Shown here: one piece after another, positions 1 to 63,282 of the stretch
How the letters are laid out: the number at the start of each line of letters is the position of its first letter
How positions within the stretch are numbered: position 1 is the first letter of the stretch
IMG/VR virus record: IMGVR_UViG_3300041411_000027
Span: 1-63,282 of that record
Length of the DNA: 63,282 nt
Source of the DNA: a virus
Direction: 5' to 3' (one strand)
Translations under genes and position numbers: made by a program
The notes under the pieces: model-generated
Seen by the model: only the letters and a program-made list of their open reading frames with translations
Database searches by the model: none
Told to the model about the DNA's origin: nothing

Positions 1-272
1 ATGTTCAATACCTTGAATGGTTGGCAGAAGGCAACACTCCTGAGCCAGAGGTTGGTGAAGCCGAAGTTACTGCTGCTCTTGAAAAGGAAGCCCGTGATCT
101 ACGTGACGCTGAACTAACTCGTGCAGACATTATGCTCAACAGAGTTCAAGACGGAGAGACTGGAATCGGAACACAGAAGGCTTGGCGAGCATATCGTGTA
201 AGCCTTCGCGACTGGCCTTCTACAGAGAGTTTCCCATTGGATGCTCCAGTAGCACCAGACGTGAAGGTGTAA
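1..272 (+). CDS. Tail assembly chaperone-like protein, C-terminal part
   Basis: The reading frame is open from base 3, so the gene starts left of the window and about 90 residues are visible. The end has the arrangement typical of the phage tail assembly chaperones found beside tail-fibre genes: a charged helix, a conserved W-x-x-Y-R-x-x-L-R-D segment (residues WRAYRVSLRDWP) and a Pro-rich tail. Such proteins help fold or attach fibres. The tail fibre lies two genes downstream, which fits. The family call rests on the C-terminal motif only. Confidence 0.6.
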   Translation, partial: VQYLEWLAEGNTPEPEVGEAEVTAALEKEARDLRDAELTRADIMLNRVQDGETGIGTQKAWRAYRVSLRDWPSTESFPLDAPVAPDVKV

Positions 273-273
273 C

Positions 274-855
274 ATGGATTACGTCAAGGCAGTAGCACAA
301 TTTGCTTTCCTGTTCTTGTCGAACATCATCCTCGTCCTGCTCGGATTTGTTGTGGTAGCTATTGCCATTCCATTCCGAGTAGACGGGTACTCTGAGAGTG
401 ACGGTCGTAAGATCGTCAACTTGCCTAAGTGGGCATGGCTCTGGGGTAATGACTTCGACGGACTTCTAGGAGACAAGCGTGGATGGTGGGCAGAGAACAC
501 TCCTTTTGGTGTAGCTGTTGACAGCTTCCTCGCAATGTACACTTGGGCAGCACTACGCAACCCAGCAAACAACAAACGACTATTGAGCTGGTATCAGACT
601 CCAGTAGTTGGCAGTGAAATCTCCTATAAGGGAGATTTTACAGTTGAAGATAAACCCGGAATGGGTGGTTGGCAATTTGTCAAGACTGTCCACGATGGGC
701 ATGCCAGTTATGGCTTTTACTTCGTGCATGAATGGTCTTTGACACGTGCCTTCGTGATTCGTTTCGGGTACAAAGTTAAGCCTATGCACTCTGGTTCTAC
801 TAATGAACTTGCAAAAGGCTTTACCACAAAAGTGAATCTATACAAAGCCATCTAA
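274..855 (+). CDS. Membrane-anchored phage protein, DUF7338-like
   Basis: 193 residues starting one base after the previous stop. A hydrophobic segment at about residues 8-30 is followed by a Trp-rich region (LPKWAWLWGND, around residue 50). This resembles the DUF7338 family seen in many tailed phages near tail genes; the function is unknown. The end of the gene forms the left arm of a hairpin terminator. Confidence 0.6.
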   Translation: MDYVKAVAQFAFLFLSNIILVLLGFVVVAIAIPFRVDGYSESDGRKIVNLPKWAWLWGNDFDGLLGDKRGWWAENTPFGVAVDSFLAMYTWAALRNPANNKRLLSWYQTPVVGSEISYKGDFTVEDKPGMGGWQFVKTVHDGHASYGFYFVHEWSLTRAFVIRFGYKVKPMHSGSTNELAKGFTTKVNLYKAI

Positions 856-870
856 TGATGGCTTTTCTTA
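844..870 (+). terminator. Rho-independent terminator overlapping a stop codon
   Basis: Arms AAAGCCATC (844-852) and GATGGCTTT (857-865) pair perfectly around TAAT, which contains the stop of the preceding gene, followed by a T-rich tail. The next ribosome binding site begins just after it, so it probably tunes expression between the chaperone region and the fibre gene. Confidence 0.7.
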
Positions 871-885
871 TTGAAGGAGTTCGAT

Positions 886-2358
886 ATGGCTAACATTCCA
901 AAGCCTACAAACCTGAACACTATCTGGGCTTCTACAGGTACTAAGGTTGATCCGGGTGTTACAAAGACAAACATTGGTTGGGTAGTTCAACTCCCACCAT
1001 ACGAATATCAAAACTGGGCAATGAACCGTCAAGATACGGCCATCGCTCACTTTAACCAACACGGTGTCCCAGAGTGGGATGCTATTACAGAGTATCAAGG
1101 TGGTCTGAGCTACACTCAAGGTAGTGATGGACTAATCTACAAGTGCCTACAAACTAACTACAACCTCGACCCTACCAACACAAACAACAACCTGTTCTGG
1201 GCTCGTGCGTTTGAAGACTACGGAAGTGTTCAGATTGTTCAGGCAGCATTGAACGCTCACCTGACAGACTATGCAACTCTCTCTGGGATTTCCAACGTTG
1301 TAGCTGCTCGTGCTAACTTGTCTGTGTACAGCAAGACTGATGGTGATGCCCGTTATGCTTTCAAAGGTGGTGATAATGCTACTCCATTCCTCGTTGGAAC
1401 TGCAACTAACCCACAACACGCCGTCCCTCTGAGTCAGATCAATAGTCTGCTTGTTCCTGCCACTGAATCCTCTTATGGTACGACTCAGTACGCTACAACA
1501 GGTGAAACAGAAGCTGGTACAATCGATGACAAATCGATCACTCCGTTGAAAGCTTCCACAATCCTGTTGAAGAAGTCTGGTAACCTCGCAGGACTTAGTA
1601 ACATTGCAACAGCTCGTTCTAACTTGGGTCTTGGTGATATTGCAACAATGAGCAGCGACTTGTTCCTTGCTCGTGGTAATAACCTGTCCGATCTTGGCAA
1701 CGTTGTAACAGCTAGATATAACCTTGGACTTGGCTCTGCCGCTGTCCAATCTGAGAGCTATTTCCTCCGTGCTGCTCAAAATCTGGCAGATTTGTCCAAC
1801 GTATCTACAGCACGTAACAACCTTGGACTGACAACTCTGGCAATTACAGCCCCTACTGCTGTGTTGTTTAAAACTGACAACCTTGCAGGACTTTCCAACG
1901 TAGCTACAGCTCGCACAAACTTGGGACTTGGTTCTGCTGCAACCCAACCTACCACAACATTCCTACAACGTGCCAACAACCTCAATGACCTCACAAACGT
2001 ACAGGCAGCTCGTAACAGTCTTGGACTTGGTTCCGCTGCTACAATGAATGCGATTGGTACTACAGGTAGTTTGGACTTCAGTGCTTCTGGTGGATACAAT
2101 GGATGGATGATCCATCCAAATGGGATCATTGAACAGTGGGGTATGTTCGATATGGGCGGTGGAGCAAGCGTCCAACGCGTTAACTTCCCACGAGGCTTTA
2201 ACTCGAATTGCTGGAACATCACTATGACTCGATTTGAACTAGCTTCTAACGAAAGTGGTATGGCAACAGTTAAGTCTATGGATGCTGGAGGTTTCGTATT
2301 CCACCACGGGTATAGCAACACATTCACAGCCTACATGTGGCGAGCTATCGGACAATAA
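886..2358 (+). CDS. Tail fibre protein with gp53-like C-terminal domain
   Basis: 490 residues. The ATG at 886 is preferred to the TTG at 871 because AAGGAG lies 6-11 bases upstream of it. The N-terminal part (1-130) is Trp/Tyr-rich and probably binds the virion. The middle has about six copies of a fibre repeat (N-L-x-x-L-x-N-x-x-x-A-R-x-N-L-G-L). The last 100 residues (GSLDFSASGG, then IIEQWG) resemble the C-terminal domain of gp53-like fibres, which often ends the trimer and contacts the receptor. It is the main adsorption determinant visible here. Confidence 0.9.
   Translation: MANIPKPTNLNTIWASTGTKVDPGVTKTNIGWVVQLPPYEYQNWAMNRQDTAIAHFNQHGVPEWDAITEYQGGLSYTQGSDGLIYKCLQTNYNLDPTNTNNNLFWARAFEDYGSVQIVQAALNAHLTDYATLSGISNVVAARANLSVYSKTDGDARYAFKGGDNATPFLVGTATNPQHAVPLSQINSLLVPATESSYGTTQYATTGETEAGTIDDKSITPLKASTILLKKSGNLAGLSNIATARSNLGLGDIATMSSDLFLARGNNLSDLGNVVTARYNLGLGSAAVQSESYFLRAAQNLADLSNVSTARNNLGLTTLAITAPTAVLFKTDNLAGLSNVATARTNLGLGSAATQPTTTFLQRANNLNDLTNVQAARNSLGLGSAATMNAIGTTGSLDFSASGGYNGWMIHPNGIIEQWGMFDMGGGASVQRVNFPRGFNSNCWNITMTRFELASNESGMATVKSMDAGGFVFHHGYSNTFTAYMWRAIGQ
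1270..2050 (+). repeat. Tail-fibre coding repeats
   Basis: Six imperfect repeats of about 25-35 codons share the core N-L-(A/S/N)-(G/D)-L-(S/G/T)-N-V-x-(T/A)-A-R-x-(N/S)-L-G-L-G-(S/D)-A-A. The nucleotide copies are diverged, so recombination between them is probably limited. Confidence 0.8.
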
Positions 2359-2359
2359 T

Positions 2360-2917
2360 ATGCTAACAGATAACGACTACAAAGTAGCTGCTGAAACCCT
2401 TGGGGTTGAAATCGCCTGTGTTAAAGCAGTCACCAAGGTGGAGAGCCGTGGAAGCGGCTTCCTCCCTATCGGGGCTCCTGTGATCCTGTTTGAGCGTCAT
2501 TGGATGTACAAACTACTCAAGGCCAAGCTTGGTAAAGAGCCAGCCTTGAGCGACGTTGTAGACCCCAAGGCAGGAGGCTACAAAGGTGGTACTGCTGAAC
2601 ACACACGTTTGGAGAAGGCTGTAGCAATTGATCGTGAATGTGCATTGCAAAGTGCCTCATGGGGGTTGTTCCAGATCATGGGCTTCCACTGGAAAGCTCT
2701 GGGATACACGAGCATTCAAGCCTTTGTTAACGCACAGTACAGAAGTGAAGGAAGTCAGTTGGACACATTCGTGAAGTTCATCTTGATTAATCCTTCTATG
2801 CACAAAGCACTGAAAGCGAAAGACTGGGCCAAGTTTGCCAAGTTGTATAACGGGCCAGACTACAAGAAAAATAACTATGATACGAAGCTGGCAGAGGCAT
2901 ACGTCAGTTTCAAATAA
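2360..2917 (+). CDS. Endolysin, N-acetylmuramidase (DUF3380 type)
   Basis: 185 residues starting one base after the fibre stop. A longer in-frame extension would overlap the fibre and has no ribosome binding site. The N-terminus has A-V-T-K-V-E-S-R-G-S-G-F (Glu28 is the likely catalytic acid) followed by G-A-P-V-I-L-F-E-R-H, the signature of N-acetylmuramidases with the DUF3380 fold. S-A-S-W-G-L-F-Q-I-M-G-F is a second conserved block. It cleaves peptidoglycan glycan strands at lysis. There is no signal peptide, so export probably needs a holin. Confidence 0.9.
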   Translation: MLTDNDYKVAAETLGVEIACVKAVTKVESRGSGFLPIGAPVILFERHWMYKLLKAKLGKEPALSDVVDPKAGGYKGGTAEHTRLEKAVAIDRECALQSASWGLFQIMGFHWKALGYTSIQAFVNAQYRSEGSQLDTFVKFILINPSMHKALKAKDWAKFAKLYNGPDYKKNNYDTKLAEAYVSFK

Positions 2918-2934
2918 CCAACGGAGGTTTCCAC

Positions 2935-3132
2935 ATGTCAAAGAAAGTTAAGATGGCACTTGGTATTACAGCGGCTATATTTTTAGCCGCTGAGCCATTG
3001 ATGATGTTGTGGCAACCTCTTCTCCCACAAGGATCATATGCAGGGATTGCAACATTCGTAGCTGTAGTGCGAGCTGGACTCGTTTATTACACCACGACGG
3101 AAGATGGAGAAGAAGATGCTAGCAACAATTAA
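2935..3132 (+). CDS. Putative holin, two membrane helices
   Basis: 65 residues behind a good GGAGG. Hydrophobic stretches span about residues 6-27 and 38-53, separated by a Pro/Gln turn, with an acidic C-terminus. Size, topology and place between endolysin and spanins suggest a holin; the A-E-P-L...L-P-x-G-x-(Y/F) pattern resembles short phage holins of the DUF7940 type. It would form the inner-membrane hole that releases the endolysin. Confidence 0.65.
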   Translation: MSKKVKMALGITAAIFLAAEPLMMLWQPLLPQGSYAGIATFVAVVRAGLVYYTTTEDGEEDASNN

Positions 3133-3538
3133 GAATTACCTCATGTTGGCAGCGCTGCTACTTGTGATCGCTGGTGTTCTGTATATTCAAAGCCTTCGCA
3201 TTGAAGTTACAACATTACGATTGGATGTAGCAACGTATGAACAGGCAGCAGAGACAAACAGGAAGGCTATGGATTTGGCCGACAAGAGCTGTTCTCTGAC
3301 AAAGGACGCTATCCGCCAACACTACGAAGCAGAGGTACGGTTCCTGACCTCCCAGAAGGCCACAGGAGACGCGATCAATGCCCTACCCACCCTGACCCTC
3401 AAGGAGAGCGATAATGAAGCTCCTACGAAGCCTCAAGGCTTTGCTGATGATGATCGTCTTAGCCCTAGCACTATGCAGTTGCTCGACAGAGCGTACTGTG
3501 ATGGTGACAAAGACGGTTGTACTGGTTCCACCAAGTGA
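3116..3538 (+). CDS. Inner-membrane spanin subunit (Rz-like)
   Basis: 140 residues from the ATG at 3116, which has GGAG six bases upstream; an ATG at 3104 is possible. One N-terminal membrane helix (about residues 6-24) is followed by a long charged helical periplasmic domain, the i-spanin layout. It overlaps the holin candidate by 17 bases, and the o-spanin gene starts inside it. It would bridge the envelope and disrupt the outer membrane. Confidence 0.8.
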   Translation: MLATIKNYLMLAALLLVIAGVLYIQSLRIEVTTLRLDVATYEQAAETNRKAMDLADKSCSLTKDAIRQHYEAEVRFLTSQKATGDAINALPTLTLKESDNEAPTKPQGFADDDRLSPSTMQLLDRAYCDGDKDGCTGSTK

Positions 3539-3707
3539 GTTCTTTCTCCCTTGTACCCCTGAACGTGTAAAGGAAAACACTGTTCGTGCGTTGGCTCACG
3601 GTTACGTGGTCAACACCTACCAAGTATGGACGTGTAATAACCGAATCCAAAACCATAAGAAATGGTTTGAATGGCAACAGGAGATTTATAATGGCAACAA
3701 CAAATGA
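3414..3707 (+). CDS. Outer-membrane spanin lipoprotein (Rz1-like), embedded start
   Basis: 97 residues in a different frame from the i-spanin, starting 125 bases before its stop. The N-terminus is a lipoprotein signal: charged M-K-L-L-R, a hydrophobic core and the lipobox L-A-L-C (Cys21), with a second Cys at 23. An embedded or overlapping lipoprotein gene is the hallmark of Rz/Rz1 pairs. The mature part is longer than lambda Rz1 and carries paired Cys residues. Confidence 0.85.
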   Translation: MKLLRSLKALLMMIVLALALCSCSTERTVMVTKTVVLVPPSEFFLPCTPERVKENTVRALAHGYVVNTYQVWTCNNRIQNHKKWFEWQQEIYNGNNK

Positions 3708-3981
3708 TATGGTGAAGGGTGTTCTCAGTTATGTTGCTGGAGCCCTGTTGATGGTTTGTGTGGGTGTTGTTGGATATCAACAATCCCAGATCGGAAAGCT
3801 CGACGACAGACTTTACACACTCCAAGCCACGACAGTAACTGAAGACAAACTCAATAGTGCAATCAATCGACTGTCTTCTGAGTTTGACACAAAGATCACT
3901 GCCATCAAGAACGTTCAAGAAGTTACAAACTCTTACTTGATGCGTATTGTTGATAAACTAGAGAAGACTGATAGAAAATAA
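3691..3981 (+). CDS. Small membrane protein with coiled coil
   Basis: 96 residues. The ATG at 3691 has AGGAG ten bases upstream and overlaps the o-spanin by 17 bases. One membrane helix (about 10-27) is followed by a heptad-rich region (30-94). It sits in the lysis cluster and may be a second holin or an antiholin, but no family is recognised. Confidence 0.7.
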   Translation: MATTNDMVKGVLSYVAGALLMVCVGVVGYQQSQIGKLDDRLYTLQATTVTEDKLNSAINRLSSEFDTKITAIKNVQEVTNSYLMRIVDKLEKTDRK

Positions 3982-3992
3982 GGGGAACTATT

Positions 3993-4319
3993 ATGACAAG
4001 GACTCAAGATTGGCCTATGGTAGCTGCCATCGGCGCTCTTCTGACTGCACTCCTTGTCTGCATTCTGCTACTGGCTTTCCCTGCCTATAATAATAAAACA
4101 GGCCAACTAGAAATAGAAGTTGCAAAACAAGAATATACGCGACAGAATGCCGCGATGGATCGCAAATACGAAGCTAAGATCAACAGTTTGCAGGAGCAAC
4201 TGAACACACAGCAGTTCGTAGCCAACAAGCGTTATGACTTGCTGGATGATGACATGAAAAGGATGAAACGTGAAATTGATGATCTTCGAGAAAGACTACT
4301 GAGAGCCCCACGCCGATAG
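3993..4319 (+). CDS. Membrane protein with coiled-coil tail
   Basis: 108 residues behind AAGGGGAAC. One strong membrane helix (about 9-31), then a charged, coiled-coil C-terminal half (E-V-A-K-Q-E-Y through R-E-I-D-D-L-R-E-R). Last gene of the rightward late operon, ending at two terminators. A lysis accessory or superinfection-exclusion role is possible but unproven. Confidence 0.7.
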   Translation: MTRTQDWPMVAAIGALLTALLVCILLLAFPAYNNKTGQLEIEVAKQEYTRQNAAMDRKYEAKINSLQEQLNTQQFVANKRYDLLDDDMKRMKREIDDLRERLLRAPRR

Positions 4320-4336
4320 GTGATGGGGCTTCTTTG
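4304..4336 (+). terminator. Terminator of the lysis operon (first)
   Basis: AGCCCCA (4304-4310) pairs with TGGGGCT (4324-4330), followed by TCTTTG. It overlaps the stop of the preceding gene. Confidence 0.7.
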
Positions 4337-4346
4337 TGTCTGGATT

Positions 4347-4378
4347 CTAGGAGTACGGTATCCGTACTCCTAGCTTTT
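4347..4378 (+). terminator. Terminator of the lysis operon (second)
   Basis: A perfect 12 bp stem, CTAGGAGTACGG (4347-4358) and CCGTACTCCTAG (4362-4373), with a three-base loop and CTTTT on the plus strand. Together with the first stem it makes a tandem barrier between late genes and the next module. Confidence 0.8.
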
Positions 4379-4426
4379 ACATCACCATCGACTCACGCAG
4401 GTCGTATTCTGGCAGTCATTTTAAAC

Positions 4427-4570
4427 CTACTTTGGTTCTACAGTTTTTGGAATGATTACGATGCCATCAGCACCGCCCATGTACAGGGAATGCTTCAGAG
4501 CTTTGGCGCTCTCTTCATCATCGAAGACATCTACGAATCGGCCTTGCACGGTAACGACGTAGAGCTGCAT
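4427..4570 (-). CDS. Lone 47-residue minus-strand protein
   Basis: ATG at 4570, preceded on the minus strand by a strong GGAGGAAACAAC and, about 30 bases further, a consensus promoter. The product begins MQLYVVTVQGRFVDVF and ends PKTVEPK; it is acidic, with no recognised family. It is the only leftward gene in the left 45 kb. Ribosome site, promoter and in-frame stop together argue that it is real. Confidence 0.75.
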   Translation of the reverse strand: MQLYVVTVQGRFVDVFDDEESAKALKHSLYMGGADGIVIIPKTVEPK

Positions 4571-4601
4571 GTTGTTTCCTCCGTTGTGTTTGATGCGGCT
4601 C

Positions 4602-4629
4602 ATTCTATAGATTTTCTGAGGTGTGTCAA
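4602..4629 (-). promoter_or_regulatory. Sigma70-type promoter for the lone minus-strand gene
   Basis: Read on the minus strand: TTGACA (plus 4624-4629), 16-base spacer, TAGAAT (plus 4602-4607). TCTATAGA (4604-4611) is an 8 bp palindrome over the -10. Confidence 0.75.
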
Positions 4630-4741
4630 TCCCAAAATAAAATTTCTTTTGCTCTTGACAAATCGGATTTTCTGAGTACCCTAAAAGCTTTTAAAGCTCT
4701 TGATCTTATAGAGAATTAGTAAAATAATTATTAAATAGGTA

Positions 4742-4768
4742 TTGACTTTCATAGTATAATACTATAAG
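4742..4768 (+). promoter_or_regulatory. Probable promoter of the rightward metabolic/replication block
   Basis: TTGACT (4742-4747) and TATAAG (4763-4768) with a short 15-base spacer in very AT-rich DNA. The palindrome ATAGTAT-A-ATACTAT (4751-4765) fills the spacer and could be an operator or hairpin. The divergent minus-strand promoter is about 110 bases away. Confidence 0.55.
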
Positions 4769-4798
4769 TTATACACACAAATTCAGAAGGAGGGTAAG

Positions 4799-5425
4799 AT
4801 GAACAAGCATAAAGTGGTTGTGATCGGTGGTGGTACTTTCAATCATATCTCGTGCCACCTATCTCTGGCAGCTCCTGCATTCGGCGGGACAGCCAAGAAG
4901 CTTCACAAGATGTTCACCGACGGTGGTGTCCTTGAATCCCATCTAGTTCTGACCAAGATGGCTGATCCTGCAAGCAACCTTATCACCAACGCTGACGTGG
5001 CTCTGTACGTGGAACACATGCTGAAAGACAAGATGGTGAAGGTGGTCATAATGAACGCTGCCATCTGTGACTTTGAGATTGAGAATCCGGGTGAAGGCCG
5101 TCTGTCGAGCAGCAAGGATTACGACGTGACGTTGAAAGGTATTCAGGGTAAGATTCTTGCAACCATCCGAAAGGAACGTCCAGACATCGTTGTGGCTGGC
5201 TTCAAGACCACGCATGGAGCAACACCAACAGAACAACTGGCAAAGGCTGCTCAGTCGATGCACAACAACAGATTGGATTTCGTACTGGCAAACGATGTTC
5301 TCACACGGAACAATATTCTCTTGACATTAGCCCTCGAAGTGCATCAAGATGAGCGGGAAGAACTTCTGGAACAATTGGTGAAGGAGTTGACAGGAATGTA
5401 CAGAATCGGTGCGTGGTTAAGCTAA
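4799..5425 (+). CDS. CoaB/Dfp-like flavoprotein-family protein
   Basis: 208 residues behind GAAGGAGGG. The fold signature is that of the CoaB half of Dfp/CoaBC (phosphopantothenate-cysteine ligase): N-terminal V-V-I-G-G-G-T, central V-V-I-M-N-A-A-I-C-D-F with downstream R-L-S-S-S-K, P-D-I-V-V-A-G-F-K-T-T, and L-D-F-V-L-A-N-D-V. CoaB joins cysteine to phosphopantothenate using CTP. The phage protein lacks a CoaC domain. Activity is inferred; it might support coenzyme A supply or have been repurposed. First gene after the 4742 promoter. Confidence 0.65.
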   Translation: MNKHKVVVIGGGTFNHISCHLSLAAPAFGGTAKKLHKMFTDGGVLESHLVLTKMADPASNLITNADVALYVEHMLKDKMVKVVIMNAAICDFEIENPGEGRLSSSKDYDVTLKGIQGKILATIRKERPDIVVAGFKTTHGATPTEQLAKAAQSMHNNRLDFVLANDVLTRNNILLTLALEVHQDEREELLEQLVKELTGMYRIGAWLS

Positions 5426-5643
5426 TGTGGATCATCAAAACTGAGCATGGGTATATGTTGGAAGACGACGATGGAAATCTTGTCGAATGGTTTGACATGG
5501 CTGCCAACTGTAAGGCATACTGCATGGAAAAGGGGATAGAGCCAATCTACATCGCCAAGAACAGAGGTCGTCTGGTAGACGTACAAGCCTATAAAGCTGC
5601 CACAGGTAAAGATTTGTGGTTTGATCTGGAGTATCTTCAATGA
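5425..5643 (+). CDS. Hypothetical acidic protein
   Basis: 72 residues from the ATG at 5425, which overlaps the previous stop (TAATG); a GTG at 5413 is possible. Acidic N-terminal half (M-L-E-D-D-D-G-N), no membrane segment, no recognised domain. Coupled on both sides to its neighbours. Confidence 0.65.
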   Translation: MWIIKTEHGYMLEDDDGNLVEWFDMAANCKAYCMEKGIEPIYIAKNRGRLVDVQAYKAATGKDLWFDLEYLQ

Positions 5644-5801
5644 AGACTGATCCAAATAGCGCTTGCACTAACGTAAAAGAGGTGCTACGATGGGCCGTAT
5701 TACACGATGCAGTGGCACATCCTCTGATGGCTCTGTCAAACTACAGTAAGTGGTCAGTAAGATTCCACGACTACACATCACGGAGGGCATGGCCACGATG
5801 A
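5640..5801 (+). CDS. Hypothetical 53-residue protein
   Basis: Starts in an ATGA overlap with the previous stop and ends in an ATGA overlap with the next gene. The product (MKTDPNSACTNVKEVLRWAV at its start) is basic and His-containing, with no known domain. Coupling at both ends is the main evidence. Confidence 0.6.
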   Translation: MKTDPNSACTNVKEVLRWAVLHDAVAHPLMALSNYSKWSVRFHDYTSRRAWPR

Positions 5802-5935
5802 ACAAGCCTCGTATCAGATACTGGAAGCATGGTTTATGGGAATGTTCAGGCATTGGTTTGAATTCGTTTGACAAGAGCCCAGAAGCAGCGTACATTCGCT
5901 GGACACAATTCATCACTAGAATGAGGATAGAATAA
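5798..5935 (+). CDS. Hypothetical 45-residue protein
   Basis: The ATG at 5798 overlaps the previous stop, with CGGAGG 10-15 bases upstream. The product (MNKPRIRYWKHGLWECSG...) is basic and Trp-rich. Its spaced Trp/Arg pattern resembles very short phage proteins made from degenerate zinc- or nucleic-acid-binding folds, but no family can be named. Confidence 0.6.
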   Translation: MNKPRIRYWKHGLWECSGIGLNSFDKSPEAAYIRWTQFITRMRIE

Positions 5936-6129
5936 TGAATCGAGATTTAGCACATGCGTTCTTCAAGCTTCGTGTGTCAGAACGTATGGAAGTGATGAAA
6001 GAAATCGGGATCACGTTTGCACAGGGTGGCTCAGAAACAAATCAAGATTTCTCTGCAAGGGTCTTGCAAGCTGTCAGCAATGATGGTAAAGTACGTGAAC
6101 TAGAGCAAGCAATGCTCAGTTTCCAATAA
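5935..6129 (+). CDS. Hypothetical 64-residue helical protein
   Basis: The ATG overlaps the previous TAA. The pattern H-A-F-F-K-L-R-V-S-E-R-M-E-V-M-K-E-I-G-I resembles the helical effector-associated (EAD-like) modules seen in some small phage proteins; this is only a weak likeness. Confidence 0.65.
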   Translation: MNRDLAHAFFKLRVSERMEVMKEIGITFAQGGSETNQDFSARVLQAVSNDGKVRELEQAMLSFQ

Positions 6130-6148
6130 TTCAAAAGGAGGATACATA

Positions 6149-6490
6149 ATGTTACCACAAATCAAAGTCAAGGTTGCATCCCCAGCTATCAGCCGTGCAG
6201 TACAGGAAGAACTATTCAAGCGTGGTTATAAGTGGACAATGAACGGGGATAATGTTTGCCATACTGATGAACTGTATATCTTCGGGTATAGCAATGGAAC
6301 CCTGACATATGGCAGCGATGACTACAGTTTCCGGGGCAATGGTGGAACTGAAATGATTGCAACGACCGAGAGCCGTTTAGTTGTGGTAGGCTTAGTCCCA
6401 GTACGTGATAAGGTTGTCGTCTTCGGTAAGACCTACTACAAGGACGATGTTGACGCAGCACTGGCCAAACTGGAACGTGCAACTGCTTGA
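6149..6490 (+). CDS. Hypothetical 113-residue protein
   Basis: Behind AAAGGAGG. The N-terminus (SPAISRAVQEELFKRGYKW) reads as a helix followed by beta-rich sequence, typical of small phage alpha/beta proteins that act as inhibitors or adaptors. Last gene before the promoter at 6500. Confidence 0.7.
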   Translation: MLPQIKVKVASPAISRAVQEELFKRGYKWTMNGDNVCHTDELYIFGYSNGTLTYGSDDYSFRGNGGTEMIATTESRLVVVGLVPVRDKVVVFGKTYYKDDVDAALAKLERATA

Positions 6491-6499
6491 AAATAATGG

Positions 6500-6527
6500 T
6501 TGACAGCAGGTGAAATCCTGCTACAAT
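6500..6527 (+). promoter_or_regulatory. Sigma70-type promoter with hairpin in the spacer
   Basis: TTGACA (6500-6505), 16-base spacer, TACAAT (6522-6527). The spacer itself is a perfect inverted repeat, AGCAGG-tgaaat-CCTGCT (6505-6522). Drives the gene at 6561. Confidence 0.85.
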
Positions 6528-6560
6528 GACCACATCGAAACAAACAAAGGAGAGAACAAA

Positions 6561-7178
6561 ATGACTCAGATTTCTATTACTCGGGCTTTGGCTCAAGTCA
6601 AATCGTTGAATGACCGCATCCAACGCGGCTCCAACGCAAACTTCATTACTACCCTCGTTGGTGGTAAGCATGGCACTGGCGTAAGTGAGCAGGAAGCTTC
6701 TGGCATCCTGACAGCCAACCTGCAATCGGTACAAGGTCTGATCGCTCAGCGTACAGCTCTGAAATCTGCTATCGTCAAAAGCAACTCTGTTGCCACTGTC
6801 GTAATCAACGATGTCACCATGACTGTCGCTGAAGCCATCGAGCGTAAGGGTAGCATTCAACTGGAACAAGTGTTGCTGCAAAACCTGCGACAGCAACTGG
6901 CTCAAGCCACTCAGCAAGTTGAACGCACCAACGTTCAAGTGAACCAGCGTCTGGACGATCTGATCCGCACCACTGTCGGCAAAGACCGCAAGGTTGATGA
7001 AGCTGAAGTAGCTGCCATCCGTGATCCATTCCTGAAGTCTAACGAAGCCAAGCTTCTGGACTCCAACAAGCTTCAAGGCGTTATTGACAAACTGCAAGCG
7101 GATATCGAAGGCTTCCTTCTGGAAGTTGACTACGCTCTGTCTGAAGTCAATGCCACCACCAAGATTGAACTGATCTAA
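6561..7178 (+). CDS. Coiled-coil protein, possibly DIP1984-like
   Basis: 205 residues behind AAAGGAGAG; an earlier in-frame start lies inside the promoter and is rejected. Almost entirely helical and Gln-rich. Ordered features (helix, A-L-K-S-A-I-V-K-S-N-S, then I-N-D-V-T-M-T-V-A-E-A-I-E-R-K, then a C-terminal helix ending near N-A-T-T-K-I-E-L) resemble the DIP1984 family, of unknown function. It is monocistronic with its own strong promoter, suggesting an abundant product. Confidence 0.7.
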   Translation: MTQISITRALAQVKSLNDRIQRGSNANFITTLVGGKHGTGVSEQEASGILTANLQSVQGLIAQRTALKSAIVKSNSVATVVINDVTMTVAEAIERKGSIQLEQVLLQNLRQQLAQATQQVERTNVQVNQRLDDLIRTTVGKDRKVDEAEVAAIRDPFLKSNEAKLLDSNKLQGVIDKLQADIEGFLLEVDYALSEVNATTKIELI

Positions 7179-7487
7179 TCAGTTCTTTCTGTAGCGATGA
7201 GTTGTCTAAATTCAGTGGGCCTTTTCCTCTGTGGCCTAAACAGGGGAGCCAATCGCGGAGATTAAAGACTATTTCAATGTCCTTATAGCTGGTTCGAATC
7301 CAGCATAAACTATACAATGAATACGTTCAAAGGTTAGCACTCAACGGTTAAGGCTAAAAGTTCAACAATGAACCTTTTAAACATGCAACGACGAAAGCCG
7401 AAAGATCATTAAATCTTGGATACATGGTTTCGTGGTGTTCACTGATCAACCCTGATGACGCCCCAAGCTGTCGTCTACAGAAGCATT
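7179..7487 (+). other. Non-coding stretch with a tRNA-like T-arm
   Basis: No supported ORF in about 310 bases. 7288-7304 reads GCTGG-TTCGAAT-CCAGC, a textbook tRNA T-arm, and 7266-7282 can form a weak anticodon arm whose loop would carry TTC. The following seven bases (ATAAACT) find no partner upstream, so an intact acceptor stem is missing. Another stem, AAAAGTTC/GAAC-c-TTTT, lies at about 7357-7379. It may be a decayed tRNA or a structured RNA. Confidence 0.4.
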
Positions 7488-7488
7488 T

Positions 7489-7513
7489 AGCCCGCCATTG
7501 TGCGGGCTTTTTG
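7489..7513 (+). terminator. Rho-independent terminator
   Basis: AGCCCGC (7489-7495), loop, GCGGGCT (7502-7508), then TTTTTG. It ends any transcript through the tRNA-like stretch just before the 7549 promoter. Confidence 0.85.
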
Positions 7514-7548
7514 CTGCCTCGCGTTTGATAAATATTTCAAATCAAGGG

Positions 7549-7576
7549 TTGACAGTCGATAGGATCGGTGTAGAAT
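7549..7576 (+). promoter_or_regulatory. Sigma70-type promoter
   Basis: TTGACA (7549-7554), 16-base spacer, TAGAAT (7571-7576). GGTG and CACC flank the -10. Starts the operon 7606 to 10690. Confidence 0.85.
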
Positions 7577-7605
7577 TCACCACACAGACAAACAAGGAGA
7601 CGAAT

Positions 7606-7794
7606 ATGATCAAGGTAAAAACTACCGCTGGGCTAGATACTGATCTTACAGTGCAGTTAATGGACATCCACGGCGGTGCCATGAGGATTCTTGTGATTAC
7701 CGATCAATCTGACCAAGAGTCGGTAGGCGTTTACGATGATGAAATTGATGGATTGATTGAAGCACTCAATAGGCTCAAAGGAGGGTTGAAGTGA
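7606..7794 (+). CDS. Hypothetical 62-residue acidic protein
   Basis: The ATG at 7606 lies 11 bases after AAGGAG; the upstream in-frame start lies before the promoter. Beta-rich start (MIKVKTTAGLDTDLTVQLM), acidic middle. No family recognised. First gene of the primase-helicase operon. Confidence 0.7.
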   Translation: MIKVKTTAGLDTDLTVQLMDIHGGAMRILVITDQSDQESVGVYDDEIDGLIEALNRLKGGLK

Positions 7795-7979
7795 GACAAA
7801 CGAACGTTGGCAAGCTTCAAGATTTCTTGAACGCCTTATCTGTTAAGGTGCCAGCCGATTTCAATGTACGTGCCTCACCTATCTTTAATCAGGAGTGGTT
7901 AGTGATTATTGAGTCAGCCACACAGAAAGATCAATATCATGTTGACTTGGAACAGGAGACTTGGGTAAGATATGTCTAA
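7791..7979 (+). CDS. Hypothetical 62-residue protein, GTG start
   Basis: GTG overlaps the previous TGA (GTGA) and follows GGAGGG. The product has a helix, then beta strands (W-L-V-I-I-E-S-A). Its end overlaps the next start by eight bases. Confidence 0.65.
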   Translation: MRQTNVGKLQDFLNALSVKVPADFNVRASPIFNQEWLVIIESATQKDQYHVDLEQETWVRYV

Positions 7980-8109
7980 GCATGAGAATGGCGGGACACC
8001 CCGCAACCCATTAGCTGGTCCCAACCGACGTGTGAACGTGCCTAAGGTAGAACCTGATCGCACGAAGTATCGTCGTCGTCAAAAACATAAAAGGAGGATT
8101 GAAGAATGA
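7972..8109 (+). CDS. Very basic 45-residue protein
   Basis: Runs from the ATG at 7972 to an ATGA overlap at 8106. The product, starting MSKHENGGTPRNPLAGPNRR, carries a Lys/Arg-rich end (YRRRQKHKRR), so binding to DNA, RNA or a host nucleoprotein is likely. The next gene's ribosome site (AAAAGGAGG) lies inside it. Confidence 0.6.
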   Translation: MSKHENGGTPRNPLAGPNRRVNVPKVEPDRTKYRRRQKHKRRIEE

Positions 8110-8303
8110 AAATTGGTGATCGTGTTAAGCTCAAAGCCAATATGTACGATACAATGTCAGATGATGATCAGATGGCTCCCGGTGTTCAAGGGGTCATTCG
8201 CAGCATCGTCGGTAGTAATTGTTACATCGTAGACCTTGATCATGAGGTAGATGGTAAGCGCGATTGGGCGTTGTTGGAAAGTGAACTGGAGGTGGTCGAA
8301 TGA
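8106..8303 (+). CDS. Hypothetical SH3-like 65-residue protein
   Basis: M-K-I-G-D-R-V-K-L-K-A at the start, G-V-Q-G-V-I-R-S-I in the middle and a final D-W-A-L-L-E-S-E-L-E fit a small KOW/SH3-type barrel, common in phages. Function unknown. Coupled by ATGA to both neighbours. Confidence 0.65.
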   Translation: MKIGDRVKLKANMYDTMSDDDQMAPGVQGVIRSIVGSNCYIVDLDHEVDGKRDWALLESELEVVE

Positions 8304-8488
8304 GTGCTGTATTGACTGTAACAATCCGTAAGACTTACCGCGAAGGGATTGCAATGAACACCTTCCAGCTTGGCTTTGACCATATGGATCAGGCCAAGTC
8401 CGCACAGAAAGACATCATTGATTTCTACAACGAAGGTGGTTATTCGGTTAGTGCCTTGATTATCACAGAGGTTAAAAGCCATGCTTGA
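8300..8488 (+). CDS. Hypothetical 62-residue protein
   Basis: Starts in an ATGA overlap behind GGAGG. Beta-alpha-beta pattern with an amphipathic helix (Q-A-K-S-A-Q-K-D-I-I-D-F-Y). No family recognised. Confidence 0.65.
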   Translation: MSAVLTVTIRKTYREGIAMNTFQLGFDHMDQAKSAQKDIIDFYNEGGYSVSALIITEVKSHA

Positions 8489-8819
8489 TCAATCGCGGTT
8501 CCGACTGAAATGTCACACGCTCATGGCTGTCGCTCCCAACATTGGAGCCGCGTTTGACTTCGTAACATCCGAAGGGTTTGATCAGTTTTCGATGCACAAG
8601 GACATTGCAACAGGAGAAGTACGCATCGGTGTGCCTCTCTCGCAAGAAGATCGTGATCGGTACACTTGGCTGTACCATCGCATGAAAGCTCTGGATAAAC
8701 CAGAGCCACCAAAGAATGGGCCGAAACCGCCAAAAGGTCCAACGCCACCACAAGGTGGATCACCAGCAGCAGGACAAACTCCTGCCAAGGAAACTGAGGT
8801 GTTTGCAGTAGCAGTATGA
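8481..8819 (+). CDS. Hypothetical protein with Pro-rich tail
   Basis: 112 residues overlapping the previous gene by eight bases. A folded N-terminal part (1-75) is followed by a Pro/Gly/Lys-rich segment (P-E-P-P-K-N-G-P-K-P-P-K-G-P-T-P-P), suggesting a flexible linker or docking tail. It precedes the primase-helicase by nine bases and could be a replisome accessory factor; that is inference from position. Confidence 0.65.
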   Translation: MLDQSRFRLKCHTLMAVAPNIGAAFDFVTSEGFDQFSMHKDIATGEVRIGVPLSQEDRDRYTWLYHRMKALDKPEPPKNGPKPPKGPTPPQGGSPAAGQTPAKETEVFAVAV

Positions 8820-8827
8820 GGTAAACA

Positions 8828-10690
8828 ATGAATCCGTTACAATTAGCTGAGAAGTATGACATTGACCTTTTTCATGGTGGCAAAATAGCCTGCCCGAAAT
8901 GTCGTGAGAAAGGTGGAGACAATAGCGGCGACAACATGATGGTCTACGGGACTGACAGCGTTGGGCGACACAAGGGGGCTTTCTGTTGGAGTTGTGAGTT
9001 CACAATCCCAAGTGAAGAATGGTTCGAAGAACATGGTGTAGAAGAAGAGAAGGAGTACGATTTCGTGGGCAGTCCGTTTAATCCAGATATTCATGCAAGA
9101 ATGAAAGAAACTTATACGCATGAAACCTACGGGTTCCGTGGTATCCGAACTGATACAGCCAAATACTTTGGCATCTTGCACGGGATCGATCAGAACACTG
9201 GATTGGTAAACGAGCAACTGTATCCGTGTACGATTGACTACAACCTGACAGGTTACAAAGGTCGAAAGGTTCCAAAAGCATTCCCGGCTCCAGTTGGTGA
9301 GACTGGTAAAGAATGTGAACTGTTTGGTCAATTCCGATTCAAAGAACGACGTGACAAGTATTGCTTGATCGTTGGTGGTGAACTGGATCAACTCTCTGCC
9401 AGTCAGATGTTGTATGACTATCAGGAAGGCAAGCGTAAGCCCGGTGAAGAGGCGTTCGAACGTATCCCTGTAGTCAGCTCGACTATTGGTGAAAGCGGCG
9501 CCCACAAGCAGGTAGCGGCTCAGTACGCATGGTTTAATCGCTTTGAGCGTGTGATCATCTGCATGGACAACGATAAAGCTGGTATGGAAGCTGCGTTGAA
9601 GATTGCCAAGGCTCTGCCGAAGGGTAAAGCTTACGTGATGGACATGGGCCTGAAAGACCCAAACTGCTACATCTGGGACAACGAAGCACAGAAGCCCGTA
9701 AGCCGTTCTCGTGAATTCGTGAGTGCATTCTTCAAAGCACAACCTTACACGCCAACAGGCATTGTAGGCTCTGGTACTCTGATGACTGCAATCCGTCAAG
9801 CGGCAATCGTTCCTAAGATTCCATTGCCAGATTTTATGCACGAAGTTGAAGTGCTGATGGGTGGTGGTATTCCACTCGGGGTTATTGTAAACTTGGGTAG
9901 TGCCAGCGGTACTGGTAAATCGACAATCATTGACGAATGTGTGTATCACTGGATTTTCAACAGTCCACACAAGATCGGCGTAATCTCGCTGGAAAGCGAC
10001 TGTGCTCAGTACGGTACGAAGATTCTGTCTCGCCATATGGGTATCAAGATTGATTTGATTCCAAGTGTAGAAGACAAAGTAGCGTTCCTGAATAGCCCAG
10101 AAGCACAGGAAGCCAGTGATGAATTGTTCTTCAACACAGATGGCTCGCACAGATGGCACTTGGTTGATGATCGTGATGGCTCGATTGAAGAGCTGAAAGA
10201 AATGATCATGAGCCTTATCATTCAGTGTGATTGCAAGGTGATTGTACTTGACCCACTTCAGGATATTCTGGACGGCATGAGCATCGATGAGCAAGCTGTA
10301 TTCATGCGATTCATGAAAGGGACTGTGAAGTCTCACGGCGTAACCTTCATCAACGTCAACCACGTTCGTAAGAGCAGCGGTGGACAGAAGGCTAACTCTA
10401 CTGGTGCTGACATCCACGAAGAAGACTTCCAAGGCTCTAGCGCCATCTTCAAGTCGGCTGCATGCAACCTGTTGTTCACACGGAACAAAGAAGCTGAGAA
10501 CGAGATTGAACGAAACGTTACCAAGCTCAAGATGACCAAATGCCGTTGGACTGGTAACACAGCTCCAGTAGCAGGCCGTTACATCTATGTCAACCGTGAG
10601 CACAAGCTGTATGACTTGAACGATTACTTGGATCGCAACCCAGCCGTCAAGGCCGAGTACGAAGCTTTCCAAGCTGGCGATGACGAATAA
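8828..10690 (+). CDS. Replicative primase-helicase (T7 gp4-like)
   Basis: 620 residues. A zinc-binding domain (Cys22, Cys25, Cys53, Cys56) is followed by a TOPRIM domain (V-G-G-E-L-D near 180; I-I-C-M-D-N-D-K-A-G near 240) and a RecA-type hexameric helicase with Walker A G-S-A-S-G-T-G-K-S-T at about 356-365 and Walker B V-I-V-L-D-P near 475. It makes primers and unwinds the fork ahead of the family A polymerase encoded next. Length is close to T7 gp4. Confidence 0.95.
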   Translation: MNPLQLAEKYDIDLFHGGKIACPKCREKGGDNSGDNMMVYGTDSVGRHKGAFCWSCEFTIPSEEWFEEHGVEEEKEYDFVGSPFNPDIHARMKETYTHETYGFRGIRTDTAKYFGILHGIDQNTGLVNEQLYPCTIDYNLTGYKGRKVPKAFPAPVGETGKECELFGQFRFKERRDKYCLIVGGELDQLSASQMLYDYQEGKRKPGEEAFERIPVVSSTIGESGAHKQVAAQYAWFNRFERVIICMDNDKAGMEAALKIAKALPKGKAYVMDMGLKDPNCYIWDNEAQKPVSRSREFVSAFFKAQPYTPTGIVGSGTLMTAIRQAAIVPKIPLPDFMHEVEVLMGGGIPLGVIVNLGSASGTGKSTIIDECVYHWIFNSPHKIGVISLESDCAQYGTKILSRHMGIKIDLIPSVEDKVAFLNSPEAQEASDELFFNTDGSHRWHLVDDRDGSIEELKEMIMSLIIQCDCKVIVLDPLQDILDGMSIDEQAVFMRFMKGTVKSHGVTFINVNHVRKSSGGQKANSTGADIHEEDFQGSSAIFKSAACNLLFTRNKEAENEIERNVTKLKMTKCRWTGNTAPVAGRYIYVNREHKLYDLNDYLDRNPAVKAEYEAFQAGDDE

Positions 10691-10693
10691 GGC

Positions 10694-10722
10694 TTGACAA
10701 TGAAGGAGGGCTTCTATAGACT
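10694..10722 (+). promoter_or_regulatory. Promoter with 7 bp hairpin around the -10
   Basis: TTGACA (10694-10699) and TAGACT (10717-10722), 17-base spacer. GAAGGAG (10702-10708) pairs perfectly with CTCCTTC (10721-10727) across a 12-base loop that holds most of the -10. Drives the DNA polymerase gene. Confidence 0.65.
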
Positions 10723-10748
10723 CCTTCTATCAATTCAAAGGAGGAAAT

Positions 10749-13406
10749 ATGATTCCATTTCAAAAGAAGCCGTGGGCTAAAGCCGACGACTGGACATGGG
10801 ACATCGAAGCGACCAACCTCTTGAACGAAGAAACGATTGATTATCAAGCGTCTCCGTACAAGCTGCTTCCGTCTTATAGCACACACTGTGTAGTATTTCA
10901 GAACCACGTGAGTGGTGAGATTGTTGCGTTCCATGATGGCGAGAAGTATGAGTTCGATGGTCGTGAGCATTCTGAAACGATTGAAGGCTGCGTATACACT
11001 CTCGCTGAAGGCTATGAGCCGGTGGACTATACCCATCGCCCAATGGCTGAGCTGAAAGGCTTCATTCAGAACACAACGTTCAATCGGCTGGTAGCACACA
11101 ACCAAATCAGTTATGACTTGTTGGCAATGAAAGCCGTGTACGGTTTTGATTACAGCATTGGTGATGAAATCAAAGATGGCGGACTAACCACGTGGACAAA
11201 GGATAAGTGGGCTGGAAAGCCTCTATCGATCTTTGACACACTGGTTGTATCCAAGTGTCTGAACCCAGATCGATACGGTGGTCACTCGCTGGATAAACTG
11301 GCGGCTGGTGGTACATCTGAGAAATTCAAGTTCCGTAAAGAGGTTCATGTAAGCGAACGATTCAAACACTTCGCGGCTGACATGTTGTACTACTGTATCT
11401 TCGACGTAAAGGCGAACACAGAAGTATACAACATGCTGATTGAAACGTATGGCTTGGATAGCATGCACGAGTTTCAGAAGTGGGCTTCTGCATTGAAGCT
11501 GGAACACGCAGTAGCTGAGCTGATCACTCGACAGGAACACCGTGGCTTCTGGTTTGATATGAAGAAGGCCGAGGCTGCTCTGACGAAGCTGGACGCAATG
11601 ATGGAAGAGCGACGGGTGAAAGTTGAACCGCTGCTGCCTCCACGACCTGCAACCAAGAAGTTCATGGGTGACTACACACCACCAAAGAATCAGTTCAAGA
11701 AGAATGGTGAACTGTCCTCGCATATGGAGAAATTCGTTGCGAAGTATGAAGGTGTTGTGGATGGTCGCACACTGTACATGTTTGGGCATAAGTACGACCT
11801 GCCTCTGGCTGAAGGTGTTCCACTTAAGACACATATGCCTGCTGAGATTGGGAACACAACCCACATCAAAAACTGGCTGGTGAGTTTGGGTTGGCATCCG
11901 AACGAATACAAAGAAAAAGATTTGACGGTTGATGACAAAAAGGTTAAGCTGGATGCCGAGAAGCTTCTAATCAAGATTAACCGCTACATCGATGAAACAT
12001 TCGACAGTGCGTTTAAGAATCACCGATTAGAACATCTGGAAGGTTTGGGTGTTACGCCTAAGAGCAGCAAAGACTTTGTACGTCGTCAGATGCTGAAACG
12101 GGCTGAACGTCAAGGACTGAAAGTCTTGTCTAACCCAAGCTTCACTGTTGGGGCTGATAAGGAAATGTGCCCTGACTTGGAACGTATTACTGAGCAGTTC
12201 CCTTTCACAAAGGATATCGTTGAATACCTGACGTTCAAACATCGTCGCAACAGTATTCTTGGTGGTGGTCAAGACTGGGAAGACCCAGACGAAGAACCAG
12301 AAAAGGGTTACATGGCTGGTGTACGTCCTGATGGTCGTATCGCAACCCCAGCAGACACCTGTGGAGCCGCTACAAGCCGTTTTAAGCACCGTAAGGTGGC
12401 CAACGTACCTCGTGTTACCTCTCTGTTCGGGAAAGAGCTGAGAGAGCTGTTTGGAGTCGCCACAGGCTACTTCCAGATCGGGTATGACTTTGATAGCTTG
12501 GAAGCACGAGTAGAATCGGCATACTGCTACATGTATGATGCTGATGATAAAGCGTATTGCAAATCTCTGATGTTGGAGAAACCGTTCGACGTTCACACAA
12601 TGATGGCGAAAGCTATCAGCAAGATCATTGGTACTGACTTTGGTCGGAGTCCAGCGAAGAACGTTAAGTACGGTTGTACATACGGGGCTCAAGCTGCTAA
12701 GGTAGCTAAGACGATTGGTAGCTCGATTGAAGTCGGCAACCAAGTGTTCGAAGCATTCTGGGATGCTGCATTCCCTCTCAAGATGTTGAAGGATGCACTA
12801 CAGAAACAATGGGAAGCAAATGGTAAGAAGTTCATTTATGGTATTGACGGGAGACGCGTGCCTACGCGTTCGGCTCACGCAATCCTGAATAGCTTGTTCC
12901 AGAGTGGTGGTGTTATCTGTGCAAAACGGGCGATGGTATTGCATGATCGTAAGCTGAAAGCAGAAGGCTTATCTGTTGACTTCTTCTTGGATGACTGGAA
13001 GAGCAAAACATTCTGTCAGCAAATGATTGCGTATCACGACGAAGCACAACTAGAGGCATCGGCATCGCTGTTCAAGTTCAAGGCTTACACTTATGCATCG
13101 ATTGGCTTCACTGCATTTGATGACAAGGACGCTCTGAAAGAAGCTGACAAGAAATTGAAGGCTGGTTGCCAAGAGTACAAAGACTTCAAGCTCGCTGAAT
13201 CTGGTGAAGTTTGGTCTGATATCTCGCATAACGACCGTGGGTTCTACGTGGCCTACTGCCGAGCGGGTGTACTGGCAACAGACGCTGTGCGCGAAGCTGG
13301 ACAATTCTACGCTGCACCTGAAGGGATTGATTCACCTGTAGCTCCCGTCCTGCTTGACTTGACGGCTGGTTACATCGTTGAACGCTCGTGGGCTGGTTGC
13401 CACTAA
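10749..13406 (+). CDS. DNA polymerase, family A (T7-like)
   Basis: 885 residues behind AAAGGAGG. N-terminal 3'-5' exonuclease: Exo I D-I-E (about 17), Exo II R-L-V-A-H-N-Q-I-S-Y-D (about 113), Exo III Y-C-I-F-D (about 218). Polymerase: motif A Y-D-F-D-S-L-E-A-R (about 579), motif B K-N-V-K-Y-G-C-T-Y-G (about 637), motif C Y-H-D-E (about 761). Somewhat longer than T7 gp5 (704), with extra sequence between exonuclease and palm and a C-terminal extension. It copies the phage genome. Confidence 0.96.
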   Translation: MIPFQKKPWAKADDWTWDIEATNLLNEETIDYQASPYKLLPSYSTHCVVFQNHVSGEIVAFHDGEKYEFDGREHSETIEGCVYTLAEGYEPVDYTHRPMAELKGFIQNTTFNRLVAHNQISYDLLAMKAVYGFDYSIGDEIKDGGLTTWTKDKWAGKPLSIFDTLVVSKCLNPDRYGGHSLDKLAAGGTSEKFKFRKEVHVSERFKHFAADMLYYCIFDVKANTEVYNMLIETYGLDSMHEFQKWASALKLEHAVAELITRQEHRGFWFDMKKAEAALTKLDAMMEERRVKVEPLLPPRPATKKFMGDYTPPKNQFKKNGELSSHMEKFVAKYEGVVDGRTLYMFGHKYDLPLAEGVPLKTHMPAEIGNTTHIKNWLVSLGWHPNEYKEKDLTVDDKKVKLDAEKLLIKINRYIDETFDSAFKNHRLEHLEGLGVTPKSSKDFVRRQMLKRAERQGLKVLSNPSFTVGADKEMCPDLERITEQFPFTKDIVEYLTFKHRRNSILGGGQDWEDPDEEPEKGYMAGVRPDGRIATPADTCGAATSRFKHRKVANVPRVTSLFGKELRELFGVATGYFQIGYDFDSLEARVESAYCYMYDADDKAYCKSLMLEKPFDVHTMMAKAISKIIGTDFGRSPAKNVKYGCTYGAQAAKVAKTIGSSIEVGNQVFEAFWDAAFPLKMLKDALQKQWEANGKKFIYGIDGRRVPTRSAHAILNSLFQSGGVICAKRAMVLHDRKLKAEGLSVDFFLDDWKSKTFCQQMIAYHDEAQLEASASLFKFKAYTYASIGFTAFDDKDALKEADKKLKAGCQEYKDFKLAESGEVWSDISHNDRGFYVAYCRAGVLATDAVREAGQFYAAPEGIDSPVAPVLLDLTAGYIVERSWAGCH

Positions 13407-13422
13407 TGGCGCAAATAGGGGC

Positions 13423-13450
13423 TTGACAAAGCCCCAAATCAAGGTACAAT
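13423..13450 (+). promoter_or_regulatory. Sigma70-type promoter
   Basis: TTGACA (13423-13428), 16-base spacer, TACAAT (13445-13450). GGGGC (13418-13422) and GCCCC (13431-13435) flank the -35. Confidence 0.85.
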
Positions 13451-13484
13451 GAACACATACCAAACACAAATAGGAGGATTTATC

Positions 13485-13901
13485 GTGAGCGAATTTAAAG
13501 TAGGTGCTAAGTATAAAGTGACTGATGAGACTGGTCACTGCTTTGCAAAGGGTTCTGTTGTAGTTTTAGCAAATGCAACCCCAGAAAAGTATCCAGAAGG
13601 TGTCTCATATAACTTCACGGGTGTATCTCGTAACTACGGCTTCGAAGTTGGCCAGTTGCTTTACACGCATCAAGTTGAACCAGTGACTGTAACCAAAGCA
13701 ACTGTAACCAGAGTATCTGGTGAAACTTCTGGCCCTAAGCCTCGCGTCACTTACCTCTACGTTGTTGAAGACGAAGATGGTGAAGCTGTATACCTGAAAA
13801 CATTCGACCGTGATCATGCCCGAGAAGAAAAGGCGTATCAAGGCGGTAAGAAAGCTGGCGTGATCATCACTGCTTACGCTGCTGTAAAAGAGATTCGCTG
13901 A
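13485..13901 (+). CDS. Hypothetical protein, GTG start
   Basis: 138 residues. GTG at 13485 behind TAGGAGG is chosen because the ATG at 13449 overlaps the -10. The N-terminal half starts like an SH3-type barrel (F-K-V-G-A-K-Y-K-V-T). Unknown function, between polymerase and SSB. Confidence 0.7.
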   Translation: MSEFKVGAKYKVTDETGHCFAKGSVVVLANATPEKYPEGVSYNFTGVSRNYGFEVGQLLYTHQVEPVTVTKATVTRVSGETSGPKPRVTYLYVVEDEDGEAVYLKTFDRDHAREEKAYQGGKKAGVIITAYAAVKEIR

Positions 13902-13915
13902 GTCTCAACCCCAAT

Positions 13916-13933
13916 GAAGGGCGAGTGCCCTTC
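13916..13933 (+). other. Intercistronic hairpin
   Basis: GAAGGGC (13916-13922), loop GAGT, GCCCTTC (13927-13933), without a T-run. It may protect or process the mRNA upstream of the SSB gene. Confidence 0.5.
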
Positions 13934-13970
13934 CATCGCCAATCATGGCACTTAAGATAGGAGAAATATA

Positions 13971-14975
13971 ATGGCTGCTTTTCAACTGAACATCACTAAC
14001 ACCAATCAAACCGAAGGCAAAGAGCGTAAGGTAGTTGACTGGGATGCTCTGAACCAACACGTAGTAGAAGTTTCTGGCACTGCTAAGAAATCCCGCTCGA
14101 TTCCGGGTGTTATCTCTGGCCTCTACGATTTGGGCAACCAAAAGCTTGAAGATGCCGAAAAGGCATTTACTGGTACTGCTGCTGATGAAGCTGCTGAGAT
14201 TGAGAAATTCCCAGCTACCTACTTCAAAGACGGTATCGACCGTGAAACTGGTAAGCAAGCTCGACTGAAATGCTGGCCTCAGAAGCCAGTACAACAAATT
14301 GCATTCTCCATTGACTTCCCACAAGTCTTGGTAGATAAGGGTCAGTTCTTCGGTAACTCGAAGCCTCTGCCACTTCGCATGCTGTTGAACTACGAGTTCA
14401 CTGTACCGGGCACCAAAGAAAAGATCGTTGCACGGCCGTACAACCTGCGTGACGCCAAGCATGATCTGGGTAATGGTAAAGCAGTATGGGCACTGGCCAA
14501 GAACAACGGCCTGCACAAACTGGCTGCTGCTGCTGAACTGTTGGATGACAACGGTTTGTTCAACAAAGAACGTGCTGCTGAGTTGATCGGTAAAGTTGTA
14601 CAGTTCGAATTCCGTGTATGGATGAAGCCAGCCAAAACTGGTGACAAAACATTCTTCACTGAAGAAATCAAACTGGTAGGTATGGTTCCAGAAGGCGTTG
14701 CGATTCCTGAAGTTCCAGAGGGTCTGTTGCACTGTGTTAACCTGCACGGTGAGAACGATCCAGAAGCCGTGAAGCAAATGCGTGTCTCTGTGAAGAACAC
14801 CATGAAGCGTGCCCTGAACTACGACACCAGCTCTCTGAAGCCAGTGTTTGAAGCTGAAGCTGCATCTTACGGTGGCGCCAAGGCTGATCCAGCCAAGGAC
14901 GCTGTTAAGGCTGCTGTAGCGAAGGCTGAAGTGGTTCCTGTTGCCACCAACTTCGATGACGATATCCCGTTCTGA
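13971..14975 (+). CDS. Single-stranded DNA-binding protein
   Basis: 334 residues behind AGGAG. It ends with an Ala-rich linker and the acidic tip D-D-D-I-P-F, the classic SSB tail that recruits replication proteins. The central region (about 90-260) is beta-rich and basic, as expected for an OB fold, but larger than bacterial SSB. Position between polymerase and exonuclease, and high expression signals, support the call. Confidence 0.8.
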   Translation: MAAFQLNITNTNQTEGKERKVVDWDALNQHVVEVSGTAKKSRSIPGVISGLYDLGNQKLEDAEKAFTGTAADEAAEIEKFPATYFKDGIDRETGKQARLKCWPQKPVQQIAFSIDFPQVLVDKGQFFGNSKPLPLRMLLNYEFTVPGTKEKIVARPYNLRDAKHDLGNGKAVWALAKNNGLHKLAAAAELLDDNGLFNKERAAELIGKVVQFEFRVWMKPAKTGDKTFFTEEIKLVGMVPEGVAIPEVPEGLLHCVNLHGENDPEAVKQMRVSVKNTMKRALNYDTSSLKPVFEAEAASYGGAKADPAKDAVKAAVAKAEVVPVATNFDDDIPF

Positions 14976-14982
14976 TGTGTAC

Positions 14983-15010
14983 TGAGGGGCTGAAAAGCCC
15001 CTCATTTAAT
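14983..15010 (+). terminator. Rho-independent terminator after SSB
   Basis: TGAGGGGC (14983-14990), loop TGAAAA, GCCCCTCA (14997-15004), then TTTAAT. Confidence 0.8.
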
Positions 15011-15029
15011 AAGTATTGAAGAGAGGTAG

Positions 15030-15662
15030 ATGATGATTAGTTTTGGCAATATCACAGCACATGGGGTTGTATATCAATTCCCTGAAAAACCTCCACAAGA
15101 TTTGGTATGGACAGACCCAAAAGGTCACACAAACTACTGGTGTTCTGTTGTAGGTGATACTTCTGGTAGTAGTTCCAATCCACGCACTGAGAGTCGTCAG
15201 ACACTTCCCGACTCTGGTGAACCTTATAACTGGGTGGCGGGTGATGGCTATCACTCCATGTTGGGTACGGTGAGAGTTGAACTAGCCCCAAGCTCCGGTA
15301 AGGTGATCGTTGGTCAGATTCATGCACACAAAGCCTCCAATCCATATCTGATGGTTACTTGGTGGAATGGTGTTGCACGGATTGATGTGCGGGCTACTCC
15401 TACAGGATCATCCGTCAAGGTGCTATCGGTGCCTTGCTCACTAGGTCAAGCGTTTGAATATGGCGTACAAGTAACCTCTGTTGGAGTAGAGACATTCCTA
15501 CAGATGTTCCTCAATGACACATACCTTGCACTGCCTGTTGATGAATTGTGGAAGGAATTCCCATTCTACTTCAAAGCTGGTGCCTATGTGATCGACAATG
15601 CCGGACCTGAAACGGAAGGTGGTTGGGTTGTGTATGAGAAATTTGATGTGCTTAATGCTTGA
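15030..15662 (+). CDS. Alginate lyase-like protein (PL7 family)
   Basis: 210 residues (ATG 15030, or 15033). The three PL7 signatures occur in order: R-T-E-S-R at 52-56 (family R-(S/T)-E-x-R), Q-I-H at 96-98, and Y-F-K-A-G-A-Y at 180-186. These line the cleft of the beta-jelly-roll alginate lyases and supply the substrate-binding Arg and the Gln, His and Tyr of catalysis. There is no signal peptide or virion-anchor domain, so it would leave the cell only at lysis. It sits between SSB and exonuclease genes, far from the fibre. Alginate is the expected substrate; other uronates are possible. Confidence 0.75.
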   Translation: MMISFGNITAHGVVYQFPEKPPQDLVWTDPKGHTNYWCSVVGDTSGSSSNPRTESRQTLPDSGEPYNWVAGDGYHSMLGTVRVELAPSSGKVIVGQIHAHKASNPYLMVTWWNGVARIDVRATPTGSSVKVLSVPCSLGQAFEYGVQVTSVGVETFLQMFLNDTYLALPVDELWKEFPFYFKAGAYVIDNAGPETEGGWVVYEKFDVLNA

Positions 15663-15687
15663 CAGCAAAGGGCACGCTCTGTAAGAT
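15659..15687 (+). promoter_or_regulatory. Promoter with perfect 6 bp arms around the -10
   Basis: TTGACA (15659-15664), 17-base spacer, TAAGAT (15682-15687). GGGCAC (15670-15675) and GTGCCC (15688-15693) enclose the -10. The TGA stop of the lyase gene is inside the -35. Confidence 0.85.
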
Positions 15688-15717
15688 GTGCCCACACCAA
15701 CCAGACAGGAGATTCAC

Positions 15718-15996
15718 ATGAAAGAGCAAATCTTGAAACAGTTTGATTCGTTGATGAGCCACTTGAACTCGGAAGAGAACGAAATGGCTGAAGAGTTTCG
15801 TGCTGAGCTTGAGAAGACACTCACCACCAAGACTCTGTATTTAGTTGCTGGTGGTACTGATGGCTATACAAGCATCTACTACTACACCAACGAGCAAGAT
15901 GCACTGGATGCGATTGAAGATGATCCAGAGAGCTTCGGCGGAATGGATAGTGGTCCTGAAGATATTCAAGTTCCAGTTTGGTTGTATAACGAATGA
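15718..15996 (+). CDS. Hypothetical acidic protein
   Basis: 92 residues from the ATG at 15718 behind CAGGAG. Helical N-terminus, then a beta region with Y-Y-Y-T-N-E-Q-D-A-L-D-A-I, a pattern of small phage proteins that process sensory or display residues but with no named family. Ends in an ATGA overlap. Confidence 0.7.
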   Translation: MKEQILKQFDSLMSHLNSEENEMAEEFRAELEKTLTTKTLYLVAGGTDGYTSIYYYTNEQDALDAIEDDPESFGGMDSGPEDIQVPVWLYNE

Positions 15997-16097
15997 TCTG
16001 GATATTCGGCTTGATCACAGGCTTGGCCTTCGACCTACCAACATGGTATTGGATCATGGGTTTCTTCATGGCACTACTAACAACACCAATTGAATAA
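15993..16097 (+). CDS. 34-residue membrane peptide
   Basis: The ATG overlaps the previous TGA. The product is almost all hydrophobic (MIWIFGLITGLAFDLPTWYW at the start), enough for one or two membrane passes. Likely a small inner-membrane effector. Confidence 0.55.
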   Translation: MIWIFGLITGLAFDLPTWYWIMGFFMALLTTPIE

Positions 16098-16107
16098 GGA
16101 GAGAAAC

Positions 16108-16386
16108 ATGACTGAAGTACAACGAGTAACACTAACTGAACAAGAGCTGTTTGACCGTTTGGTTGAACTGCTGACCGAGCAACTGGTACGAGCTGAAGAC
16201 ATCAAACAGCTCAAGAAAGACGCGAAGTTCAACAAGAAAACCAATCCAAACGGCATTCCTGCCGCTGATCTGGCTCTTGTAGCAAAAGCTGCTGCACTCG
16301 AAGCACAGAACGTGTTTGAAGAGTTCGCTGCAAAGACTGCTGAAGTAACTGCGAAGTTCAAGGAACTAACCAGCTACGACAATTAA
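16108..16386 (+). CDS. Hypothetical helical protein
   Basis: 92 residues from the ATG at 16108 behind AAGGAGAG. Charged and Ala-rich helices throughout, coiled-coil-like; no recognised family. Followed directly by a terminator. Confidence 0.7.
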   Translation: MTEVQRVTLTEQELFDRLVELLTEQLVRAEDIKQLKKDAKFNKKTNPNGIPAADLALVAKAAALEAQNVFEEFAAKTAEVTAKFKELTSYDN

Positions 16387-16402
16387 TTTTAGAAAGACCA
16401 TC

Positions 16403-16429
16403 TGGCCCCTTTTGGGGCCATTTTTGTTT
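16403..16429 (+). terminator. Rho-independent terminator
   Basis: TGGCCCC (16403-16409), TTTT loop, GGGGCCA (16414-16420), TTTTTGTTT. Confidence 0.9.
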
Positions 16430-16441
16430 ATGGAGGCTAAC

Positions 16442-17476
16442 ATGACAGAAGAGGTAATCGGAATCTTGGATGCTGACAGTATTGCCTACAAGGCTGCTGC
16501 TGCCAACGAAGTGAAGAGTATCAAGAGTAGACACATCGAGAAGGGTGTGATCGAAGAATGGAAGAACCGCACTGAGTTCAAGAAGTATCTTGCAGGCACA
16601 GATCACACAGTTGATATGTATGAAATCACTGATCATGCTGAGCCCAAACACTTGAGCTATGCAAAGAGTACAGTGACATCAATGATTCAAACCGCACAGA
16701 ATGATATGCGGGCAAATAGATTGGAGATTTACATTAGCGGGAAAGATAACTTCCGCGACTTCATCCTACTCCCTCAAGTGTATGTGCAAAACAATGCAAC
16801 GCAGAGTACGATTGGTGGACGCTACAAGAGTAACCGTGACGGTACGGCTCGCCCAGTGCTGCTAGGAGCCCTTCGGCAGTGGATGATAGACGAGTTAGGA
16901 GCTATCGTGGTCGATGGTATGGAAGTGGACGATATGTCGTCTATACGCGCTTACGATGGCGCTAAGGCAGGACAGAAGATCGTCCAATACACATCTGATA
17001 AAGACGCTGGCCAATGTCATGGATGGTTGCACAATCCAGACAAAGATGATAAGCCACGCTTCATTACTGGTTTGGGAGAAATCTATCAAGATGAAAAAGG
17101 AAAAGTACGTGGCTCTGGTCGCATGTTCCTATACTACCAGATTCTGGCTGGAGACAAGGTTGACGGGTATCGCCCAGTTGACATCCTCGACATCAAGACA
17201 CAGAAAGCTGGCGGTGGAAAAGTACAGTTTGGTGATGTCTCTGCCCTGAAAGTCCTGAAAGACTGTAAGACAGATAAAGAATGTTGGGAAGCTATTTACA
17301 ACCAATACCTGACGTGGTATCCTGCACCTCTTCGCTATACAGCTTGCAACGATATCGATTACGATGCAGATGCTTTGAGCATTCTTCAAATGTATGTTGA
17401 CTGTGCATTCATGAAGCGTTGGGTAGATGATCGAATCATTGTTAAGAATGTCTTGACTAAGTTGGGCATTCTATGA
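16442..17476 (+). CDS. 5'-3' exonuclease (FEN/PIN-like)
   Basis: 344 residues; ATG at 16442 behind TGGAGG. Acidic metal-binding motifs fit the T7 gp6/T5 D15 family: I-L-D-A-D-S near the start, V-D-G-M-E-V-D-D-M (about 160) and Y-T-S-D-K-D-A-G-Q (about 185). G-D-K-V-D-G-Y (about 240) matches the helix-hairpin-helix region of these nucleases. Expected roles are removal of primers and host DNA degradation. Confidence 0.85.
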   Translation: MTEEVIGILDADSIAYKAAAANEVKSIKSRHIEKGVIEEWKNRTEFKKYLAGTDHTVDMYEITDHAEPKHLSYAKSTVTSMIQTAQNDMRANRLEIYISGKDNFRDFILLPQVYVQNNATQSTIGGRYKSNRDGTARPVLLGALRQWMIDELGAIVVDGMEVDDMSSIRAYDGAKAGQKIVQYTSDKDAGQCHGWLHNPDKDDKPRFITGLGEIYQDEKGKVRGSGRMFLYYQILAGDKVDGYRPVDILDIKTQKAGGGKVQFGDVSALKVLKDCKTDKECWEAIYNQYLTWYPAPLRYTACNDIDYDADALSILQMYVDCAFMKRWVDDRIIVKNVLTKLGIL

Positions 17477-17634
17477 GAGACTTCGACTTCTGGTTTGATG
17501 AACTAGTGGAGCTGGCTTACGCTGAGAGCGGAAGTATTGGGAAGCTCGTTGATCGAGCCCCGTTCATGTATGAGGATTACTTCGAAGCGGGTATGACACC
17601 ACAAGAAGCCCTGCTCGCGGAGTGGGGAGTATGA
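17473..17634 (+). CDS. Hypothetical 53-residue acidic protein
   Basis: ATGA-type overlaps at both ends (17473 and 17631). Strongly acidic and aromatic (MRDFDFWFDELVELAYAESG). Wedged between exonuclease and HNH nuclease, so an inhibitor or cofactor role is possible. Confidence 0.6.
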   Translation: MRDFDFWFDELVELAYAESGSIGKLVDRAPFMYEDYFEAGMTPQEALLAEWGV

Positions 17635-18182
17635 ACCAGCCGTGGATTGAGTACCCTCATATTTGGAAGACTGAAGCGGCATTTCTGAGTTTCGTAAGGG
17701 GCGGCATTCGCCGTTCCCTTTGGAACAAGAGCCCGATTAAGTTGGAGTTTCTTAAGGCTAACCGTAAGCGTATCGCAAATCCTGTAGCTAAGAATGCTAC
17801 AAGGTTCCCAGAAGTTTGGGGCGGTGAGTGTTATCAATGTAAGAAAGAGTTCGCACTAAAAGACATTGAGGTTGACCACCTCACAGGAGAATACTCGCTA
17901 CGCAAGCTGGAAGACCTCCAGTCGTTTGTAGAGGGTATTGTGTGCGTGTCTGCAAAAGACCTTGGGCTAATTTGTAAGCCATGCCATAAAGCTAAGACAT
18001 ACGCTGAACGGAATGGAATGAGTCATGAAGATGCCCTGATTGAAAAACAGGCAATCTTGATCTGCAAATACCCTGTCAAAGAGGTCAGGAAGTTCATCAG
18101 TGAGAATGGTATCGCACCCGCATCGACTGCAAAAGGTCGAAGAGCACAAATCGTAGACATTTTAGGAAGGAGTAAACAATGA
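17631..18182 (+). CDS. HNH-type endonuclease with SAP-like tail
   Basis: 183 residues from the ATG at 17631 (a GTG at 17622 is possible). C-Y-Q-C ... I-E-V-D-H-L-T-G-E-Y ... C-K-P-C-H-K-A-K-T is a zinc-stabilised beta-beta-alpha HNH fold with His as general base. The C-terminal 40 residues read like a SAP/HeH DNA-binding helix pair (R-A-Q-I-V-D-I-L-G). Between exonuclease genes it more likely serves DNA degradation or branch resolution than homing. Confidence 0.8.
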   Translation: MNQPWIEYPHIWKTEAAFLSFVRGGIRRSLWNKSPIKLEFLKANRKRIANPVAKNATRFPEVWGGECYQCKKEFALKDIEVDHLTGEYSLRKLEDLQSFVEGIVCVSAKDLGLICKPCHKAKTYAERNGMSHEDALIEKQAILICKYPVKEVRKFISENGIAPASTAKGRRAQIVDILGRSKQ

Positions 18183-19096
18183 GCAATTGGAAACTAGAAG
18201 CACGTCAATACTGGGAAGATGGTATGAGTCAGCGTCAGATCGCAAAGCATCTTGACATTCCCCGCTCTACCGTGGGAGACTACATCCGCAAGCTTGGTAG
18301 CGTTCCTTACGACTCTGCCCCTGCTGTAGACGGACCAAAGATTCTGTTCATCGACATTGAAACCAAGCCAATTCTTGGTCATGTCTGGCGCCTGTGGGAC
18401 CAGAACGTAGGTCTGAACCAGATCGTTGAAGACTGGAGCATCCTGAGCTTCTGTGCGAAATGGAAAGGAACTGAGGAAGTGATTTATCAGGACTTGGAAG
18501 GTCAAGACGACTTCGAAGATGATGCCGTGTTGCTCGATTCGTTGTGGCGTTTGCTGAATGAAGCTGATATTGTGGTTGGTCAGAACTCCCGTCGATTCGA
18601 CGTGAAGAAAATCTTTGCACGGTTCATTCTGAATGGGCTGCCGAAGCCTTCTCACTTCCGTCAGATTGATACGATGGAGATTGCCAAGCGTCAGTTTGGA
18701 TTTACATCCAACAAGCTGGAATATATGACAGATAAGCTCTGCACTGTGTACAAGAAGCAGACACACAAGCAGTTTCCGGGTCATTTGCTGTGGGCTGAAT
18801 GCCTGAAAGGCAACCCAGAAGCATGGGCTGAAATGAAGGATTACAACATCTATGACGTATTGTCTCTGGAAGAGTTGTATGATATTCTTTCGAGCTGGGA
18901 TGACAAGCTGCCTAACTTCGACGTTTACGTTGATGGCATTCTGGACATGGATGAGTGGGTTAAGGACGGATTCCATTACAGTAACTTCGGTAAGTACCAG
19001 CGGTATCGCAACATCACCACTGGCGTACAGCGACGTTCTCGTGTAAACGAGCTGAGCAAAGAGAAACGTAAGACATTGCTCTCGAATATCGTTTGA
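18179..19096 (+). CDS. HTH plus DnaQ-like 3'-5' exonuclease fusion
   Basis: 305 residues, ATGA overlap with the HNH gene. Residues 1-40 form a resolvase/Hin-type helix-turn-helix (S-Q-R-Q-I-A-K-H-L-D-I-P-R-S-T-V). From about 57 follows an RNase H-like exonuclease: D-I-E-T (Exo I), G-Q-N-S-R-R-F-D (Exo II, about 139), N-I-Y-D-V (Exo III). It should cut DNA or RNA guided by the HTH. The polymerase already has proofreading, so a role in recombination or host degradation is more likely. Confidence 0.75.
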   Translation: MSNWKLEARQYWEDGMSQRQIAKHLDIPRSTVGDYIRKLGSVPYDSAPAVDGPKILFIDIETKPILGHVWRLWDQNVGLNQIVEDWSILSFCAKWKGTEEVIYQDLEGQDDFEDDAVLLDSLWRLLNEADIVVGQNSRRFDVKKIFARFILNGLPKPSHFRQIDTMEIAKRQFGFTSNKLEYMTDKLCTVYKKQTHKQFPGHLLWAECLKGNPEAWAEMKDYNIYDVLSLEELYDILSSWDDKLPNFDVYVDGILDMDEWVKDGFHYSNFGKYQRYRNITTGVQRRSRVNELSKEKRKTLLSNIV

Positions 19097-19121
19097 CAAT
19101 CAAGGGGTTAGCCAGTAAGCT
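19093..19121 (+). promoter_or_regulatory. Promoter with 9 bp hairpin holding part of the -10
   Basis: TTGACA (19093-19098), 17-base spacer, TAAGCT (19116-19121). GGGGTTAGC (19104-19112) pairs with GCTAGCCCC (19119-19127), with one U-G wobble. The exonuclease stop TGA lies in the -35. Confidence 0.75.
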
Positions 19122-19152
19122 AGCCCCATATTCACACAAAAGGAGAATCAAA

Positions 19153-19368
19153 TTGGAAGCACTTCAATTTTGCTATTGGTTACAAGGTGCCCTTGAACTG
19201 GGCCAACAAGAAGCTCTGACTAAAGAGCAAGTCAAGATCGTTCAAGACCATTTGAACTTGGTTCTGCGGAAAGTTACTCCGCAATATAACGTACCAGCGA
19301 TGCCGACTCTTCGCCCCAGCTTTGGCGTGCCGGGACAACCATTCCCAATCCATGATGCGGTGTGCTGA
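19153..19368 (+). CDS. Conserved small phage protein, TTG start
   Basis: 71 residues from the TTG at 19153 behind AAGGAG; the upstream in-frame start is inside the promoter. The F-C-Y-W-L-Q-G-A-L-E-L ... L-T-K-E-Q-V-K-I-V-Q-D-H-L pattern is common in short proteins of many phages; function unknown. Confidence 0.7.
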   Translation: MEALQFCYWLQGALELGQQEALTKEQVKIVQDHLNLVLRKVTPQYNVPAMPTLRPSFGVPGQPFPIHDAVC

Positions 19369-19565
19369 TGACTACTGAAGCACTGGCGAGTGAAGTTGTG
19401 GATCAAGCAGCCTATGAGCGTCTACAAGAGTTTGTACTGACTGAATTCCCTGATGACCAACTCATGCAAGGGTATCTGTGTATGCGTGTTCTGTCCGCTC
19501 AGCTAGAGCGTCTGATGGGCATTCCATACGTGGAAGTAGAAATCGACATTGATACGGAGGATTGA
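19368..19565 (+). CDS. Hypothetical acidic protein
   Basis: 65 residues from the ATG overlapping the previous stop (TGATG). Helical with an acidic C-terminus (E-I-D-I-D-T-E-D). No family recognised. Confidence 0.65.
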   Translation: MTTEALASEVVDQAAYERLQEFVLTEFPDDQLMQGYLCMRVLSAQLERLMGIPYVEVEIDIDTED

Positions 19566-19567
19566 TA

Positions 19568-20143
19568 ATGAACCTGACTGGTGAACAACTACGGGATTTG
19601 GCTGAAGGTACGGCAGTTCGTGTTTTATCTGATTGTCTCGGTAAATACAAACCGGGAGATATCATCTTTCGACAAAAAGATGGAGACGATTGCGAAGAGT
19701 CTTGCCGTTTTAAGAATGACAAAGGCACTCTCAACTTCATGCGTCCAGAAGAAGTGGAGCTGATTATTGGTGAACAACCCTCTGCTGTAGCTGCCTGTGG
19801 CACGATTGCACGCCCTGTTCTAGAAGAACGTAAGGTTGGAAAGATCGCAATCGAACTGTTCGATCATGGCTTCCCGAACGCTATCATGGCTGTTGGTGAA
19901 GTGATGACATGGGCTGCTGAGCATAAAGGCTACAAACCTCACGACTGGAAGAACCTTCCAAACGCAGAGATTTCCTTTGATGCTGCTGCCTCACGTCACC
20001 GGATCAAACGTCACATTCAAACGGGCAAAGGGCTAACCCCTGAGTTTCGTACAGATGAAGAGTCTGACCTGCTGCACCTTGCACACGAAGCGTTTAACGT
20101 GTTGGCTCAATTAGAACTGACAATCACAGGAGGCATCCGATGA
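19568..20143 (+). CDS. dATP/dGTP diphosphohydrolase-like protein (DUF5664)
   Basis: 191 residues behind CGGAGG. The C-terminal half has G-Y-K-P-H-D-W-K-N-L-P, A-A-S-R-H-R-I-K-R-H and the closing D-E-E-S-D-L-L-H-L-A-H-E-A-F-N-V-L-A-Q-L-E-L, matching DUF5664, the phage dATP/dGTP diphosphohydrolase-type domain. The N-terminal 75 residues are a small barrel-like domain (Y-K-P-G-D-I-I-F). It should act on dNTP or NTP pools beside MazG-like and ThyX genes. Confidence 0.7.
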   Translation: MNLTGEQLRDLAEGTAVRVLSDCLGKYKPGDIIFRQKDGDDCEESCRFKNDKGTLNFMRPEEVELIIGEQPSAVAACGTIARPVLEERKVGKIAIELFDHGFPNAIMAVGEVMTWAAEHKGYKPHDWKNLPNAEISFDAAASRHRIKRHIQTGKGLTPEFRTDEESDLLHLAHEAFNVLAQLELTITGGIR

Positions 20144-20475
20144 ACTACACTTCCGTTGCAGAAGTTGCAGAAGAAATGAACCGGCAGATTACGAAGTGGG
20201 GTGAACAGAATCATCCAGACTACTTCCTGCCTGATGTGTTCGAAGTGTCTGTTGAACATGATATTGAACTGACGACAGAGTTCGCCAAAGCCCTGTGCGA
20301 TGAGCGGCTAGGAGCTACTGACTGTTCGTGGCAAGACATTCTGAATGAAGAATTGATGGAAGCTCGTGATGAGGCTATTGCTGGTAACACAGCAACTCTA
20401 CGTGAAGAATTGATTCAGATTGCTGCTGTCGCCTGTTCATGGGTAAATGCAATTGATCGTCGAAATAAGGCTTGA
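20140..20475 (+). CDS. MazG-like nucleotide pyrophosphohydrolase
   Basis: 111 residues overlapping the previous gene by ATGA. R-Q-I-T-K-W-G-E-Q-N-H-P-D, then I-L-N-E-E-L-M-E-A-R-D-E-A and R-E-E-L-I-Q-I-A-A-V-A-C-S-W are the helices and acidic metal ligands of all-alpha NTP pyrophosphatases. These hydrolyse NTPs or dNTPs to monophosphates; phage versions may also lower alarmones. Confidence 0.75.
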   Translation: MNYTSVAEVAEEMNRQITKWGEQNHPDYFLPDVFEVSVEHDIELTTEFAKALCDERLGATDCSWQDILNEELMEARDEAIAGNTATLREELIQIAAVACSWVNAIDRRNKA

Positions 20476-20500
20476 CTGAGATAGGGATGTGGAGTAGAAT
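20472..20500 (+). promoter_or_regulatory. Promoter with 10 bp bulged hairpin over the -10
   Basis: TTGACT (20472-20477), 17-base spacer, TAGAAT (20495-20500). GGATGTGGAGT (20485-20495) pairs with ACTCCCATCC (20502-20511) with a single bulge; the loop is AGAATT. The stop of the MazG-like gene is inside the -35. Confidence 0.85.
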
Positions 20501-20533
20501 TACTCCCATCCACTCACATAAGGAGGTAATGTT

Positions 20534-21487
20534 GTGTCCATCCCATATGAATTAAAAACAGGAATCAAGGCAAAAATCATCGCCTACTCACAGACACCAA
20601 ACGGACAATTGATCGTTACGTTTGAACTCGAATATCAGCGGTTCATCCACGGTGAACTGATGACCCATCGTCTTTTCAGTCGCAACGCTGCAAGCTCTCG
20701 GGCTATCCCTGTTGCAACAATTATTGACCAAGTAAGAAATGATCCAGCGATGCCAATTCATTGGGGCGCCAATCAAGCTGGTATGCAAGCGAAACAAGAG
20801 TTGGGCTTCTTCCGTAAGAAGGCAGCACAGAAACTCTGGAAGATCGCAGCTAAGGCCGCTTGTAACATCGCTGAAGCAATGACTCGCATTGGTTTGCATA
20901 AGCAAGTAGCTAACCGTATTCTGGAACCATTCCAGACCATGAAGACCGTAGTTACTGCAACTTGTTTCGAGAACTGGTTCTGGCTTCGTGATCATGCCGA
21001 TGCACAACCAGAAATTCGAGCACTGGCTGTTGCAATGCTGGAACAACTCGACTCGCAAGACCCTGTGCAATTAACGGCTGATGATTGGCATATGCCTTAC
21101 TTCGGTGAAGGCTACTGGCTGCTTAACTGTGGTATCCCTCTGGATCACGCTCTGGCTATTTCTAGCTCGTGCTGTGCCCAAGTGAGTTTCCGCAAGCTGG
21201 ATGACACTCTGGAGAAAGCTCAGATGATTTATGATCGTTTGGTAGAGTCTGAACCAGTACATGCTTCGCCATTTGAACATCAGGCTAAGCCAATGGAAGC
21301 ATACAAGTATCAACACGGATTTGCATACGACTTTGAAGTTAATGCACCGGGCTTCCCAGAAACATGGCAGGGCGGTATTACACATTCAGATAGAGACGGC
21401 AACTTATGGAGTGGTAACTTGAAAGGATTCATTCAACACAGACAACTCATTCCAAATAATGTAGCTCCAAGCCGTAAGGGGAAATAA
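20534..21487 (+). CDS. thyX: Flavin-dependent thymidylate synthase
   Basis: 317 residues, GTG start behind AAGGAGG. The ThyX signature R-H-R-x-x-S-x-N-x-x-S-x-R appears as T-H-R-L-F-S-R-N-A-A-S-S-R at 43-55. ThyX makes dTMP from dUMP with FAD, NADPH and methylenetetrahydrofolate. It feeds DNA synthesis with the RNR genes that follow. Longer than typical bacterial ThyX (about 250). Confidence 0.9.
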   Translation: MSIPYELKTGIKAKIIAYSQTPNGQLIVTFELEYQRFIHGELMTHRLFSRNAASSRAIPVATIIDQVRNDPAMPIHWGANQAGMQAKQELGFFRKKAAQKLWKIAAKAACNIAEAMTRIGLHKQVANRILEPFQTMKTVVTATCFENWFWLRDHADAQPEIRALAVAMLEQLDSQDPVQLTADDWHMPYFGEGYWLLNCGIPLDHALAISSSCCAQVSFRKLDDTLEKAQMIYDRLVESEPVHASPFEHQAKPMEAYKYQHGFAYDFEVNAPGFPETWQGGITHSDRDGNLWSGNLKGFIQHRQLIPNNVAPSRKGK

Positions 21488-21859
21488 ATGAACAGAAATA
21501 TCGCAGAAGGTAGTCGCGAAACAGATTATAACTTGAGCTTCCATGACCTGTTCCTTGTGGACGGATTCAAAGAAGCTTATGAAAGTCAGAACGTCAAGGT
21601 GTTTGAAGCAATCCTTAAGACCAATGGGATGGAAGTTGATCTTGGTTACGAGCTAGTTGCCAGTACACATCGAACAATCAACAACATTCTTTACACAGGT
21701 ATTCGTGTACAAGGCTTTGAACGCACAGATGCAGATTGGATTGCTACGGGTTGTGCAAGTATTGATGCTCAGATTCGTTCTGTCAAAGATGCTGAAGTAA
21801 GAACACACCTACGTCGCATGAGCTACGTTGGAACACAAGATAAAATGATTGAAGACTAA
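21488..21859 (+). CDS. Hypothetical protein upstream of nrdA
   Basis: 123 residues starting directly after the thyX stop. Alpha/beta composition, no recognised motif. Its last codons precede the nrdA ribosome site by a few bases. Possible RNR accessory protein by position only. Confidence 0.7.
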   Translation: MNRNIAEGSRETDYNLSFHDLFLVDGFKEAYESQNVKVFEAILKTNGMEVDLGYELVASTHRTINNILYTGIRVQGFERTDADWIATGCASIDAQIRSVKDAEVRTHLRRMSYVGTQDKMIED

Positions 21860-21869
21860 GGAGTATTTC

Positions 21870-23711
21870 TTGACACACGAAGCCCAATACCTAGGAATTA
21901 CCATTGACTATAGCCGTGACCGGACTATCCCCGAACAAGGCTTGGCAATGCTCACAGGTAAGGGCTTCTACAAACGTGAACACGAGAACAGTCCGCAGGA
22001 AACCATCGCTCGTATGGCGACCTGCTTCTCGTTCGGTGATTATGCATTTGCTCAGCGTATCTATGATTACGCTAGCAAGCAATGGTTTGTAGGAGCTTCC
22101 CCTGTACAATCTAACGCTGTAGACATTATCTGGCCTGAGTTTGGTGAAGACCAATTCCAAGAGGCTGGTGACTGGCTGGAAGCTAACGTGAAGCCCGATG
22201 GTCTGCCTATTAGCTGCTTCCTGTCTATGATTGCAGATAGCAAAGAAGGCTTGGTTATCGCAGATGCTGAAGCCAAAGTGCTGAGCATGATGGGCGGTGG
22301 TGTTGGCCTGTATGCCGGTCAACGTGCCCCAGATGAAAAGTCCACTGGTGTTATGGCACACAACAAATTGTATGATGCCATGTGTATTGCCTATCGACAG
22401 AGCCGCACCCGACGTGGTAGTATGGCCGTCTACTTGGATATGGCTCACCCCGAGATTCGTCCGTTCATGCAAATGCGTAACCCGAGTGGTGGTGTAGCAG
22501 ATCAGAAGATGTTCAACCTGAATAACGGATTGAACATTCCAGATGCATTCATGCATGCTGTGATCCTTGGTGAGAAGTGGGAACTGGTTGATCCGAAGCA
22601 TGGCCCCACTGGTCGCTTTGAAGACGCACGTGAGTTGTGGGATGAGCTGATGGATGTCCGCAAGGATACAGGTGAACCTTACATGTTGTTTATCAACACT
22701 GTAAACCGTAACCTACCAAAGCAAATCACTAATCCACGTTATCATGTAGTGCAATCTAACCTGTGTTCTGAGATTACACTGAGAACATCGGCTAAGCGAA
22801 CTGCTGTATGTTGCCTGTCTTCGCCTAACGCTGACAAGTTCCCCGAGTGGAAAGATACAAACATGATTGCTGACCTTGTTCGATTCTTGGACAACGTGTT
22901 AGAGTTCTTCATTCGTCTGGCTCCGAAGAGTTTGCAACGTGCAATTCACTCGGCCAAGAAAGAACGTGCATTGGGCATTGGTCTGATGGGCTGGCACTCT
23001 TACCTGCAACGTCACAATATTGCATTCGAGTCCGGTGGTTTCAACAGTAACATTCAACACACGAACATGGTTCACTCGCACATGCGTCGTCAAGCTGTAG
23101 CAGAAAGCATCCGTCTGGGCTCTCTGAGAGGCGAGGCACCTGATTGCGAAGGCTCCGGCTACCGTAACAGCCACTTGTTCGCTATCGCCCCTAACGCGTC
23201 TTCTAGCTCGTTGGTGAACGTGTCTCCAAGTCGGGAGCCGTGGGCTGGTTTGTGCTTCAACGCTCAAGGCCGTGCTGGTAGTTACTTGATTAAGAACCCG
23301 CACTTTGAGAAGCTGTTGCAAGAGAAAGGACAGGACACACCAGAAGTCTGGAAGCAAGTGATGTTGGATGAAGGATGTCAGAACCTTGACTTCTTGTCTG
23401 AGCACGAGAAGATGGTCTACAAGACTCTTCGTGAAATCAACCCGATGTGGATTATCGAAGCTGCTGCAACTGCTCAGCCTCATATCTGCCAGAGTCAGAG
23501 CGTGAACATCTATGTTCGTCCTGATATCACACGTCAGGAAATGACAGACATTCACATGGCTGCATGGGCTAAAGGCTTGAAGAGCCTGTATTACTGCCGC
23601 TCTTCTGCTGCCACCAAGGTGTCTATCGGTGATGGCTCGACAGCCCCTTTGAATGCTGTCAAGATGAAGATTGAGTTCACAGAGAACACATGCCTTTCGT
23701 GTGAAGGCTAA
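21870..23711 (+). CDS. nrdA: Ribonucleotide reductase alpha subunit, class I
   Basis: 613 residues from the TTG at 21870, with AAGGAG 7-12 bases upstream. N-L-C-S-E-I (about 296) holds the radical Cys and Glu; C-C-L-S-S-P-N-A and the C-terminal C-L-S-C-E-G carry redox Cys pairs. Much shorter than E. coli NrdA (761): the N-terminal ATP cone is absent, so dATP feedback at that site is probably lost. It reduces NDPs to dNDPs with NrdB. Confidence 0.93.
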   Translation: MTHEAQYLGITIDYSRDRTIPEQGLAMLTGKGFYKREHENSPQETIARMATCFSFGDYAFAQRIYDYASKQWFVGASPVQSNAVDIIWPEFGEDQFQEAGDWLEANVKPDGLPISCFLSMIADSKEGLVIADAEAKVLSMMGGGVGLYAGQRAPDEKSTGVMAHNKLYDAMCIAYRQSRTRRGSMAVYLDMAHPEIRPFMQMRNPSGGVADQKMFNLNNGLNIPDAFMHAVILGEKWELVDPKHGPTGRFEDARELWDELMDVRKDTGEPYMLFINTVNRNLPKQITNPRYHVVQSNLCSEITLRTSAKRTAVCCLSSPNADKFPEWKDTNMIADLVRFLDNVLEFFIRLAPKSLQRAIHSAKKERALGIGLMGWHSYLQRHNIAFESGGFNSNIQHTNMVHSHMRRQAVAESIRLGSLRGEAPDCEGSGYRNSHLFAIAPNASSSSLVNVSPSREPWAGLCFNAQGRAGSYLIKNPHFEKLLQEKGQDTPEVWKQVMLDEGCQNLDFLSEHEKMVYKTLREINPMWIIEAAATAQPHICQSQSVNIYVRPDITRQEMTDIHMAAWAKGLKSLYYCRSSAATKVSIGDGSTAPLNAVKMKIEFTENTCLSCEG

Positions 23712-23713
23712 AT

Positions 23714-24199
23714 ATGGCGAGCAGATGGGATAACAAATCCATGCTCGAACGTTTTGAAGAGAAGTTCGAACCAGTGACCGAAAGTGGTTGCTGGATTTGG
23801 ACAGCCAGTGTACACGGGAGAGGTTACGGCCTCTTTCACACTGGACTTCAAAGGCGTAGGGGTAAGATGGAATACGCTCACAGAGTGAGCTACGAGCTAT
23901 ATCACGGAGTTGATCCTGCTGACGAAGAGGTCTGCCATAAGTGTGACGTTACCTCTTGTGTCAACCCTTCGCACTTATTCTTAGGAAGTCACCAAGATAA
24001 TATGGATGACATGCGAGACAAGGATAGGTTCCTAAACTCTAAAGAGCGTATCGACACAGAAGGGCAAGAACAGGCAATCGCACTTCGGGCAAAAGGTTAC
24101 AAGATGCGAGAGATTGGTGATATACTTGGTGTATCAGAAAGCCACGCCTCCCGATTGAGCAGAGGGCTTCGCAAACATTTCAATAAGGAGACACAATGA
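23714..24199 (+). CDS. HNH homing endonuclease between nrdA and nrdB
   Basis: 161 residues. E-E-V-C-H-K-C-D-V-T-S-C-V-N-P-S-H-L-F-L-G fits the HNH_3 group (Cys, His, Asn-Pro-x-His, Leu-G). A C-terminal helix-turn-helix (M-R-E-I-G-D-I-L-G-V-S-E-S-H) likely contacts the target. Free-standing endonucleases often sit between phage nrdA and nrdB. Confidence 0.85.
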   Translation: MASRWDNKSMLERFEEKFEPVTESGCWIWTASVHGRGYGLFHTGLQRRRGKMEYAHRVSYELYHGVDPADEEVCHKCDVTSCVNPSHLFLGSHQDNMDDMRDKDRFLNSKERIDTEGQEQAIALRAKGYKMREIGDILGVSESHASRLSRGLRKHFNKETQ

Positions 24200-25209
24200 G
24201 TATTTTTGTAGAGAGCAAGGCATATCGTCCTTTTACATATCCGTGGGCTGCTGAAGCCTCCAAGCGTCAGAGTCAAGAGTTGTACTGGCACACTGGACAG
24301 ATTCAAATGGTTGATGACGTTGCACAATACCACAGTGCCGATGGCCTGAAAACCAAGACTGTTTCGCATGATGTCAACAAGTACATCATCAAGACATTAC
24401 TGTGTATGTTCACTGAGTTGGACCGAACTGTTGCAACTGGATACAGCAAGATTCTCCCTTTCGTAAAGAACAACGAGATTCGTAACGTCCTGATCGAACA
24501 GATGGCTAAAGAAGTGATGCATCAACGGGCTTACGCTCTTGCTGCTGAAGCCTTTGGTTTCTCTGATAGCGAGTGGACAGCGTTCCATGATTACAAGGAA
24601 ATGCGGGACAAGATCGATGCAATGGAAGAGACTCTGTACGAGCCTCAAGACCGCGATGAGTTCAAGTTCTGTGTAGGCTTGGGTCAGATTCTGTTGGGTG
24701 AAGGTCAAGGTCTGTTCGCTGCATTCATGGTGTTGCTGAACTACAAGCGTCAAGGCATCATCATGGGCTTCAACGATGTTAACCAATGGTCGTTGACTGA
24801 TGAACAGGAACACGTCCAGAACAACATCCGCATCTTGGCTGTAGCACGTCAAGACCTGACAGAAGTAGAGAACGAACGTCTGGATCGTATCCTGCGTGCC
24901 ACAGCTCGCAAGTACAAAGAAGCTGAGCTGCACCTGTTGGACCTGATCTATACACACGGCGAGCCTGAAGACCTGACCAAAGAGGATGGCTATGAATACA
25001 TGGAATTCCTTGAAGACTTACGTCTGAACGAGCTTGGCCTGAAAGGTTATGTACGTCCAAACCCTTTGGAATGGATGGATTGGATGCTGTCTGGTGCCCG
25101 TCACGACAACTTCTTTGAGAAGAAAGTGACTGACTACTCTCACACTGGCTTGCCGGGTGACGTGGATTACACAAGATATTTGCATTTAGTGGTTGACACA
25201 AAGCTGTAA
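24196..25209 (+). CDS. nrdB: Ribonucleotide reductase beta subunit
   Basis: 337 residues behind AAGGAG, overlapping the HNH stop. Metal and radical residues appear as K-E-V-M-H-Q-R-A-Y (Glu, His, Tyr), L-G-E-G-Q-G (Glu) and D-E-Q-E-H (Glu, His), the class Ia di-iron layout with a tyrosyl radical. It generates the radical passed to NrdA. The final codons contain the promoter at 25193. Confidence 0.93.
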   Translation: MSIFVESKAYRPFTYPWAAEASKRQSQELYWHTGQIQMVDDVAQYHSADGLKTKTVSHDVNKYIIKTLLCMFTELDRTVATGYSKILPFVKNNEIRNVLIEQMAKEVMHQRAYALAAEAFGFSDSEWTAFHDYKEMRDKIDAMEETLYEPQDRDEFKFCVGLGQILLGEGQGLFAAFMVLLNYKRQGIIMGFNDVNQWSLTDEQEHVQNNIRILAVARQDLTEVENERLDRILRATARKYKEAELHLLDLIYTHGEPEDLTKEDGYEYMEFLEDLRLNELGLKGYVRPNPLEWMDWMLSGARHDNFFEKKVTDYSHTGLPGDVDYTRYLHLVVDTKL

Positions 25210-25220
25210 ACCTGTAGAAT
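25193..25220 (+). promoter_or_regulatory. Promoter inside the end of nrdB
   Basis: TTGACA (25193-25198), 16-base spacer, TAGAAT (25215-25220). Initiation is expected near 25227, inside the left arm of the terminator hairpin that follows, so its own RNA cannot form that hairpin. Confidence 0.85.
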
Positions 25221-25221
25221 G

Positions 25222-25254
25222 GCCTCCATCGCTTAGCAGCCTTGGAGGCTTTTT
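25222..25254 (+). terminator. Terminator hairpin masking the next ribosome binding site
   Basis: GCCTCCA (25222-25228) pairs with TGGAGGC (25243-25249), then TTTTT. GGAGG of the right arm is the ribosome binding site of the gene at 25256. Transcripts reading through from nrdB would end here or have a masked site; transcripts from the 25193 promoter would escape. Confidence 0.85.
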
Positions 25255-25255
25255 C

Positions 25256-25495
25256 ATGAATGGTGCAAAGAAGTTTCACAACCCGGATGGTCCGGCCTTC
25301 AACGCTGGTGAAATCTGGGAAGGCAGTAGTCGTTGCAAAGTAGAAATTATCCGTACTGAACGATACGGTGTTGACAAGTGGGATGTAGATGTGTTCTACT
25401 GGTGGCCAATGGATGAAAGACGTTCTGTTGAATGCAGAAAGAACGCTTGGTCGTTCCAAGTTAGATACCAACATCAAGCAGATAAGGAGATTTAA
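25256..25495 (+). CDS. Hypothetical 79-residue protein
   Basis: ATG at 25256, seven bases after GGAGG. Trp- and Lys-rich (W-D-V-D-V-F-Y-W-W-P), likely a small beta-barrel. No family recognised. Its expression depends on the promoter/terminator arrangement upstream. Confidence 0.7.
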   Translation: MNGAKKFHNPDGPAFNAGEIWEGSSRCKVEIIRTERYGVDKWDVDVFYWWPMDERRSVECRKNAWSFQVRYQHQADKEI

Positions 25496-25887
25496 TGGCT
25501 CGTTATGTACGTAAAGAATTCCTCTCACCATGTGCTGATGAAACTGGTAGCGTAGTCTGCCAAATCGAAACACCACTGCTGAAGGATATCAGTGAGCGGT
25601 ATGTAGAACAAGGCACTGCGTGGATGCACGGACACATCAAGATCAATGACTGCTCGAAATACGTCCAACTTGATTTCGATTGCCATGATCAAAAGAGTTT
25701 CGAAAAGCGCATCGCAAAGCTTGACAAGCTGTTGAAAGAAGTTCAAGATATGCGGAATCAGTACGAAGCAATGTGGGAAAACAGTAAAAGGGAAGTTGCC
25801 CACAAAGGTCGTCAGCTTGCTCAAGAAGCAATTGACAAAAAGAATGCCGCCGATGAGCGTGCTCGTAATTACCGTGGGAGGGTGTAA
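25495..25887 (+). CDS. Hypothetical protein with helical C-terminal half
   Basis: 130 residues, ATG overlapping the previous stop. Beta-rich N-terminal half; charged helix from about 70 to 130, probably a coiled coil. Unknown role. Confidence 0.7.
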   Translation: MARYVRKEFLSPCADETGSVVCQIETPLLKDISERYVEQGTAWMHGHIKINDCSKYVQLDFDCHDQKSFEKRIAKLDKLLKEVQDMRNQYEAMWENSKREVAHKGRQLAQEAIDKKNAADERARNYRGRV

Positions 25888-26186
25888 TGTTAAAGCCGAT
25901 TACCAAAGAAGAAGTGCAAGCAGCATTTGCTAAACGTGAATTCCCAGACTTCGTGATCCAAGCATTCAACGAATGCATCTTCGAAGCCAAGCTCAAAGGA
26001 ACCACCACTGTAAAACAAGATGCTGTAATGGCAAAGATTGTGGCTGCAAGTGGTGAAACTCGGGGCAAGGTTTACGAGAACCGTTGGCTCGACGTTGAAG
26101 ACCACTACCGGGCTGCTGGTTGGACTGTTACTTACGAGAAGCCAGCTTACAATGAGTTTTTCGACGCTTACTTCACTTTCAAATAG
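25887..26186 (+). CDS. Hypothetical 99-residue protein
   Basis: Behind GGGAGG and overlapping the previous stop. The pattern P-D-F-V-I-Q-A-F-N-E-C-I, then helix, then W-T-V-T-Y-E-K-P-A-Y recurs in phage proteins of the T4 type; function unknown. Confidence 0.7.
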   Translation: MLKPITKEEVQAAFAKREFPDFVIQAFNECIFEAKLKGTTTVKQDAVMAKIVAASGETRGKVYENRWLDVEDHYRAAGWTVTYEKPAYNEFFDAYFTFK

Positions 26187-26196
26187 GAGATTGACA

Positions 26197-26328
26197 ATGT
26201 TGGTAGTACAATGTATCTTGTGGGTTGCGAACATGGCTTGTGCCTGCTCTAGCACCAACCGCATCTGGCCTGTCAATGCCTTCGCTGCATTGGTAATCAC
26301 TATTGACATCGCAAATCAAGGACTGTAA
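26197..26328 (+). CDS. 43-residue membrane protein
   Basis: ATG at 26197 behind AGGAG. Two short hydrophobic segments with Cys-Ala-Cys between them (M-A-C-A-C-S-S). A TTGACA/TACAAT pair around its start is only 10 bases apart, so it is not a promoter. Confidence 0.55.
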   Translation: MLVVQCILWVANMACACSSTNRIWPVNAFAALVITIDIANQGL

Positions 26329-26474
26329 TGATCGTCTTTCTGATCGGATTTATCTTGACCATGCTAAACAGTAATGGTATTCTACTGGCTCCAACGAAGT
26401 ACATCCCGTTGCACTGGATCGGTGTTATCGTGGGTTGCCTGTTGATGGCACAATCTGTAAACAAACTAACGTAA
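26328..26474 (+). CDS. 48-residue membrane protein
   Basis: ATG overlaps the previous TAA. Two hydrophobic segments (MIVFLIGFILTML and W-I-G-V-I-V-G-C-L-L-M) joined by a polar loop. Paired with the preceding gene it may form a two-component membrane factor. Confidence 0.6.
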   Translation: MIVFLIGFILTMLNSNGILLAPTKYIPLHWIGVIVGCLLMAQSVNKLT

Positions 26475-26485
26475 AGGAGAATCAA

Positions 26486-26695
26486 ATGATCTACAATGAA
26501 GCTGATGCTGTACAACGTGTGGCAGAAAACTGCAATGCAATTCAAGCACTGTACGCTGAGATTCGTACTCTAGCTGACTACCATGATATCGAAGTGGAAC
26601 TGCGTATTCCAACTGAAGATGGCCCGTGGCCCAATACAATCGATGCGGATTACAATGTAGAGCCGAGTTGGATGTCCAGCTCTGCCAACTGCTAA
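26486..26695 (+). CDS. Hypothetical 69-residue acidic protein
   Basis: ATG at 26486 behind AAGGAG. Helical N-terminus (A-D-A-V-Q-R-V-A-E-N-C-N-A-I), acidic C-terminal half. No family recognised. Confidence 0.65.
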   Translation: MIYNEADAVQRVAENCNAIQALYAEIRTLADYHDIEVELRIPTEDGPWPNTIDADYNVEPSWMSSSANC

Positions 26696-26706
26696 GGAGG
26701 AATGAA

Positions 26707-26916
26707 ATGAAAGTTGAACAAGAGGGAAAAGGTTTTCAAAAGGTGACTCTGATTCTTGAGAGTCAGATTGAGCTGGATTGGCTGTACGCACTCAGCAACA
26801 CTTCCTTGACTCAAGCAAGACAGCTTGCAGAAGGCTTGGGTATCACCCTTGTCAATGACAACTGCAAGGCTCAGATGGCACTGTATCACGCTCTGTCCGC
26901 ACTCTACAAAGACTAA
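26707..26916 (+). CDS. Hypothetical 69-residue protein
   Basis: ATG at 26707 behind AAGGAGG. Beta start (K-V-T-L-I-L-E-S) followed by helices; no recognised motif. Confidence 0.65.
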   Translation: MKVEQEGKGFQKVTLILESQIELDWLYALSNTSLTQARQLAEGLGITLVNDNCKAQMALYHALSALYKD

Positions 26917-26935
26917 TTCATAAAGGAGAACTACT

Positions 26936-27355
26936 ATGTCTTACGATCGTAACGAAACTCGCACTACTCTGGAAACCGTTGTACTTGGTGGCGTTGAACT
27001 GCGTCAGGTTGAAGTGGCTTACAACTACAAACCGTACAATGCAGAAGTGCAACGCTGCACCTACAAGCGCATTGAATTCGACGGCGAAGACCTTGACGGT
27101 CTGAACAACGCTCGCATCATCCTTGAAACTATGGCTCAGATGGACGAGCTTACTCTGGGAGGCTACAACCTCGAACAACTGGTGGAGATTGTTGAAGAAC
27201 AAGCCTCTGATATTGCTGAAGAACTGGAAATCCACTTCATCTATGACCGTGACGGTAGCGTTCGTGAGTACACTCCACGTTCTCTGTGGCAGCCATCTGG
27301 TGGTTGTGAATGGGAAGAGTCTGCATCCGAGTACGACTATGGTTGGGACTTGTAA
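26936..27355 (+). CDS. Hypothetical 139-residue acidic protein
   Basis: Behind AAAGGAG. Very acidic and Tyr-rich, including E-E-Q-A-S-D-I-A-E-E-L-E; a DNA-mimic character is conceivable but not shown. Followed by a strong terminator. Confidence 0.7.
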   Translation: MSYDRNETRTTLETVVLGGVELRQVEVAYNYKPYNAEVQRCTYKRIEFDGEDLDGLNNARIILETMAQMDELTLGGYNLEQLVEIVEEQASDIAEELEIHFIYDRDGSVREYTPRSLWQPSGGCEWEESASEYDYGWDL

Positions 27356-27379
27356 TCTCTTATAAGAATTAACCAAGAG

Positions 27380-27402
27380 CCCCGCTTCGGCGGGGTTTTT
27401 CT
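27380..27402 (+). terminator. Strong rho-independent terminator
   Basis: CCCCGC (27380-27385), TTCG tetraloop, GCGGGG (27390-27395), TTTTT. Confidence 0.92.
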
Positions 27403-27415
27403 ATGGGAGAGGGAA

Positions 27416-27625
27416 ATGGATAAAATAAAGAAACAAATCGCTGTGAAGATAAGAGACTATGCTGCTCAAGTGAGCTTGACACAAGCAGACATTGCTGAGT
27501 TGACAAACACAACACAACCAAGAGTGTCAAGACTATTTAATTTGAAAGTAGAGAGATTCACACTTGACAGTTTGTTCAAGATGCTTCAGAATCTCGACAT
27601 CGAAACAACACTAACATTCACTTAG
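27416..27625 (+). CDS. XRE-type helix-turn-helix regulator
   Basis: 69 residues. L-T-Q-A-D-I-A-E-L-T-N-T-T-Q-P-R-V-S-R-L-F-N is a classic HTH of the HigA-like group, followed by R-F-T-L-D-S-L-F-K-M-L. Likely a dimeric repressor or antitoxin-like regulator of phage promoters; no toxin partner is visible next to it. Confidence 0.8.
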   Translation: MDKIKKQIAVKIRDYAAQVSLTQADIAELTNTTQPRVSRLFNLKVERFTLDSLFKMLQNLDIETTLTFT

Positions 27626-27633
27626 GAGGAACC

Positions 27634-27963
27634 ATGGAAAGCTTCAATCCAGAACTCAAGGTCGGTATGCAAGCAATGATAGTTGGTGTAGCAATGCCAG
27701 AGAACGCTGGGCACATCGGCAAGATGGTGACGATTGCAGCTTTGTGTGATATTGGTGAGTCCGTACAGGAGTGGTATGACGATAACTATAATGTACTGCC
27801 ATTGAAGTATGCTATGGCTATTATCACGGGGATTGGGACTGGCCCGCACCATAAAGTAGGATACGCAACGATACAACAAAAGTATCTGATGCCCTTGCCT
27901 CCACTTGACGATGATGCTATCATCTTCGCCAATGAAAACGTAAAGGAGACTTCCAAATGCTGA
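27634..27963 (+). CDS. Hypothetical 109-residue protein
   Basis: Behind AGGAGG, overlapping the next gene by seven bases. G-M-Q-A-M-I-V-G-V near the start suggests a small barrel domain. No family recognised. Confidence 0.65.
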   Translation: MESFNPELKVGMQAMIVGVAMPENAGHIGKMVTIAALCDIGESVQEWYDDNYNVLPLKYAMAIITGIGTGPHHKVGYATIQQKYLMPLPPLDDDAIIFANENVKETSKC

Positions 27964-28895
27964 TCGTAGGCTCTCAAGCAATGGCCCATCACTTTCCAGA
28001 GGCTGGGATTGTCCCACGTGACACTGACATTATCGGTACGTTGGATGAGTTCCGTGAGTGGACTAAGGGTTTTGAGAAGGGTGAAATCATCCTCTGTAAG
28101 CCTCTGAGTGCTGATAAGATACACGTTCGTACTAAGGATGGGTGGAACTTCGAGTGGGAGATTGCGAAGGCTGGCAACTGTGCTCAGGAGCTTCTGGACT
28201 ACTTCGACTTAGGACAAGACTTTGCCCCAACACACGTGCTGTTGGCATTGAAACTGAGCCATCGTTATAAAAGGAACAGTCCTCACTTCCTGAAGACTAT
28301 ACGTGACATTCAATTCCTGCGTAAGCAAGGGGTCACACTGGGCACTGAGTTGGAAGAGTGGCTGCCTAAGCGTGAAGCCGAGACATACACCTACAAGCAT
28401 CCGAAACTGGACGTGAGTAAAGATGCGTTCTTTGATGGTGATGGTGTTCCGTACATCTATGATCATGACTCGATTCACTTGACTCAAGCTCTGACGTACA
28501 AAGAAACTGGCAACCACGCCAATACCCTGTGCCCTGAGATTGCACTGTACCCTGCCTACACATTCTATATGAAGGATGGAGCGGCTGTGATGACTTCGAA
28601 AGAGAAGTTCTTTGCTGTTGACGAGGTGATTCGTCTTCGCGGTGTGTATGAAGAGAGCTGTGTGCTTGCACTGGAGCGTTCTCAGATTCCATTCCCTGAT
28701 GCTTCTCCACGTAAGAGCTTTGAATATGCACTGATGAAGGTGTGTACATCAATCACTAGCGGTTGGTTTCGTGAGTATGCTTGGGAGAATTACGATAAAG
28801 TGCTTGACATCTACGAGAAAGAAGGCGAAGATGGCTACCTCAAACGCTTCAACGCAAACAAACACTTACTGAAACCATATGAGGGTACTTACTGA
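27957..28895 (+). CDS. Nucleotidyltransferase-fold protein (DUF7275-like)
   Basis: 312 residues. The first 35 residues (I-V-G-S-Q-A-M, then R-D-T-D-I-I-G) carry the G-S and D-x-D elements of minimal nucleotidyltransferases. H-V-L-L-A-L-K-L-S-H-R-Y follows. Later sequence has conserved His/Asp clusters (Y-D-H-D-S-I-H) and E-K-F-F-A-V-D-E-V. It resembles phage proteins grouped as DUF7275. A nucleotide- or AMP-transferring role is inference. Confidence 0.65.
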   Translation: MLIVGSQAMAHHFPEAGIVPRDTDIIGTLDEFREWTKGFEKGEIILCKPLSADKIHVRTKDGWNFEWEIAKAGNCAQELLDYFDLGQDFAPTHVLLALKLSHRYKRNSPHFLKTIRDIQFLRKQGVTLGTELEEWLPKREAETYTYKHPKLDVSKDAFFDGDGVPYIYDHDSIHLTQALTYKETGNHANTLCPEIALYPAYTFYMKDGAAVMTSKEKFFAVDEVIRLRGVYEESCVLALERSQIPFPDASPRKSFEYALMKVCTSITSGWFREYAWENYDKVLDIYEKEGEDGYLKRFNANKHLLKPYEGTY

Positions 28896-29155
28896 TGTTT
28901 CTTGATAAAGATATGATGGAAGTGAAGCTGGAAGTTGACGGCGCCACCTATTACTTCTCCAGCGTTGAGCAGTTGCAGCGTGGTCTGGAAGATGGTATGC
29001 GTGGCTTCAAGCTGATTCGTATGGCTAACTACATCGTACAAGATGGGAAGTTTATCAAGAATCGTAGTATTGGGCAGGAGTTCCCAAACATGGTTCTCGC
29101 GGCTGGCCGTGACAAGATTAATGAATTGTTTGACTTTATGGAAAATAACGGTTGA
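28895..29155 (+). CDS. Hypothetical 86-residue protein
   Basis: Starts in a TGATG overlap. Alternating beta and helix, E-V-K-L-E-V-D-G near the start. Its stop TGA is part of the -35 of the promoter at 29152. Confidence 0.65.
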   Translation: MFLDKDMMEVKLEVDGATYYFSSVEQLQRGLEDGMRGFKLIRMANYIVQDGKFIKNRSIGQEFPNMVLAAGRDKINELFDFMENNG

Positions 29156-29180
29156 CACCGTAACCGAATAGCTTCAGAAT
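29152..29180 (+). promoter_or_regulatory. Sigma70-type promoter
   Basis: TTGACA (29152-29157), 17-base spacer, CAGAAT (29175-29180). CGGTT and AACCG flank the -35 (about 29150-29166). Confidence 0.75.
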
Positions 29181-29213
29181 AGCCCCAACGAAACGAACAA
29201 CAGGAGAAACACA

Positions 29214-29594
29214 GTGTCCGATTACCAATTTGATTTGAAGGTTGCTAACAAACTCCGCCGAAAGGCACAAGATGCCAAGACTCGTGGCATTGAGTTCAGC
29301 CTCACCTTTCAGTCAATGAAGAACCTGATGAAAGCCAAACGTTGCTATTACACAGGCATCGTGCTTACTGAGCCTGTTGGCTTACAAGATGGTGACACTG
29401 GACGTGGTGCTTCTGATCGTACAATTGATCGTATTGATGGCAGCAAGGGTTATGTACCCGGCAATGTCGTGGCTTGCTGCAACGCTGCCAACAACATCAA
29501 AGCTCAGCTCGAAGGAGCAGGCTTGTCAGGGCTGCGAGCAGGGCGAGCTATCTTCGACAAATCGATTAAACGTATTGAAGGAGCAAAGAAATGA
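29214..29594 (+). CDS. HNH-like nuclease, GTG start
   Basis: 126 residues behind CAGGAG. C-Y-Y-T-G, then T-I-D-R-I-D-G-S-K-G-Y-V-P-G-N-V-V-A-C-C-N-A-A-N-N-I-K-A is the layout of small phage HNH nucleases in which R-x-D, the G-Y-x-x-x-N-V turn and N-x-x-K replace classic HNH. Target unknown. Confidence 0.75.
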   Translation: MSDYQFDLKVANKLRRKAQDAKTRGIEFSLTFQSMKNLMKAKRCYYTGIVLTEPVGLQDGDTGRGASDRTIDRIDGSKGYVPGNVVACCNAANNIKAQLEGAGLSGLRAGRAIFDKSIKRIEGAKK

Positions 29595-29794
29595 GTGACC
29601 TTCGTGATGTGATTATCGAAGACCTAAAGCGTACCCTGTCAAAGCTTGAACGCACACTACGAGCTGCTGGTAGTATTGAGTTCCAGTGTTACCACAACGC
29701 AAGGGATCGACAACTGGCTGGAGAATTCCTGAAGATGGCTGATGAAGCTCAAGAATCTCTCAACTTTGCAATCGGATTGGAGTATGACTTATGA
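29591..29794 (+). CDS. Hypothetical 67-residue helical protein
   Basis: ATGA overlap at both ends. Charged helices (L-R-D-V-I-I-E-D-L-K-R-T-L-S-K-L-E), perhaps a dimeric coiled coil. Confidence 0.65.
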   Translation: MSDLRDVIIEDLKRTLSKLERTLRAAGSIEFQCYHNARDRQLAGEFLKMADEAQESLNFAIGLEYDL

Positions 29795-30051
29795 TCGTAT
29801 CGGAGCTGATCGAGTGGTTGCATTCAATGCCACAAAATGCTAAGGTGCAAACCTTGGAGCACACTGGAAGTGGTGGCTACTACCAACAAGGTGGGACATG
29901 CCGTATAGTTGACTTTACTGACAAGATTGACTACCAACAATGGAAGGATGAGGGTGATACAACACCACCAGCCTACATCTACGGTGAACACTTCGAACTC
30001 ACCCTGATCGGTGAAGAACTCTTCTTACAATTTGGAGTAAAAGATAAATGA
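29791..30051 (+). CDS. Hypothetical 86-residue protein
   Basis: Translationally coupled. M-I-V-S-E-L-I-E-W-L is a pattern widely found at the start of small phage proteins of the L-I-x-x-L-x-x-x-P-x-x-A-x-V type; its function is unknown. Confidence 0.7.
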   Translation: MIVSELIEWLHSMPQNAKVQTLEHTGSGGYYQQGGTCRIVDFTDKIDYQQWKDEGDTTPPAYIYGEHFELTLIGEELFLQFGVKDK

Positions 30052-30269
30052 GCTACCTGTGCCCCGGATGTGATAAGCCAATGATCGATGGACAAGCGTT
30101 CAACGGTTTGTTAAAGTGCCACTGGGATTGTCAAGATGCTGTACGTGCCAAGATTGGTGATGCAGAAGCTGATGACATCATGCAGACCCATATCAACATA
30201 GCACTTCTTCAACAGGGTATTGGTCCTAGCCATCGTCTCTGGAAGACATTAGGAGGGACTACACTTTGA
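30048..30269 (+). CDS. Small zinc-ribbon-like protein
   Basis: 73 residues. C-P-G-C (5-8) and a later C-H-W-D-C suggest one zinc site. Coupled to both neighbours by four-base overlaps. Confidence 0.65.
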   Translation: MSYLCPGCDKPMIDGQAFNGLLKCHWDCQDAVRAKIGDAEADDIMQTHINIALLQQGIGPSHRLWKTLGGTTL

Positions 30270-30466
30270 CAACTGAGCAGAAGCTGGCCCACATTCGCTG
30301 GTACATCGATCAAGTGGGGAAGAGCAACAACAAAGAAACCCAGACATATTTCATCATCATGGCTCGTGGAGCCGCTGGTGCATGGTACGCTGATATGACT
30401 ATCTCTCAAGATGATTTCAAGGGGATTGAAACGGAACTGAATGATCTAGTGGAGGAAACAATATGA
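30266..30466 (+). CDS. Hypothetical 66-residue protein, TTG start
   Basis: TTG in a TTGA overlap, behind GGAGGG. Alpha/beta, with I-M-A-R-G-A-A-G-A-W-Y in the middle. No family recognised. Confidence 0.65.
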   Translation: MTTEQKLAHIRWYIDQVGKSNNKETQTYFIIMARGAAGAWYADMTISQDDFKGIETELNDLVEETI

Positions 30467-30954
30467 GTGTAAACAAACAAGGGTGGGGTTATGTGGTATT
30501 GAGTGTGATTGGTGGTGTATTGATCGCTGGGGCATTCTTGCTAGCACTCCAGACACTAACTGTTAAGGCTGATCCTGTGAACACAATCACCACATCTGGT
30601 GGTATGGTTGTCAAGATGGGTAAGGTGCTGGCTGAGCTGCCACAAACCAACATCAACGTTGGCTCTGGTGCCAACCTAACTGTCCCGCTGGGCACTGAAG
30701 CCAAAGAAGTGGCTGACCTGCTGGCCCAAGCTGGCATCAAAGACACTGACCTTATCACAGGTAACTTGACAGTGTGCCTCGCATCTGTGGTAAGCTACAA
30801 GACTGAACTGAACGGGATTGTAGGCACGAAGATCGATAAGCAGTGTCGCAACTTTACACCGGGCATGATGGCTGCTACAATCAACACCTTCGCAGAAGAC
30901 TACACCAAGCACGTAGTCTCTGAGTACAAAACCAAATACAACTTCATTAAATAA
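30463..30954 (+). CDS. Membrane-anchored extracytoplasmic protein
   Basis: 163 residues. One N-terminal membrane helix (about 9-30), then a Thr/Val-rich domain with two Cys (V-C-L-A and Q-C-R-N) that could form a disulfide outside the inner membrane. It may act in superinfection exclusion or on periplasmic targets. Confidence 0.7.
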   Translation: MSVNKQGWGYVVLSVIGGVLIAGAFLLALQTLTVKADPVNTITTSGGMVVKMGKVLAELPQTNINVGSGANLTVPLGTEAKEVADLLAQAGIKDTDLITGNLTVCLASVVSYKTELNGIVGTKIDKQCRNFTPGMMAATINTFAEDYTKHVVSEYKTKYNFIK

Positions 30955-30964
30955 GGAGAACCCG

Positions 30965-31558
30965 ATGTCTTTCAAGGTTAACGATCAAGTACGCATCCTG
31001 CCATTCGCTTACAACATCACAGATACTCGTGTTGGTATGAAAGCTGTTGTCACTCGTGTTGATGACCGCTCTGCCCTGCTCCCTGTACGTGTTGAATATC
31101 CAGACGGCAATTACAACTGGACTAACTACGAGAGCTTGTTCCTGATCGAAGCTGCACCAAACCAGAACGAAGCTGCTGGTAAGGATATCCTTGATCGCAT
31201 GCAAGAGCTGAAGGCTTCCATCGTTGCACGTGACGCTGCTGTGCTGCTCGTAGAGCAGCAAACCGAAGCACTGGATGCACTGCTGGCCAGCTTTGGCCTG
31301 AAACGTAGTGAAGAGGTAGAGGGTGTCCTCGCCGAGCCGCTTAATGCCCTACAAAGCTTTAAGGCAGGCACTATCAAGATTGGTGATCGTTTCCGTTGCA
31401 CATCGTCCGGTATTGACTTCTACACCGAGGGTAAGGAATACATTGTGGTTAATGTGGATTCCCGTGATAAGGGTAACCCTGTTGCCTTCCTTGACGATGA
31501 TCGCGATGAAATGTACCCAGATGACGATGAACTCGAACACTTCATTAAAGTGGTTTAA
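30965..31558 (+). CDS. Protein with two SH3-like ends and central helix
   Basis: 197 residues behind AAGGAG. N-terminal barrel (V-N-D-Q-V-R-I-L), central helix (about 70-120), and a second barrel (I-K-I-G-D-R-F-R-C-T) from about 137. Tandem KOW-like domains suggest binding to nucleic acid or ribosomal proteins. Confidence 0.65.
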   Translation: MSFKVNDQVRILPFAYNITDTRVGMKAVVTRVDDRSALLPVRVEYPDGNYNWTNYESLFLIEAAPNQNEAAGKDILDRMQELKASIVARDAAVLLVEQQTEALDALLASFGLKRSEEVEGVLAEPLNALQSFKAGTIKIGDRFRCTSSGIDFYTEGKEYIVVNVDSRDKGNPVAFLDDDRDEMYPDDDELEHFIKVV

Positions 31559-31568
31559 GGAGAGGTAA

Positions 31569-31769
31569 ATGCTGAACTATTCCCAACGTGACAACGACAT
31601 CCTTGTACGCTTCAACCGTCGCCCACTAGGCACAATCGAACGCACTGGAAGACTCTGGGCATACATCCCGAGAGCCTGTGATAGAGCCATCCGTTGGGAG
31701 TTCCCTTCCTTAGAAGAAGTGAAAGCTTTTCTTACGGAGCCCTCTAGAATCACCTTGACACGTTACTAA
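31569..31769 (+). CDS. Hypothetical basic 66-residue protein
   Basis: Behind AAGGAGAG. Arg-rich (R-F-N-R-R-P-L-G-T) with a final helix. The promoter at 31756 overlaps its last codons. Confidence 0.65.
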   Translation: MLNYSQRDNDILVRFNRRPLGTIERTGRLWAYIPRACDRAIRWEFPSLEEVKAFLTEPSRITLTRY

Positions 31770-31784
31770 TACTACGGTAGAATG
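31756..31784 (+). promoter_or_regulatory. Sigma70-type promoter
   Basis: TTGACA (31756-31761), 17-base spacer, TAGAAT (31779-31784). Only a 4 bp inverted repeat (CTAC/GTAG) surrounds the -10. Confidence 0.85.
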
Positions 31785-31825
31785 TAGACAGGGACAGGAT
31801 AACTACCCACACAGGAGACACGGAA

Positions 31826-32008
31826 ATGTCTGATGAAAATAAGATCGCAGTCTATGAAAAGCGTACCGTCAGGGAGTTGGAACTGGAATTAGCGATCTTC
31901 GTAAGGGATCGCCGTACATGTTCCGTCCCTCGCCGTATCCATTGGCTTGAGGAACACATTGAGTTCCTTGAAAGAATGATCACTGATAAGCGAACGCCTA
32001 CTGAGTAG
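31826..32008 (+). CDS. Hypothetical 60-residue helical protein
   Basis: Behind CAGGAG. Charged helices with R-D-R-R-T-C-S-V-P-R-R; basic patch in the middle. Monocistronic between promoter and terminator. Confidence 0.7.
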   Translation: MSDENKIAVYEKRTVRELELELAIFVRDRRTCSVPRRIHWLEEHIEFLERMITDKRTPTE

Positions 32009-32014
32009 GAAACT

Positions 32015-32042
32015 AAGCCCGCACATGCGGGCTTTTCTTTTG
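32015..32042 (+). terminator. Strong rho-independent terminator
   Basis: AAGCCCGC (32015-32022), ACAT, GCGGGCTT (32027-32034), TTCTTTT. Confidence 0.9.
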
Positions 32043-32065
32043 CCCAAAATAAAGTGAAAAAGATA

Positions 32066-32095
32066 TTGACGGCACCCCCATAACCTCTATACAAT
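32066..32095 (+). promoter_or_regulatory. Sigma70-type promoter
   Basis: TTGACG (32066-32071), 18-base spacer, TACAAT (32090-32095). No clear hairpin here. Confidence 0.75.
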
Positions 32096-32137
32096 GAGCA
32101 CATCAAGACATAAACCACCAAACAAAAGGAGAGAAAC

Positions 32138-32773
32138 ATGAGCTATTTAGACCGCGAAATCAAGCCATCGAACTGCACTCAGTTCCCAATCGGTGCCAAG
32201 GTGAAGATCACCCATTCTGGTCGATGCTACTCTGGCTATCGAGACATGGCAGAGTACATGAGACTGAACATCCAACTCCCTTCCAATCCATTCAGGAACG
32301 GAGACGTGGGTGTTGTAGTCGCCAAGGCTATGCATGAATACGAGAGTTCTGGTGAAGTGTTGGCAGTGAGATTGGACAACGGTAGTATTGGCCTGATGGC
32401 TGTGAGTGGTGTTGTTGAATACGAAGAACCCTTGAAAGCCATCGACATGAAGGATATGGTTGTTGGTCAAGTTGTACGATTGGTGGATGAAGGGCGTGAT
32501 GGTCATAAGCATTGGCATTTTGTAGCTGGTGGTGAGTACACCGTCCGTAAAGATGAATACAACTGTACTGGCCCAGCATCGCCTAAGAGTGGTAATGTCC
32601 CATCGCGTAACTGGGCAGAGTGGAAATGGGTATTGGTGAGTGATGTTCCTGCTGAACCAGAGCCAACAGTGGAAGAACTGAAGGCTGAATTGGCAACAGT
32701 CAAGGCCAAACTCTGGGAAGCTGAATGGAAGCTGAACAAGATCAGTGAAGTTGCAAAGGACGGTATCCTCTAA
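32138..32773 (+). CDS. Hypothetical protein with KOW-like modules and helical tail
   Basis: 211 residues behind AAGGAGAG. F-P-I-G-A-K-V-K-I-T (about 17) and V-G-Q-V-V-R-L-V (about 107) start two barrel-like modules. The C-terminal 40 residues form a helix (E-L-K-A-E-L-A-T-V-K-A-K-L). Role unknown. Confidence 0.7.
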   Translation: MSYLDREIKPSNCTQFPIGAKVKITHSGRCYSGYRDMAEYMRLNIQLPSNPFRNGDVGVVVAKAMHEYESSGEVLAVRLDNGSIGLMAVSGVVEYEEPLKAIDMKDMVVGQVVRLVDEGRDGHKHWHFVAGGEYTVRKDEYNCTGPASPKSGNVPSRNWAEWKWVLVSDVPAEPEPTVEELKAELATVKAKLWEAEWKLNKISEVAKDGIL

Positions 32774-32774
32774 T

Positions 32775-33128
32775 ATGAAACGATACATCCTGTGGTTCTC
32801 GTGTAGCATCTGGAGAGTGGCTACGTTGTACGTTCTCTCCTTACTGATATGCTCGTTAGCCTTCAGCTACATCGAGGCTAGGACGCTCTCTGAGAGCTTC
32901 TACTGGGCATGTGTGACATCACTCACGATAGGGTATGGAGACATCGCACCGATAACACAGGGTGGTCGTATCTTGGCTACATGCTTCGCTCACTTCTGGG
33001 TGTTTGGCATTGCACCACTGGTCGTCACCAACATGTTGTCTATTGTCACTGAAGATCGCAACGCATTCACTGATGAAGAGCAGGTTGAAATGATGGCGTT
33101 ACTTCGGTACATCCACAGCAAGACGTGA
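32775..33128 (+). CDS. Two-helix potassium channel
   Basis: 117 residues from the ATG at 32775 (one base after the previous stop). First membrane helix about 12-32; pore helix and selectivity filter T-S-L-T-I-G-Y-G-D at 48-56; second membrane helix about 66-90; short cytoplasmic tail. T-x-G-Y-G-D is the K+ filter. Same topology as KcsA and the algal-virus Kcv channels. As a tetramer it could let K+ out and change membrane potential during infection. Confidence 0.8.
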   Translation: MKRYILWFSCSIWRVATLYVLSLLICSLAFSYIEARTLSESFYWACVTSLTIGYGDIAPITQGGRILATCFAHFWVFGIAPLVVTNMLSIVTEDRNAFTDEEQVEMMALLRYIHSKT

Positions 33129-33134
33129 AAGATT

Positions 33135-33171
33135 AAGCCCCGCCCCTTACTTCTGGGGGTGGGGCTTATTT
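33135..33171 (+). terminator. Hairpin terminator
   Basis: AAGCCCCGCCCC (33135-33146) pairs with GGGGTGGGGCTT (33156-33167), 12 bp with one wobble; the tail ATTTGT is a weak T-run. Confidence 0.7.
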
Positions 33172-33255
33172 GTATGGATTATTTATGCCACCCCCAAGAT
33201 TTCGCTGGAAGATTTGGCAGGCACCCTATAATCCTAAAATGCTTTGAAGAAAAGC

Positions 33256-33285
33256 TGGACACGCTTCATAAGAGTGAGCTACAAT
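33256..33285 (+). promoter_or_regulatory. Probable promoter
   Basis: TGGACA (33256-33261), 18-base spacer, TACAAT (33280-33285). Weaker than the others, but placed correctly for the gene at 33316. Confidence 0.5.
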
Positions 33286-33315
33286 CATCCCACTAACCAA
33301 TCAAAGGAGAGATAC

Positions 33316-33534
33316 ATGAACTACAGAATGAAGTGCAACCACTGCGGTCATGTCTTTGTAACGCACTACAAGGGCGCTAGCTGCCCTAAACACTTCGGAC
33401 ATAGCAGCACATCAACCTTCATCGAAGATGTCTTAGAGACGGCTGTGGACGCTGCTACAGCCTATTTCGCTGTTGATCTGGCGATGGATGTGATTGGCGG
33501 TGTTGGCGATATGATCGGCGGACTGTTTGACTGA
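33316..33534 (+). CDS. Small protein with zinc-ribbon start and glycine-rich end
   Basis: 72 residues behind AAAGGAGAG. C-N-H-C-G-H-V-F and a later S-C-P-K-H suggest a zinc ribbon. The C-terminal G-G-V-G-D-M-I-G-G-L may contact the membrane. Similar to small phage proteins of the double zinc-ribbon type. Confidence 0.7.
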   Translation: MNYRMKCNHCGHVFVTHYKGASCPKHFGHSSTSTFIEDVLETAVDAATAYFAVDLAMDVIGGVGDMIGGLFD

Positions 33535-34119
33535 GGTCCGGGTCGATTTTCACAGGGAGTGAGGACTGGACAGAAATTTACAGAAAATTGGGAACTGGAC
33601 AGTTTTTTACAGGGACTCCTGTACAGGGAGAATACCCGGTTCCCTTGGGGAAGTGGCGTGCCACAACATAATCGTTGATTAGCTAGCTATCTATTTGAAT
33701 AGCACCCTATCGATTATAGTTAGCAAGCTACCTATTTTCTGAGAAATCTCATTTTTCAGTTGACAAACCACACAGGCACAATCAAGCCTCGCTCAGTTGG
33801 CGCTGGGGCAAGTGATCCCCTTGACGACTGATCAAAGGTTTTAAAGTGAAGCCAGATTACCACCCTGATTATTCAATGCAAGCACTTTGTTGGCAACCCG
33901 ACGAACGGTAAATCTCAGGCTCTCCCGGTGATTGTCTCCGGTGGTCGCACTCCGTGCTCCGTTGCCCGCTGTCTATGATTCTACGCCTTTGAACAACGAA
34001 TGCAACCCCTTGACAAAAATAAATTATCCTGTATCACGCACACGCCCGGTTCATCTAGTAGACAGCCTTTCGGCTTCTGTAATAGCACAAAGTATTTTCG
34101 TCATTAGATCAAAAAGGTG
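33535..34119 (+). other. Non-coding region with tandem repeats and palindromes
   Basis: About 590 bases without a supported gene. ACTGGACAG-(6)-TTACAG occurs twice (33565-33583 and 33594-33612, 29 bases apart), followed by the palindrome CCTGTACAGG (33618-33627). AGCTAGCT and other short palindromes lie near 33680. TTGACA (34010-34015) with TATCAC (34032-34037) resembles a promoter but has no gene behind it. An origin, packaging or transcription-boundary role is possible. A 21-codon GTG ORF at 33846 is too weak to call. Confidence 0.45.
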
Positions 34120-34147
34120 TTGACTCAATACCGGATAGTGATAAGAT
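34120..34147 (+). promoter_or_regulatory. Sigma70-type promoter opening the small-gene cassette region
   Basis: TTGACT (34120-34125), 16-base spacer, TAAGAT (34142-34147). The palindrome TGGCGCCA (34147-34154) lies at the start site. Confidence 0.75.
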
Positions 34148-34195
34148 GGCGCCACACAAACAGAACGCCACTAACGGCAAGGAAAGAGAAACGTA

Positions 34196-35449
34196 ATGAC
34201 TACTCCCGCTCAAGATCAAGGCATCATTGAAGGCGTTACCCAACTTCGTTACATTGGTGATTCTTCCCGTTATAAAAGCTTTACTTGGATTCTTAGCACA
34301 GATGATGGCAGCAATTGCCCATACTTCAGAACTGTAGGCGATGAACATTCAATGTGTGAGTGGCTTAAAAACTTTGAAGTTATCCAGACGCCTGTAGAAG
34401 TGGCACAATTCCCAGATACGCCAGCCGGTCGAATGGGCATTAAAGTTGGCGATGTTGTCCGTATGACAGAACGTGAAACTAAGAATTTCTGTGAAGGTGT
34501 TTTGATTCGTCTGGTTAAAGATGATGATTCACGTGCCCCATACTTCGAACGTATTGACAACGGGATGAAACGTTATGTCGATCTAGATCATGTTGAACTA
34601 ATGGAAGCTGTACCAGCTACAGCTCCTGCAATTGTTCGTGATCTTAGCCATGTGATACAGGTTGATATCCACGCCATAGCTGCATCACTTCGCTCGCCAA
34701 TCCAGCAAGCGGCACTAGATACATTCAATACAATGCGTACACGTGCAATCGCTTGCCGTGCTAATGACGGTATGACTGTAGACGACAACCTGTTTTACAC
34801 TGGATATGGCATCTGTGATAATATCCATCGCTGTACGCCGAACGGTGTAAACAGTGATACAATGGCGCTGATTAAAGATAACATCATCCGCCAAGTCCCA
34901 AGCTATAGCGGGAACTATCACTACCCTGTCAATCATCCTGACGAGGTTGGCAAAGAAGCAGCGGAAAGTGCGTGGAATCGATTTAATAATAAGTGGAAAG
35001 GCACCTATGGTGCTAATCGCTTGCAACAACTTGAAGAACTGATTCACCATATTGAACACAAGTGGGATGAAAGTTTGGCTAAAGAAATGACGCCAGCACA
35101 GCGGGTTGGGTTGATTGTAGACGTTACTGTGGTTCAATATAAGGACGGCTCTCTGTGGAAGTTCACACGAGACGACAGATCATCAGACCCATACTTCACA
35201 TCGATGGCTACAGGTAATCAGACTTCACTTGACTTACGTTATATTGAAGTGTTACCGATGGATATGGAAGAAACTAATTCTCTATCTGTTGCTGAGTTCT
35301 TGCAACGGATTGAGGAAACTGTTAAGACCAAGGCTGACTTAGAGGCTCAAGTTAAAGCGCTGCAATTACAGATTGCAGAAGCGGCTAGCCGTGTGGTAAT
35401 GCTGGATTACAACTTGGCAACAACGCACAAAGTTAAACGAATCGTTTAA
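34196..35449 (+). CDS. Three-module SH3-like repeat protein
   Basis: 417 residues behind AAGGAAAGAG. A barrel-like module appears three times: W-I-L-S-T-D-D-G-S-N-C-P-Y-F (about 31), I-R-L-V-K-D-D-D-S-R-A-P-Y-F (about 101) with Y-V-D-L-D-H-V-E-L, and F-T-R-D-D-R-S-S-D-P-Y-F (about 323) with L-D-L-R-Y-I-E-V-L. A helical domain (150-290) and a C-terminal coiled coil separate or follow them. Own promoter; likely a scaffold or host-binding protein, target unknown. Confidence 0.7.
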   Translation: MTTPAQDQGIIEGVTQLRYIGDSSRYKSFTWILSTDDGSNCPYFRTVGDEHSMCEWLKNFEVIQTPVEVAQFPDTPAGRMGIKVGDVVRMTERETKNFCEGVLIRLVKDDDSRAPYFERIDNGMKRYVDLDHVELMEAVPATAPAIVRDLSHVIQVDIHAIAASLRSPIQQAALDTFNTMRTRAIACRANDGMTVDDNLFYTGYGICDNIHRCTPNGVNSDTMALIKDNIIRQVPSYSGNYHYPVNHPDEVGKEAAESAWNRFNNKWKGTYGANRLQQLEELIHHIEHKWDESLAKEMTPAQRVGLIVDVTVVQYKDGSLWKFTRDDRSSDPYFTSMATGNQTSLDLRYIEVLPMDMEETNSLSVAEFLQRIEETVKTKADLEAQVKALQLQIAEAASRVVMLDYNLATTHKVKRIV

Positions 35450-35465
35450 AAGGGTTTTAAAAGTG

Positions 35466-35494
35466 TTGACAGGGTAGGCCGCTAACCTTAGAAT
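35466..35494 (+). promoter_or_regulatory. Promoter with perfect 6 bp arms around the -10
   Basis: TTGACA (35466-35471), 17-base spacer, TAGAAT (35489-35494). GCCGCT (35478-35483) and AGCGGC (35495-35500) enclose the -10. Confidence 0.85.
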
Positions 35495-35522
35495 AGCGGC
35501 ACACTAACAAAGGGGATTAGAA

Positions 35523-35822
35523 ATGCTTCAAGTAGTAAAGACTGATGCTGTGTCGAAGGCTGTAGCCACCTTGATTAAGTCCAATGGCTCTAAGTGGTTT
35601 GGTGTTACCTTCATTAAGAAAGATGGCACAGAACGCAAGCTGACTGGCCATATTCGCAAGGTAGAAGGTCATGATGGCGGCAACACTACAAAGCATATTG
35701 AAAAGTATCTAACAGTAGTGCTAGCACAGAAAGATAAGAACGGTAAAGAACAGTTTCGGAATGTCAATATGGAAACTATTCAAAGTGTCCGCATGGGTGG
35801 TCGTGAAATTAGTTTCAAATAA
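35523..35822 (+). CDS. DUF2693-like small protein (paralogue 1)
   Basis: 99 residues behind AAAGGGG. F-G-V-T-F-I-K-K-D-G-T-E-R in the first half and V-R-M-G-G-R-E-I-S-F at the end match the layout of DUF2693-like phage proteins, predicted barrels of unknown function. The gene at 37864 is a likely paralogue. Confidence 0.65.
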   Translation: MLQVVKTDAVSKAVATLIKSNGSKWFGVTFIKKDGTERKLTGHIRKVEGHDGGNTTKHIEKYLTVVLAQKDKNGKEQFRNVNMETIQSVRMGGREISFK

Positions 35823-35825
35823 AGC

Positions 35826-35853
35826 TTTACAGGTTAGTCCATTCCTTTATAAT
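35826..35853 (+). promoter_or_regulatory. Promoter with hairpin over the -10
   Basis: TTTACA (35826-35831), 16-base spacer, TATAAT (35848-35853). GTCCATT (35837-35843) pairs with AATGGGC (35851-35857) with one wobble. Confidence 0.7.
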
Positions 35854-35887
35854 GGGCACATAATTTAGATCATTAGGAGAAACAAAC

Positions 35888-36031
35888 TTGAGCCGTCCAG
35901 TAAAAGCAAATGAATTCGCAACTGCTTATGAATATGAGCAAGCAAAGAAAGAAGCACGCAAAGCAGCACAAGGCAAGCGTTCCAGTCCTAACGGGCGTCG
36001 CTCTTACAGCATGAAAGGGAGTGATGAGTAA
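35888..36031 (+). CDS. Basic 47-residue protein, TTG start
   Basis: TTG at 35888 with AGGAG eight bases before it. The product is Lys/Arg/Ala-rich (Q-A-K-K-E-A-R-K-A-A-Q-G-K-R), helical and likely nucleic-acid binding. Ends in a TAATG overlap. Confidence 0.6.
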   Translation: MSRPVKANEFATAYEYEQAKKEARKAAQGKRSSPNGRRSYSMKGSDE

Positions 36032-36150
36032 TGCAAGTTTTCGGATTCCCAAACGTAAACTTTGCAAGTGCCGTTGCTGTAATGCATGCCGAACGTGGAA
36101 CGCATTGTAAGCTGTTTAAAGAACGTGGCGTGTGGTACGTGGCTATTTAA
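36031..36150 (+). CDS. 39-residue hypothetical protein
   Basis: Coupled to both neighbours by one-base overlaps. The product is MQVFGFPNVNFASAVAVMHA and then a short basic end with one Cys. Evidence is coding continuity only. Confidence 0.5.
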   Translation: MQVFGFPNVNFASAVAVMHAERGTHCKLFKERGVWYVAI

Positions 36151-36524
36151 TGGCTGGATTGCGTGTTACAGTTGTAAAGCCTGTTAAACCGCTTCGATAC
36201 AGACTTTCACCAGTAGAAGAAAAGCTAGACAACCTTGATAAGTTAGAAAAGGAATTCGAGGCAACTGTTAAAGCTGGTAAGGTGCCAGAAGAGCAAGAAA
36301 TTGAAAGCCGTTTGTATATCAAAGTACAGCGGGAAAAACTTCAAGCTCAAAAGGATAAAGCTTTAGGCATTGTCCAGACAGTTGAAAAAGAGTTGATTGA
36401 TAGGACTAGTGATAAGCTCCCCTCACAGTGGGAGCAATACCTAACTCACATTGACCCTCAAAAAGCTTTCAAGTGTTGTCTTTGTATCGCTGTAATGGTT
36501 TGGTTTTACTGCAAAAATAGCTGA
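36150..36524 (+). CDS. Coiled-coil protein with C-terminal membrane anchor
   Basis: 124 residues from the ATG overlapping the previous TAA. Basic start, long charged helix (about 22-95), then a hydrophobic end (C-C-L-C-I-A-V-M-V-W-F-Y). Tail-anchored topology suggests it tethers a partner to the inner membrane. Confidence 0.65.
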   Translation: MAGLRVTVVKPVKPLRYRLSPVEEKLDNLDKLEKEFEATVKAGKVPEEQEIESRLYIKVQREKLQAQKDKALGIVQTVEKELIDRTSDKLPSQWEQYLTHIDPQKAFKCCLCIAVMVWFYCKNS

Positions 36525-36532
36525 ATTCATGG

Positions 36533-36560
36533 TTGACACTACTAGCAAACGCTGTAGAAT
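36533..36560 (+). promoter_or_regulatory. Sigma70-type promoter with leader hairpin
   Basis: TTGACA (36533-36538), 16-base spacer, TAGAAT (36555-36560). GAAGC-aaacaa-GCTTC (36572-36587) in the leader is nearly identical to a leader hairpin at 40475-40490. Confidence 0.85.
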
Positions 36561-36615
36561 ACGCCACACAAGAAGCAAACAAGCTTCAAACTAGCATGAT
36601 AAGGATACGCTGTTA

Positions 36616-37317
36616 ATGTTTTTCGTTCTCAATCCAGTAAGCGGCAACACTAAAACCGGCCCAATGCCTGTTAGCACTTCGAATAGCTCGACATGCCCCG
36701 ATGCTTGCCCTATCAAGGCTAAAGGCTGCTACGCAAAGTATGGCCCTGTCGGTATGCATTGGCGTAAACTGGATAATGGCGAAAGCAAGAACGCTGTAGA
36801 GTGGCCTCAGTTTATCCGTCAAGTTAAAGCCCTTTCGAACAACACACTTTGGCGTCACAATCAAGCCGGTGATTTAAACGGTGATGCTGTAATGATTGAC
36901 GGGCCTAAGTTGCGTGATTTGATTGTCGCCAATGGTCGTAAACGTGGCTTTACATATACGCATTATGACGTGCTGTCTGATACATTCGAAAGCCGACAAA
37001 ACGCTTTGTTAATTCAAGATGCAAACGTTAAAGGCTTCACAATTAATGTTAGTGGCAATGACGTTAATCATGCTGATAAGTTGAAAGCTTTAAATGTTGC
37101 TCCAGTTGTTGTAATTATGCCGCGTGATGCTGAGAAAGTTAGCACTACGCCAGCCGGTAACAAAGTTATAATTTGCCCCGCTGAAAACACTGATAAGGTT
37201 AATTGCCTTAAGTGTGGCCTTTGTCAAGATGCAAAACGAGATTACATTATTGGCTTTCGCGCTCATGGTACAGCCGCAAAGACTGTCGAATTGATTGCAC
37301 GGGCTAATAGAACATGA
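36616..37317 (+). CDS. Cys-rich DUF7227-like protein
   Basis: 233 residues. G-N-x-K-T-G-x-x-P-V-(S/T)-T-S and C-P-D-A-C-P-I-K-A-K-G-C-Y-A (about 27-40) start it, and C-P-A-E-N-T-D-K-V-N-C-L-K-C-G-L-C ends it. I recall this motif set from phage and mobile-element proteins grouped as DUF7227. Seven or more spaced Cys suggest an Fe-S or zinc site, and the G-C-Y-A motif recalls radical-enzyme-like proteins, but chemistry is unknown. Confidence 0.65.
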   Translation: MFFVLNPVSGNTKTGPMPVSTSNSSTCPDACPIKAKGCYAKYGPVGMHWRKLDNGESKNAVEWPQFIRQVKALSNNTLWRHNQAGDLNGDAVMIDGPKLRDLIVANGRKRGFTYTHYDVLSDTFESRQNALLIQDANVKGFTINVSGNDVNHADKLKALNVAPVVVIMPRDAEKVSTTPAGNKVIICPAENTDKVNCLKCGLCQDAKRDYIIGFRAHGTAAKTVELIARANRT

Positions 37318-37649
37318 ATAAAACGGTTATGCATGCGCTTAACCGTTGCACCACTACCGGCCTTGAAACACTGGTAAGGGATGCAACAACGCCAGACGGT
37401 AAGCATATCAAGCTGTTCAAGGATCATAAAGGCTGGCATAGAATCGTAGCCTTTAAGTCAGAAGCGCACAGCGTAGGCTGTAGCGGCGTGATAGTCCAAC
37501 CGTGTGGCGAGATATACTATAAAGAAACTTGCCCCGATATGCGCTCTAACGGCCTTACAAGACAGTTACAGGCAATGCTAACAGTATGGGGAGTTAAATG
37601 GTTCCCGTCTCAATTTCAAACTAAAGGCGGGGCTGCCTGCTATAAATAA
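37314..37649 (+). CDS. Hypothetical 111-residue protein
   Basis: ATGA overlap with the DUF7227-like gene, so the two may act together. Basic, Cys-containing (C-S-G-V, C-G-E-I, C-P-D-M, A-C-Y-K). No family recognised. Confidence 0.65.
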   Translation: MNKTVMHALNRCTTTGLETLVRDATTPDGKHIKLFKDHKGWHRIVAFKSEAHSVGCSGVIVQPCGEIYYKETCPDMRSNGLTRQLQAMLTVWGVKWFPSQFQTKGGAACYK

Positions 37650-37659
37650 GGGTAATAAA

Positions 37660-37806
37660 GTGTTCTGGAAAGTATATAAAAAAGGAGTACACAATCCTAT
37701 TGACAAGGTGTTCTACCCTGCTACAATGGACGCTCAAGGTGTGATGAACTGTATAGAGGATGATTATGATTTTCCTGTTACAATCACCCTTGACGAATGT
37801 GACTAA
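37660..37806 (+). CDS. 48-residue protein, GTG start
   Basis: GTG behind ATAAGGG. The product starts MFWKVYKKGVHNPIDKVFYP and has an acidic C-terminus. A consensus promoter sequence (37700-37727) lies inside the ORF, which weakens the coding call. Confidence 0.45.
   Translation: MFWKVYKKGVHNPIDKVFYPATMDAQGVMNCIEDDYDFPVTITLDECD
37700..37727 (+). promoter_or_regulatory. Promoter-like sequence inside an ORF
   Basis: TTGACA (37700-37705), 16-base spacer, TACAAT (37722-37727). The whole stretch closely resembles the promoter at 40436 (TTGACAAGG-n-GTTC-n-ACCCTG in both), suggesting duplication. Confidence 0.5.
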
Positions 37807-37818
37807 TTGACCTAGAAT
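37790..37818 (+). promoter_or_regulatory. Sigma70-type promoter
   Basis: TTGACG (37790-37795), 17-base spacer, TAGAAT (37813-37818). TGTGAC (37798-37803) and GTCACA (37825-37830) flank the -10. Confidence 0.75.
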
Positions 37819-37863
37819 CATCATGTCACAACCCAATTGTTAACCTACAGTGAGTACAGGCAA

Positions 37864-38202
37864 ATGGCTACCATCATCATCAAAGGCGCCAGTATCGACA
37901 AAAAGCGGGAAATTCTGGACACCAATAAAGGCCAGATGTTTTCTGTGACATGGGTTAAAAAGGACGGCACTACCACAAGCCGAGTGTTAAAGCAATGGAT
38001 GAATAAAGCTTTGGCCAGCGGTACGAATCAGGTTGTTCAAGCCAACCCAGCGGCACACAACCCTGACAACTATACCGCCGCTGATCCAGACAAGATCGCA
38101 AAGGGTAATCCCTACCCTTGGGTAAACGTCACCCTGTCGAAAATGACTCGTGTGAAGGTAGGAGGTGACGAGTATATTTTTGAAGACGATAAAGAGGGTT
38201 AA
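37864..38202 (+). CDS. DUF2693-like small protein (paralogue 2)
   Basis: 112 residues. F-S-V-T-W-V-K-K-D-G-T-T-T in the middle and R-V-K-V-G-G-D-E-Y-I-F near the end match the gene at 35523. The ribosome site is weak, so the TTG at 37837 cannot be excluded. Confidence 0.65.
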   Translation: MATIIIKGASIDKKREILDTNKGQMFSVTWVKKDGTTTSRVLKQWMNKALASGTNQVVQANPAAHNPDNYTAADPDKIAKGNPYPWVNVTLSKMTRVKVGGDEYIFEDDKEG

Positions 38203-38241
38203 CGTAGTCCTAGGAGGCGTTGATTTGATTGAAAAAATCTG

Positions 38242-38269
38242 TTGACGCCTTTCCTAGATGCTGTATCAT
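38242..38269 (+). promoter_or_regulatory. Sigma70-type promoter
   Basis: TTGACG (38242-38247), 16-base spacer, TATCAT (38264-38269). GATG/CATC (4 bp) around the -10. Confidence 0.65.
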
Positions 38270-38336
38270 CCACGCACCGGGATGGAATAAGCCACAAAGG
38301 CAGCCACCGGCTAACATAGGAGTAAAAAAGGAAATC

Positions 38337-38630
38337 ATGGGAAGTCTGAATCGGGTATTGATTGCATTGGGGAATGTAAAGGCTTTCCGTAGTTATAACG
38401 TAACATCAGGGATGGTCGAAGTATCAGATGCCGAGTTTGTCAAGCATCTTGATAGCACCTATGGGGATGCAATTATCTGTAACGTGGGGTTCGCTCCCGG
38501 TGCGGTATTGCAGCAAGTGTCACCGCTTCTGTTTCAAAGCAACAAAGAAGAGTACAAAGAAGAGCTGCAAATGTGCTTGCAGTCTCAGCTTTCGCAAGGT
38601 AATGACGTAGATATAGATTTTCACGCTTGA
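38337..38630 (+). CDS. Hypothetical 97-residue protein
   Basis: ATG at 38337 behind AAGGA. Alpha/beta with an acidic C-terminus (G-N-D-V-D-I-D-F). Ends just before a terminator, so probably monocistronic. Confidence 0.65.
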   Translation: MGSLNRVLIALGNVKAFRSYNVTSGMVEVSDAEFVKHLDSTYGDAIICNVGFAPGAVLQQVSPLLFQSNKEEYKEELQMCLQSQLSQGNDVDIDFHA

Positions 38631-38647
38631 CGTAACCCCTTGATGTT

Positions 38648-38674
38648 AAAGCCCCTTCGGGGGCTTTTTCTTTT
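38648..38674 (+). terminator. Strong rho-independent terminator
   Basis: AAAGCCCC (38648-38655), TTCG, GGGGCTTT (38660-38667), TTCTTTTC. Confidence 0.92.
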
Positions 38675-38698
38675 CTTGAAAATAAATTGAAAATTTCC

Positions 38699-38726
38699 TT
38701 GACATGGTGAACCAGCCTGCTAATCT
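38699..38726 (+). promoter_or_regulatory. Promoter of the DGQHR gene
   Basis: TTGACA (38699-38704), 16-base spacer, TAATCT (38721-38726). The leader has a hairpin (CAAGC-aa-GGGG ... CCCC-a-GCTTG, 38733-38764) and then the parS-like palindrome. Confidence 0.75.
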
Positions 38727-38767
38727 CCTAATCAAGCAAGGGGAATACACAACACCCCAGCTTGAAA

Positions 38768-38787
38768 GATGTTCCACGTGGAACATC
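38768..38787. promoter_or_regulatory. parS-like 20 bp palindrome
   Basis: GATGTTCCACGTGGAACATC is a perfect palindrome. Its inner 16 bases, TGTTCCACGTGGAACA, are the bacterial parS centromere sequence in the form common in pseudomonads. It lies between the promoter and the start codon of the DGQHR gene, where a bound ParB-like protein would block or spread over the gene. Confidence 0.8.
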
Positions 38788-38811
38788 GTAACCTCTAGGA
38801 GAAACATCATC

Positions 38812-40269
38812 ATGTTTATGCATAATGAATCGCTTCCTACTCCGCTCGCTTCGATTGACTCGCTGTTGAAAGAAGCTGATTCTCAAGTCAGACCTGAAAA
38901 GGTGTTCATTGGTCACAATCTGGGGCATCGCACCTTTATCGCCCTGATCCCAATGAAAGACTTCTACGCCATGAGCAAGGTGGCAAACGAGCGCCAGCCT
39001 GATGGCTCGCCAGCCACACAACGCCCACTCAATGAGGCGCACGCTACCGGGTTGGCAAAATACATCCTTCGCGGCATGATTGCAGCGGCTATCGAATACC
39101 GCCGCAACTTCAATAAGCCAGAGTCGCTGGCATTGCATGAGCTTCAAAGGGTTATGGGGCCACAAACCTACATGAGTTTGCAGCCTATCGTTTGCAACCT
39201 TCGCACCGTTGCCCCCGGTGGCGCTGGCATCGAAGGAAAGCGGATGGAAGCCGACGGTGAGACGGCGTGCTTTAAAGTGTTCCTTGGTCAGCGTGACATG
39301 CTGTATGTGATCGATGGTCAGCACCGTCGTTATGCGATGGATTTGGTTTTCGAATTCCTGACTGAAATCAGGCTCAATCGGAAATATCCACGCAAGCCAA
39401 AGCTGTTCGAAGGCAACTTCAAGGAACCAATCCCTACTGAAGTGCTGGCGGCATGGGACGAATGCGACGAAGTTGCACGGGGCTTTAGCAAGATCGCTGT
39501 AGAGATTCACCTAGGGCTTGGCGTTCGGGAAGAACAGCAATTGTTCCACGACCTGAACAACCTTGCTAAAAAGGTGGAGCGTTCGCTGGCTCTGAAGTTT
39601 GACAGCGCCAACCCTGTTAACCAGTTCATCCAGAACGAACTACTGCCTCACATTCTGGACTGGGACGATGTAACAGACGGTGACCAGTCCAACTGGAACA
39701 AGGACACAGGCCGCTGGACATTCCGCGACCTTGCAGCGACTAACGCTATCCTGTTCCTGAACAAAACGAGCATTGCCAGTGCCACGCCAGCCGATGTAGA
39801 AGAAAAATATGCTACAGCTTGCAGAGCATGGGGCGCCATCGCTAACGTTCCGGGCTTTGGTAAGCCGGGGGCAAAAGCTTACACGGTGCTGGCACAGCCT
39901 GTAGTCGTCAAAGCTGTCGCTAAACTGGTATACGATCTGGGGTTTGGTCGTCGTCGTGACGCTACAGCCGGTGAAGACCTTGAAAGGCTTCTGCAAGGCT
40001 TGTCACAAGTCAACTTCAGCCACACTAACCCTGTATGGCGGTTTTATGAACTGACTGAACAGGACCGCATCAAGCAAAAGCTTAACGGCTTGCGTGACTA
40101 TCTGCCTGACGGCGGTGACACTAACCGGAACATTGGGACGTTCGATAGCCAGAACAAATGGATGAAGTTTGGCACCCGCCATAACGACATTTACCCAATC
40201 ATCGGTGACATGATTCGCTGGATGTTGAAACTCCCAAGCCGTACCGCTGAAAAGCCCGACGCGGCCTAA
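38812..40269 (+). CDS. DGQHR-domain protein (DndB/ParB-like superfamily)
   Basis: 485 residues from the ATG at 38812 (16 bases after AGGAG). V-I-D-G-Q-H-R-R-Y-A at 166-175 is the DGQHR motif of DndB-type proteins, which is similar to the nucleotide-binding motif of ParB/sulfiredoxin folds. L-F-H-D-L-N-N (about 245) is another DndB-like feature. DndB regulates phosphorothioate modification in bacteria; no other dnd gene is visible here. Own promoter, terminators on both sides and a parS-like site in its leader make a DNA-binding or clamp-type role attractive but unproven. Confidence 0.75.
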   Translation: MFMHNESLPTPLASIDSLLKEADSQVRPEKVFIGHNLGHRTFIALIPMKDFYAMSKVANERQPDGSPATQRPLNEAHATGLAKYILRGMIAAAIEYRRNFNKPESLALHELQRVMGPQTYMSLQPIVCNLRTVAPGGAGIEGKRMEADGETACFKVFLGQRDMLYVIDGQHRRYAMDLVFEFLTEIRLNRKYPRKPKLFEGNFKEPIPTEVLAAWDECDEVARGFSKIAVEIHLGLGVREEQQLFHDLNNLAKKVERSLALKFDSANPVNQFIQNELLPHILDWDDVTDGDQSNWNKDTGRWTFRDLAATNAILFLNKTSIASATPADVEEKYATACRAWGAIANVPGFGKPGAKAYTVLAQPVVVKAVAKLVYDLGFGRRRDATAGEDLERLLQGLSQVNFSHTNPVWRFYELTEQDRIKQKLNGLRDYLPDGGDTNRNIGTFDSQNKWMKFGTRHNDIYPIIGDMIRWMLKLPSRTAEKPDAA

Positions 40270-40282
40270 CAGCAAACCCCTT

Positions 40283-40310
40283 GCCCCGCCTAACAGCGGG
40301 GCTTTTCTTC
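40283..40310 (+). terminator. Rho-independent terminator
   Basis: GCCCCGC (40283-40289), loop CTAACA, GCGGGGC (40296-40302), TTTTCTT. Confidence 0.9.
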
Positions 40311-40331
40311 CCTCTAGGGAGATTGGCAGAC

Positions 40332-40427
40332 ATGACACCTGTAGAAAGAATCATCATAACCGTATTGACATTTATGTTCGTTGTGTGGTTGGTATCGCTG
40401 TCGGTGCTGTTTTCAATTTCTCGTTAA
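40332..40427 (+). CDS. 31-residue membrane peptide
   Basis: The product is MTPVERIIITVLTFMFVVWL and then a short Ser-rich end: one membrane helix. GGGAG lies about 12 bases upstream. Confidence 0.5.
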   Translation: MTPVERIIITVLTFMFVVWLVSLSVLFSISR

Positions 40428-40435
40428 AAAGAGTG

Positions 40436-40463
40436 TTGACAAGGATGTTCAACCCTGTAGAAT
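40436..40463 (+). promoter_or_regulatory. Promoter with hairpin around the -10 and leader hairpin
   Basis: TTGACA (40436-40441), 16-base spacer, TAGAAT (40458-40463). GATGTT (40444-40449) and AACATC (40468-40473) flank the -10. GAAGC-gaacaa-GCTTC (40475-40490) follows in the leader. Confidence 0.85.
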
Positions 40464-40512
40464 GACCAACATCAGAAGCGAACAAGCTTCTACACTGAAA
40501 AGGAATCGCATC

Positions 40513-41013
40513 ATGGCTAAGCAAATCAACCCAATCGAAACTGCTATCACTGAATACCTGAAAGCTCAAGGCATCAAGTATAGTGTGGTGCCTCTGGGAG
40601 CTGCGAAGCTTGATGGCTGGGAGTGTGATCGCTGGTCTGTGTGGTTTGAACGTGAAGGCAAAAATATCTTAGAAACAACCTATCACACTGGCATCGGACA
40701 CCGTGAAAGTAAAGTGCCAATGCCTGCCGATATCAAACGCCTTGCACCTAACATCATGGCACGCGTTGACTGGGAACGTATGTGGGTTAAGCCTGTCGCC
40801 CCGCACGCCGCTGGCGTTCTTAGCAGCTTGCTTCTGGATTCCAGTTCTGCCGAACAAAATTTCCATGATTGGTGTGATGAATTGGGTTACGATAAAGACA
40901 GCATCAAGGCTCAAGGTATTTACAACGCCTGCTGTGAAACCTTGACAAAAATGCGTTCGTTCTTCACTGGCACCGAACGTCAAGCCATGCAAGAAATCTT
41001 GCAGGACTATTAA
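40513..41013 (+). CDS. Conserved hypothetical phage protein
   Basis: 166 residues from the ATG at 40513. The C-terminal half (V-L-S-S-L-L-L-D-S-S-S-A-E-Q-N-F-H-D-W-C-D-E-L-G-Y-D) is a widespread phage motif (two-helix, D-S-x-(A/S)-x-(E)-x-x-F-x-x-(W/F)-C), unknown function. N-terminal part is alpha/beta. Confidence 0.7.
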   Translation: MAKQINPIETAITEYLKAQGIKYSVVPLGAAKLDGWECDRWSVWFEREGKNILETTYHTGIGHRESKVPMPADIKRLAPNIMARVDWERMWVKPVAPHAAGVLSSLLLDSSSAEQNFHDWCDELGYDKDSIKAQGIYNACCETLTKMRSFFTGTERQAMQEILQDY

Positions 41014-41021
41014 TCTAGGGC

Positions 41022-41049
41022 TTGCATTGCCCATTCAATTCGGTAGAAT
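41022..41049 (+). promoter_or_regulatory. Promoter with perfect 8 bp hairpin over the -10
   Basis: TTGCAT (41022-41027), 16-base spacer, TAGAAT (41044-41049). GCCCATTC (41029-41036) pairs with GAATGGGC (41046-41053). GGGC at 41018-41021 could pair with the same GCCC, giving two exclusive folds. Confidence 0.8.
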
Positions 41050-41078
41050 GGGCCACACACAAACAAAGGATACGCATC

Positions 41079-41360
41079 ATGACACCTTCAGACCTGAAAT
41101 ATCACGTACAGCAAGCCAACGGCGACAGCCACTATTTTGACCGTTCGTCCATGCGGTTTTTCGGTGATACGATGGCAAACTACGGCTGCCGGTCTGCTGA
41201 AGTGACAACCAACTATGACGCCAATGGCGAGTATGTCGGTGAAGGTGGCGTAGCTGTCGAAGTGTGGGAGCTGTACCGCAAACGAGCTGTTAAGCATGGC
41301 TTGAAGGATTCTGTGTATTTTGCAAAGGATGATTACCGCCGGGTTTATCCTGCAAAATAA
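41079..41360 (+). CDS. Small conserved protein with RFFGDTMANYG motif
   Basis: 93 residues. S-M-R-F-F-G-D-T-M-A-N-Y-G followed by W-E-L-Y-R and a basic end fits a family of small proteins in phages and plasmids (DUF7447-like). Function unknown. Single-gene unit. Confidence 0.65.
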   Translation: MTPSDLKYHVQQANGDSHYFDRSSMRFFGDTMANYGCRSAEVTTNYDANGEYVGEGGVAVEVWELYRKRAVKHGLKDSVYFAKDDYRRVYPAK

Positions 41361-41364
41361 AAGC

Positions 41365-41392
41365 TTGCAAGGGCTGTTCACTCTGATAGAAT
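41365..41392 (+). promoter_or_regulatory. Promoter with 10 bp hairpin over the -10
   Basis: TTGCAA (41365-41370), 16-base spacer, TAGAAT (41387-41392). AGGGCTGTTC (41370-41379) pairs with GAATAGCCCT (41389-41398) with one G-U wobble. Confidence 0.8.
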
Positions 41393-41425
41393 AGCCCTAC
41401 ACAAACCGAAACAGGATGTAGCATC

Positions 41426-41641
41426 ATGGCAAAGTATCAGTCTGAAATCATGACAGTCATTAACAATAAGACTGAAAAGCAGACGCACTTCATTCGCATT
41501 TGTGACGTATGGCGTCGCTGTACAGCCGCTGACAATCGCAAACGCTTTTCAGAAGCTACAGGCTACAGTTCTCTAATGACAACCAATGACGGTAAGTTTA
41601 CCCGTCATTATACAACCCTGACGTTTGACTTTGAGGTGTGA
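41426..41641 (+). CDS. Hypothetical basic 71-residue protein
   Basis: Leader ends GCATC-ATG like its neighbours. Basic and Cys-containing (I-C-D-V-W-R-R-C-T). Some resemblance to the RFFGDTM-motif protein by size and layout. First of two coupled genes. Confidence 0.65.
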   Translation: MAKYQSEIMTVINNKTEKQTHFIRICDVWRRCTAADNRKRFSEATGYSSLMTTNDGKFTRHYTTLTFDFEV

Positions 41642-41642
41642 C

Positions 41643-41879
41643 ATGAACACAAATCAGCACGTGGCCACTTTCACCCGGTTGACAGACGGTGACGAATCGT
41701 ATGGGCCGGACAAGTCCGCCAAGATTTACAAAATCACCACGCCAGACGGTAGTGTCAGCTTTGCCATTAGCTTGTTCGAGGGCGATGTTTTGCAAAGCTG
41801 TCAAGGTGATTATGTCTCTTATGGTTGGGCAATGCGGCCTGTTATCGAATGGCTGGACAACGGTGATTTTTATCTGTAG
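41643..41879 (+). CDS. Hypothetical 78-residue protein
   Basis: ATG at 41643, one base after the previous TGA. Beta-rich (V-A-T-F-T-R-L, A-K-I-Y-K-I-T), Gly/Asp turns. No promoter of its own seen. Confidence 0.65.
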   Translation: MNTNQHVATFTRLTDGDESYGPDKSAKIYKITTPDGSVSFAISLFEGDVLQSCQGDYVSYGWAMRPVIEWLDNGDFYL

Positions 41880-41896
41880 ATTTTTACTAATACCGC

Positions 41897-41925
41897 TTGC
41901 CAATGGTTGGCGGTATTGATAAGAT
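41897..41925 (+). promoter_or_regulatory. Promoter with hairpin over the -35
   Basis: TTGCCA (41897-41902), 17-base spacer, TAAGAT (41920-41925). AATACCG (41889-41895) and CGGTATT (41911-41917) enclose the -35, with an inner CCAA/TTGG. Confidence 0.7.
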
Positions 41926-41957
41926 GCCTACACACCAACGAACAAAGGGCTCACAAA

Positions 41958-42164
41958 ATGAAAACTTCAGGACTAACTCGCGTTATCATCCGTGACGCAA
42001 ACGGTAATGTGCAGGGTAACCCGAAGGGCTACAAAGACCACACACAAGCTCAAAAACAGATTGACAACCGTTTGAATAAGTTGTTAAATGATATCGCTGA
42101 CAAGAAATACCCTAACCGGATTCACGGCGTAGTAATCGCCACTTGCAAATGGGAGCTTGTATAA
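41958..42164 (+). CDS. Hypothetical basic 68-residue protein
   Basis: ATG at 41958 behind AAAGGG. Basic, with G-N-P-K-G-Y-K-D-H-T-Q-A and a final beta strand. Coupled to the next gene. Confidence 0.65.
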   Translation: MKTSGLTRVIIRDANGNVQGNPKGYKDHTQAQKQIDNRLNKLLNDIADKKYPNRIHGVVIATCKWELV

Positions 42165-42370
42165 TGTTGATCTTCAATTATGAAACCAAAAAGGCCATGA
42201 AAGAGTGCATTGGCCAGCCTTTGAAATTCACTGAAACATCCATGTTTGGCCCTGAATACAAGCCAGACGGCAAGCTGTGCGGCTGCAATCGCCCACACTT
42301 GACAGGCTACAAACGTGAGTTTTTCGCCAACGTAACAATGGTTGACGGTAAGATAGCAAAAGTGGAATAG
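42164..42370 (+). CDS. Conserved hypothetical 68-residue protein
   Basis: ATG overlaps the previous TAA. T-S-M-F-G-P-E-Y-K, G-C-N-R-P-H-L-T-G-Y-K-R-E-F-F-A is a pattern I associate with short phage proteins of unknown role. Confidence 0.65.
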   Translation: MLIFNYETKKAMKECIGQPLKFTETSMFGPEYKPDGKLCGCNRPHLTGYKREFFANVTMVDGKIAKVE

Positions 42371-42386
42371 ATTTATATTCAAGGGC

Positions 42387-42415
42387 TTGCAATTGAGCGA
42401 GCCCTTCGATATGAT
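42387..42415 (+). promoter_or_regulatory. Promoter with perfect 7 bp hairpin over the -35
   Basis: TTGCAA (42387-42392), 17-base spacer, TATGAT (42410-42415). AAGGGCT (42381-42387) and AGCCCTT (42400-42406) enclose the -35. Confidence 0.7.
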
Positions 42416-42449
42416 GCCTGTTCACAATCAACGCTCTAGGACGTTCGCC

Positions 42450-42734
42450 ATGATCACCATTACTAGTCTGACCCATCCTGTAATGATTGCAAAGATTCGT
42501 CACGGCCTTCGCTGTGCTGCCTTGGGTAATGGTCATTTGCTTGGCGGGCATGATAACCGTGTGTATATCCAGAATCGCAAGGGCCACAACATCATGCGAA
42601 TCGACTACAAAGGCAATGGCCAGTTTGTGGCGTATGGTGGGGCAGACTGGGGCTTAACTGAAGTGACTGAGGTTGTCAAGGCTGCATTGCGTCGTGCTAC
42701 AGTTCGCACAATCCTCAATCGTAAAATAGTTTGA
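42450..42734 (+). CDS. Hypothetical basic 94-residue protein
   Basis: ATG at 42450. Basic and His-rich (K-I-R-H-G-L-R-C-A), with a helix near the end. Single-gene unit. Confidence 0.6.
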   Translation: MITITSLTHPVMIAKIRHGLRCAALGNGHLLGGHDNRVYIQNRKGHNIMRIDYKGNGQFVAYGGADWGLTEVTEVVKAALRRATVRTILNRKIV

Positions 42735-42743
42735 AAATAGTTG

Positions 42744-42771
42744 TTGACGTGTGTTGTGGCTTCTGTAGAAT
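42744..42771 (+). promoter_or_regulatory. Sigma70-type promoter with leader hairpin
   Basis: TTGACG (42744-42749), 16-base spacer, TAGAAT (42766-42771). The leader has a perfect GGGAAGC-aagaca-GCTTCCC (42782-42801). Confidence 0.85.
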
Positions 42772-42823
42772 GGCAGACATAGGGAAGCAAGACAGCTTCC
42801 CAGCCAACCAAAGGTAGAACATC

Positions 42824-43108
42824 ATGAGCGAAGTTAAAACCATCAAAGTCAACGCCATCGCCTCCACTCTGGCCAATGACTACTTCGACGCCACTGGCTA
42901 CAGCATTGTCGGCACGGTGGTTAGTGAGGCTTGCACTGGTTACGCTGGTAACGTGGTCCATGTTGGTGAATCCAGTGGTAGTGAAATGCGGATGGAAAAC
43001 GACGCTGCATATTACATGAGCCGTAAGAACGGCTACAGCAAGCAAGACCTGTACCTTCAGTTGCACGGCGTGCATGGTGTGATGGAAACCTTCAAAATCA
43101 TTAAATAA
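42824..43108 (+). CDS. Hypothetical 94-residue protein
   Basis: ATG preceded by AACATC. Alpha/beta with V-G-E-S-S-G-S-E-M in the middle and a helical end. Single-gene unit. Confidence 0.65.
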   Translation: MSEVKTIKVNAIASTLANDYFDATGYSIVGTVVSEACTGYAGNVVHVGESSGSEMRMENDAAYYMSRKNGYSKQDLYLQLHGVHGVMETFKIIK

Positions 43109-43113
43109 AGGTG

Positions 43114-43142
43114 TTGCACTGGGGTTGTGAAGTCGATACAAT
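43114..43142 (+). promoter_or_regulatory. Promoter with 7 bp hairpin around the -10
   Basis: TTGCAC (43114-43119), 17-base spacer, TACAAT (43137-43142). TGTGAAG (43126-43132) and CTTCACA (43145-43151) enclose the -10. Confidence 0.75.
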
Positions 43143-43174
43143 GGCTTCACACCCACACAATGAGGCACAGCATC

Positions 43175-43384
43175 ATGACCAAGACCAAATCCTACTACAG
43201 CCTTCTGATCCTTCAAGATGGCAAGTGGTGCATCCATTTTGGTGATTACGACCGTCAAGTGGTAGAAGACGAAAAGCAGGATTTTCAAGAATCCTATGGT
43301 GCGGCCTGCAAGATGAAAATCATTAGCACAGGCGATAGTCAGGCGGATATTGACGCTAAAGTGGCTGAATTGAACAACAAATAA
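43175..43384 (+). CDS. Conserved hypothetical 69-residue protein
   Basis: Y-Y-S-L-L-I-L-Q-D-G-K-W-C-I-H-F-G-D-Y-D-R and a C-terminal S-Q-A-D-I-D match a short protein found in many phages of Gram-negative hosts; unknown function. Confidence 0.7.
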   Translation: MTKTKSYYSLLILQDGKWCIHFGDYDRQVVEDEKQDFQESYGAACKMKIISTGDSQADIDAKVAELNNK

Positions 43385-43388
43385 AAGC

Positions 43389-43418
43389 TTGTATAGTGGA
43401 GCATTGCTTTGATAGAAT
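43389..43418 (+). promoter_or_regulatory. Promoter with 10 bp bulged hairpin over the -10
   Basis: TTGTAT (43389-43394), 18-base spacer, TAGAAT (43413-43418). GTGGAGCATT (43396-43405) pairs with AATGCTCCCAC (43416-43426) with one bulge. Confidence 0.7.
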
Positions 43419-43448
43419 GCTCCCACACCAAACGTAGGAGCTTGCAGC

Positions 43449-43691
43449 ATGAAAAAGATTCAAACCTTCACTAACGCCAATCTTGAATCCGTCAAAGTGG
43501 CGAACATCTTTCAAACAACGGCACAGCCGGGTATGGAAGCAATCCACGTGCCATCTTATGAGGTGTCGACTACATCCGGTGGGGTTGATGTTGGTTGGAA
43601 GTTTGAAAGCTTTGCACAGCTTGAAGATGCACAGCAATTCGCTTTGCAGTTCATCATGCCCAAGGGAATGCTTTGCAAGATTGTGTCTTGA
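43449..43691 (+). CDS. Hypothetical 80-residue protein
   Basis: Behind TAGGAG. Beta-rich with a helix near the end (L-E-D-A-Q-Q-F-A-L-Q-F). First gene of a two-gene unit. Confidence 0.65.
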   Translation: MKKIQTFTNANLESVKVANIFQTTAQPGMEAIHVPSYEVSTTSGGVDVGWKFESFAQLEDAQQFALQFIMPKGMLCKIVS

Positions 43692-43703
43692 GGAATAAAT
43701 CAA

Positions 43704-43931
43704 ATGCCTATCGTAGACAGAACAGACGTGGGAAGCGGGGATTGTGTGCTGGTAACAGGCTCTATTGGCCCTCAGTTTGAGCCTAAACTGTTTGCCGCAA
43801 AAGATGCAGCAATGGCTTATGCTAAAGAGATAATGAAGTATGGGAAGGCTCACAAGGTGTGGCCAGAATTCTCCCCTTGCTTAGAAAATCGTTGGAAATC
43901 GGACATGATCCGTATGAAAATAATTTCATAA
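43704..43931 (+). CDS. Hypothetical 75-residue protein
   Basis: Follows the previous gene by 12 bases (GAGGAATAAATCAA leader). V-L-V-T-G-S-I-G-P then a helix and a basic end. No own promoter seen. Confidence 0.6.
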   Translation: MPIVDRTDVGSGDCVLVTGSIGPQFEPKLFAAKDAAMAYAKEIMKYGKAHKVWPEFSPCLENRWKSDMIRMKIIS

Positions 43932-43937
43932 TCCCGC

Positions 43938-43966
43938 TTGCAATGTCTTTTCCATAGGTCTAGAAT
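43938..43966 (+). promoter_or_regulatory. Sigma70-type promoter with leader hairpin
   Basis: TTGCAA (43938-43943), 17-base spacer, TAGAAT (43961-43966). GGGGC (43976-43980) and GCCCC (43996-44000) with inner GGC/GCC fold the leader. Confidence 0.75.
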
Positions 43967-44020
43967 GTATTTCAAGGGGCAAGGCAATCAAGCCAGCCCC
44001 ACTCTAGATAGGGTAGCATC

Positions 44021-44269
44021 ATGAAACTGGAAAACACTGTAAGCGTCTACGGCCACACCTTCAGCTTGAATGTATCTGTAAAGAGTGGCATGGATTGGAC
44101 AGGCGAAAAGCCAGCCTACACTCACTTTTGCCTGATTCAATTGGGCGACGACAAAGCACAAGCCGAAGGCAAAGCTGCTGTGATTAAGTCTCTTATGGCC
44201 GCTGGCGGTGTCTACAAATTCACCTTGCAGGCAACGCCTAAAGTGGCATCCTACAGTGAAGAATTGTAA
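44021..44269 (+). CDS. Hypothetical 82-residue protein
   Basis: Leader ends AGCATC-ATG. Beta-rich first half (S-V-Y-G-H-T-F-S-L-N-V-S-V-K), helix, then final strands. Single-gene unit. Confidence 0.65.
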   Translation: MKLENTVSVYGHTFSLNVSVKSGMDWTGEKPAYTHFCLIQLGDDKAQAEGKAAVIKSLMAAGGVYKFTLQATPKVASYSEEL

Positions 44270-44276
44270 ATAAAGC

Positions 44277-44305
44277 TTGCTCTAGTGTGTGGTGGCTGAT
44301 AAGAT
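44277..44305 (+). promoter_or_regulatory. Promoter with 12 bp wobble-containing hairpin over the -10
   Basis: TTGCTC (44277-44282), 17-base spacer, TAAGAT (44300-44305). GTGTGTGGTGGC (44285-44296) pairs with GCTGTCACACAC (44306-44317), using three G-U wobbles, which only RNA can use. Confidence 0.65.
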
Positions 44306-44330
44306 GCTGTCACACACAAAGGAGAACACC

Positions 44331-44420
44331 ATGCTAACCATCACCGAAACTTGTATCATCGTGGGCTTTTGCAGTGCTGCTGTTATCGCTCAATACCTCT
44401 TTACACTCTACAGGAAGTAA
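44331..44420 (+). CDS. 29-residue membrane peptide
   Basis: ATG seven bases after AAAGGAG. The product starts MLTITETCIIVGFCSAAVIA and is a single membrane helix with a short basic end. First of three tightly spaced genes. Confidence 0.6.
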   Translation: MLTITETCIIVGFCSAAVIAQYLFTLYRK

Positions 44421-44424
44421 AATC

Positions 44425-44682
44425 ATGTTCGCTCTAATCTTGTCTCTGTGCATCAATGCAGCACATTGTAATGATTACATCATAGATAGCAGTCCATCAG
44501 AAGCTGACTGTCACTCAATGCTTGTAAAGCGTTCTGATAGCTTTGCAGTGGCTTGGGGCGATGAATACGCCAACCGTGAGCTAACCAAATGGCTCAAGCC
44601 CTACAACATCATAGAACCCATTGAACGCGTTACAGACTATGATTTTACATGCCCATTCATTCCTGAGACTGATATCCCATGA
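44425..44682 (+). CDS. Exported DUF1482-like protein
   Basis: 85 residues from the ATG at 44425. Short signal-like start (M-F-A-L-I-L-S-L-C-I-N-A-A-H-C-N-D-Y) then small acidic domain with three Cys. The Cys-rich start and size resemble DUF1482 proteins of enteric prophages, of unknown function. Confidence 0.65.
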   Translation: MFALILSLCINAAHCNDYIIDSSPSEADCHSMLVKRSDSFAVAWGDEYANRELTKWLKPYNIIEPIERVTDYDFTCPFIPETDIP

Positions 44683-44810
44683 ATGAACAACATTTCACCA
44701 ACAAAACAGCCGCAACACTCTTTAGAGACGAAATGCGTCTAGCTGGATTTAATGCGTATTCCATACGCCTAACACATAACTCTTTTCTAGTCAGATTCTG
44801 GAAAGCGTAA
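44679..44810 (+). CDS. 43-residue hypothetical protein
   Basis: ATGA overlap with the previous gene. Basic (MNEQHFTNKTAATLFRDEMR at the start, F-L-V-R-F-W-K-A at the end). Its last codons form the first hairpin of the array that follows. Confidence 0.55.
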   Translation: MNEQHFTNKTAATLFRDEMRLAGFNAYSIRLTHNSFLVRFWKA

Positions 44811-45058
44811 GCTTTCAGTAGTTCAATATTCAAACCTACGGTTTAAGAGTTAGCACAGAAGAAAAGAGCAAAAGACTTTCTTAGAAAGGGGTTTTTTCAT
44901 TAATGAAAACCCCTGTAAAACCTCTTTAAAAGGTCTTCTAACCTAGCCTTACGGCTAGCGGCTACCCTACTCAGTCCTACGGACTAAAACGCCTCCTATG
45001 GCCTTGCAGGCCGTATAGAATAAGGCTTTGCATGATATCCCATCATACCTACGGTATA
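44799..45058 (+). repeat. Array of small hairpins with CCTACGG-type loops
   Basis: Short perfect stems with different sequences but similar loops: GAAAGC-gtaa-GCTTTC, AAACC-tac-GGTTT, CTAGCC-ttac-GGCTAG (44943-44958), AGTCC-tac-GGACT (about 44972-44984), GGCC-ttgca-GGCC, ATACC-tac-GGTAT (about 45046-45058). A larger hairpin, AGGGGTTtt-TTCAT/ATGAA-AACCCCT, lies at about 44886-44913. Confidence 0.7.
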
Positions 45059-45393
45059 AGCTGAAATACCCTCAAAACATGATAAACCCCTTTCCCCAGC
45101 GTGGCCTACAGGGTAGGGCTAAGCGAGCGACATTTTCTCTCTCGTTTTCTCATATGCGAAGCATTCCTAATACCCCTATCGTGTGCATAGGATGCATGTC
45201 TGTGTGTGCATGTCAACAATAATCAATGTAATACTAACGTAGCTGTCGCTACAACATAAGAGCATGATACATGCCGTAGCGTGTTGCTCACACGTTCCTC
45301 TATATATCATGCGACCGTATATCCCCAAATGCATATGCACTGTGAGATATAACGCTCTAGTACAAGGGTTACAGACAGATTCGAGTGTGTTTT

Positions 45394-45409
45394 CGTTCCA
45401 CGTGGAACA
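45394..45409. promoter_or_regulatory. Second parS-like site
   Basis: CGTTCCACGTGGAACA matches TGTTCCACGTGGAACA at 15 of 16 positions; the 14 bp core is a perfect palindrome. It is 6.6 kb from the first site and in non-coding DNA. Confidence 0.75.
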
Positions 45410-45610
45410 TATCCCACTGACAAAATGATACAGATATGCGACATGTATTCTATGTGCGGGGTCTATGCTTGTGTGTATGGTGTGAGCGAAAGAGGCATTC
45501 TTTTATGCAAGGTTGATGCCAGCTTATTTCTCAAAAGCTCGGCTTCCTATCTCGGCCCTCCGCTTCTTGCTAAGCACCTATGAGGACGGGCTGATTTTCT
45601 GACAGACGTG

Positions 45611-45640
45611 AAAAAGCCTCCGACGAAGGAGGCTATTATT
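45611..45640 (-). terminator. Bidirectional terminator of the leftward block
   Basis: AGCCTCC (45615-45621) and GGAGGCT (45628-45634). Minus-strand RNA ends in TTTTTC; plus-strand RNA in ATTATTTTT. It stops transcription from both sides. Confidence 0.88.
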
Positions 45641-45655
45641 TTTGACGGGATTTGG

Positions 45656-46114
45656 TTATTGCGTACAGGAAGAGTAGACTTCTGAAATTTCGGCGGTTGG
45701 GTTTTTCTGCATGAACTTCCACATCCGCATATAAAGTCTGTCGTATTCTAGTGTACACAGTTTTGGACAATTCTCTCTGATCCATAATCGTAGGCCACCT
45801 TCCACTACATTGTTAGTGGCATTCTGTTGGTTTTGGCTTCTAGTTGCCCACCGCAGATTATCCTTATGATTATTCATCTTGTCACGGTCGATATGATCAA
45901 CCATTGGCAGGTCTTCAGGATTCTCATGCCAAGCCATACAAACTAGACGATGAACACGGGTAAGCTTACGTGTGCCGTCTGGGAAGTAGATAGTTGTGTA
46001 CTTGTAGGCAGGAATACCTGTCTCGCACTGAGCCTTCCAGCGTTGGCTTTGTTCATCCCAGATTCGACCGTCTTCTGTTGCCCAGTAACGAGGTGCTATC
46101 GGTACTTGCCTCAT
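45656..46114 (-). CDS. HNH homing endonuclease
   Basis: 152 residues from the ATG at 46114 (TGATG overlap). A start with Y-W-A-T-E-D-G-R-I-W-D (NUMOD4-like) and M-V-D-H-I-D-R-D-K-M-N-N-H-K-D-N-L-R-W-A-T is the HNH_3 core. Last gene of the leftward block; likely a mobile gene. Confidence 0.85.
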   Translation of the reverse strand: MRQVPIAPRYWATEDGRIWDEQSQRWKAQCETGIPAYKYTTIYFPDGTRKLTRVHRLVCMAWHENPEDLPMVDHIDRDKMNNHKDNLRWATRSQNQQNATNNVVEGGLRLWIRENCPKLCTLEYDRLYMRMWKFMQKNPTAEISEVYSSCTQ

Positions 46115-46326
46115 CAATAGGCACCACGTCGAGGACATCTGAATGAGTGGCTGTAGTTGATCGTATCCACTCCGCAGTCTCCACAACGGTGACGTTCAAT
46201 CATTTCCTCATCCATTTGTTTATGGAGTGCAAGAGTTTTCTCCTGTCTAATCTTCATTTCTTCAGGAGTGAGGGTTACCCGCATCATGGCAAGCAGAGCT
46301 TCAATACTACTCTTTGCTTCAGACAT
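46114..46326 (-). CDS. Small protein with C-terminal zinc-ribbon
   Basis: 70 residues. Charged helix, then C-G-D-C-G and a later R-C-P-R-R, a zinc-knuckle-like layout. Coupled to both neighbours. Confidence 0.65.
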   Translation of the reverse strand: MSEAKSSIEALLAMMRVTLTPEEMKIRQEKTLALHKQMDEEMIERHRCGDCGVDTINYSHSFRCPRRGAY

Positions 46327-46520
46327 TATGACTTACCCAGATCAAGACTGACGGGAGCTATCTGAATGTCCATCCTGTCAATCACAATCTGAAGAGCGTT
46401 ACGAATCGCGTTCTCAATAATGTGTTTGTCAGCGGTACGGCTGTTGGAGCTGTATATTGCTAACTCCGCACGTTCAGCAATATTGTAGATTTCTTGTGCG
46501 GTTGGCATTGGTAGTTTCAT
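46326..46520 (-). CDS. Hypothetical 64-residue helical protein
   Basis: Coupled by overlap (TAATG). Amphipathic helices (A-Q-E-I-Y-N-I-A-E-R-A-E-L-A-I-Y), no named domain. Confidence 0.65.
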   Translation of the reverse strand: MKLPMPTAQEIYNIAERAELAIYSSNSRTADKHIIENAIRNALQIVIDRMDIQIAPVSLDLGKS

Positions 46521-46681
46521 GGCTTCACTCCTGTAGTTGGAAGGGCAACGCCCTTGATATATTGTTGCATCAGCACTTTGTAATCAATGATGGCATCAGG
46601 GTGAGCAGCTTTATAGGCTGCTACATAGGCTGTCCATCCTGTTGGGTTCTCATTGCTCTTAATCTTCACAGTTGTTTCCAT
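46517..46681 (-). CDS. 54-residue hypothetical protein
   Basis: ATG at 46681; stop overlaps the next start (ATGA). The start METTVKIKSNENPTGWTAYV is followed by Y-K-A-A-H-P-D-A and one helix. Identified from coupling and continuous frame. Confidence 0.6.
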   Translation of the reverse strand: METTVKIKSNENPTGWTAYVAAYKAAHPDAIIDYKVLMQQYIKGVALPTTGVKP

Positions 46682-46962
46682 TCGAAGCACCCCTCTCGCA
46701 CTGCTGGAACACAGCCTTCAGGCACATCCCCGCCACAGAGGCAGTTATCACCCATACGGCAATAGCCTTGCTCCACTACAGGCCAGTTACGACGTAGCCA
46801 GTTGATAGTGCGATAAGCCATTTGACCAGCCTCACTACGCATCAACTCTTTCGCACACTGACAACCACCATTAGTCACCATTGTGCCCGGTGCTTTGTAG
46901 TGGAAGATACAGCCACCATCAGAGCAACCCATCATATCAGGGACATAGTGTTGTTTGTTCAT
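46666..46962 (-). CDS. Cys-rich 98-residue protein
   Basis: Nine or more Cys in spaced groups (M-G-C-S-D-G-G-C, G-G-C-Q-C, Y-C-R-M-G-D-N-C-L-C-G-G, G-C-V-P). Metal binding or disulfides are likely. Overlaps the next gene by 16 bases. Confidence 0.7.
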   Translation of the reverse strand: MNKQHYVPDMMGCSDGGCIFHYKAPGTMVTNGGCQCAKELMRSEAGQMAYRTINWLRRNWPVVEQGYCRMGDNCLCGGDVPEGCVPAVREGCFEWKQL

Positions 46963-47111
46963 TCAAAATCCTCCGGGTACAGTTCTTCTTCATACTCATT
47001 GCCGAACATTTCCAATACATCAGATGCCCAGCGTGCGGCTCCTGCTGGAGCTGTATTCAACACTTCTGCTAGTCGGTCATAGAAGTCTTCATACTCGTTC
47101 TGTGGTTTCAT
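46959..47111 (-). CDS. 50-residue acidic protein
   Basis: ATG at 47111 behind GGAGGAAG, stop in an ATGA overlap. Acidic helix (N-E-Y-E-D-F-Y-D-R-L-A-E-V-L ... E-E-E-L-Y-P-E-D-F-E). Confidence 0.65.
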   Translation of the reverse strand: MKPQNEYEDFYDRLAEVLNTAPAGAARWASDVLEMFGNEYEEELYPEDFE

Positions 47112-47281
47112 TCTTCCTCCTTTCTCAAGCCTAAGCTCACCATGATCCAGTGCAATCTGAACTTCTTATAGTTTGGGAGGCTCATGTAAGAGCCGTCACC
47201 CATCACCATGATGTGTCCACGGTGCGGGTGATGTAGCTCGTAAGCACCTTTCAAAAGGATTTTAGCCTTTTCAGAGGTCAT
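47108..47281 (-). CDS. 57-residue hypothetical protein
   Basis: ATGA overlaps at both ends. His-rich middle (L-H-H-P-H-R-G-H), basic end containing the next ribosome site. Confidence 0.6.
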   Translation of the reverse strand: MTSEKAKILLKGAYELHHPHRGHIMVMGDGSYMSLPNYKKFRLHWIMVSLGLRKEEE

Positions 47282-47448
47282 GCATTATACGCCGCACACA
47301 TGGTGGTGAAGCCACAAGCCATCCCCGCGAGAAGGAGTGGACCCCAGTTCTTGAGTTCGTGCAAGAAGCCATAAAGGCCAGTGCCGATCATTGCAATAGA
47401 AGCTACAGCCGCCAGTAGTGTCACGGTGATCTTCATTGAGTTATTCAT
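47278..47448 (-). CDS. 56-residue membrane protein
   Basis: ATG at 47448 (or 47436) behind AGGAGGG. Two hydrophobic helices (T-V-T-L-L-A-A-V-A-S-I-A-M-I and L-L-L-A-G-M-A-C-G-F). Stop overlaps the next start. Confidence 0.6.
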   Translation of the reverse strand: MNNSMKITVTLLAAVASIAMIGTGLYGFLHELKNWGPLLLAGMACGFTTMCAAYNA

Positions 47449-47456
47449 AGACCCTC

Positions 47457-47720
47457 CTAAATTGTTTTCAACATTTGGTTAATGAACTCGAATTCTACTC
47501 CCTTGTGCGTCGGCTTGTCAACACCGTAGTGTAGCTGCCAGTCTTCACAGTAGAACCCAGAACTAAAGCCCTCTTCCAGAGCAGTGTCCAAAGGACGGAA
47601 CACTGTTACATGTCCCTTGTAGGGAAGTGTCGCGCTTCCTACATCAAACCCCTGCACCCATTCGTACTCTTCCGTGCCATAGACAGTCTCAATCCAAGCC
47701 CAGCAAGCGTAGATAGCCAT
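47457..47720 (-). CDS. Hypothetical 87-residue protein
   Basis: Aromatic and acidic (Y-A-C-W-A-W-I-E-T-V-Y at the start). Adjoins the next gene by a one-base overlap. No family recognised. Confidence 0.65.
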   Translation of the reverse strand: MAIYACWAWIETVYGTEEYEWVQGFDVGSATLPYKGHVTVFRPLDTALEEGFSSGFYCEDWQLHYGVDKPTHKGVEFEFINQMLKTI

Positions 47721-48064
47721 TATGCACTCACTTGTGCGTATTGCACAGTAGCATAGTCAAACTCCGAGAATGGAGTGGTGACTGGCACACGATTCCCATC
47801 TTCATCGAGCGAGAAATACGTTACGTTGTACTCTTCCGTAAAGACTGGAGGATTCGCACCATAGAGCGCTGCACGTGTGTAGATGTGTTGCACAGCCCAC
47901 TGGGGCATTGCGGCTTGAAGCTGTCGAAACATGGTGTTCTCTTCCAGAACAGTCTCTTCATCAGAGTTGAAGCTTGGGATAACGAAGTAGAAGTGCTTCA
48001 GGCGTGGGACAAACGTGTCTCGCTCATCCTTGTTGTACGGTGCATCAAATAGTAGATCAGTCAT
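47720..48064 (-). CDS. Hypothetical 114-residue protein
   Basis: Starts at 48064. Contains F-Y-F-V-I-P-S-F and a Gln-rich helix (F-R-Q-L-Q-A-A-M-P-Q-W). No known motif. Confidence 0.65.
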   Translation of the reverse strand: MTDLLFDAPYNKDERDTFVPRLKHFYFVIPSFNSDEETVLEENTMFRQLQAAMPQWAVQHIYTRAALYGANPPVFTEEYNVTYFSLDEDGNRVPVTTPFSEFDYATVQYAQVSA

Positions 48065-48074
48065 TGCGTGGCTC

Positions 48075-48299
48075 CTATAGTTGACAGGTAGTTGTCAGAG
48101 TACATTGTACCGCAGCAACCAGTAGGATGACAAGCATAATCATCAAACCTCCCGCAGTAATACCCAACCCAACATGCATTACGGTTTCACCGGGATTGCT
48201 CCACAGTCTGCCGTCTACCATTGCCCAACCCATCCCAGCTAACATAACGATCAGTCCGAGAAGGACCACACATATCGAAAGACCCATTGCCAGTTCCAT
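48075..48299 (-). CDS. Two-helix membrane protein
   Basis: 74 residues. Helices about 4-27 and 45-68 around a polar loop (V-D-G-R-L-W-S-N-P-G-E). Next to the Ter-like genes; TerC is also membrane-bound, so it could be part of the same system. Confidence 0.65.
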   Translation of the reverse strand: MELAMGLSICVVLLGLIVMLAGMGWAMVDGRLWSNPGETVMHVGLGITAGGLMIMLVILLVAAVQCTLTTTCQL

Positions 48300-48326
48300 A
48301 TTTCCCCCTGTTACTCACTACGTTAG

Positions 48327-48341
48327 CTCACCACTGGTGAG
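48327..48341. promoter_or_regulatory. Operator-like palindrome
   Basis: CTCACCA-C-TGGTGAG is a perfect 7+1+7 palindrome in the short gap upstream of the 48299 gene. No clear promoter hexamers are seen with it. Confidence 0.45.
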
Positions 48342-48368
48342 AAATTTTATTGACGGCCTTCGGCTACT

Positions 48369-48394
48369 AGAAAGCCCCTCCGAAGAGGGGCTAG
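48369..48394 (-). terminator. Terminator after the TerD-like gene
   Basis: AGCCCCTC (48373-48380), CGAA, GAGGGGCT (48385-48392); the minus-strand RNA continues TTTCTAG. Confidence 0.7.
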
Positions 48395-48397
48395 ACA

Positions 48398-48973
48398 TCA
48401 CACGAAAGCTTTCATTACATCATTTGGACCGGCAACTGCCGATTCGCCCATTGGCTGGAAGCCCCAACCACCAGCAGCCTGACGCTTCAGAGTACCTACG
48501 TGAAGTGCAGTGCCATTGGCAAACTGCTGTAGCTTGTACTCTTGAATCAGCTTACCGTCTTGATCGAAGAGGGTGAAAGCACCACCAGCGATCATGCTGA
48601 AGTCTTGATTCCGTACACCAGCTTCGTGCAAGAAGACGAAGTGTTCAATGCTGTGGATATGAGCTGGAATCTTACTGATGTCAGTCAGAATCTCTTCGTC
48701 ATCAGCACCTTCGCCAGTACGGTTATCACGTGGGTAAACTACAGCACCATCATAAGCCGACATGTTGTTGAAGAACACTACATCGGAAGTGGAACTCAGC
48801 TTACCTTGTGCGTTCAAGCAGAAGACAAACACATCAAGGTCGAAGCCGTACTCTTTGGAAGCCCCGTGAACTGGATGGCAATCCCAGTTCAGAATACCTT
48901 GCAGGCGGGTCAGGGAAGGTGCGGCTTTGGTCAGGTCCAACATCATAGTAGTTTTGCTCAAGTTAAGCTCCAT
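48398..48973 (-). CDS. TerD-family stress protein
   Basis: 191 residues from the ATG at 48973 behind GAGG. L-N-W-D, F-D-L-D-V-F-V-F-C-L and S-D-V-V-F-F-N-N are the TerD beta-sandwich motifs whose Asp residues bind calcium; D-N-R-T-G-E-G-A-D-D-E-E is a second acidic site. TerD proteins act at the membrane with TerC in tellurite resistance and phage inhibition. Confidence 0.88.
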   Translation of the reverse strand: MELNLSKTTMMLDLTKAAPSLTRLQGILNWDCHPVHGASKEYGFDLDVFVFCLNAQGKLSSTSDVVFFNNMSAYDGAVVYPRDNRTGEGADDEEILTDISKIPAHIHSIEHFVFLHEAGVRNQDFSMIAGGAFTLFDQDGKLIQEYKLQQFANGTALHVGTLKRQAAGGWGFQPMGESAVAGPNDVMKAFV

Positions 48974-49000
48974 TATCAAGTCCTCTTTTAAATTTAGTTT

Positions 49001-49023
49001 GAGGGGCACACTGGCCCCTCTTT
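49001..49023. other. Hairpin between terC and terD-like genes
   Basis: GAGGGGC (49001-49007), ACACTG, GCCCCTC (49014-49020). T-run only on the plus side, so it probably adjusts expression of the downstream terD-like gene rather than ending transcription. Confidence 0.55.
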
Positions 49024-49027
49024 AGGG

Positions 49028-49714
49028 TTAGGCAGTTTCTTTGACTGCAAGATTCACTTGCTTATTGGCGAATGCAGCACCTACAACGATCAGACCACCA
49101 ACAACCTTAGCCAGCAAGTGGTTCACTTCGCCAACATGTTGTACGAAGAATGGATCAGAGATCAGCATTTCAGCACCAACCACACCCAACATTGCAGCAC
49201 CGATCCAGATGATCACTTTGTACTTGTCCATCAGACCAGACAGGTACTTCGCACCGTAGACGATAACTGGAATGCTCAGAGCGATACCAGCGATTGCGTA
49301 GAGAGTCGAGTGCTCAGTACCAGAAGCAGCACCAGCTACAGCCATTACGTTATCCAGCGAGAGCATGAAGTCAGCTACGATGATGGTCCAAACAGCGCCC
49401 CAGATAGTGTCTTTCTGTGCAACTTCATGTGGTTCATCGTGCCCAATCAGCAGAGAGTAACCAATCCAGACAAGGTACAGACCAGCTACCAGCTTCAGGA
49501 ACGGAACGCCCAAGAGGAAGGTTGCAAAGACCAGCAGGATGGCTCGGAGTGCGATGGCACCAGCAGTACCCAGAAGGATTGCCTTACCTCGAACACTTAC
49601 AGCCAGTGTCGCACATGCCAGAGCAATTACGATGGCGTTATCAAGGCCGAGAAGCAGGTCGATCATCACGATCTTGAAGATTGCAGCCCAGTCCAACATT
49701 GCGAAAAATTCCAT
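49028..49714 (-). CDS. terC: TerC-family integral membrane protein
   Basis: 228 residues with about seven membrane helices. L-L-G-L-D-N-A-I-V-I-A-L and S-L-D-N-V-M-A-V-A-G are the duplicated D-N motifs of TerC, related to metal transporters. In bacteria TerC forms a membrane complex with TerB and TerD proteins and may export metal ions. Confidence 0.9.
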   Translation of the reverse strand: MEFFAMLDWAAIFKIVMIDLLLGLDNAIVIALACATLAVSVRGKAILLGTAGAIALRAILLVFATFLLGVPFLKLVAGLYLVWIGYSLLIGHDEPHEVAQKDTIWGAVWTIIVADFMLSLDNVMAVAGAASGTEHSTLYAIAGIALSIPVIVYGAKYLSGLMDKYKVIIWIGAAMLGVVGAEMLISDPFFVQHVGEVNHLLAKVVGGLIVVGAAFANKQVNLAVKETA

Positions 49715-49743
49715 TGTGTTCTCCTTTGTGTTTGTGTGGGGCC

Positions 49744-49772
49744 ATCTTACTGACTGGCCCTTGTGTTGTCAA
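49744..49772 (-). promoter_or_regulatory. Leftward promoter with hairpin around the -10
   Basis: Minus strand: TTGACA (plus 49767-49772), 17-base spacer, TAAGAT (plus 49744-49749). GGGCCA (49739-49744) and TGGCCC (49755-49760) pair perfectly around the -10. Drives terC and terD-like genes. Confidence 0.85.
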
Positions 49773-49775
49773 CAA

Positions 49776-50417
49776 TTATTTAGTTGCGAAAGCCTTGAAC
49801 TCTTCGTTCAGCAACAGTTCGTAGAAGCGGTTCTGATCTACAGCCTTCGGATTCGGGATGTACAGCACTTCAACAGTGTCGTACTTATCACCGATCATGT
49901 CCAGATAACGCTTGTTGCAGCCGTTGCCGATTGCCACAATCTGTACAAAGGTGTTTTCCAGCGAGTCGAGCTGAGCTTCAAACTCACGCTTATCGTTGTT
50001 CTCGCCGTCAGTGATCAGTGCGAGATAGGTTGGGGTTGCCTTCTTACCGAAGCCGAAGAAACCACCCTTATTGCTACCCTTCAGTGCCTTGATTGCGTCT
50101 GCGAAGTTAGTACCACCGCCAGCGGTGATGCCTTCACGACGGATGTAGGTGCCAGCGTCTGCTTCTACCATATCACGCTCACGCTTGAAGCTGGTGTTGA
50201 AGAAGCCGATTTCCATCTTACCGTCATCATCAAACTTCATTGCAGCAGCGAGGAACAGGTCGAGGGTGTCTTGTACCCAACCACAACGGAACTCATCGTC
50301 CATCGAACCAGATTTGTCAACCGCCAGCTTCACAGCCATAGTGATTGGTGTGAAGATGTTCGCTTTAACGAGATTCAGTTCCAGCGATTTAGTCAGGTCT
50401 AACATTGCCATACCCAT
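49776..50417 (-). CDS. TerF-like von Willebrand factor A protein
   Basis: 213 residues behind GAAGGAGG. D-K-S-G-S-M (34-39) is a MIDAS metal site, with G-G-G-T-N (Thr) and I-T-D-G (Asp) completing it: the vWA domain of TerF/TerY-type proteins in Ter systems. Likely assembles with TerD at the membrane. Confidence 0.85.
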   Translation of the reverse strand: MGMAMLDLTKSLELNLVKANIFTPITMAVKLAVDKSGSMDDEFRCGWVQDTLDLFLAAAMKFDDDGKMEIGFFNTSFKRERDMVEADAGTYIRREGITAGGGTNFADAIKALKGSNKGGFFGFGKKATPTYLALITDGENNDKREFEAQLDSLENTFVQIVAIGNGCNKRYLDMIGDKYDTVEVLYIPNPKAVDQNRFYELLLNEEFKAFATK

Positions 50418-50453
50418 ATATCCTCCTTCAGATTAGTTTGTTTGTTGGTGCCA

Positions 50454-50482
50454 AGTGTATCTAGATCACCAATCAATGTCAA
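50454..50482 (-). promoter_or_regulatory. Leftward promoter with hairpin around the -10
   Basis: Minus strand: TTGACA (plus 50477-50482), 17-base spacer, TACACT (plus 50454-50459). TTGGTG (50445-50450) and CACCAA (50467-50472) pair across it. Drives the TerF-like gene. Confidence 0.75.
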
Positions 50483-50849
50483 TAGTGTATTTGCCGGCTG
50501 GGATCAAACCCTTTTCGTACAAATCATTTGCAACCATTTCAACGCTTGGATAGAAGTTGCGACCCCAGAATAGATCAAGGAAGTTGCTGTAACTCGGCGT
50601 ACCGTGCCACTCCTTTGGGTCACGTGCAAGCCAAGCCGCAAAGCTTACACCCATTTCGCTACCGTTAATCATTTCGGGAACAGAATCATTCTCAAAATCA
50701 TACCCATCTGTAGGAATCTCGATCTTTACCCGTTGGCGTTCCTTGCAACCGTCTTGCTGTTGGAAGTCATATGGTCGTCCGTAGGTCTTCTCGACCAGAG
50801 CATCCCAGTCGCTTACATCAATCACTTGTTCGGTTACAGTGCGAATCAT
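50466..50849 (-). CDS. Hypothetical 127-residue acidic protein
   Basis: Between the TelA-like and TerF-like genes. Acidic, Trp-rich C-terminal half (F-W-G-R-N-F-Y-P-S-V-E). May belong to the Ter system by position. The promoter for the next gene overlaps its end. Confidence 0.65.
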   Translation of the reverse strand: MIRTVTEQVIDVSDWDALVEKTYGRPYDFQQQDGCKERQRVKIEIPTDGYDFENDSVPEMINGSEMGVSFAAWLARDPKEWHGTPSYSNFLDLFWGRNFYPSVEMVANDLYEKGLIPAGKYTIDIDW

Positions 50850-50850
50850 A

Positions 50851-51954
50851 TCAAATCCTCCCTTGTTGGGTCAGTGCTGTCAACAGCGATTTCTGACCTT
50901 GTACTAGTTCTACTGCATCGGCAGAGCGTTGGTCACGACCAGCAGCTTCTACACGATTTACTTCTGTAACGGTTTCCAGCATCTTGGCACGCAGAGTCTG
51001 AAGAGTCTGTGTGGTGATCACTGGTGTGTTCATCGCTGTAGCGCTTGCGATGGCAGCCATTTTCGCTCCTTCTGCACCCTGTGTCAAGGTCTTTGTTGCC
51101 AAATTCCTGACCTCACTGGTCAGAGATACACTCTTTTGCACGTCCAGTGTTTGCAGGAACATTGCGAACTCCATCTTGATGATAGGGATCGTCTGAGTGA
51201 TCACATCCTTGAGAGTCGAGATAGTAGCACGACTTGCATCCTGTTGCGAGCGAATCTTTGGACTATTGATTTCAGTCATCGCTTTCAAACGACGAAGGTT
51301 ATCAGCCTTCATGTCTAAACGATTCACCTTTGTCTGTGCGTCACGCAGCAATTGAGACTGCATGGCAGCTTCAGGGTGATTAAGGTCAATCTCAGGCCAC
51401 GATGCGATCTGCTGCTCGGCATACGCCTTCAGACGTTCCACTTCCGTGATTTCAGTCACAATCTTCTTATAGTGAGCGAAGTTTTCATTGTACAGCATAT
51501 CCAAATCCACAACCCAAGCACTTTGCACGGTAATGTGAGCACTGATCTTCTCTTCCAGACCTTGGAACACTTGCTGGGCTGTGTTCAGCCGAAGCATGAG
51601 CCTGCCCTTAACGTCAGTGAACTTGTTCTGGAACCAACCTACAAGGCCATCCCTCTGAATAGAAGCAGGGTCCAGCTTGTTGGCTTCGTTGCTGATCTGA
51701 GTCAGGATTGCACCCAGTTCATCGAACTTACCGACAGCCATCTTGTCAATAATCTTCTGAGTAGTTTGACCAATCTCACGGGAGACGGACTCACCAATCT
51801 TGTCAATGTCAGCATCGGAGATAACCTTGAGCTGCATCATGTTCGAAGGCTTGGCTACGGCCACCTCTTGAAACGGACTGCGTACAGGGACACCCATACG
51901 GTCAGCAGCGATCACAGGTTTCTCAGCCACGCCTGCTCGATTGAATACGCTCAT
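50851..51954 (-). CDS. TelA/KlaA-family toxic-anion resistance protein
   Basis: 367 residues, long helical protein. G-W-F-Q-N-K-F-T-D-V-K, Y-N-E-N-F-A-H-Y-K and the C-terminal T-L-D-V-Q-K-S-V, Q-T-L-Q-T-L-R-A-K-M-L-E-T match TelA. TelA proteins co-occur with Ter genes and are soluble coiled-coil proteins of unclear mechanism. Confidence 0.85.
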   Translation of the reverse strand: MSVFNRAGVAEKPVIAADRMGVPVRSPFQEVAVAKPSNMMQLKVISDADIDKIGESVSREIGQTTQKIIDKMAVGKFDELGAILTQISNEANKLDPASIQRDGLVGWFQNKFTDVKGRLMLRLNTAQQVFQGLEEKISAHITVQSAWVVDLDMLYNENFAHYKKIVTEITEVERLKAYAEQQIASWPEIDLNHPEAAMQSQLLRDAQTKVNRLDMKADNLRRLKAMTEINSPKIRSQQDASRATISTLKDVITQTIPIIKMEFAMFLQTLDVQKSVSLTSEVRNLATKTLTQGAEGAKMAAIASATAMNTPVITTQTLQTLRAKMLETVTEVNRVEAAGRDQRSADAVELVQGQKSLLTALTQQGRI

Positions 51955-52427
51955 TGTAATCTCCCATAATAGATAAATGTTTCTGGATAACGGATCGAGT
52001 GTACAGTGTCGTCACAGTACCCGTCAATCAGTTTTGGATGTGCCAACTGTGCAGCTTTGAAATAACGTCTCGCTTGTCGTTCTCCCAATTGTAACAACTG
52101 GCTCACATGCGATGTGCTGATGATATCAAGACTACAGAAGATTTTCAACAGTTTTCCCATCGAAAGAGGAACCTGATCTTCATCTTGTGCATACCAGTCT
52201 AGCCGTGTAATTCCAGCCAACACATCGTCAACCCAGAGTGGCCAGTCCTCACCACTCATTCGCACGTCCACCATTTCGGGGAGTACGCAGTTGCTGAAGG
52301 AAGCTTCGGGTCTACCTAACTTCCCAACCTTTGCAGTGTACACCGTCCGCTGAGCCTTAGCAATCAAACGATCAGCATTTCTTCCAATCCTAAAATCTAA
52401 GGCTTTCAGCTCAGCGGGGTTTAGCAT
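51951..52427 (-). CDS. Hypothetical protein with HTH-like segment
   Basis: 158 residues, ATGA overlap with the TelA gene. S-T-S-H-V-S-Q-L-L-Q-L-G-E-R-Q-A-R-R-Y-F looks like a helix-turn-helix; a regulator of the Ter genes is possible. Confidence 0.65.
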   Translation of the reverse strand: MLNPAELKALDFRIGRNADRLIAKAQRTVYTAKVGKLGRPEASFSNCVLPEMVDVRMSGEDWPLWVDDVLAGITRLDWYAQDEDQVPLSMGKLLKIFCSLDIISTSHVSQLLQLGERQARRYFKAAQLAHPKLIDGYCDDTVHSIRYPETFIYYGRLQ

Positions 52428-52732
52428 TACGCCTCCGGTGTTGGAATTAAAGGAACTGGAGCCAGCTCAGGATGAACAGCACCCAGAGTCATTTCCAGAG
52501 CTTTGAACTCACGCGTGTTGTGTTTGCTGTGCCCGCCATCTTGATACCAGACGTGCCATTGACTGACAGCATAGTGGTTAGTCGAGGCAGCATCAAGCAC
52601 TGCGACATCCGCCAGAATACCAGCACTTCCAGCCGCCGTCGCATCGACCCAGTAGCTTTCCACAATCGCCGTGTAGGACGGATTGTGTGCCACGATCCAC
52701 GCTGTTACTTTTACCATTACTCGTAGTGCCAT
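52427..52732 (-). CDS. Hypothetical 101-residue protein
   Basis: ATG at 52732 behind CAGGAG. Beta-rich start (V-M-V-K-V-T-A-W-I-V), Pro-rich end. One-base overlap with the next gene. Confidence 0.65.
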   Translation of the reverse strand: MALRVMVKVTAWIVAHNPSYTAIVESYWVDATAAGSAGILADVAVLDAASTNHYAVSQWHVWYQDGGHSKHNTREFKALEMTLGAVHPELAPVPLIPTPEA

Positions 52733-52796
52733 TTTGTTTCTCCTGTAGTGATTTGTAGGCTTGTGCCTGTTCCTTCGTCATACCTGAATGACTCAT
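52593..52796 (-). CDS. Possible small protein overlapping its neighbour
   Basis: 67 residues starting in an ATGA overlap at 52796. The first 20 residues (MSHSGMTKEQAQAYKSLQEK) look protein-like; the rest overlaps the following gene by 140 bases in another frame and is low complexity. A shortened or remnant gene is likely. Confidence 0.4.
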   Translation of the reverse strand: MSHSGMTKEQAQAYKSLQEKQNGTTSNGKSNSVDRGTQSVLHGDCGKLLGRCDGGWKCWYSGGCRSA

Positions 52797-53032
52797 GCTC
52801 CGTCTCCTACGCCTCTAGCGTACCAGTGTGCATCATTGTAGCCGCCATGATAACCAGATTCCATTGCATCGTCAAGCAGATGATGAACCATTTGCACAAG
52901 GCCGAGGTCAACGTCTTCGGCTATCAATTCACGAAGCAATTTATTCTTCTCAGTTTCAAACTCCAACACTGTCAATCGACGTGCTGGTTGGAACCCTGCT
53001 TCAGATGCCAGCTCTAGAAAGTTGATATGCAT
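52793..53032 (-). CDS. Hypothetical 79-residue protein
   Basis: Helical first half (L-E-F-E-T-E-K-N-K-L-L-R-E-L), Gly/His/Tyr-rich end (S-G-Y-H-G-G-Y-N-D-A-H-W-Y). No named family. Confidence 0.65.
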   Translation of the reverse strand: MHINFLELASEAGFQPARRLTVLEFETEKNKLLRELIAEDVDLGLVQMVHHLLDDAMESGYHGGYNDAHWYARGVGDGA

Positions 53033-53033
53033 G

Positions 53034-53603
53034 TCATTCTCCTATGAAAGTCTTCAATCTGTCAAGATGTTCTGGGATATACAGGTTAAATACCTCGATC
53101 CCCGATGTTTTGGCCAACTTGAAGGCTGTTGCCGTACCACCTTGTGGTACACCCTTCTTGTCAGTCTTGGCATAGCCTATCACGAATTTACTTGGAGTTG
53201 CAAGGTCTTTCCCTAAAACTTGGTAGCAATTACGTGCGTGCATCTTCTTGGCACCTTGTTTGCATGCCTCCCAGTTCGGATGGAGCAACGCAGCAATGAC
53301 AGTAGCAGTGAAATAGTTGGGCCAAGACTCAGGATTGATGTTGCACCCGTCATGACTGGACATTTCATGTCCTTCATATCCCCACCAAGGCACGTAGCAC
53401 TCGTAATCGTTTGCTGTGTAGTCGATACCCTTCTGCTGCCGATGGCCCCACCAACCCTCTTCAAAGGCTTGGTCAGCTCCTACAGCACCACCTGAGCGTA
53501 GACCCCATCCGAGGGTAGCCAACTCCGCAGCAGCGTCTGTCATGACTGCCTGAATGTCTTGTGGCGTTTCACGCGAGCCTATACCTGTGTACCACTTACT
53601 CAC
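53034..53603 (-). CDS. SLOG/Rossmann-like protein (YpsA/DprA-type)
   Basis: 189 residues, GTG start overlapping the previous stop. G-I-G-S-R-E-T-P-Q (7-15) and L-R-S-G-G-A-V-G-A-D-Q-A-F-E-E-G are the phosphate- and nucleotide-binding loops of SLOG-superfamily proteins; K-F-V-I-G-Y-A follows. SLOG domains bind or process nucleotides including NAD-derived signals. Near macro and NAMPT genes, so an ADP-ribose-related ligand is a fair guess. Confidence 0.75.
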   Translation of the reverse strand: MSKWYTGIGSRETPQDIQAVMTDAAAELATLGWGLRSGGAVGADQAFEEGWWGHRQQKGIDYTANDYECYVPWWGYEGHEMSSHDGCNINPESWPNYFTATVIAALLHPNWEACKQGAKKMHARNCYQVLGKDLATPSKFVIGYAKTDKKGVPQGGTATAFKLAKTSGIEVFNLYIPEHLDRLKTFIGE

Positions 53604-53752
53604 GGTCGTCCCTCCAACTTACGCCAAGCAGCGTCTGTTTTCTTCAATAGTTCTTCTAGCTCTTTGAACTTCCTTGCCTTGTAAAGCTCAAGAGCTTCAC
53701 TACCCGGTGCAAGCCAATGTCCCGGTTTGTATTCAACTGCGTCTCTGTACAT
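53600..53752 (-). CDS. 50-residue hypothetical protein
   Basis: ATG at 53752 behind GGAGAAC. Charged helical protein (Y-K-A-R-K-F-K-E-L-E-E-L-L-K-K-T) whose stop overlaps the GTG of the SLOG gene. Confidence 0.65.
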   Translation of the reverse strand: MYRDAVEYKPGHWLAPGSEALELYKARKFKELEELLKKTDAAWRKLEGRP

Positions 53753-53777
53753 AGTGTTCTCCTTTTCTGAAGACCAA

Positions 53778-53807
53778 AGAATACCCGCCGAAGCGGGTAT
53801 AAGTCAA
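53778..53807 (-). promoter_or_regulatory. Leftward promoter with hairpin filling its spacer
   Basis: Minus strand: TTGACT (plus 53802-53807), 18-base spacer, TATTCT (plus 53778-53783). ATACCCGC-cgaa-GCGGGTAT (53781-53800) covers the spacer; as RNA it may also end the operon to its right. Confidence 0.7.
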
Positions 53808-53810
53808 GCG

Positions 53811-53903
53811 TTATCTACGCCAGTGAATAACAATTAGTCCAGCCAATCCCACTACACCGAGGATGCCACCAACAATCACACCACCCAGAAAAGCCCAGAT
53901 CAT
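53811..53903 (-). CDS. 30-residue membrane peptide
   Basis: ATGA overlap with the upstream peptide gene. The product begins MIWAFLGGVIVGGILGVVGL: a Gly-rich membrane helix. Confidence 0.5.
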   Translation of the reverse strand: MIWAFLGGVIVGGILGVVGLAGLIVIHWRR

Positions 53904-53959
53904 GCGTAGCGACTCAATAGTAGGAAGATGATCAAGATCAGAAAGAATGCAGTAAGCAT
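53900..53959 (-). CDS. 19-residue hydrophobic peptide
   Basis: MLTAFFLILIIFLLLSRYA, starting in a TGATG overlap with the previous stop. Pure membrane segment; coupling on both sides supports translation. Confidence 0.4.
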   Translation of the reverse strand: MLTAFFLILIIFLLLSRYA

Positions 53960-54345
53960 CACATCACCTTCCGAAACAGGCCATAGGCGTTGGTGCCCAT
54001 ATTACCACGGGCGTGGTAACTAGTGGATTCTTCTTCTGCGTTGTAAACCCAGTGACCATCCTTCCCATTACCGGAGATTGAGAAAGGCAGATCACCATCG
54101 TAATTTTCTTCTTCAACGTTATCGATGGAGTAAACACCGGGCTCAACCAAAGCACCACCGTGATCTTTGAATGAGGTTTGCACATGGATGAAGTCACCTT
54201 CTTTCAGGGTACGCCAATCAACAGCGACACTATGTTCTGGTTGGCGAACTATAGCACCTTCAGTCAGGAAGGCAAGGTCATTGTGCAAGGTCAACAGCTC
54301 AGCCGAGAGTTCACCGATACGGGTAGTGATTTCTTTCAAGTTCAT
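53959..54345 (-). CDS. Hypothetical 128-residue protein
   Basis: Helical N-terminus (I-T-T-R-I-G-E-L-S-A-E-L-L), then a barrel-like domain (L-K-E-G-D-F-I-H-V). Acidic Glu-rich turns. Upstream of two tiny membrane peptides. Confidence 0.65.
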   Translation of the reverse strand: MNLKEITTRIGELSAELLTLHNDLAFLTEGAIVRQPEHSVAVDWRTLKEGDFIHVQTSFKDHGGALVEPGVYSIDNVEEENYDGDLPFSISGNGKDGHWVYNAEEESTSYHARGNMGTNAYGLFRKVM

Positions 54346-54354
54346 AATATTCTC

Positions 54355-54813
54355 CTATTTAACGTAAATGGTAACATCGATCCCAGCGAAATGCTTCACG
54401 ATCAGAGCTTCAACGTCAGCCCATTTCGCTCCACCCAAGCCAGCACCCAGTTTCGGGAAGCCTACACTTTTGTGCTCACCAGCATCCACGAATAGTCGCA
54501 TAGTTGCGAAGGCTTTGTCAAGGGCTTCTAAGCTGGTATAAACAACACCCTTCTCACGCCCGTAAAACTGTTGCCCGTACAGGTTGAAGATTGGGCCGTG
54601 CTCACACAACGTGAAGCTCAGAGAGCCCAGCTTATTGACATCACCTTTGAGGGTTTGACAGTCAGCTTCGTACACTTGAGGCCACTCAGCCCGTAGAGCC
54701 TTGGCTACGCCAGAGTTCATTGTGTTCTGGCAGTTGGCTTGATGCCCAATAGCTTCCACTTCACCAGCTTTGAAGCCTTCAATCAGACAGCCTTTCTTGG
54801 TAGTGATAGTCAT
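54355..54813 (-). CDS. Macro-domain protein (ADP-ribose binding)
   Basis: 152 residues. G-H-Q-A-N-C-Q-N-T-M-N-S-G-V-A-K-A-L and V-G-F-P-K-L-G-A-G-L-G-G-A-K-W are the two macro-domain loops that bind the distal and diphosphate parts of ADP-ribose. Such proteins bind or hydrolyse ADP-ribose derivatives. Two genes from NAMPT. Confidence 0.88.
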   Translation of the reverse strand: MTITTKKGCLIEGFKAGEVEAIGHQANCQNTMNSGVAKALRAEWPQVYEADCQTLKGDVNKLGSLSFTLCEHGPIFNLYGQQFYGREKGVVYTSLEALDKAFATMRLFVDAGEHKSVGFPKLGAGLGGAKWADVEALIVKHFAGIDVTIYVK

Positions 54814-55028
54814 ACGCGACCCACCGTCTTGACATCGAAAGTGTCAATCATAGTTTCAAATTCATGCAGCTTTGTGGTTCGCAGCGTCTTGACCTCAAGT
54901 ACAAGGTTCTGCCACGGCCACAGGTGACGTAGGGTCCAACCAGTGATCCTATGACCAGTGGTGGAATGATTCAGTTCGTAAGTGATGAAGTATTTACGTG
55001 CAAACAATGCTCTCAGAGCGTCTTTCAT
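54810..55028 (-). CDS. Hypothetical 72-residue protein
   Basis: ATGA overlap with the macro gene; behind AAGGAGG. Basic, aromatic (W-T-L-R-H-L-W-P-W-Q-N). No family recognised. Confidence 0.65.
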   Translation of the reverse strand: MKDALRALFARKYFITYELNHSTTGHRITGWTLRHLWPWQNLVLEVKTLRTTKLHEFETMIDTFDVKTVGRV

Positions 55029-55051
55029 TTTGAATCCTCCTTAGAAAAGAA

Positions 55052-55082
55052 AGCCCCACCGCATATAGTCAGTGGGGCTAGG
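55052..55082 (-). terminator. Terminator after the NAMPT gene
   Basis: AGCCCCAC (55052-55059) and GTGGGGCT (55072-55079); the minus-strand RNA continues TTCTTTTC. The next ribosome site is directly downstream. Confidence 0.8.
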
Positions 55083-55089
55083 GATTGGC

Positions 55090-56628
55090 TTACGCCAATC
55101 GTCCTTTGATGGTTTGCAGATCATCCAACCAGAAGCGACCATTCTCGAACAGCAGCTTCAACACACCACCACGTTCTTCTTCGAAGGTGCATTGGTCTTT
55201 GAGGACGTACTCGCCATCAATCAAGTCAACACGCAGCAAACCTTTAGCAGACTTCTTCAGACCGTCGCCAGTTGCTGGGTCTTTGTAAATCTCTACAAAT
55301 TCACCATTAACAGTGCAAGCAGTTGCCTTCACAGCGAAGCCGAAGGTGTCACGAGTGTTCATCTGGTAGGTGTAAGAACCAATACCAAACACTGCACAGC
55401 CAGAGCTGAAACCCAGTTCTTCCATTCGTTTCAGAATCGCTTCGAAACGTTGCAGGGTGATGCTGTCGCCGTAGATCAGACCAATGTGCGAATCCAGCAG
55501 TTTGTGACCAGTCTCAGTGATAGTACCACCGAAGGTTTCCCACAAGATTTGCAGAGAACCTTTGAACTCTGGACTGCCCGGTTCAGCGTCTGGATCACCA
55601 CAAATTACTTTCAGTGGATCCCCCGAATCAGGACGGATAACCAGCTTGCCGTCACGAGCCATGATGATGTCTTTCAGACGTGGCAATATTTTGGTCAGAA
55701 CACCCCAGTAATCGTAGGTGTCAGCTACATACGATGCAATGCCGGTTGGGACAATGCGAGTGATGTAGTCGTTCATGAAGTCAACTTCTGCTTCCAGTCG
55801 AGCGTCAAGATCACCTTCACGGATGTTAGCCAGAGCCATCTTCTGCTTGATACGAGCCATGCGGAACAAGATGTTGCTGGAGCTTACAGCGTGTTCAGTT
55901 GCAGCTACAGAGCAGCCAACCAACTCTTCGTCAGTATTCACACCGTAGTAATCTTCGAGGTAATCCAGCACTGCGAAAGTGTCAGTACCCGAGAAGAACA
56001 GGCTGTGACCAGATGCAGCACGAATCGCGTCTTCCAGACCAGACATACCACGCATCGAGAAGTCGTGGCACTGGAACTGAATGAGGTTCAGATCGAAGCC
56101 AGTCTTTTCAGCGTAATGGTTTGCCAGTTTACGATATTCACCAGCGATTGTTGCGTTGGTCGCTTGCTTCCAAGTCATGTTCGACATAATGGTTTCCAAG
56201 TAATTGGTCACCCAGAAGAACTCAGGGAAGGTGGACATAACAGTGAAGAGTGGAATCTTCATGTTGATGCGAGTGCCTTCTGGCATAGTCTTCACACGGA
56301 TAGGCAAGAAGCCCAGATCGTGCAGAGCAGCCATCCGAGCAGTGTTTACAACACCCTCACCCAAATAGGCGTTAACACGACGGGTGAAGCGAGCAATCAC
56401 TTTCTCTTTCGGTTGCGAGAAGAACGATTCGTTCCAGTATTCAACGATTTCTTGGAAGCCGCCTTGTGGGCCAAAGGCTACCAGCTTACCGTCGTAGAGC
56501 GAAGAGCCCTTGAACAGACGATTGGATCGTGGAGTGTTGTTCGAGTAAACCATTTCAGTACCAACTGGATATTGGTCTGCATGTCCAAGCTTATAGCCAT
56601 CAACTCCGTGGGGTGCGAAAACTTTCAT
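55090..56628 (-). CDS. Nicotinamide phosphoribosyltransferase (NAMPT/NadV-like)
   Basis: 512 residues from the ATG at 56628 behind GGAGG. K-L-G-H-A-D-Q-Y, F-H-D-F-S-M-R-G-M-S-G (with the His of the active site region), F-S-G-T-D-T and R-P-D-S-G-D-P (R-x-D-S-G binding PRPP) identify NAMPT. It makes NMN from nicotinamide and PRPP. Phage homologues include the Namat enzyme of NAD+ reconstitution pathway 1, which joins nicotinamide to ADP-ribose pyrophosphate; sequence alone does not separate them. Confidence 0.92.
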   Translation of the reverse strand: MKVFAPHGVDGYKLGHADQYPVGTEMVYSNNTPRSNRLFKGSSLYDGKLVAFGPQGGFQEIVEYWNESFFSQPKEKVIARFTRRVNAYLGEGVVNTARMAALHDLGFLPIRVKTMPEGTRINMKIPLFTVMSTFPEFFWVTNYLETIMSNMTWKQATNATIAGEYRKLANHYAEKTGFDLNLIQFQCHDFSMRGMSGLEDAIRAASGHSLFFSGTDTFAVLDYLEDYYGVNTDEELVGCSVAATEHAVSSSNILFRMARIKQKMALANIREGDLDARLEAEVDFMNDYITRIVPTGIASYVADTYDYWGVLTKILPRLKDIIMARDGKLVIRPDSGDPLKVICGDPDAEPGSPEFKGSLQILWETFGGTITETGHKLLDSHIGLIYGDSITLQRFEAILKRMEELGFSSGCAVFGIGSYTYQMNTRDTFGFAVKATACTVNGEFVEIYKDPATGDGLKKSAKGLLRVDLIDGEYVLKDQCTFEEERGGVLKLLFENGRFWLDDLQTIKGRLA

Positions 56629-57167
56629 TGTAAATCCTCCTTCTGAATTTGGAATGTGCAACCTCTATGGCTCTTTAGCTTACCACTGAGGCATCGTGAA
56701 ATCGCAGGTTGCTGATACCCTAACTCAACAAGCTCGTATACTGCCTTGTCTGTGTAGAGGATGTTACCGGCTTTATCAAATACTGTCAATAGATTTCTTG
56801 GCCTAAGTCCCGTTTCAAGTGCATGATTTGAATTCTCTGTGGGAGTTGCCCATTCAAGATTTAGTTCGTGGTTATTCTTCTTGTTCCCGTCTTTATGGTT
56901 GACATATGCCTTACCTTCAGGGTTCTCATGGAATGTTTCCGCCACCAATCTGTGAATATACTTATATTCAATCACACCATCCTTTGAAAGATGGACTTGC
57001 GAGTAACCGCTCGTATGGTCATTTGGAGACATGTAGCCACCCGTCCAGTCGACTTCATACGTGCCTCGGGATACGCGGCGAGGGCAGCTTCTAACCACCC
57101 CGCACTCGTTTATATCGTAAAGACCTTCGTAGCCTGCAATAGAGCGCCAAGTGTGTAGTTCACTCAT
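56625..57167 (-). CDS. NUMOD4/HNH homing endonuclease
   Basis: 180 residues. Starts with a NUMOD4 motif (W-R-S-I-A-G-Y-E-G-L-Y), then H-R-L-V-A-E-T-F, then V-N-H-K-D-G-N-K-K-N-N-H-E-L-N-L-E-W-A-T (HNH_3), and ends with a NUMOD1-like helix repeat. Its stop overlaps the NAMPT start. Confidence 0.9.
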   Translation of the reverse strand: MSELHTWRSIAGYEGLYDINECGVVRSCPRRVSRGTYEVDWTGGYMSPNDHTSGYSQVHLSKDGVIEYKYIHRLVAETFHENPEGKAYVNHKDGNKKNNHELNLEWATPTENSNHALETGLRPRNLLTVFDKAGNILYTDKAVYELVELGYQQPAISRCLSGKLKSHRGCTFQIQKEDLQ

Positions 57168-57763
57168 TGAGCTGGAATCAACTCAGGATTCACTTTGAAG
57201 AACGAATCAGATGGTTCAGCGATTACAGCCTCACCTTGCTCTTGATTCTCCAGAATATGCTGCTGGTCAGTAGCCATCTGGTCCTGTTTGTCGTCACGTT
57301 CCTGCTGAGCCTTGGCTTCATCGATCTTGATCTGCTCTTGTTGCAGCTTCAGAGCTTTCTCGCCTTCGTCTTCAGTCAGTGCGTCCATCAAGAGCATACC
57401 GCCAGCGGCACCTACCGCACCCCCAACGATGGAAGTACCCAGCCCAGAACCACCGCCCATACCACCAGAAGAATAACCACCGTTGTAGCCGCCACCCCGA
57501 TTATATCCACTGTTGCCTCCATAGTAGTTCTTTTGAATCACTGTAGTGTTCCGTGGAGCAGAACGGTAAACAGGGGTTTGTTTGGTCACTGTACGTGTTA
57601 CAACAGGACGGCTCACAACTGCTGGTCGAGACACTTTCGGAGCAGAGTAGCTCGGTTTGGAGAAGCTAGGCTTCGAACTCACCCGACTCTTAGCTTCAGC
57701 GAAGCCTACACCAATACACAAGATTGCACCAGCCATGATACCAGCAATAACTTTCTTGAACAT
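57164..57763 (-). CDS. Exported glycine-rich protein
   Basis: 199 residues. Signal peptide with A-E-A-K-like cleavage near 24; Ser/Pro/Val repeats; Tyr/Gly-rich stretch (Y-G-G-N-S-G-Y-N-R-G-G-G-Y-N-G-G-Y); a hydrophobic Gly-rich segment (about 107-130); then an acidic Gln-rich helix. Low-complexity envelope protein of unknown role. It overlaps the HNH gene by four bases. Confidence 0.75.
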   Translation of the reverse strand: MFKKVIAGIMAGAILCIGVGFAEAKSRVSSKPSFSKPSYSAPKVSRPAVVSRPVVTRTVTKQTPVYRSAPRNTTVIQKNYYGGNSGYNRGGGYNGGYSSGGMGGGSGLGTSIVGGAVGAAGGMLLMDALTEDEGEKALKLQQEQIKIDEAKAQQERDDKQDQMATDQQHILENQEQGEAVIAEPSDSFFKVNPELIPAQ

Positions 57764-57783
57764 TTGAATCCTCCTTTGTTAGA

Positions 57784-58215
57784 TTAGTCGCAACTTGAAG
57801 AGCTGGAGCTACTGGAACCGCTATCACTTGAAGAACTGCTGCTAGAGCAGGAAGAGTGACTGGAGTAGCTACTGCTGCTGTGTGAAGGAGTATACGCAGG
57901 AGCCGAATAGCTGTCAACAACATTATCAAAAGAATTATCGTGACGTTTCAACTCAGTGCTTCCGCCGCTTGAGCGTGGAGAAGCCTTGGTCGTTGGCTTT
58001 CCCGTGGTCACTGGAGCGGTACGGGAAGGATACGAGACACGAGCTGCCTGACGCATATATTCTTCCTGAACCACACGGTCACGGTCTTCCTGCATTCGAC
58101 GGATACGTTCGGCAGCATATTCTTTACGACGACGTGTCTCATCGCTTTCTCTCATGCAGTAGAAGCCGATCAGAATCACAAATCCTACAGCGAACAAACC
58201 AAGTACAATTTCCAT
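57784..58215 (-). CDS. Membrane-anchored protein with Ser-rich tail
   Basis: 143 residues from the ATG at 58215 (GGAG at correct spacing; the ATG at 58233 overlaps the previous gene). N-terminal membrane helix, Arg/Glu-rich linker, then a tail of serine runs ending in C-D. May work with the exported Gly-rich neighbour. Confidence 0.7.
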   Translation of the reverse strand: MEIVLGLFAVGFVILIGFYCMRESDETRRRKEYAAERIRRMQEDRDRVVQEEYMRQAARVSYPSRTAPVTTGKPTTKASPRSSGGSTELKRHDNSFDNVVDSYSAPAYTPSHSSSSYSSHSSCSSSSSSSDSGSSSSSSSSCD

Positions 58216-58216
58216 A

Positions 58217-59065
58217 TCAGTCTCCCAAGTCAATTACGGTGAGTGTGTCTTTAAATTCCGACTTCAAATCATTGCGGAACGAATTCGTGGTGTAGATGTG
58301 GTCATAGTGGTTCGCCACTACTTCAACGCCTTTCGAGAAGATACCGTGAGTGACAGCCAATTCCAGAGTCTTTGGGTTGCGAGCCTCCAGAAGCAGAGCC
58401 AGCTCAATGAACGTGCGTCCACCATCGCAGATATCGTCAAGAACCAACAGGTTCAAGTGGCTCATGTCGCCGGGACCGTCTACAGTCATGCCAATGATCT
58501 TGCCGTCAGCAAGGTTACGAGTCTTCGAGCAAGTGATCACACCAGCAGCACCCACTTTCTTGGCAAACTCTTCACACTTCTTTGTGGCGCCTTGGTCTGG
58601 TGCAACGATTGTCACATCATTGAACGACAGCTTGATGTCACCAAAGACGGAGTATTGGTCACGTACAGATACGTTATCAATGCAGGCCAGAGAGACAGCA
58701 CTGTGAGGGTCCGTCACTTGAACCATATCGTATTTCAGGCTATTGATCAGACGACCAAAGACCTTAATGCTAAGAGCTTCACCAGCGTTACACACACGAT
58801 CTTGACGTGCATACGGGATATACGGCAGGTCGAGCATGAACTTCGCCAGAGGGAACTCCATACGCAGTGCATCAGTTGCCATCAAAAGTGCCATCACATC
58901 GTCACTGTTCTGGAGTTGTGCATAGACGTAAACACGTTCTGCGTGCATACCGTCTACCTGAGATAGATTGTTGATGTCAACACCAACTTCACCACCGGGG
59001 AAGTTCCACTGACGGACGGTAGTAGTGATGTTAGAACCCAGTGCATCATTCGTATAAGTAATCAT
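58217..59065 (-). CDS. prs: Ribose-phosphate pyrophosphokinase (PRPP synthetase)
   Basis: 282 residues. L-P-Y-I-P-Y-A-R-Q-D-R (ATP site), D-P-H-S, V-A-P-D-Q-G-A and V-L-D-D-I-C-D-G-G-R-T (PRPP loop) are the Prs motifs; shorter than E. coli Prs (315). It makes PRPP for NAMPT. In NARP1 the Prs-like Adps instead makes ADP-ribose pyrophosphate. Presence with NAMPT in one leftward block suggests a joint NAD pathway. Confidence 0.92.
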   Translation of the reverse strand: MITYTNDALGSNITTTVRQWNFPGGEVGVDINNLSQVDGMHAERVYVYAQLQNSDDVMALLMATDALRMEFPLAKFMLDLPYIPYARQDRVCNAGEALSIKVFGRLINSLKYDMVQVTDPHSAVSLACIDNVSVRDQYSVFGDIKLSFNDVTIVAPDQGATKKCEEFAKKVGAAGVITCSKTRNLADGKIIGMTVDGPGDMSHLNLLVLDDICDGGRTFIELALLLEARNPKTLELAVTHGIFSKGVEVVANHYDHIYTTNSFRNDLKSEFKDTLTVIDLGD

Positions 59066-59271
59066 TTTGCCTCCTTACTATTAAAGTAGCGACGGATTGC
59101 GTAACCTCGTGCAAGGCTCCAAACCGTACAGCCTAATGTTGTACTGGTTGCAATAGCTATCGCTGAAGTGAATACGCTGAGACAACCCATTGTAATCAAC
59201 CAGCTCCCCGCCATTCCGAGAAAGGTGCCAGAAAGCACCTCCTTGATTGTTTGTGTCTTCGATTGAGCCAT
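59062..59271 (-). CDS. Two-helix membrane protein, DUF7220-like
   Basis: 69 residues from the ATG at 59271. Two hydrophobic helices with the ending L-A-R-G-Y-A-I-R-R-Y-F-N, resembling small DUF7220 phage membrane proteins. ATGA overlap with prs. Confidence 0.7.
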   Translation of the reverse strand: MAQSKTQTIKEVLSGTFLGMAGSWLITMGCLSVFTSAIAIATSTTLGCTVWSLARGYAIRRYFNSKEAK

Positions 59272-59272
59272 G

Positions 59273-59674
59273 TCACAATTCCACTTGAAAGGATGCTCGC
59301 ATTCCTGCGAGAGCTTCATCTGGAACGTTGTGAATGTTCATCCCGCCTCGGCGGTTCTCAACTACGACGTAGGTTACACCATAATCGTACTCTTCTGCAA
59401 GCTTTACATAGTTTTTCATCGAACGCTTCGTTGGAAATACGTTCGATACAACGATGCTCTGAGTAACGCCCATTTTCGACTCTGTATCCCGCAAGCACTG
59501 ACGATAAGCATAAGCCATGCGAGATTCTGTCCAAAGGTACTCACCTTCAGGCGTGTACAGATACTTGTCATGCTCAAAGTGTGGTGCACGCAAGGCAGTT
59601 GCCAGAGTCGCAGCCAGTGTAGACTTCCCGCTGCCCGGTAACCCCCGGACCAGATATAGCATAGGCTTTTGCAT
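59273..59674 (-). CDS. Polynucleotide kinase-like P-loop protein
   Basis: 133 residues from the ATG at 59674 behind GGAGG. Walker A G-L-P-G-S-G-K-S-T (11-19), then E-H-D-K-Y (about 35) and a helical C-terminus ending V-E-N-R-R-G-G-M-N-I-H. The kinase part of T4 Pnkp is similar; no phosphatase domain. With RNA ligase it should repair cleaved tRNA ends. Its first 100 bases overlap the ligase gene in another frame. Confidence 0.82.
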   Translation of the reverse strand: MQKPMLYLVRGLPGSGKSTLAATLATALRAPHFEHDKYLYTPEGEYLWTESRMAYAYRQCLRDTESKMGVTQSIVVSNVFPTKRSMKNYVKLAEEYDYGVTYVVVENRRGGMNIHNVPDEALAGMRASFQVEL

Positions 59675-60611
59675 CACGTTCCCTCCAGAATTTTTCAATA
59701 ACATCTTTACGTTCCTGATCCCGCATGTGTGCGAAGTCATCGTATTCAACTTCAGAAACCAAGTAGTCAACCAGATCGTAGTATTCCTCATCAACACTTT
59801 GTTTGAAAAGGTGTGGGTCTTCGTACATCATCACGACTTTCTTAGAGCCCATACGCATGAGGAATTTCTTCGTCAAATAGTGAGGCGTCTTGATTTTCAT
59901 GACTGTCTCTCCTGTAAGGAGTCTTACCATGAAACCTTCGTGATCCACTGTACGAGACAGCTTCACAAGGTCGCCAAACTTCATACGAAACCACTCAGGC
60001 CGCTTCATTGCAGTATCTTTCGCAATAGCGTCAAGGTGCTGCTCAGTGAACATCAGGCCAGTCTCATGGTTACGACCACCAATCAGGTAGGCTCCGTGAG
60101 CCTCATCCACGATATGCGGATCAGAAGGGTGACAGATTTCAAACAACAAAGTGTTCACGTTGGTTGTCAGGTTCTGAACAATAGATTTGATAGTGGTATG
60201 CTCAAGATATTCTCGTGCGTACCCAACATAATCGCTATCCAGAGTACCAGTTGTAGCGATCAGCATTTCACCGTTGTGGGACGATACCGAAGCCATGAAG
60301 CCGTTCACCTTACGTGGAGCAATCACCATCGTTTCTGGGTCAAGCTTTGTACCGTTCTCGTGATGGTTGAACACCTTGGTGAAGGGCCAGATGACCACCT
60401 CACCAGTGGTGGTGTCGAACACAATGCCACGAGCTTCATTCAGCATTTTATCTTGGCCCCAGAGATTGTCGTAAAACACTTTCCCTTGGTATTTGATCAC
60501 ACAGAGACTCTGCTCTGGGTAATTCTTCACACGAACCAGCTTCTGTTCGATCAACGAATCGAAATCGCTCAGTTTGATTGCTGCTTTGTATGGTGCTGGT
60601 GAGCCGGACAT
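59574..60611 (-). CDS. RNA ligase (T4 Rnl1-like)
   Basis: 345 residues behind AAGGAG. Lys101 in A-P-R-K-V-N-G-F is the AMP-accepting motif I K-x-N-G; F-E-I-C (motif III), E-G-F-M-V-R (IV) and M-K-I-K-T-P-H-Y (V) follow. Rnl1 reseals tRNAs cut by host anticodon nucleases such as PrrC. Last 33 codons overlap the kinase. Confidence 0.9.
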   Translation of the reverse strand: MSGSPAPYKAAIKLSDFDSLIEQKLVRVKNYPEQSLCVIKYQGKVFYDNLWGQDKMLNEARGIVFDTTTGEVVIWPFTKVFNHHENGTKLDPETMVIAPRKVNGFMASVSSHNGEMLIATTGTLDSDYVGYAREYLEHTTIKSIVQNLTTNVNTLLFEICHPSDPHIVDEAHGAYLIGGRNHETGLMFTEQHLDAIAKDTAMKRPEWFRMKFGDLVKLSRTVDHEGFMVRLLTGETVMKIKTPHYLTKKFLMRMGSKKVVMMYEDPHLFKQSVDEEYYDLVDYLVSEVEYDDFAHMRDQERKDVIEKFWRERDAKAYAISGPGVTGQREVYTGCDSGNCLACTTL

Positions 60612-60625
60612 TGTGTTCTCCTTAA

Positions 60626-61039
60626 TTACAAAAGTTTCTCACGCATGATATCACGTGCCATTTCTGGTGTCACAAATTCTTTCAGAAGAGCTTTTACGTC
60701 CTTCATCAAGAACTCTCGTTCAATTCGAAGAGCAGATCCTACACGATCACTGATCACTGCGTCAAGTCGTTCTCTGACGATATCTTTAATCTGGGCATCT
60801 ACAGCAGCACCAACAGCTTTGGCTAGCTCTGGGGATTTCGCAGTGTAGGTAGGGTTCCAACCACCAGAAGACTGTACCATACCTTTTAGGCAGGAGGCAA
60901 TCTGTCCTTCGATCTTACCTTTAATCGAATCAGTTTGGATGTTGTTCATGACCTCACGGCCAATCTCAATTTCCAGTTCTGGATTATTAGCAATGAGGGC
61001 TCGAAGACCCTCCGTGTCAAGACGCATTTTGATAGTCAT
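60626..61039 (-). CDS. Hypothetical helical protein
   Basis: 137 residues. Charged helices with an Ala-rich middle; no named domain. Probably transcribed with the RNA ligase gene. Confidence 0.65.
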   Translation of the reverse strand: MTIKMRLDTEGLRALIANNPELEIEIGREVMNNIQTDSIKGKIEGQIASCLKGMVQSSGGWNPTYTAKSPELAKAVGAAVDAQIKDIVRERLDAVISDRVGSALRIEREFLMKDVKALLKEFVTPEMARDIMREKLL

Positions 61040-61052
61040 ATAGCCTCCTTAG

Positions 61053-61475
61053 TCAGTCTTTGTATTCGATGATTGTACAGATGCCAGCTTTATTGTCAAG
61101 CATTGCTTGTTTCAGTAGTGCAATTTTACGCTCTTTCCGTGCTTGCCAGAATGGAGTGAGCTTGTCGGCTACAATACAAGCTACAACAATACCAATAGCG
61201 CCCCACCCGATAACACCACCGACGATAAGCGGTTCCACTTCACCGACAGAGCCGAAGATAAGGAACGGCAAGTAGACCACTCCAACCACTGCCCAGATGA
61301 CAAAGATAACACCAAGCAGACTCATAAGCAATTTGAAGAAGCCGATAATGCCGCTGAAGATTGTGGTGCGAATGTATGAGCAAGTGGTGAAGATTTCATT
61401 ACGGGAGCGAGACTGAAAGCTCTCTTGCATCCAAGCATTGAAACGGTAGTGCCACGAAGATTTAGAAATTTGCAT
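61053..61475 (-). CDS. Membrane protein with SWHYRF start
   Basis: 140 residues. S-W-H-Y-R-F-N-A-W at the start is found in short phage membrane proteins; two or three membrane helices (about 38-75, 80-103), then a basic helix. Unknown role. Confidence 0.7.
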   Translation of the reverse strand: MQISKSSWHYRFNAWMQESFQSRSRNEIFTTCSYIRTTIFSGIIGFFKLLMSLLGVIFVIWAVVGVVYLPFLIFGSVGEVEPLIVGGVIGWGAIGIVVACIVADKLTPFWQARKERKIALLKQAMLDNKAGICTIIEYKD

Positions 61476-61485
61476 TTGATTCTCC

Positions 61486-61719
61486 TTATTGAGTGAGAGT
61501 TACAGAGCCTTCAAAGAAAGTAAACTCGCTTCTGATCCAAGAGTTCAAGCTTACACCAGTGTCGATCACAACACCAGTAAAATCTCCAGCTTGTTCACCC
61601 TCAAGATCAGTCACCATTACAATCATTGGTGGTTGCTCGTTGTGGATCATCAGAGTACCCACTTCCATGACTTGCGTCAAGCTATTTCGTGCATCGATTG
61701 AAACAAATGGTTTAGTCAT
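61486..61719 (-). CDS. Hypothetical 77-residue protein
   Basis: Beta-rich, small barrel-like (I-V-M-V-T-D-L-E-G, F-T-G-V-V-I-D-T-G). ATGA overlap with the upstream gene. Confidence 0.65.
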   Translation of the reverse strand: MTKPFVSIDARNSLTQVMEVGTLMIHNEQPPMIVMVTDLEGEQAGDFTGVVIDTGVSLNSWIRSEFTFFEGSVTLTQ

Positions 61720-61907
61720 GCGTTAAGCCTCTTTGTGTGGATGACGTAAGACGTGTCACCGTCCTCAATTTTCTCTGCCATTTCCGCTAGTGGGATGTCC
61801 TCACCGTGCATGCAGTATCGAACAGCGTCATCGTAGTTAGTGTAGACACCACAGACGCAATCCCAACCCATTTCAATGCTAGTTAAGACGTATACATAGT
61901 CACTCAT
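61716..61907 (-). CDS. Hypothetical 63-residue protein
   Basis: Y-V-Y-V-L-T-S-I-E-M-G-W-D-C-V-C-G-V-Y resembles small phage proteins with a ferredoxin-like fold (DUF7336-like). Overlaps the upstream gene by eight bases. Confidence 0.65.
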   Translation of the reverse strand: MSDYVYVLTSIEMGWDCVCGVYTNYDDAVRYCMHGEDIPLAEMAEKIEDGDTSYVIHTKRLNA

Positions 61908-62139
61908 TGCTGATCACCACTTCGCCTTCGAATGCCACGCAGAACTCTTTGATGATGTTGTCCTGATAACGGAAGGTTCCAACACCAGCGAGCCGCACAC
62001 CAGCGAAATGCTCAGGCTGATCGCCGGGGCCAATCACCAGATAGATGTTACCGTTATTCGCGGTGGACTTTACCAGCGACTTTGGTGCAAAGATATCGCG
62101 TGTTGGGGTTGTTGGTTTCTGGTTAACTATGATGCTCAT
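61900..62139 (-). CDS. Hypothetical 79-residue protein
   Basis: ATG at 62139 (ATGA overlap); the longer in-frame start is rejected because it lies inside the phosphoesterase gene. Beta-rich (I-Y-L-V-I-G-P-G-D). Confidence 0.65.
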   Translation of the reverse strand: MSIIVNQKPTTPTRDIFAPKSLVKSTANNGNIYLVIGPGDQPEHFAGVRLAGVGTFRYQDNIIKEFCVAFEGEVVISNE

Positions 62140-62714
62140 GCTCGTTCTCCTGTGTGATGATCCATTACGACGACTTGTTGTTTCGCCATGTGTTCGCAGA
62201 TTTCCTGCCATGTCCAGACTTGGAAGTCAGGATGGTTATCTATGCCAACGTCCAGACGCTTACCACGTGGTGGCAGAGAGCCGTGACAGTGACCATGCAG
62301 CATCCATGAGCCGTGGTGCGATCCGTTCCACACTTCCATTGGATAGTGGCACATTACAACAGGCTGACCTTGCACCTTGATTTCGTGGTAGTCCTTGACG
62401 AATGCCATTTGGATTGTACCAGAGTCTTCCAGCAGTTGCCAAGTACGTTTGTCGCAGTGGTTGCCACGTAGGAAGTGGATGTTACCATTCAACTCCTTGA
62501 TGATTTCGATCAAACGATCCAGTTGCTTCGGATAGATGAACGCGAAGTCACCCAGATGATAGACATCATCAACCAGACCAACCCGAGCGTTCCAACGAGC
62601 AATCAGCTCATCGGTGTTGTTCTCTTGCAGCCAAGGCCGACCAGAGTATTTCACGATGTTCTTGTGTTCGAAGTGGAAGTCCGAACAGAAAAACGGAGTT
62701 TCATTCTTTACCAT
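62136..62714 (-). CDS. Calcineurin-like metallophosphoesterase
   Basis: 192 residues. D-F-H-F (D-x-H), G-D-F-A (GD), G-N-H-C (GNH), H-Y-P and G-H-C-H are the five metal-binding motifs in order. Such phage enzymes can act on nucleotide, RNA-end or protein phosphates; the target here is unknown. Close to RNA repair genes, where end-phosphate removal would fit. Confidence 0.9.
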   Translation of the reverse strand: MVKNETPFFCSDFHFEHKNIVKYSGRPWLQENNTDELIARWNARVGLVDDVYHLGDFAFIYPKQLDRLIEIIKELNGNIHFLRGNHCDKRTWQLLEDSGTIQMAFVKDYHEIKVQGQPVVMCHYPMEVWNGSHHGSWMLHGHCHGSLPPRGKRLDVGIDNHPDFQVWTWQEICEHMAKQQVVVMDHHTGERA

Positions 62715-62917
62715 GATTCAACCCTCTCAACTATAGTTGCATATTGTTTCACACTCTCTAACGCTTCGTCAATGCTTTTAAAACTATCATTGCAGCAACC
62801 TTCGCTGCAAGACATACCTGAGTCTGAAAATGTCCAGATATGGTACGATACCATTTCCCCTGCCTCAAAGTGTTCTCTCACCTCTTCCCAACTTTTAAAA
62901 TCAGAAGTCACGCTCAT
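62708..62917 (-). CDS. Hypothetical 69-residue acidic protein
   Basis: W-E-E-V-R-E-H-F-E-A-G near the start and a C-S-E-G-C-C motif; seven-base overlap with the phosphoesterase. No named family. Confidence 0.65.
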   Translation of the reverse strand: MSVTSDFKSWEEVREHFEAGEMVSYHIWTFSDSGMSCSEGCCNDSFKSIDEALESVKQYATIVERVESW

Positions 62918-63282
62918 ACCATACTCCTTGTACCAAAATGTCTAGTTGTCGAGCATACTTCGCGATACGCTTGGTGTTGTTCTCGCGGAAGCTGCTTTCC
63001 AGATTGAACATAGTATCGCAGATTTTGATTTCTCGTGCAATAGCTGATTTCAAAACTTTTCGAATGTACTCTTCGTACTCTTCACCTTCAACCTTCGTGA
63101 GATAGGTCACAACTTCAGCAATGCACAAACCGAACTCATCAACAAGGTCTTTATATGTCGCTGTGGTGTCCTCTAGCACGTCGTGGAGCCACGCTGCTGC
63201 CACATAGGTGGAGAGCATAGGGTCACCCTTCATACGGGCTGCCACGAGGCTTGCAACGCCTCCCAAGTGATATGTATATGGG
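62901..63282 (-). CDS. HD-domain hydrolase, MESH1/SpoT-like (partial)
   Basis: The frame is open to the window edge, so the N-terminus is missing; about 126 residues are visible. Y-H-L-G-G-V-A, W-L-H-D-V-L-E-D-T (HD and ED) and I-C-D-T-M-F-N-L are the metal and catalytic motifs of small (p)ppGpp hydrolases. It could lower alarmones during infection. Overlaps the next gene by 17 bases. Confidence 0.82.
   Translation of the reverse strand, partial: PYTYHLGGVASLVAARMKGDPMLSTYVAAAWLHDVLEDTTATYKDLVDEFGLCIAEVVTYLTKVEGEEYEEYIRKVLKSAIAREIKICDTMFNLESSFRENNTKRIAKYARQLDILVQGVWYERDF

Follow-up and report, generated by a model that had tools for sequence, protein, structure and literature searches.

NARP1 is described as a two-enzyme pathway, comprising Adps and Namat, that restores NAD+ after immune systems have depleted it. 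In the proposed chemistry, Adps would place pyrophosphate onto the free 1''-hydroxyl of ADP-ribose, Namat would combine this product with nicotinamide to give NAD+, and the pathway would refill the phage's NAD+ pool once a host NADase defence has fired. Mycobacteriophage DyoEdafos carries a third gene, encoding RyDEP, inside its NARP1 operon; RyDEP linearises cyclic ADPR, and the product is converted to NAD+ by Adps-Namat (PMC13232231). In Pseudomonas phage Adele (Pakpunavirus), a Poa1p-like macro gene lies downstream of NARP1, an association described for this one phage only (PMC12846349). Iyer et al. (2022) put forward the idea that the Macro and SLOG domains of phages act against soluble ADP-ribose derivatives (PMC9503650).

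Here we compare these systems with a locus in a 63-kb fragment (63,282 nucleotides; hereafter the window) of a phage with relatives among the Pakpunavirus-type phages of Pseudomonas (UAVern, ventosus, PAK_P1). The initial annotation had placed SLOG, macro-domain, NAMPT, and Prs homologues on the minus strand of this fragment, and Pfam and phrog profile matches bear out all four. The features of the region are the following.

53034..53603, minus strand: SLOG (YspA/DprA-like) protein, 189 aa; GTG start overlapping the upstream ORF; phrog_768 E 3e-64
53781..53800, minus strand: terminator-like hairpin at the boundary of the macro unit and the SLOG unit
54355..54813, minus strand: macro-domain protein, 152 aa, Poa1p/TARG1-like fold; Pfam Macro E 1e-7 (above the Pfam cut-off); phrog_335 E 4e-47
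54810..55028, minus strand: 72-aa ORF of unknown function, upstream of the macro gene and overlapping its start; absent from the closest relative
55052..55079, minus strand: terminator-like hairpin just 3' of Namat; 10-bp stem, T-rich tail
55090..56628, minus strand: Namat-type NAMPT homologue, 512 aa; phrog_448 E 1e-178
56625..57167, minus strand: NUMOD4 + HNH_3 homing-endonuclease-like gene, directly upstream of Namat with an ATGA overlap
58217..59065, minus strand: Adps-type Prs homologue (ADP-ribose pyrophosphate synthetase), 282 aa; phrog_619 E 6e-88
59273..59674, minus strand: small P-loop kinase/ATPase, polynucleotide-kinase-like, RNA-repair neighbor; AAA_33 1e-8, phrog_2071 5e-45
59574..60611, minus strand: T4 Rnl1-type RNA ligase, RNA-repair neighbor; RNA_lig_T4_1 3e-11, phrog_562 6e-60
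62136..62714, minus strand: calcineurin-like phosphoesterase, RNA-repair/nucleotide neighbor; Metallophos_2 4e-6, phrog_547 7e-54

The order Adps-Namat-macro-SLOG is common to UAVern and PAK_P1 and is thus not a chance cluster of one contig. The closest relative (L005, a 98,292-bp record with a Namat 87% identical) keeps Adps-Namat-macro. Spacing of the four genes is loose: between them lie two terminator-like hairpins, a gene for a homing endonuclease, and further ORFs of unknown function. The homing-endonuclease-like gene is absent from L005 and lies outside the NARP1 pathway. The stem of the hairpin 3' of Namat is identical in L005, and a different terminator-like hairpin occupies the same place in UAVern; because this hairpin falls between Namat and macro, one shared transcript may be absent. 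Judging from L005, the small P-loop kinase likely starts at an internal ATG.

As judged from their sequences, the Prs and NAMPT homologues almost certainly constitute NARP1 and not ordinary NAD salvage, because the Namat signature is joined by an Adps-type loop that segregates with Namat partners. This identification, first proposed from the pairing of the two families, now has support at the level of residues (Namat motif, Arg37, catalytic core, and Adps-type loop). The ATG at 56628, which is preceded by an AGGAGG box, is the most plausible Namat start, and among PDB sequences the protein matches SpbetaL1 Namat best (9w5x/9w5w, E 2.5e-132). Its selectivity-clamp helix, GSYTYQMNTRD (residues 417 to 427), fits the published Namat consensus GSxPhixPhixPhiTRD (PMC12774641). 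The first clamp aromatic is Tyr419, and the second position (Tyr396 in SpbetaL1) holds Met423; Met or Cys is common there in phages with the Namat signature. Alignment with 9w5x equates the clamp-loop stacking residue Arg40 of SpbetaL1 with Arg37 of the window. The Nampt-like core (Phe190, Arg193, Asp216, His246, Arg332, and Asp334) corresponds to Phe189, Arg192, Asp215, the catalytic His, Arg306, and Asp308 in SpbetaL1, and every core residue given in PMC12774641 is kept save Ala362, here Ser. The window has the same two genes as NARP1 of SpbetaL1 and of E. coli phages such as Bas63 and retains the motif of the Namat clamp helix, the clamp Arg, and the residues of the catalytic core, but differs from them in its Met at the second clamp aromatic, its macro companion, and the homing endonuclease and other genes between Adps and Namat.

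The Prs homologue, which a PDB search assigns to the PRPS fold family, carries the loop DDICDGGRTF at residues 210 to 219. Loops of this type were present in 60/60 Prs proteins near Namat-type enzymes and in 0/14 near ordinary NAMPT, all 14 of which have DDMVD(T/S)(A/G)GTL instead; after clustering at 70% identity, the split was 29 versus 3. Use of this loop as an Adps marker is a proposal of the present analysis, not taken from the literature, and the authors of the Namat study state that the Adps structure is not yet solved and the basis of its selectivity obscure (PMC12774641). At the clamp-helix site, GG(K/G)LLQ...RD is the usual sequence in phage enzymes of the ordinary NAMPT type. Neither this helix nor the PRPS loop DDxxDTAGT, the canonical marks of NadV/PRPS salvage, was found in the window.

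The AlphaFold2 model of the macro protein (pLDDT 94.8) matches TARG1, the DarG macro domain, and Poa1p in Foldseek searches with the predicted structure (Poa1p E 4.6e-11), with a sequence identity of about 20% to yeast Poa1p, human TARG1, and DarG. Two of the Poa1p catalytic residues, His23 and Asn26, are kept as His24 and Asn27, and the third, Ser30, probably corresponds to Thr31. In the alignment, Gln81 and Gly127 occupy the positions of the catalytic Lys and Asp of TARG1. Across NARP1-linked macro copies, His24, Asn27, and Gln81 are invariant. Linked and unlinked copies are alike at the catalytic positions examined, with no NARP1-specific sub-signature, so the sequence bears no mark of a NARP1-specific substrate. 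Adele, a phage of a different lineage, shares with the window the Poa1p-like macro residues (His, Asn, and Thr for Ser30) and the adjoining RNA-repair genes (PMC12846349).

A macro gene lies beside Namat-type enzymes, always on one strand, in at least six phage lineages, which include the Pseudomonas lineage, L058/59, L028, L008, L017, and the Vibrio phages Pontus and KIT04. The gene orders are Adps-Namat-macro, macro-Adps-Namat, and Adps-macro-Namat, the macro gene being exactly between Adps and Namat in the Vibrio phages. Calculated for lineages with the Namat motif only, the chance probability of this adjacency ranged from 1.5e-6 to 1.4e-3, varying with the merging of lineages. Macro has NARP1-independent settings too: whole-record searches (50 loci each) turned up at least nine sampled records whose Namat scores highly but whose macro gene is over 20 kb away from it. 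Recurrent neighborhoods in unrelated phages strengthen the case for the macro protein as a NARP1 associate, but the idea is not new, having been raised for Adele and by Iyer et al. (2022), and a NARP1 + macro locus is of a kind already known from Adele.

Our preferred explanation of the whole locus, to which we give a probability of roughly 0.7, is a NARP1 core with the macro protein as a feeder that unblocks the 1'' position and the SLOG protein as a mere neighbor. From the families, residues, folds, and neighborhoods observed here, we infer that the macro protein, a recurrent NARP1 accessory, has as its most likely ligands ADP-ribose derivatives with a blocked 1'' position, with ADP-ribose-1''-phosphate, O-acyl-ADP-ribose, and His-ADPR as candidate substrates. 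By stripping the blocking group, it would disarm a toxic or signaling metabolite and release free ADP-ribose for Adps. RyDEP offers a precedent: in its operon, the product of the additional gene processes an ADP-ribose derivative and supplies free ADPR to Adps. However, RyDEP is a RyR-domain glycosidase, whereas the third gene of the window encodes a macro domain. The RyR domain PF02026 had no match in 12 records, in a search whose control was likewise silent.

The Prs and NAMPT homologues could instead perform ordinary nicotinamide salvage, in which Prs makes PRPP, NAMPT makes NMN, and host or phage adenylyltransferases complete NAD+. Both proteins do belong to the superfamilies used in salvage, SpbetaL1 Namat keeps some PRPP-to-NMN activity in vitro (PMC12774641), and the Met at the Tyr396 position speaks for this role; yet the Namat-type clamp helix and clamp Arg, together with a partner loop seen in none of the 14 NAMPT-type partners, make it very unlikely. 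Another alternative is SLOG as a functional fourth component that would sense or cleave cyclic ADPR for NARP1, a role proposed for viral SLOG domains by Iyer et al. (PMC9503650). Foldseek matches of its predicted structure (AlphaFold2, pLDDT 94.2) include the BcThsA SLOG domain with 3'cADPR (7uxs; E 3.7e-3, TM 0.45), which would suit such a role, but DprA ranks above ThsA. The protein shares the SLOG-type fold of both at low structural similarity (TM about 0.4 to 0.5), belongs to the stand-alone phage family phrog_768, and gave chance matches only when its sequence was compared with solved structures. In most members of this phage group SLOG lies near NARP1, and in L137/L138 it follows Namat directly. 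Of the 80 SLOG loci sampled, however, 61 are without a macro or NARP1 gene within 10 kb, and SLOG and NARP1 sharing a record outside the group are usually far apart. SLOG is also absent from L005, both at the syntenic place and across the whole record, and the hairpin at 53781..53800 sets it apart. On the neighborhood census and the absence from L005 we rejected SLOG as a pathway part in the main reading, contrary to its initial grouping with NARP1; we judge it an accessory neighbor of the region and the four-component model quite unlikely. In the open-licence literature searched, no phage SLOG sponge was described, which is weak evidence.

For the macro protein, retention is an alternative to cleavage: it might act as a sponge that holds an ADP-ribose signal, such as the His-ADPR of type II Thoeris or cyclic ADPR. 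His-ADPR is a known ligand of the macro domains in type II Thoeris effectors (PMC12847820), RyDEP homologues form one family whose members are either enzymes or sponges (PMC13232231), and the window protein has Gln81 and Gly127 in place of the TARG1 pair. A sponge appears rather doubtful nonetheless, given the retained Poa1p-type His and Asn, and it would leave the repeated pairing with Adps and Namat unexplained. Alternatively, the protein could clear ADP-ribose-1''-phosphate, the by-product of a KptA-type reaction, for the adjoining Rnl1/kinase/phosphoesterase block. In two unrelated families this block is found next to NARP1 and macro, the Rnl1-type ligase block being kept with NARP1 in UAVern, PAK_P1, Pontus, and KIT04; moreover, Poa1p acts on ADP-ribose-1''-phosphate, and KptA-2H-Macro coupling is discussed by Iyer et al. 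(PMC9503650). However, KptA (PF01885) was not found in 12 records (the window and 11 related or NARP1-macro records), a search in which control genomes were positive; on this result we rejected clean-up coupled to a phage-encoded KptA, and we judge the RNA-repair role as a whole unlikely. KptA might be supplied by the host; E. coli was among the positives of the PF01885 control.

More tentatively, the macro protein could be a general third NARP1 enzyme in several phage families, hydrolysing 1''-blocked ADP-ribose immune metabolites and handing ADP-ribose to Adps; this possible but less probable extension would make it a second class of "signal-to-NAD+" recyclers besides RyDEP. Substrates named for such an enzyme are ADP-ribose-1''-phosphate from RES-type toxins and the His-ADPR of type II Thoeris. 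Together with the published Namat motif, the Adps loop marker would provide a sequence-only means of separating NARP1 from ordinary NAD salvage in phages. NARP1 acts broadly against NAD+-depleting immunity, and if a macro hydrolase repeatedly accompanies it, phages would both refill NAD+ and use blocked ADP-ribose signals or toxins of the host as raw material for it.

The window (G000, 63,282 bp) spans an entire IMG/VR record. Its nearest NAMPT, macro and SLOG homologues are found in the Pseudomonas phages UAVern, ventosus, phiK7A1 and the Pakpunavirus PAK_P1, whose genomes are about 93-102 kb, and the best relative that we found in IMG/VR, L005, shares 87% identity in Namat and 88% in the macro protein. 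The SLOG, macro, NAMPT and Prs genes reported in the initial annotation are all present at its positions on the minus strand, within the following block.

NAD block of the window, in order of transcription
Block start, upstream of Adps, minus strand: HD hydrolase, phosphoesterase, Rnl1-type RNA ligase, small kinase
58217-59065, minus strand: Adps (Prs homologue), then two ORFs of unassigned function
56625-57167, minus strand: NUMOD4/HNH_3 homing-endonuclease-like gene, directly before Namat
55090-56628, minus strand: Namat (NAMPT homologue, 512 aa)
55079-55052, minus strand: hairpin with T-rich tail
Between this hairpin and macro, minus strand: 72-aa ORF
54355-54813, minus strand: macro, then one ORF of unassigned function
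53800-53781, minus strand: second hairpin, then a 50-aa ORF
53034-53603, minus strand: SLOG

The named genes lie in identical order in UAVern and PAK_P1, where no homing-endonuclease gene is annotated between Adps and Namat. In the window, the stop codon of the homing-endonuclease-like gene overlaps the Namat start codon (ATGA); because the nearest relative, L005, carries a 53-aa ORF in its place, this gene looks recently gained or lost.

The proposal that the NAMPT and Prs homologues make up NARP1 is supported by the Namat clamp motif, Arg37 and the Adps-type loop. The structure of SpbetaL1 Namat has been solved, defining a selectivity clamp in which a helix motif (GSxPhixPhixPhiTRD) and loop residue Arg40 stack on adenine (PMC12774641). 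Window Namat aligns to this structure (9w5x, E 2.5e-132) with a clamp helix GSYTYQMNTRD at residues 417-427, Arg37 at the Arg40 position, and the nicotinamide and ribose-phosphate contacts kept. The sole clamp deviation is Met423 for Tyr396; single clamp mutants of SpbetaL1 Namat show a loss of only 1.3- to 1.7-fold (PMC12774641), and most sampled IMG/VR Namats have Met or Cys at this position. Ordinary NAMPT-type phage enzymes in the same sample mostly carry GG(K/G)LLQ...RD in place of the clamp motif. An insertion of ~80 aa that follows the VICG stretch in L005 (9941-11755), UAVern and others is missing from window Namat; it is variable, differing greatly in length between phages. Namat matches in two other records (L128, G052:98714-100429; L133, in G053) each contain one in-frame TAA, for which broken genes, sequencing errors, a match overrunning the gene end, and stop-codon recoding are candidate causes.

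In the Prs homologue, LDDICDGGRTF aligns with VDDIISTGGTM of an archaeal PRPS. Among 74 loci with both genes, the loop reads DD[ILMV]xxG[GA]x[TS]F in 60/60 with a Namat-type enzyme and DDMVD(T/S)(A/G)GTL in 14/14 with a NAMPT-type enzyme. This segregation persists after clustering at 70% identity (29 vs 3, Fisher 2e-4) and 50% identity (Fisher 0.006), with clusters partly related by descent and a search profile seeded from Namat-linked sequences. By sequence, the loop places the window gene with Adps, and it may be tied to ADP-ribose binding.

The macro gene recurs beside NARP1 in several arrangements. In the Vibrio phages Pontus and KIT04 (Demerecviridae), it sits directly between Adps and Namat, with an overlap between its start and the end of Adps. 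In IMG/VR loci where macro accompanies a Namat-type enzyme, it lies downstream of Namat (window group, L056, L008), upstream of Adps (L058/59, L076) or between the two (L017/18/20, L028, L074), and in every case it shares the strand of the NARP1 genes. Taking one representative per lineage and including nine records with macro far from Namat, we observed macro at most 2-3 kb from Namat in 5 to 8 lineages versus 0.7 to 1.3 expected (P from 1.5e-6 to 1.4e-3), an effect size that is only approximate because sampling began from relatives of window proteins. Since macro is often near ordinary NAMPT as well, its partner may be nicotinamide salvage more widely, beyond NARP1. Nine phage loci (L065, L069, L080, L088, L090, L095, L100, L114, L116) hold an ordinary NAMPT-type enzyme, macro and a canonical PRPS-type gene within ~12 kb, showing macro alongside the salvage route outside NARP1 as well.

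The AlphaFold2 model of the macro protein is confident (pLDDT 94.8), and its best solved-structure folds are TARG1, the DarG macro domain and Poa1p. His24, Asn27, Gly35 and Gln81 are invariant among NARP1-linked copies. TARG1/DarG chemistry is unlikely because, in the alignment, Gln81 and Gly127 stand at the positions of the catalytic Lys and Asp of TARG1, respectively. Adps requires a free 1''-hydroxyl, which a hydrolase acting at 1'' would provide, and we infer that the window protein may supply such substrate to Adps. A precedent exists in a mycobacteriophage whose NARP1 operon contains an inserted glycosidase gene; its product, RyDEP, performs this step on 2'cADPR and 3'cADPR. For the Pseudomonas phage Adele, PMC12846349 gives the macro protein a similar Poa1p-like reading and suggests ADP-ribose release for NARP1.

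The SLOG gene is most aptly viewed as an accessory to this region. Its product is confidently modeled as a SLOG-type fold (pLDDT 94.2; nearest folds DprA, then ThsA), and in 61/80 SLOG loci both macro and NARP1 genes are absent from the surrounding 10 kb. In Namat-carrying records outside the window group, SLOG usually lies at a distance of tens of kilobases, and L005 keeps the ORFs flanking the site on both sides with SLOG alone missing; a search of the whole L005 record did not find it. The one sampled case that argues for a link is the arrangement in L137 (6891-10555) and L138 (6883-10555), where Adps, Namat and SLOG are consecutive, with no macro gene in the stretch analysed around them.

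In the window, NARP1 is flanked by RNA-repair genes at 59273-62714 (minus strand), which encode an Rnl1-type ligase, a small kinase and a calcineurin-like phosphoesterase. Because this adjacency recurs in the unrelated Pontus and KIT04, it suggests a shared counter-defence region. A tellurite-resistance-type block (TerC, vWA-TerF-like and TelA genes; 49028-51954, minus strand) lies next to the NAD island, with TelA nearby in several relatives, and a DndB-like, DNA-sulfur-modification-associated protein is encoded at 38704-40269 (plus strand; Pfam E 3e-29).

NARP1 itself (PMC12774641), its pairing in a related phage with a macro gene of Poa1p-like type (PMC12846349), and the broader concept of Macro and SLOG domains in phages acting against soluble ADP-ribose derivatives (PMC9503650) are already published. 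The literature searched contained no report of the Adps loop marker or of macro being linked repeatedly to NARP1 in different lineages and gene orders. The locus offers a testable accessory.
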